DNA of 12,670 nucleotides from an uncultured Eubacteriales bacterium (GTDB lineage Bacteria; Bacillota; Clostridia; Christensenellales; Christensenellaceae), in the NCBI GenBank assembly GCA_902782475.1, contig CACZNR010000005.1, forward strand, positions 1 to 12,670, read 5' to 3'. Below, piece after piece: positions 1-12,670 of this stretch. Under the pieces are notes generated by a model that saw only the letters and a program-made list of their open reading frames with translations, was not told where the DNA came from and searched no databases. Both the position numbers and the translations under genes were made by a program. How positions within the stretch are numbered: the first letter of the stretch is position 1; each line of letters starts with the position of its first letter.

Positions 1-32
1 AGCAGTCCCGTTATCCTTTTATGTATAGTCAT
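1..32 (-). CDS. 5' end of an unidentified gene running off the left edge
   Basis: Only eleven codons are visible on the minus strand, reading MTIHKRITGLL. The start is the ATG at 32-30. It is preceded by a good ribosome site, AAAGGAG (complement of 42-48), nine bases upstream. An in-frame ATG at 41-39 sits directly against that site and is too close to be used. The basic and then hydrophobic beginning would suit a signal peptide or a membrane segment, but eleven residues cannot decide this and no family can be named. The long folded region upstream (33-253) is likely its leader, so its expression may be controlled after transcription starts. Confidence 0.55.
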   Translation of the reverse strand, partial: MTIHKRITGL

Positions 33-76
33 ATGTGACATCTCCTTTATATTGATGGAAAAGAAGGATCGCTGAC

Positions 77-92
77 TGTAAATGCCTTTACA
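77..92. promoter_or_regulatory. Palindrome TGTAAA-N4-TTTACA, CcpA-site-like
   Basis: Perfect 6-bp arms TGTAAA (77-82) and TTTACA (87-92) surround a 4-base spacer. A flexible-spacer catabolite-repression site with these same arms has been described for CcpA in clostridia. That is recall of the literature, not a search. The minus-strand core GTAAAGGCATTTA recurs exactly at 11005-11017 upstream of glgA, which supports a protein-binding site. Because it lies within the proposed leader it could also act as an RNA hairpin. Confidence 0.45.
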
Positions 93-160
93 CACGGGAT
101 ATTCCACCCTCCCAGGTCTCTCCTCGGACTGCACCATGCAGGAGTATCATTGTCATCCTT

Positions 161-236
161 TCCGTCATGGCATATCCGGCTGCAGACCGGACCTGTCCAG
201 GGGGTTATCGCTCGGGTCTCCCGTCATGGCGTACCC
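161..236. repeat. Imperfect tandem duplication (about 59-bp period)
   Basis: CCGTCATGGC occurs at 162-171 and again at 221-230. The match extends to 14 of 17 bases between 161-177 and 220-236. Each copy borders a GC-rich inverted repeat. This looks like an old duplication inside the leader, or a two-module RNA structure. Confidence 0.5.
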
Positions 237-259
237 TGGATACTGCTCGGAAAAGGAAT

Positions 260-289
260 AAAGTATCAGCTTTCCTTTTATGTTTTCAA
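260..289 (-). promoter_or_regulatory. Candidate promoter of the left-edge gene's leader
   Basis: On the minus strand a -35-like TTGAAA (complement of 284-289, 5 of 6 to consensus) is followed after 18 bases by TACTTT (complement of 260-265), preceded by TGA, an extended -10 dinucleotide. Transcription would begin near 253, just before the first stem of the folded region. The -10 hexamer is weak, so this is tentative. The remaining stretch 290-439 is AT-rich, and I could not assign a convincing promoter for the rightward oxidoreductase in it. Confidence 0.35.
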
Positions 290-439
290 TGTGCAGGAGA
301 TGATACCTCTCCATATATATGGGAACGGGAAGGCCTTTTCTGGGACATTTTTCAAAAATATATTCAATGTGACCGTCGGATATAAAAGGAATGCCACTTC
401 GTGATATCATTTATATATAGACTTTATGGAGGTGCCATG

Positions 440-1381
440 ATGATCAGATTCGGCATAATCGGTGCAGGAAGGATAGCAAAGAGATTTGCAAAGAGCCTCA
501 CGTATATAGAGGACGCGGAGCTTCATGCCATAAGTGGCAGGAACGAACAGAAAATGATAGCTTTCAGGGAGGAATTTCCGTGCAAAAGATACTGTCTTGA
601 CCATGACGAGATCATATCCGACCCTGAGATAGATGCAGTTTACATCAGTCTGCCAAATGCCTTCCACATGGAATATGCCATAAAAGCACTGGAGGCAGGA
701 AAGGCAGTCATGTGCGAAAAGCCCATGGCCGGAGACCTTGAAGAAGTAAGAAGGATAACCGAATGTGCCGCTAAAAATAATGTGCTCCTCATGGAAGCAA
801 TGAAGTCAAGATTCATTCCATGCTACAGGCAGGTGCTGGAGCACATTGAAAGGACCGGCCTGGAGATAAAAAGGATAGATATAACCCACGGTGTCATAGT
901 ACCCACGGACGACCCTGCAAGATATGATGTGTCATACGGCGGTGTCATAAGGGATATAGGCGTGTACGGAGCAAGCTGGCTCAACAGCCTTCTTCATGGC
1001 AGCTATCATGTGGAGGACCAGTATGCTGAGTACTATGAAGGCTCTGACAGATATGTAAAAAGCAGCATCGTTTATGATAACGGGATCCGCTGCACCATGG
1101 AGATAGCCTACGACAGGAAGATCCCTTCAAAGGTCTTTATAACCGGTAAAGACGAGACGATAACAGTTGATAACATGCACCGTCCGGACAGATACACCAT
1201 CTTAAAGGACGGAAAGGAAGAAGTGCATGAAGTTCCCTATGACAGGGATGATTTCTTCTCCGAGACGGACGAGTTCTGCAGGCTGATCCGCGAGAACAGA
1301 AAGGAAAGCTCCATCATGCCGGCATCATCTTCGATTGGGATAGTAATGATGACCGATGCCATGAGGAATTTCAAAAAGTAA
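440..1381 (+). CDS. Gfo/Idh/MocA-family sugar oxidoreductase
   Basis: This is a predicted cytosolic NAD(P)-dependent dehydrogenase of 313 residues. The N-terminal Rossmann fold shows the dinucleotide loop GIIGAGRIA (residues 5-13). The family signature CEKPMA (92-97) supplies the expected catalytic Lys94. GGVIRDIGVYG (167-177) carries the Asp and Tyr typical of the dihydrodiol dehydrogenase/glucose-fructose oxidoreductase branch. The C-terminal alpha/beta domain is complete and the length is normal. The substrate cannot be read from the sequence; a sugar, inositol or related polyol is expected. The start at 440 is chosen because GGAGGT (428-433) sits six bases upstream. The ATG at 437 is possible, and a further in-frame GTG at 401 has no ribosome site. 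It is transcribed alone, opposite to the glycogen operon, and there is no direct evidence that it takes part in glycogen metabolism. Confidence 0.88.
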   Translation: MIRFGIIGAGRIAKRFAKSLTYIEDAELHAISGRNEQKMIAFREEFPCKRYCLDHDEIISDPEIDAVYISLPNAFHMEYAIKALEAGKAVMCEKPMAGDLEEVRRITECAAKNNVLLMEAMKSRFIPCYRQVLEHIERTGLEIKRIDITHGVIVPTDDPARYDVSYGGVIRDIGVYGASWLNSLLHGSYHVEDQYAEYYEGSDRYVKSSIVYDNGIRCTMEIAYDRKIPSKVFITGKDETITVDNMHRPDRYTILKDGKEEVHEVPYDRDDFFSETDEFCRLIRENRKESSIMPASSSIGIVMMTDAMRNFKK

Positions 1382-1397
1382 CGTATCCATGACCTGT

Positions 1398-1426
1398 AAG
1401 GACCGGTGTATCAGTCACCGGTCCTT
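1398..1426. terminator. Hairpin between convergent genes, probable bidirectional terminator
   Basis: A perfect 11-bp inverted repeat, AAGGACCGGTG and CACCGGTCCTT, with a 7-base loop lies 16 bases after the oxidoreductase stop and 16 bases after the stop of the opposing lipoprotein gene. The stem is strong, but neither side is followed by a long T-run (only CTTTCC on the plus side), so termination may be partial. Confidence 0.6.
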
Positions 1427-1442
1427 TCCATATAAGGGATAC

Positions 1443-2774
1443 CTATCCTGCTATGTCCTCCAGGAGCTCCGGCTCTATGAGCTCAAAGCTTTTCAGGACG
1501 TTATCCTTAAGATCAATTTCAAGGGCAATCACACCATGTATCTCTTCCATGTCGTCCGTTTTCCATGTGCCCCTTGCTGACAGATATGGTCGTCCACCTA
1601 TGTATATGAGGTTTGGCGGTATCACCCTGAAATACAGATCCTTTCCTGTCTGTTTTGTTATCTCATCTTCGAATCTGTAATAGTCTTCAAAACTGGTGAA
1701 ACCTATCTTCCTGAGTTCCTTCTCATACTTTGAACCGCTGTTTCCTTCATAAGGCATTTCTACTATGCACTTAAGTATGTAGCAGAACACTGCATCATGT
1801 TCCCAGTCCTCACCTTTTTCAGAGATATACAGGTCTATAAGTATATCTTCAATAGGCATGTCTGCATCAGGGAATTCATAGTATGAGTTTGTATATCTTG
1901 AAAGTGAAGCCACAGCTTCCCTTATCTCCTCTATGGAATATCCGGCTTTCTGAAGCATGCTGCAGAAAAGATATGATGAGTCGCTGGAAAAGAACATCCT
2001 TTCCGTCCTTTTCCCGCCATAGATATGATCAAGGCCTGAAAGGAACTCAACTATGGGAAAATACGATGCTACAGTCTTTGAATAATATTTCCCCGTATAT
2101 AACTCTGCTCCGCCTTCCGTGATGAAAGCAGGATCAGGAATATACCATGTCCTGTCATTCTCCTCCTCGCTTAAGCCCTCTGCCTCTTTCTCCGTTATGA
2201 TCCTTCCATCCAGTCCATAGCACATCTGTTCCGGCCCTGAAAGATTGTAGTCCACAAAGTGCATGAGCTCATGAAAAAGGGTAATGAGATAATCATCAGG
2301 CTCCGTTTCCCTCAGGGTATCATTGATAAGTATGCTCTTGCTGTCATCATAGTATTCCCCTCCGTGACCTTCCACCATCTCCGCCTCTTCTATGCTTAAG
2401 TCAGCAAGTCCAGAGAAGAAATACCCTTCATCAAGAAGCTCTGCATTTTCTGCCACCACAGGAAATATCCTGTATACGAACTCTTTCCATTTTCCCAGAA
2501 GCTCATTGTCCTCAAGGATGTCGGAAAAGGCCAGAAACAGTTCATATTCCCCCTTGAGATCCTCTTCTTTGAGGCCATGTTCAAGCGCCAAAGCAACTGC
2601 CTTCTGCCTTATGTCAGACACCTCCGGTACGTCAGGGACTTCAGAGGACATCTGTGACACTGAAGGGCTTACTTCGGGTGGGTCCGGTATCTCTTCCCTC
2701 CTGCATCCAAAGGATGTGACTGAAATGATAAATACGGCCGCTAACAGCATAAGGACTGATATATGTCTTTTCAT
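1443..2774 (-). CDS. Lipoprotein with HExxH zinc-peptidase motif
   Basis: This is a predicted membrane-anchored extracytoplasmic protein of 443 residues. It begins with a basic residue pair, a hydrophobic stretch and a lipobox ending in Cys24 (TSFGC), so it should be lipidated. A Pro/Glu/Ser-rich linker (about 25-55) follows. The core contains HELMH (168-172) followed by FVDY, and ITEGGAE (218-224) about 50 residues later, which fits a gluzincin in which two His and a downstream Glu hold zinc. I do not recognise the family. It could be a peptidase or an inactive relative. The start at 2774 is preferred over the ATG at 2822 because it places the signal peptide at the very N-terminus and because a promoter -10 box (2811-2816) lies just downstream of the longer start. 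It is separated from the upstream phosphoglucomutase gene by a terminator, so it is its own transcription unit. Confidence 0.75.
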   Translation of the reverse strand: MKRHISVLMLLAAVFIISVTSFGCRREEIPDPPEVSPSVSQMSSEVPDVPEVSDIRQKAVALALEHGLKEEDLKGEYELFLAFSDILEDNELLGKWKEFVYRIFPVVAENAELLDEGYFFSGLADLSIEEAEMVEGHGGEYYDDSKSILINDTLRETEPDDYLITLFHELMHFVDYNLSGPEQMCYGLDGRIITEKEAEGLSEEENDRTWYIPDPAFITEGGAELYTGKYYSKTVASYFPIVEFLSGLDHIYGGKRTERMFFSSDSSYLFCSMLQKAGYSIEEIREAVASLSRYTNSYYEFPDADMPIEDILIDLYISEKGEDWEHDAVFCYILKCIVEMPYEGNSGSKYEKELRKIGFTSFEDYYRFEDEITKQTGKDLYFRVIPPNLIYIGGRPYLSARGTWKTDDMEEIHGVIALEIDLKDNVLKSFELIEPELLEDIAG

Positions 2775-2810
2775 CTGTTTCCACTTCCAAAGCAATATTG
2801 ATACACAAGC

Positions 2811-2838
2811 ATCATAGCACATACCCTGGCACAGTTAA
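2811..2838 (-). promoter_or_regulatory. Promoter of the lipoprotein gene
   Basis: On the minus strand an extended -10, TGC-TATGAT (complement of 2811-2819), lies 16 bases after TTAACT (complement of 2833-2838, 4 of 6 to the -35 consensus). The predicted start is near 2804, giving a leader of about 30 bases before the ATG at 2774. The position just after the operon terminator fits an independent unit. Confidence 0.5.
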
Positions 2839-2851
2839 AGTTGCTTGAGAC

Positions 2852-2884
2852 AAAAATACGGCATGCATACTGCATGCCGCATTG
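2852..2884 (-). terminator. Intrinsic terminator of the glycogen operon
   Basis: On the minus strand CGGCATGC (complement of 2872-2879), loop AGTAT and GCATGCCG (complement of 2859-2866) form a perfect 8-bp stem. It is extended by a G-U and three A-T pairs and followed by TATTTTTG. It starts about 20 bases after the phosphoglucomutase stop codon. This is the clearest terminator in the window. Confidence 0.85.
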
Positions 2885-2903
2885 ACCTTTTCTGAACAGA
2901 ATG

Positions 2904-4625
2904 TCAGATATCAAGTATCTTCTCTGCTGCTTCCACCACTGCCTGAAGTCTCCTCTGGGATTCTTCCTTGGTATCAGCCTTTACCATGATATACATCTTG
3001 ATCTTAGGCTCTGTTCCTGATGGACGAAGTATTGCCTTGTTGCCTTCTTCCAGATCGTAATAAAGGACATTACTGCTTGGAAGTCCTGTCTCAGAGGTCT
3101 CTCCTGTTGCAAGATCTGTGATGATGCCTGTCTGGATGTCTCTTACTCTCTCGACCTTAAGACCACCGATCTCCTTTGGAGGGCAGTCTCTCATTTCCTT
3201 CATCCTTGCAGCCATACGCTCAGGCCCGTCAAATCCCTCAACTGTATGTGACAGTACCTTTTCAGAATAATATCCGTATTCCTCAAAGAGATCCTGAAGT
3301 GCCTCGTAGAGGTTCTTTCCCTTGAGCCTGTACCAGCATGCCATCTCAGCTATGAGCATGCTTGCAACTATGGCGTCCTTGTCTCTTGCATATGTTCCTG
3401 CAAGATAACCGTTTGATTCCTCGAATCCGAACAGATATGTATACTCGCCTGAAGCTTCAAATTCCTTGATCTTCTCACCTATGAACTTGAATCCGGTAAG
3501 TGTCTCGAACATGGTAACGCCGTTTACTTCGGCTATCCTGTTTGCCATGGCTGAGGAAACTATGGACTTGACCACTGCGCTGTTAGGAGCAAGTATTCCG
3601 AGCTCCCTCTTTACCTTGATGAGGAAGTCAAGGAGCAGCACTCCTATCTGGTTTCCTGTAAGTGTCTCATATCTGTCACCGTTCTTGACGCATATTCCTG
3701 CTCTGTCTCCGTCTGGGTCTGTTCCTATTATGAGGTCCACGTCGTTCTCCTTTGCCATCTTTATGGCAAGCTCGAAGCCCTCTACGTTTTCAGGGTTTGG
3801 TGATACCACTGTAGGGAAATTGCCGTCAATGACCATCTGCTCCGGAACTGTAAGGACATGCTTGATGCCTACACGTCTTAATATCTCAGGAACGAACTTG
3901 TAGCCTGTTCCGTGGAACGGTGTATAGATGACCTTGAAATCATCAGCGACCTGCTCTACATATTTTTCTCCTACAGACTGCTCCTGGACCTTGGCAAGAT
4001 ACTTCTCGTCGATCTCCTCGCCGATTATATTGATGATGCCGTCTTCCTTTGCCTTTTCGAAGTCAGTGCTCTTTATGTCAAATATATCGAATGTTTCCAG
4101 CTGCTTTGAAACTATGGCTGCATGTTCCGGCGGAAGCTGTGCTCCGTCTGACCAGTATACCTTGTAGCCATTGTATTCCTTTGTATTATGGGAAGCGGTT
4201 ATGTTGATGCCTGCAATGGATCCCAGTTCACGAAGAGCAAATGAAAGCTCAGGTGTAGGTCTCAGTTCCTCAAAGATATTGACCTTGATGCCGTTTGCAG
4301 CCAGCACCTTTGCTGCCTCTGTAGCAAAGAGCTTGGAATTGTTCCTGCAGTCAAATATGACCGTAACACCGCCTGAATAGTCCTCTCCGCATTCCTTTAT
4401 GAGGTTTGCAAGTCCCTGTGTGAAGTATCTGATTATGTATACGTTCATGCCACTGAGTCCGGCAAACATCTTGCCACGAAGTCCTGCCGTTCCGAAATCG
4501 ATAAGCTTGGAGAATCTTCCCTTTATCTCATCATCGTTTCCGGCAATGGCTCTCAATTCTTCCTTTGTAGCCTCATCGACCACAGGACTGTTGAGCCACT
4601 TCTCATAATTTTCCCTATATCCCAT
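2904..4625 (-). CDS. Phosphoglucomutase / phospho-sugar mutase
   Basis: It interconverts glucose 6-phosphate and glucose 1-phosphate (possibly mannose phosphates too) in the cytosol, linking glycolysis to ADP-glucose synthesis. The 573-residue protein has all four expected parts of the alpha-D-phosphohexomutase superfamily: the phosphoserine loop TASHN (143-147, Ser145), the metal loop DPDGDR (303-308), the sugar loop GFEESNGYL (400-408) and the phosphate-binding loop RPSGTEP (534-540). The length and the N-terminal FGTAGLRG match the long PgcA-like bacterial type. The residue after the phosphoserine loop is Thr148, where Pro is usual. The ribosome site is strong (GGAGGT, eight bases before ATG) and overlaps the stop of the upstream GH13 gene, so the two are cotranscribed. 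It is the last gene of the operon, followed by the terminator at 2852-2884. Confidence 0.92.
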   Translation of the reverse strand: MGYRENYEKWLNSPVVDEATKEELRAIAGNDDEIKGRFSKLIDFGTAGLRGKMFAGLSGMNVYIIRYFTQGLANLIKECGEDYSGGVTVIFDCRNNSKLFATEAAKVLAANGIKVNIFEELRPTPELSFALRELGSIAGINITASHNTKEYNGYKVYWSDGAQLPPEHAAIVSKQLETFDIFDIKSTDFEKAKEDGIINIIGEEIDEKYLAKVQEQSVGEKYVEQVADDFKVIYTPFHGTGYKFVPEILRRVGIKHVLTVPEQMVIDGNFPTVVSPNPENVEGFELAIKMAKENDVDLIIGTDPDGDRAGICVKNGDRYETLTGNQIGVLLLDFLIKVKRELGILAPNSAVVKSIVSSAMANRIAEVNGVTMFETLTGFKFIGEKIKEFEASGEYTYLFGFEESNGYLAGTYARDKDAIVASMLIAEMACWYRLKGKNLYEALQDLFEEYGYYSEKVLSHTVEGFDGPERMAARMKEMRDCPPKEIGGLKVERVRDIQTGIITDLATGETSETGLPSSNVLYYDLEEGNKAILRPSGTEPKIKMYIMVKADTKEESQRRLQAVVEAAEKILDI

Positions 4626-4640
4626 AAAAATCGACCTCCG

Positions 4641-6515
4641 TTAATTCTTCTTTTCTACAAGTAACATAAGCGCACCTGGGAACACTGTCATAGTCTCCTT
4701 ATATGTCTCTCCGCCAATGACATCTTCCCATATGCCGGGTATGTTTATCTTCTCTTCTATCATGCCGCAGTTTGCAACGGTGATTATCTGCTCAAACTCA
4801 TTCCATCTCAGGAACATATATGTTCCCTTGTCAGCAAAAAGTGTCCGGTATGAACCGTCCCTGTACACACTGTGCCTCTTCCTGAATTCAGTGAGCCACC
4901 TGTACCAGTCTTCCAGTTCCTCGTTCTCATTGCCCCACGGGAAACATCTTCTGTTGAATGGATCTGCGTACCCCTGGATACCGGCTTCGTCACCATAATA
5001 TATGCATGGGACTCCAGGCAGTGTGAACTGCAGGGCTGAAGCCACCTTCAGCCTTCCCACTGCATGCTGGAGCTCGTTACCACTCATCCTGTCAGTAGCC
5101 TGGAAATCCTTTGACAGATCAAATCCCAGATGTCTGTCCCCAAGAGCTGTAATTATCCTTGCAGTATCATGGGTCCCGATAATATTCATCAGGGTATTGA
5201 CTGCATCCATAGGATAGTTCTCCAGTATGGATTCCACAGTATTCTTTATCCCTGCAGCATTTCCGTTCAGTATGAAGTCTATTAGACTGTTCTTGAGGGG
5301 ATAGTTCATGACTGTATCCAGCTTGTCCCCTTCAAAATAATTCTTTCTCTCAGAATATGCAGTCTTGTTGGAAGCATCTTCCCAGACTTCACCGATTATG
5401 AGGCAGTCGCTCTTCTCCTTCTTGCAGGCTTCAACCAGCTTTTCAATGAAGCTGTTGGGCAGTTCGTCGACCACATCCAGTCTCCATCCGGATGCTCCCT
5501 GACGCAGCCAGTATCTGGCAACACCATTCTCACCGCATATGAAGTCTATATAGCTCTTGCTCTCCTTGTTTACTCTTGGAAGCGTATCTATCCCCCACCA
5601 TGTCTGATATGATTCATTGTCATGGAAGTAATACCAGTCGCGGTACGGAGAATAATAATTCTTGTATGCGCCGTTCTTGTACTTTCCTTCCTTGTCAAAG
5701 TACAGTGAATCAGATCCTGTGTGGGAGAACACTCCGTCAAGTATTATCCTGATATCCTTTTCTCCTGCCTTTTCACAAAGCTCGTGAAAATCATCCAGAG
5801 TACCGAACATAGGATCTATCTTGAAATAGTTCGACGTGTCATATTTATGATTTGAGAAAGCCTCAAATATAGGGCTCAGGTAAAGACACGTCACGCCCAG
5901 CTGCTCAAGATAAGGCAGCTTTTTAATTATGCCCTGAAGGTTACCGCCGAAGAAATCATTGTTCCAGATCCTTCCGAACTGGTCAGGCTTGTAGAACGGT
6001 GTGCCGCCCCAGTCATGCCTTGTGACCTTTCCCGGCATCTCTATGTAGTTTCCCGTATGGCAGAACCTGTCCACGAATATATGGTAATAGACGCCACCCT
6101 TCACGAATTCAGGTACGTCATATTTCCTTTTATAGATGGTCTGCTGCCATGGAGGCAGGTGGTCTCCGGCAATGACCGCTCTGTTGTCACTGCCGGATTT
6201 CCTTACCTTAAGTCTTCCTTCGTCTGTGGTATATTCAAACCAGTACCAGTAAAGTCCCGTATCGTATATGGGTACAGTTACCTTGAAGGTTATATACCCG
6301 TCTGTTCCCCTCGAAAGTTTGCATGGCTCCATCCTGTAGCATGTACCGCCGCCTGTCTTGTCGAAGACCACTATGAGATCTACGTCCCTTGGATACGATG
6401 ATTCCAGTATCTTCAGTTTGTATGTTATCTCCGTTCCGCTCTCACATGCCCCCTGGGGCCTTTTAAACTTGATATCCCTCGAGTTATAGATAACTCTTGC
6501 CTGCTCTAAACTCAT
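4641..6515 (-). CDS. Intracellular GH13 alpha-glucan hydrolase, neopullulanase type
   Basis: It is predicted to hydrolyse alpha-1,4 and perhaps alpha-1,6 bonds in glycogen or maltodextrins. There is no signal peptide, so it acts in the cytosol. Of its 624 residues, about 1-130 form a beta-sandwich like the CBM34 domain of maltogenic amylases. The catalytic barrel then shows DGVFSH (260-265), LPRVN (312-316, the MPKLN-type region marking the neopullulanase subfamily), GWRLDVVDE (343-351, nucleophile Asp347), GEVWE (375-379, acid/base Glu376) and GTHD (447-450, Asp450). A C-terminal beta domain completes it. The gene lies 28 bases after glgD and 15 bases before the mutase gene, inside the operon. 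Its own ribosome site is weak (AGGAAAG, about 14 bases away), so translation may depend on coupling. It could fill the debranching role of GlgX, but specificity cannot be read directly. Confidence 0.88.
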   Translation of the reverse strand: MSLEQARVIYNSRDIKFKRPQGACESGTEITYKLKILESSYPRDVDLIVVFDKTGGGTCYRMEPCKLSRGTDGYITFKVTVPIYDTGLYWYWFEYTTDEGRLKVRKSGSDNRAVIAGDHLPPWQQTIYKRKYDVPEFVKGGVYYHIFVDRFCHTGNYIEMPGKVTRHDWGGTPFYKPDQFGRIWNNDFFGGNLQGIIKKLPYLEQLGVTCLYLSPIFEAFSNHKYDTSNYFKIDPMFGTLDDFHELCEKAGEKDIRIILDGVFSHTGSDSLYFDKEGKYKNGAYKNYYSPYRDWYYFHDNESYQTWWGIDTLPRVNKESKSYIDFICGENGVARYWLRQGASGWRLDVVDELPNSFIEKLVEACKKEKSDCLIIGEVWEDASNKTAYSERKNYFEGDKLDTVMNYPLKNSLIDFILNGNAAGIKNTVESILENYPMDAVNTLMNIIGTHDTARIITALGDRHLGFDLSKDFQATDRMSGNELQHAVGRLKVASALQFTLPGVPCIYYGDEAGIQGYADPFNRRCFPWGNENEELEDWYRWLTEFRKRHSVYRDGSYRTLFADKGTYMFLRWNEFEQIITVANCGMIEEKINIPGIWEDVIGGETYKETMTVFPGALMLLVEKKN

Positions 6516-6543
6516 TAACTGATGTTTCGCTTTCCTAGTTTTT

Positions 6544-7665
6544 TCAGATCCTGGAGTTGCGCTTCACATAGAATGGGTGTGTAATATATCCGGACAGCCA
6601 TCTGCCCTTTTCTATAAGTACATCTTTGTCCAGTACGCAGTAATTGATCCTTGCGTTCTCGGATACTACCGTATCCTGCATCACTACAGAATTTTCCACT
6701 ACTGCGCCTTTTTCTATCGTCGCACCTCTGAAGATCACAGAGTTCCTGACCTCTCCTTCGATAACCACTCCGTCTGCTATGAATGAATTTGCAACTACTG
6801 CTTCTTCACCATATTTTGTCGGGGCACTGTCTCTTGCCGGAGTGATGATAGGATTGTTTTCGTTTCCGAACAATGCCTCTCTTACATCAGATTCAAGAAG
6901 TGCCAGCGAGCTCTCCAAGTATGATGTAGGGTTCTCTATGGCAAGGACTATGCCCTTTGCCTCATAACCCACTACCTGTCCCTGTTCGATAAGAGTCCTT
7001 ATGACGTCACGTCTGAAGCTCTTCTTACCGTCCCTCTGAGCTTTTTCTATAAGGCTTATCAGGAGCTCTCTTTCTATGCAATAGGTGTTGAGTGAATATG
7101 AATAGCCTCTCGGCTTTGTCTTTTCAACTCTCTGTCCTGTTACAGCACCTTCCTCATCTACCTTGATATAGGTAGCATCTATCTCTTCCTGATGATTGAG
7201 TACCTTGTCAGCATACATGACTGAAAGCTTTGCTCCGCTCTCAATGTGCTTCTTTACGAAATCATCCAGATCCTCATTCCAGATCTGATGACACCCGGCA
7301 ATTATAACATATTTTTCTTCTGCAAATCTGAGATAAGGTATATTGGCTATGAGACCTTCAAGTCTGTTCTCATAGAACTCAGCCTGTGCCCACTGTGTTG
7401 AATACGGAGGCAGAAGGGTTATTCCGTTGAACTTCCTGCTGAGATCCCAGTCAGCACCACTTTTCAAGTGCTGTGCAAGGCTCTGATAATTCATCCTTGT
7501 GATGATACCGATATTCTTTACCCCGGCATTTGCCATGTTTGAAAGAGGAAAGTCCACAAGACGATATCTTCCGCCATAAGGAAGTGACGCCAATGTTCTT
7601 CTTTCAACGTACTCTTCCATATTCGTATCGAATGAATCTGTGAAAATAATACCTAAAGCGTTCAT
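6544..7665 (-). CDS. glgD: GlgD, non-catalytic ADP-glucose pyrophosphorylase subunit
   Basis: The 373-residue protein is a paralogue of the adjacent GlgC and the likely regulatory partner in a mixed tetramer, as known for Firmicute GlgC/GlgD enzymes. The fold is kept: a nucleotidyltransferase domain ([11 protein letters not shown] at 34-44, aligned with [11 protein letters not shown] of GlgC) and a C-terminal left-handed beta-helix of hexapeptide repeats (about 280-360). Catalytic features are lost. The Gly-rich GGxGxRL loop is absent, reading IFTDSFDTN, and the Asp of GDHIYK (Asp128 in GlgC) is Cys125 here, in AGCHQIW. The start ATG overlaps the glgC stop as ATGA and is served by GGAGGAAG inside the end of glgC, a classic coupling arrangement that should give matched amounts of the two subunits. 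Confidence 0.93.
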
Positions 7666-8864
7666 TGATCTTCCTCCTCGTGATAGACTATGTCACCCTG
7701 TTTTACTTTTCCGTTTTTCCTGATCTTGTTGTCCTTTGCGATGACCGTGAGCTTTCCTTCATCCTTAGGTCCGCCGACCTTTGCATCCTCGCCTATCTCA
7801 CATCCGGAATCCACTATGGCATACTCTACTACTGCACCTTTCTTTATGACACAGTTGTCCATGATTATGGAATCCTTGACCGATGCACCTTCTTCGATCC
7901 TTACATTTGAGAAGAGTACGCTGTGTTCAACGTCGCCCTCAACTATGCAGGCATCTCCTATAAGAGAGTTTCTCTGGATCCCTGTCTCACCGATATACTG
8001 AGGATGATTGTAACCATGTCTGAAATATATCCTCCATCCTTTATCATTGAGGATGAGCTTTTCAGGTTCATCTTCAGGCATGGAGATGGCATCCATGTTT
8101 GCTGACCAGAATGAATCCAGCGTTCCTACGTCTCTCCAGTATCCCTTGAAGAGATATGCAAACATTCTCTGTCCGTCTTCAAGCATTTTAGGTATTATGT
8201 CCTTACCAAAGTCATTACTAGAAGCAGGATTCTTCTCATCGGCCTCAAGATAGGAAATGAGTTTGTCTGTGGAGAAGATGTATACTCCCATGCTTGCCTG
8301 AGTGCTCTTAGGATTCTTTGGTTTTTCCTCGAATTCAAGTATCCTTCCTGTCTTGTCGGTGTTCATGATGCCGAATCTGGATGCTTCTTCCAGAGGAACA
8401 TCGATGACTGCTATGGTGCAGTCTGCCTTGTTGGCAATGTGCTCTTCCAGCATGATCTCATAATTCATCTTGTAGATGTGGTCTCCTGAAAGTATGAGAA
8501 CATAGTCAGGGTCATATCTCTTGATGAATCTGATGTTCTGGTAGATGGCATTTGCTGTTCCCTTGAACCAGTCGGATCCTTTAGCAGCCTGATAAGGAGG
8601 CAGGATATGAAGTCCGCCAAAGCGCAGGTTCATGTCCCATGGATCACCTGTCCCAAGATAGTCATTGAGCTCTAATGGTTGGTATTGTGTCAGAACACCT
8701 ACTGTATCAATACCTGAATTGATACAGTTCGATAAAGGAAAGTCTATTATCCTGTATCTTGAACCAAAAGGTACTGCAGGCTTTGCTACATAATTTGTAA
8801 GAGGCATTAGTCTGCTTCCCTGGCCGCCAGCCAAGAGCATCGCTATACAATGCTTTTTATTCAT
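7662..8864 (-). CDS. glgC: GlgC, glucose-1-phosphate adenylyltransferase
   Basis: It catalyses glucose 1-phosphate + ATP to ADP-glucose + PPi, the committed and usually allosterically controlled step of glycogen synthesis, in the cytosol. The protein has 400 residues. The nucleotide loop GGQGSRL (13-19), KPAVPFG (28-34), the catalytic Asp in GDHIYK (127-132, Asp128), FEEKP (178-182) and GYWRDVGT (241-248) are all intact. From about 295 a beta-helix of hexapeptide repeats forms the C-terminal domain. The gene starts 76 bases after glgB and overlaps glgD by four bases. The ribosome site is AGGG, eight bases before the ATG. Unlike GlgD next to it, every catalytic element is present, so this is the active subunit. 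Confidence 0.96.
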
Positions 8865-8940
8865 TTTAATTTCCCTATTACTATTAAAACAAATAGCACC
8901 TTTCTTTTTTATTTATGTTATATTCAAAAAACAGCCGTGG

Positions 8941-10857
8941 CTATTCTTCGATCCTTAATATTATGCCGCTCCTCTGCGGAAGTGGTATCGAGATATGCTG
9001 CGGTAGTCCGTTGACATATCCATCCCTGACCCTGAAGGTCTTTTTCCTGTGTATCTCGCTCCCGCCGTATTTTTCAACAGATGAATCAATAAGTGTCACT
9101 GCTTTGCTTCCGCCGGGAACACCTATGTCGAACTCCGGGAAACTGTTTCCTGACAGGTTCAGTGCCACGAGCAGCCTGTCTCCTGTTTCAGGATCTGTCC
9201 TGAAATATGTATAGACCGTATCCTTTGAGTTATCGGCATCTATCCATGTGAAGCCTTCCATACGGTCGTCACCTCTCCAGAGAGCAGGTTCTGACAGATA
9301 CAGCTTATTGAGATCCTTTACGAAGGACATGAGTTTCACGTGTTTCTCATACTGGAGCAGTATCCAATCAAGTTCCTGTGTCTCATTCCACTCTATGAAT
9401 TGTCCGATCTCATTTCCCATGAAGTTGAGCTTCTTTCCCGGATGGGTCATCATGTATATGAAGAATGATCTTACTCCGTCAAATTTCTGATCATATTCAC
9501 CGGGCATCTTGTCCAGAAGGCTCTTCTTTCCGTGTACCACCTCGTCATGGGATACAGGAAGTATGAAGTTCTCAGAATATGCATATGTAAGTGCAAATGT
9601 AAGCTTGTTATGGGCTCCGCCTCTGAAGAACGGATCCTTTCCAAAGTAATCAAGGGTATCGTTCATCCACCCCATGTTCCATTTGAAATTGAATCCCAGT
9701 CCGCCGACTACAGGAGGTTTTGTGACCATAGGCCAGGCTGTTGACTCCTCAGCTATGGTTAGCGCTCCCGGGAAGGATGAAAGAACGTTCTCGTTCATGA
9801 GTTGCAGAAAATGTATGGCTTCAAGATTCTCTTTTCCGCCATTCTGATTCTGTGCCCATTCACCGTCTTTTCTGTCATAGTCAAGATAGAGCATTGCTGC
9901 TATGGCATCGACCCTCAGGCCGTCGACATGGTACTGTTCAAGGAAGAAGAATGCACTCGATATCAGGAAGGAAAGGACCTCAGGACGACCGAAGTCAAAT
10001 GCTCTGGTGCCCCATCCCTTGTGTTCCATCCTGTAGGGATTCGCATCTTCATAAAGAGGTGCTCCGTCAAACTCTATGAGGCCGTGTTCATCCTTTGGAA
10101 AATGGGCAGGCACCCAGTCAAGAAATATGCCTATCCCCTGTTCATGAGCCTTGTTGACAAAATACCTGAAATCATCAGGGGAACCGAATCTAGATGTCAC
10201 TGAAAAATACCCGGTCACCTGATAGCCCCACGATCCTTCAAAAGGAAACTCCGTTATCGGCAGCAGCTCAAGATGAGTATATCCCATCCTTTTAGCATAT
10301 GGTATCAGCTTGTCCGCTATCTGTCTGTATGTCATGAAACTTCCGTCAGGATTCCTTCTCCATGAGCCAAGATGGACTTCATAGATGTTCATAGGACTCC
10401 TGTACGGATTCTGACTCTTTCTCTTTTTAAGCCAGCTGCTGTCGTTCCAGTTAAATGAAGAAGCCTTTTCGGAGACTCTTGATGCCATCTGTTCAGAAGC
10501 AGTAAAAGGCCCCTTTTCAGTTTCTTTTGCATATGGGTCGGCCTTGAATATGACCTTTCCGTCAGGATGCTCCACAGCAAACTTGTATAGGTCCCCCTTC
10601 TTCATTCCCGGAATGAAAACTTCCCAGATGGAAGAATCGTCCTCCACTCTTTTCATTGGATCCCTGGCAGGATCCCAGTTATTTATATCTGCTACAAGTG
10701 AAACATTGACTGCCCTTGGTGCCCATACTCTGAAGAGGACACCTTCCTTACCTCTGTGCTTTTCAGGAAAAGCACCTAGGAATTCGTAGGATTTGAAGTT
10801 TTTGCCTTGATGAAAGAGATATTTCTGATATGAGATATCCCTGATATTCTTACTCAT
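8941..10857 (-). CDS. glgB: GlgB, 1,4-alpha-glucan branching enzyme
   Basis: It transfers alpha-1,4 chain segments to make alpha-1,6 branches in glycogen. The 638-residue protein has one CBM48 domain (about 35-115), then a GH13 barrel with DWVPAHF (247-253), GLRVDA (313-318, nucleophile Asp317), IAEES (368-372, Glu370) and VSHDEVVHG (435-443, Asp438), and a C-terminal beta domain. The length is typical of the short Firmicute type, lacking the additional N-terminal module of longer enzymes such as the E. coli one. It is the first gene of the leftward operon. The ribosome site AGGGGA (complement of 10863-10868) stands about five to six bases before the ATG, and a promoter lies at 10895-10923. 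The gap to glgC contains only a weak hairpin, so read-through is expected. Confidence 0.96.
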   Translation of the reverse strand: MSKNIRDISYQKYLFHQGKNFKSYEFLGAFPEKHRGKEGVLFRVWAPRAVNVSLVADINNWDPARDPMKRVEDDSSIWEVFIPGMKKGDLYKFAVEHPDGKVIFKADPYAKETEKGPFTASEQMASRVSEKASSFNWNDSSWLKKRKSQNPYRSPMNIYEVHLGSWRRNPDGSFMTYRQIADKLIPYAKRMGYTHLELLPITEFPFEGSWGYQVTGYFSVTSRFGSPDDFRYFVNKAHEQGIGIFLDWVPAHFPKDEHGLIEFDGAPLYEDANPYRMEHKGWGTRAFDFGRPEVLSFLISSAFFFLEQYHVDGLRVDAIAAMLYLDYDRKDGEWAQNQNGGKENLEAIHFLQLMNENVLSSFPGALTIAEESTAWPMVTKPPVVGGLGFNFKWNMGWMNDTLDYFGKDPFFRGGAHNKLTFALTYAYSENFILPVSHDEVVHGKKSLLDKMPGEYDQKFDGVRSFFIYMMTHPGKKLNFMGNEIGQFIEWNETQELDWILLQYEKHVKLMSFVKDLNKLYLSEPALWRGDDRMEGFTWIDADNSKDTVYTYFRTDPETGDRLLVALNLSGNSFPEFDIGVPGGSKAVTLIDSSVEKYGGSEIHRKKTFRVRDGYVNGLPQHISIPLPQRSGIILRIEE

Positions 10858-10894
10858 AAAATTCCCCTAAAACCATTCAAGTTTTTCTCTATCT

Positions 10895-10923
10895 ATTATA
10901 CTTGTATCCTTAAACTTTTTCCA
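10895..10923 (-). promoter_or_regulatory. Promoter of the glgBCD-GH13-pgm operon
   Basis: On the minus strand a perfect TATAAT (complement of 10895-10900) lies 17 bases after TGGAAA (complement of 10918-10923, 4 of 6 to consensus). Transcription should begin near 10888, leaving about 30 bases before the glgB ATG, with the ribosome site at 10863-10868. Confidence 0.65.
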
Positions 10924-10948
10924 CTATGCATGATGAGATTTGATCCGT

Positions 10949-10960
10949 GTTCCGGGGAAC
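10949..10960. promoter_or_regulatory. Short palindrome GTTCC-N2-GGAAC
   Basis: Five-base arms around a two-base centre lie in the gap between the divergent glgB and glgA promoters, directly beside the larger palindrome at 10962-10998. It may be half of a composite operator. On its own a 12-base palindrome is weak evidence. Confidence 0.25.
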
Positions 10961-10961
10961 T

Positions 10962-10998
10962 GTTTTTTGGGCTTTTCTTCGAAATGAAGCCAAAAAAC
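10962..10998. promoter_or_regulatory. Large palindrome between divergent glgB and glgA promoters
   Basis: GTTTTTTGGGCTT (10962-10974) and AAGCCAAAAAAC (10987-10998) pair over 12 bases with a single bulged G. TTCGAA (10978-10983) sits at the centre. The order T-run, stem, A-run is the reverse of an intrinsic terminator on both strands. It lies upstream of both predicted transcription starts (about 10888 and 11035), so neither transcript contains it. A DNA-level operator for both genes is the simplest reading. Confidence 0.45.
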
Positions 10999-11003
10999 AT
11001 AAT

Positions 11004-11019
11004 GGTAAAGGCATTTATA
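11004..11019 (+). promoter_or_regulatory. Candidate operator upstream of the glgA -10 box
   Basis: GGTAAAGGCATTTATA matches the minus-strand palindrome of 77-92 at 14 of 16 bases, with an exact 13-base core (11005-11017). It directly abuts the extended -10 box, in the spacer/-35 region, where a bound protein would block RNA polymerase. The arms are less perfect than at 77-92, since the right arm reads TTTATA. Confidence 0.45.
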
Positions 11020-11028
11020 TGGTATAAT
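11020..11028 (+). promoter_or_regulatory. Extended -10 promoter of glgA
   Basis: TGG-TATAAT combines the extended -10 TGn with a perfect -10 hexamer (11023-11028). No good -35 hexamer is seen 16-18 bases upstream, which suits an extended -10 promoter that may also need an activator. The predicted start is near 11035, about 28 bases before the ATG. Confidence 0.65.
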
Positions 11029-11062
11029 TTTTGCGTATTAAAAGGAATCGAGGTTTTTGATT

Positions 11063-12670
11063 ATGAGTACATCAAAGATAAAAAAGGAAACCAATGCAAC
11101 GGTTTCCGAAACATCAAAGATCAAAAAGGAAACCAAAACAGCAGTTTCCGGAACTTCAAAGATAAAAAAGGAAACCAAAACAGCAGTTTCCGGAACTTCA
11201 AAGATAAAAAAGGAAACCAAAGCAGCAGTTTCTGAAACTTCAAAGATCAAAAAGGAAACCAAAACAGCGGCTTCCAGATCATCAAAGGTAAAAAAGGAAG
11301 CAAAAACAGCAGTTCCTGAAACTTCAGAGACCAAAAAGAAGACTAAAACAGCAGTTCCTGAAACTTCAGAAATAGAAAAGGAGACCATGACGGCAGTTTC
11401 CGAAACACCTGATGCAGAAAAGGAAACTGTTATAGCAGTTCCCGACATGCCGGCCGAAGAAAAGATAAAGATCCTTTATGTGAGTCCTGAAGCTGTCCCC
11501 TTCAGTGGTACAGGCGGACTCGGAGACGTTGCAGGTTCACTCCCAAGAGCCCTTAACAGGAAGAAGGGATTTGAATGCAGAGTCATCACTCCACTTTATA
11601 AGAGCGTAGGAGATGAATACAGAGCAAAGATGAAGTTTTTAGGTCACAAGGACATACCTGTATCCTGGAGACAGAAATACATGGGAGTTTTTGAACTTAA
11701 GCACAACGGTGTCATCTACTACTTCATAGATAACGAAGAATATTTCAAAAGAGACGGAACATACGGTTTCTACGACGACTGCGAAAGATTCGCATTTTTC
11801 TCAAGAGCAGTCTATGAATGTCTTGATTTCATAGATTATGTACCGGATATCATCCATGCCAATGACTGGCAGACATCTTTAGTACCTATTTATCAGGATG
11901 CGATCTACCACAGGGAATTCATGAAGACAGTCCTCACGATTCACAACATCGAGTATCAGGGACAGTATGGCCGTGAAGTCATAGGTGATGTGCTGGGACT
12001 CCCACAGGGTTCAGAACATCTGGTGGAATTCGAAGGCGGTGTGAACCTTCTGAAAGGTGGCATAACCACAGCAAATTATGTAAACACTGTGTCCCCTACA
12101 TATGCACAGCAGCTGCATGATCCGTTCTTTGCACATGGGCTTCAGAATGTGATCTCTGAAAATGCCTACAAGATGAGAGGTATACTCAACGGGATCGATA
12201 CAGTGCTCTACGATCCTGAAAAGGATGATCTTATAGCAAAGCAGTATTCAAAGAAGGATCCTTCCGGCAAGGCTGAATGCAAGAAAGCCCTTCAGGAGGA
12301 ACTGGACCTTCCTGTAAAGGATGTTCCTATGATCACCATGATCTCAAGGCTGGTTGCCCACAAGGGAGTGGATATCATAAGGGATTCCATCGAAGGCATA
12401 ATCCAGAACAACGACGTTCAGTTCGTTCTCCTGGGTACAGGCGACCATGAATATGAGGAATTCTTCAGATACCTTGAAGGAAAATACAGAAGTCAGGTAA
12501 GGAGCCTCATACTCTTCAACAGGGCAATGTCCCATAAGGTATATGCTGCAGGAGATATACTGCTCATGCCTTCAAAGAGCGAACCATGCGGCCTTTCACA
12601 GATGATAGCCTGCAGATACGGAAACGTACCTCTCGTAAGGGCTACCGGTGGTCTCAACGACTCCATTAAG
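11063..12670 (+). CDS. glgA: GlgA, ADP-glucose glycogen synthase, with repeat extension (3' truncated)
   Basis: A GT5 glycosyltransferase that adds glucose from ADP-glucose to alpha-1,4 glucan ends. There are 536 codons in the window and the frame is open at the right edge, with roughly the last 70 residues missing. Residues 1-128 are a nine-unit repeat extension. The enzyme begins around 129 (MPAEEKIKILYVSPE) and shows GTGGLGDV (149-156), HANDWQ, TIHNIEYQG, LNGID, SRLVAHKG, the catalytic SEPCGLSQ (Glu507) and RATGGL near the edge. The first residue of the usual KxGGL loop is Gly149 instead of Lys. The start at 11063 has GAGG nine bases upstream and the promoter at 11020-11028. The in-frame ATG at 11447 would give a normal-length enzyme but has no ribosome site at the right distance. 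It is divergent from the glgB operon, so synthesis and branching enzymes can share control from one gap. Confidence 0.93.
   Translation, partial: MSTSKIKKETNATVSETSKIKKETKTAVSGTSKIKKETKTAVSGTSKIKKETKAAVSETSKIKKETKTAASRSSKVKKEAKTAVPETSETKKKTKTAVPETSEIEKETMTAVSETPDAEKETVIAVPDMPAEEKIKILYVSPEAVPFSGTGGLGDVAGSLPRALNRKKGFECRVITPLYKSVGDEYRAKMKFLGHKDIPVSWRQKYMGVFELKHNGVIYYFIDNEEYFKRDGTYGFYDDCERFAFFSRAVYECLDFIDYVPDIIHANDWQTSLVPIYQDAIYHREFMKTVLTIHNIEYQGQYGREVIGDVLGLPQGSEHLVEFEGGVNLLKGGITTANYVNTVSPTYAQQLHDPFFAHGLQNVISENAYKMRGILNGIDTVLYDPEKDDLIAKQYSKKDPSGKAECKKALQEELDLPVKDVPMITMISRLVAHKGVDIIRDSIEGIIQNNDVQFVLLGTGDHEYEEFFRYLEGKYRSQVRSLILFNRAMSHKVYAAGDILLMPSKSEPCGLSQMIACRYGNVPLVRATGGLNDSIK
11069..11446 (+). 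repeat. Nine 42-bp in-frame tandem repeats in the glgA 5' coding region
   Basis: Units begin at 11069, 11111, 11153, 11195, 11237, 11279, 11321, 11363 and 11405, with no gaps. The consensus peptide is TSKIKKETKTAVSE/G. Units 2 and 3 differ at 2 of 42 bases and units 3 and 4 at 3 of 42. Units 6-9 are progressively diverged: Pro appears near the unit ends, the Lys-rich half turns acidic (EIEKE, DAEKE), and the last unit merges into the enzyme. Because 42 is a multiple of three, gain or loss of units keeps the frame. This also leaves spurious open frames across the array on both strands. Confidence 0.95.

Follow-up and report, generated by a model that had tools for sequence, protein, structure and literature searches.

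The glycogen synthase (GlgA) gene of the DNA stretch analysed here (the window, 12,670 bases) begins with an N-terminal tail of 128 residues. The tail is basic overall, is built of repeats, is translated by our reading and is predicted to be disordered, and its oldest-looking units lie beside the enzyme. It appears to be one instance of a fast-turning-over, mostly cationic class of GlgA tails in this order of Clostridia, a pattern which is widespread and, as far as the searched literature goes, undescribed. Our tentative reading, with a probability of about 0.38, is that the tail tethers GlgA by its charge to a polyanion, for which nucleoid DNA, or RNA, is the most plausible candidate. The enzyme itself is well known and its tail is unusual; the pattern is clear and can be tested, and its mechanism we infer.

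The glgA locus and its repeat array

The window comprises a whole contig of a source genome that is 85% complete and consists of 222 contigs. It holds a glycogen gene cluster with glgB, glgC, glgD, an amylase-family enzyme and a phosphoglucomutase-type gene, all on the minus strand. The glgA gene is transcribed divergently from these and has lost its 3' part at the contig end, so that 408 residues are visible beyond the tail. All features are collected in Table 1.

Table 1. Features of the glgA locus in the window
Feature	Position	Strand	Basis
glgD subunit, without tail	6544..7665	-	TIGR02092 above cut-off
glgC-type ADP-glucose pyrophosphorylase, without tail	7662..8864	-	ORF list and Pfam
glgB, branching enzyme, without tail; divergent neighbour of glgA	8941..10857	-	ORF list and Pfam
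TATAAT preceded by TGG, possible extended -10 of glgA	11023..11028	+	read directly
AGGA, further Shine-Dalgarno-like run	11043-11046	+	scored
GAGG, Shine-Dalgarno-like, 9 nt before ATG 11063	11050..11053	+	read directly
N-terminal tail of GlgA, 128 residues: MS and nine 14-residue (42-bp) units, net +11	11063..11446	+	TRF, translation
Units 1-5, TSKIKKET.. type, net +1 to +4 each	11069..11278	+	unit alignment
Units 6-7, diverged, net +2 each	11279..11362	+	unit alignment
Units 8-9, acidic, net -3 each; possible internal ATG 11387	11363..11446	+	unit alignment
GlgA catalytic part, GT5 then GT1, cut by contig end	11447..12670	+	Pfam; full-length relative P0001

The window protein scored 247 bits on PF08323 (cut-off 22.7), with the Glyco_transf_5 match starting at residue 136, and its near-identical full-length relative P0001 scored 509.5 bits on TIGR02095 (cut-off 328.45). 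None of the narrower NCBIfam GlgA equivalog models reached its cut-off on P0001 (best 567.7 vs 603). Residues 136-598 of P0001 align with E. coli GlgA (2qzs), which is without a tail in this alignment, whereas the window protein has about 128 extra N-terminal residues. A further difference from GlgA (CAZy GT5, TIGR02095) concerns the lysine of Lys-X-Gly-Gly (Lys15 in E. coli), which is a glycine here, giving GTGG in place of KTGG. This lysine is missing in 185 of 280 GlgA compared, and the change spans the clade independently of the tail. The family is called on the whole-domain score despite the missing lysine, and the ADP-glucose pathway neighbours that accompany GlgA (glgB, glgC-type, glgD) are all present in the window. 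The idea that the tail compensates for the lost lysine was rejected: the raw association (Fisher p = 9e-10) was gone in 16 independent tree pairs.

The window GlgA is 72% identical to that of G001, a genome of the same genus. Identity falls to about 52% with the two remaining GlgA of the genus and to 41-46% with GlgA from elsewhere in the family; three of the seven genomes of the genus gave no GlgA match. Matches at 58-64% identity are named "Anaerovoracaceae" and others Eubacterium or Eubacteriales, while the named matches of G001 Rho include "Clostridia", "Christensenellaceae", "Christensenellales", "Clostridiales" and "Eubacteriales" bacteria. These names, together with the GlgA identities, suggest that GlgA may have been transferred between lineages.

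The initial annotation had described nine 14-residue units occupying 128 residues ahead of the enzyme, and both TRF and translation place them exactly there. TRF found a 42-bp array of 8.1 copies at 11069-11407 (82% matches, score 384) and its 126-bp multiples at 11072-11407 (score 441) and 11072-11445 (score 363); the consensus unit is TSKIKKETKTAVSE. Net charges of units 1 to 9 are +1, +3, +3, +2, +4, +2, +2, -3 and -3. The description of strongly basic early units and acidic later ones holds overall, but unit 1 carries just +1 and the acidic units are the last two only. In DNA, units 2-5 are the most alike (83-95% identical), and unit 9 has the lowest identity to the other units (52-67%). 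The tail seems to have grown by duplication of the 14-residue unit. Two relatives, P0001 and P0002, are 96% and 94% identical over the query and have 9 and 10 units, respectively; when compared by eye, units were gained or altered in the middle of the array, and the last two, enzyme-proximal units were the same as in the window. These differences in unit number and in the middle units suggest that the array is still changing, and beyond its 5' end too. The proposed expansion at the 5' end can thus be retained in part: the two proximal units are constant, but the gains and changes fall in the middle.

The most likely start of glgA is ATG 11063, behind a Shine-Dalgarno-like site, and P0001 and P0002 carry the same start. 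A consensus scan listed no plus-strand promoter at 11023-11028. No Shine-Dalgarno-like run was found within the 20 bases preceding ATG 11447. The in-frame ATG 11387 in unit 8 has AAGGAG just 3 nt upstream, and a minor internal start there is possible; it would keep acidic units only and lose the basic part. Of the three plus-strand frames only that of glgA is open along the array, which is also spanned by an open frame on the minus strand (11038-11448, 136 aa). Against the consensus, the nine units show 21 synonymous and 32 non-synonymous changes, and a neutral simulation with an equal number of changes gave 15.0 +/- 3.0 synonymous ones (P = 0.03). This synonymous excess indicates that the glgA frame of the array is probably read as protein. 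Among relatives, AGGAG or AGGAGG precedes 36 of 54 tails of at least 30 aa and seven have no Shine-Dalgarno-like run at all, frequencies which are partly by construction, because the starts were chosen for an ATG with a Shine-Dalgarno-like run. In many related GlgA the first beta strand is where the protein starts, and homology-based correction of gene starts could for that reason wrongly trim tails of this kind.

Tails of the same kind in the order

Among the 120 best protein relatives, 35 have at least 40 extra residues, many of them rich in lysine, alanine and threonine, with a maximum of 263 (P0014). GlgA is present in 335 of 396 genomes, an even draw from the larger order. We examined 67 loci (the window, G001, the 26 best-scoring and 39 picked for long open frames) and found tails of at least 30 residues in 56; the latter two sets were selected, and the count is therefore no estimate of prevalence. 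A less biased figure comes from the 150 best-scoring listed matches, of which 62 have open frames of at least 525, although open frames can include untranslated codons. In a separate genome collection, taken irrespective of order membership and with many of the 80 named loci (77 parsed) bearing the names Lachnospiraceae, Selenomonadaceae or Lacticaseibacillus, three had at least 30 extra residues: L047 with 320, L048 with 33 and L093 with 31, of different make-up.

For four tails (L032, L216, L224, L240) an inner ATG was set manually as the start, which made them shorter, before composition and charge were analysed. With family f8 left out, the pooled tails consist of K 20.8, A 19.3, T 10.9, E 10.7, P 8.7 and V 7.9%, and F, Y and W together make up 0.3%. 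The ratio K/(K+R) is 0.86 in the tails, vs 0.51 in the catalytic parts of the same enzymes and 0.55 in G001 proteins. The charge-hydropathy rule predicts disorder in 81 of 89 tails and in none of 280 catalytic parts. Net positive charge was found in 47 of the 56 tails of at least 30 aa, comprising all 19 in f32, all 8 in f6 and 10 of 17 in f15, but neither of the two in f8, which are 453 and 368 residues long and strongly acidic (-56 and -44). Lysine/alanine/threonine-rich N-terminal tails with predicted disorder thus appear on GlgA in several families of this order of Clostridia. The charge gradient described by the initial annotation is seen in the window, in G001 and in genus g59 of f15, but not order-wide: the distal half is more positive per residue in 17 of 28 genus groups with one tied (sign test p = 0.25, Wilcoxon p = 0.075; the window and G001, of one genus, count as two groups). 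The gradient was consequently dropped as a general rule or defining feature.

The tail sequence itself was found only on GlgA of this lineage, within the data searched. A tail-only search of the own genome with E up to 10 returned GlgA as the sole match, and tail-only scoring of 8000 candidates from a set of 5.8 billion proteins returned P0001 and P0002 only. These two are also the only ones of 88 tails with resemblance to the window tail beyond composition. The tail matched no Pfam domain above cut-off and no Rfam family, and a phage origin of the repeats was discarded with no match among 50,697 phage records. The 170,606 bases read from the own genome (20 contigs and the window) contained one stronger lysine-rich repeat, a linker in the protein of L271, which has a signal-like N-terminus.

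Sequence is shared little between genera as well. Similarity beyond z = 5 was seen in 6 of 1177 pairs of tails from different genera and in 5 of 48 pairs within a genus, and homology of tails across genera was thus rarely detectable. On a tree of 280 GlgA (89 tailed, 184 tail-less, and 7 of ambiguous tail state left out of the counts) the tail trait requires 24 changes, at least 16 of them forced by well-supported branches, vs 75 with shuffled labels; it is clustered on the tree yet was gained or lost many times. Tail dN/dS could be computed in three of nine pairs, the synonymous sites of the tail being saturated in the other six, and was 0.49, 0.37 and 0.26 vs 0.09, 0.014 and 0.04 in the catalytic part. 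The tails seem to evolve faster than the enzyme, and these ratios suggest that the constraint on them is weak. Composition kept without sequence fits disordered regions chosen for bulk chemistry, or drift in a permissive niche.

Several observations bear on whether tailing is special to GlgA. In the 34 of 55 examined genomes with a tailed GlgA, its pathway partners are mostly close to ordinary length. With a GlgC query of 400 residues, 29 of the 34 genomes gave frames of 394-430 residues, the exceptions being four longer frames (458, 484, 785 and 806, the last two with one internal stop) and a partial one (264). With a GlgB query of 638 residues there were 32 matches in 31 of the 34 genomes, with frames of 624-763. 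Judged by frame length and with these few exceptions, no comparable extension was seen on GlgB or GlgC of the 34 genomes. Within G001, where a simple ORF caller was run on 1,497,084 bases (about 1.50 of 1.7 Mb), GlgA ranked second of 1383 ORFs when the N-terminal 50-mer was scored for lysine-rich low complexity. Ranks 1, 3, 4 and 5, the only ones of the top 12 run on Pfam, were a sigma-70 factor, an HlyD-type protein, IF-2 and Rho. With scoring extended to windows at any place along the protein, GlgA came 16th, behind IF-2, the sigma factor and, by eye, several secreted or lipoprotein-like proteins.

Tails of a similar kind also occur on other proteins of the relatives. The tail of P0009 GlgA, one of eight proteins tested, passes the Pfam cut-off for HC2, a family of histone H1-like nucleoproteins (PF07382; 43.9 vs 40 bits), and neither the window tail nor P0001 matched this family. 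No HC2 was found in the own genome or in G001. P0093 scored 29.3, below the cut-off, though its precomputed annotation lists the family. A scan of 21 genomes with the HC2 profile at E up to 1 gave 13 matches in 9 genomes. The scan lacks specificity, because 4 of 14 control genomes also matched and none of the 13 matches was above the curated cut-off. Seen by eye, the matches included lysine/alanine-rich tails on trigger factor (L128, L131), an ABC ATPase (L129), small proteins (L130, L134) and membrane proteins (L124, L135). Two further matches in f8 (L125, L127) lie in an ORF, 297 or 345 aa long, that neighbours ribosomal protein L24; L126 is GlgA itself, and two or three are chance matches. 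L132 and L133 are without lysine tails, and the L136 match is off-frame from the ABC ATPase there. Such tails on unrelated proteins suggest that tail-making in the order extends beyond GlgA. The same tail in unrelated proteins had been named by the initial annotation as the result that would count against it; the sequence gave no such case among the 8000 candidates or in its own genome, and with tails of similar make-up it did in part arise.

Possible roles of the tail

In the tether reading, the basic free end would bind a polyanion, the acidic diverged units next to the enzyme would serve as a spacer, and the synthase with its growing glycogen would be kept on, or spread over, the nucleoid instead of being gathered at the pole. 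We infer any binding, and the nucleoid as partner, by analogy. The preference for lysine over arginine, the predicted disorder, the 47 of 56 net positive tails, the HC2 match of P0009, the second rank of the GlgA N-terminus in G001 and the apparent limitation of tailing to GlgA among the glycogen enzymes compared argue for this reading, as does the precedent of PhaM, PhaF and AlgP. The weak constraint, the coming and going of tails, the similar tails on unrelated proteins, the failure of the window tail to match HC2, the unspecific HC2 scan, the 16th rank in G001 and the possible start at 11387 without the basic part argue against it. A role in binding DNA through cations could not be general, because net positive charge is found in just 10 of 17 tails in f15 and the charge of the two f8 tails is strongly negative. 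Many of the same facts are accommodated by tolerated low-complexity drift, a strong rival that we consider almost as probable as the tether: A-rich repeat codons would slip at a terminus that tolerates nearly any soluble hydrophilic tail, and the product would be translated and have no particular partner. Tails of different genera that share composition and hardly sequence (6 of 1177 pairs with z over 5), the 24 changes on the tree, the fast evolution and the varying number of units among near-identical enzymes would all be expected from drift. The same applies to the comparable tails that relatives have on a trigger factor, an ABC ATPase and some small or membrane proteins, to the acidic f8 tails and to GlgA ranking just 16th when whole proteins of G001 were scanned. 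Drift leaves unexplained, however, why in 34 genomes the tail sits on GlgA and not on GlgB or GlgC, why its N-terminus ranks second of 1383 ORFs in G001, why lysine is preferred over arginine, and why all 19 tails in f32 and all 8 in f6 of at least 30 aa are net positive.

The remaining explanations appear less probable. A charge-patterned tail might concentrate GlgA on acidic partners such as branching enzyme, ribosomes or polyphosphate, or let it self-associate round glycogen, and the basic distal and acidic proximal blocks of the window, G001 and genus g59 of f15 would suit such association, for which the protein contacts made by the N-terminal extensions of plant SSIII and SSIV (PMC4919380) offer a precedent. 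The gradient is nevertheless not general (17 of 28 genus groups, p = 0.25), and in everything measured here the predictions coincide with those of the nucleoid reading; we consider a scaffold of this sort unlikely. Anchoring to the membrane or cell wall, by binding of the basic tail to anionic phospholipid or teichoic acid, would be permitted by the net positive charge. It is very improbable given the scarcity of F, Y or W in the pooled tails and the absence of an evident amphipathic face: for the consensus unit, the helical moment did not exceed that of shuffles (P = 0.15). On the same value a coiled coil, suggested by the 14-residue (two-heptad) period, appears unlikely. It is equally improbable that the repeats act as nucleic acid, in mRNA hairpins or antisense terminator-like sites, with the peptide as a by-product. 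Several units do contain a GGAAAC...GTTTCC hairpin sequence, five terminator-like sites lie on the minus strand, all inside the array, vs 1.0 +/- 1.0 expected, and the minus-strand frame of 136 aa runs across it. The sense strand, on the other hand, folds only slightly more stably than shuffled sequences do (z = -1.73; 5 shuffles in 100 matched it), the excess of synonymous changes is the opposite of constraint at the RNA level, and relatives keep the peptide composition while the tail sequences differ.

If the tether reading is true, stored glycogen could be tied to DNA, or to another negatively charged partner, through the tail of the synthase. Tailed, tail-less and acid-tailed relatives make a ready comparative set.

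Comparison with known systems

No account of such a GlgA tail was found in the literature searched, the coverage of which leaves out most subscription journals, and the searched portion of a Chem Rev review of glucans mentions no N-terminal extension, disordered region or nucleoid. Tying to the nucleoid is known for granules of PHA and polyphosphate, and an equivalent for glycogen was not found in the literature searched; the main text of a review on positioning (PMC13052382) does not mention glycogen. Attachment of PHB/PHA and polyphosphate granules to the nucleoid is the reported task of PhaM, PhaF and AlgP, lysine-rich tails are described for PhaF and AlgP, and AlgP without its C-terminus gives fewer and larger granules (all among PMC13052382, PMC9239181, PMC3574117, PMC3556143).

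What PhaF and AlgP of Pseudomonas share with the window GlgA is that a protein associated with a storage polymer bears a lysine-rich, disordered tail; we recognise the tail here by the charge-hydropathy rule and by composition. A strain-variable number of repeats is reported for algP (title of Deretic and Konyecsni, 1990, cited in PMC13052382), and the units vary in number here too. In PhaF, AlgP and PhaM of Ralstonia, however, the tail is C-terminal and sits on a separate granule protein, whereas here it is carried by the polymerising enzyme. AlgP has KPAA-type repeats and a net charge of +55 for the protein, as against TSKIKKETKTAVSG-type units, net +11 and more Thr, Ser and Glu in the window tail; PhaF and AlgP were compared with the window consensus unit by repeat type, and no KPAA-type repeat was seen in it. 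DNA binding has been shown for the three granule proteins, and the window tail is known from its sequence. Hc2 (PF07382) resembles the tails in its lysine/alanine/threonine-rich low complexity, to the point of a match above cut-off in P0009. Plant SSIII and SSIV likewise place a variable N-terminal extension before the same catalytic domain and use it for protein contacts (PMC4919380), but theirs contain coiled coils or, in SSIII, carbohydrate-binding modules, and in the window tail no Pfam domain scored above cut-off.

In E. coli, GlgA-GFP accumulates at the old poles, above all in a csrA mutant and to a lesser degree in the wild type, and polar glycogen can exclude the chromosome (both from PMC4836754). 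A tail borne by the synthase would directly avoid such polar gathering and chromosome exclusion. A bolder form of the tether reading, to which we give a rather low chance, is that GlgA carries a nucleoid-binding tail like that of histone H1, reinvented many times, with which the synthase itself positions the granules and shares them out at division. GlgA would then be the glycogen counterpart of PhaF, PhaM and AlgP, and the acidic f8 tails would mark a switch to a different anchor.

Lineage of glgA and acidic tails

The window GlgA was 72% identical to that of G001, the nearest of the genomes compared and one of the same genus, about 52% identical to the proteins of two further genus members, and 41-46% identical to those of the family, while identities of 58-64% were found to proteins named Anaerovoracaceae. 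This pattern of identities hints at passage of glgA between lineages. In family f8 of the same Clostridia order, two GlgA carry strongly acidic N-terminal tails, of 453 residues and net charge -56 in L246 (genome G024) and of 368 residues and net charge -44 in L250 (G053). Between these two loci, dN/dS was 0.37 for the tails versus 0.014 for the enzyme.

Repeat DNA and lysine-rich tails on other proteins

The units of the window tail array hold inverted repeats, GGAAAC...GTTTCC, and five antisense terminator-like sites were observed on the minus strand at 11086-11443, with 1.0 expected. These features could aid repeat instability, or could be a by-product of the repeats.

Lysine/alanine-rich tails were also seen in related genomes on proteins other than GlgA (loci L128, L131, L129, L130, L134, L124, L135, L125, and L127). 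By eye, some of their bearers were named as trigger factor or an ABC ATPase, others as small proteins or as membrane proteins, and the rest as an ORF adjoining the gene for ribosomal protein L24. The repeat-linker protein of the window's own genome (Table) has a signal-like N-terminus, and the long linker lies between domains which by eye resemble peptidoglycan-binding repeats and NlpC/P60. The 459-residue protein looks metallopeptidase-like by eye from its HELMH motif; Pfam and NCBIfam searches gave zero matches to it at E <= 0.001.

Table. Positions of the individual features
Feature	Location	Strand	Remarks
pemK RNA (RF02913)	window 92-153	-	58.2 bits, cut-off 34.8
459-residue protein	window 1443-2822	-	lipoprotein-like N-terminal stretch, HELMH motif
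GlgA motif VPFSGTGGLGD	window 11486-11530		glycine in place of Lys-X-Gly-Gly lysine
Sigma-70 factor	L180 (G001) 17233-19239		~310 residues of lysine/glutamate-rich repetitive sequence ahead of region 1.1
TETK/EEK repeat-linker protein	L271 16909-18693	-	window's own genome

The Lys-X-Gly-Gly lysine

The Lys-X-Gly-Gly lysine is absent from 185 of the 280 GlgA compared, its state changes only four times on their tree, and no link was found there between its loss and the N-terminal tail. In the alignment, the lysine replaced by glycine in the window enzyme corresponds to E. coli Lys15 of the ADP-glucose site, and the GlgA of the clade with this replacement may differ in substrate affinity or specificity.
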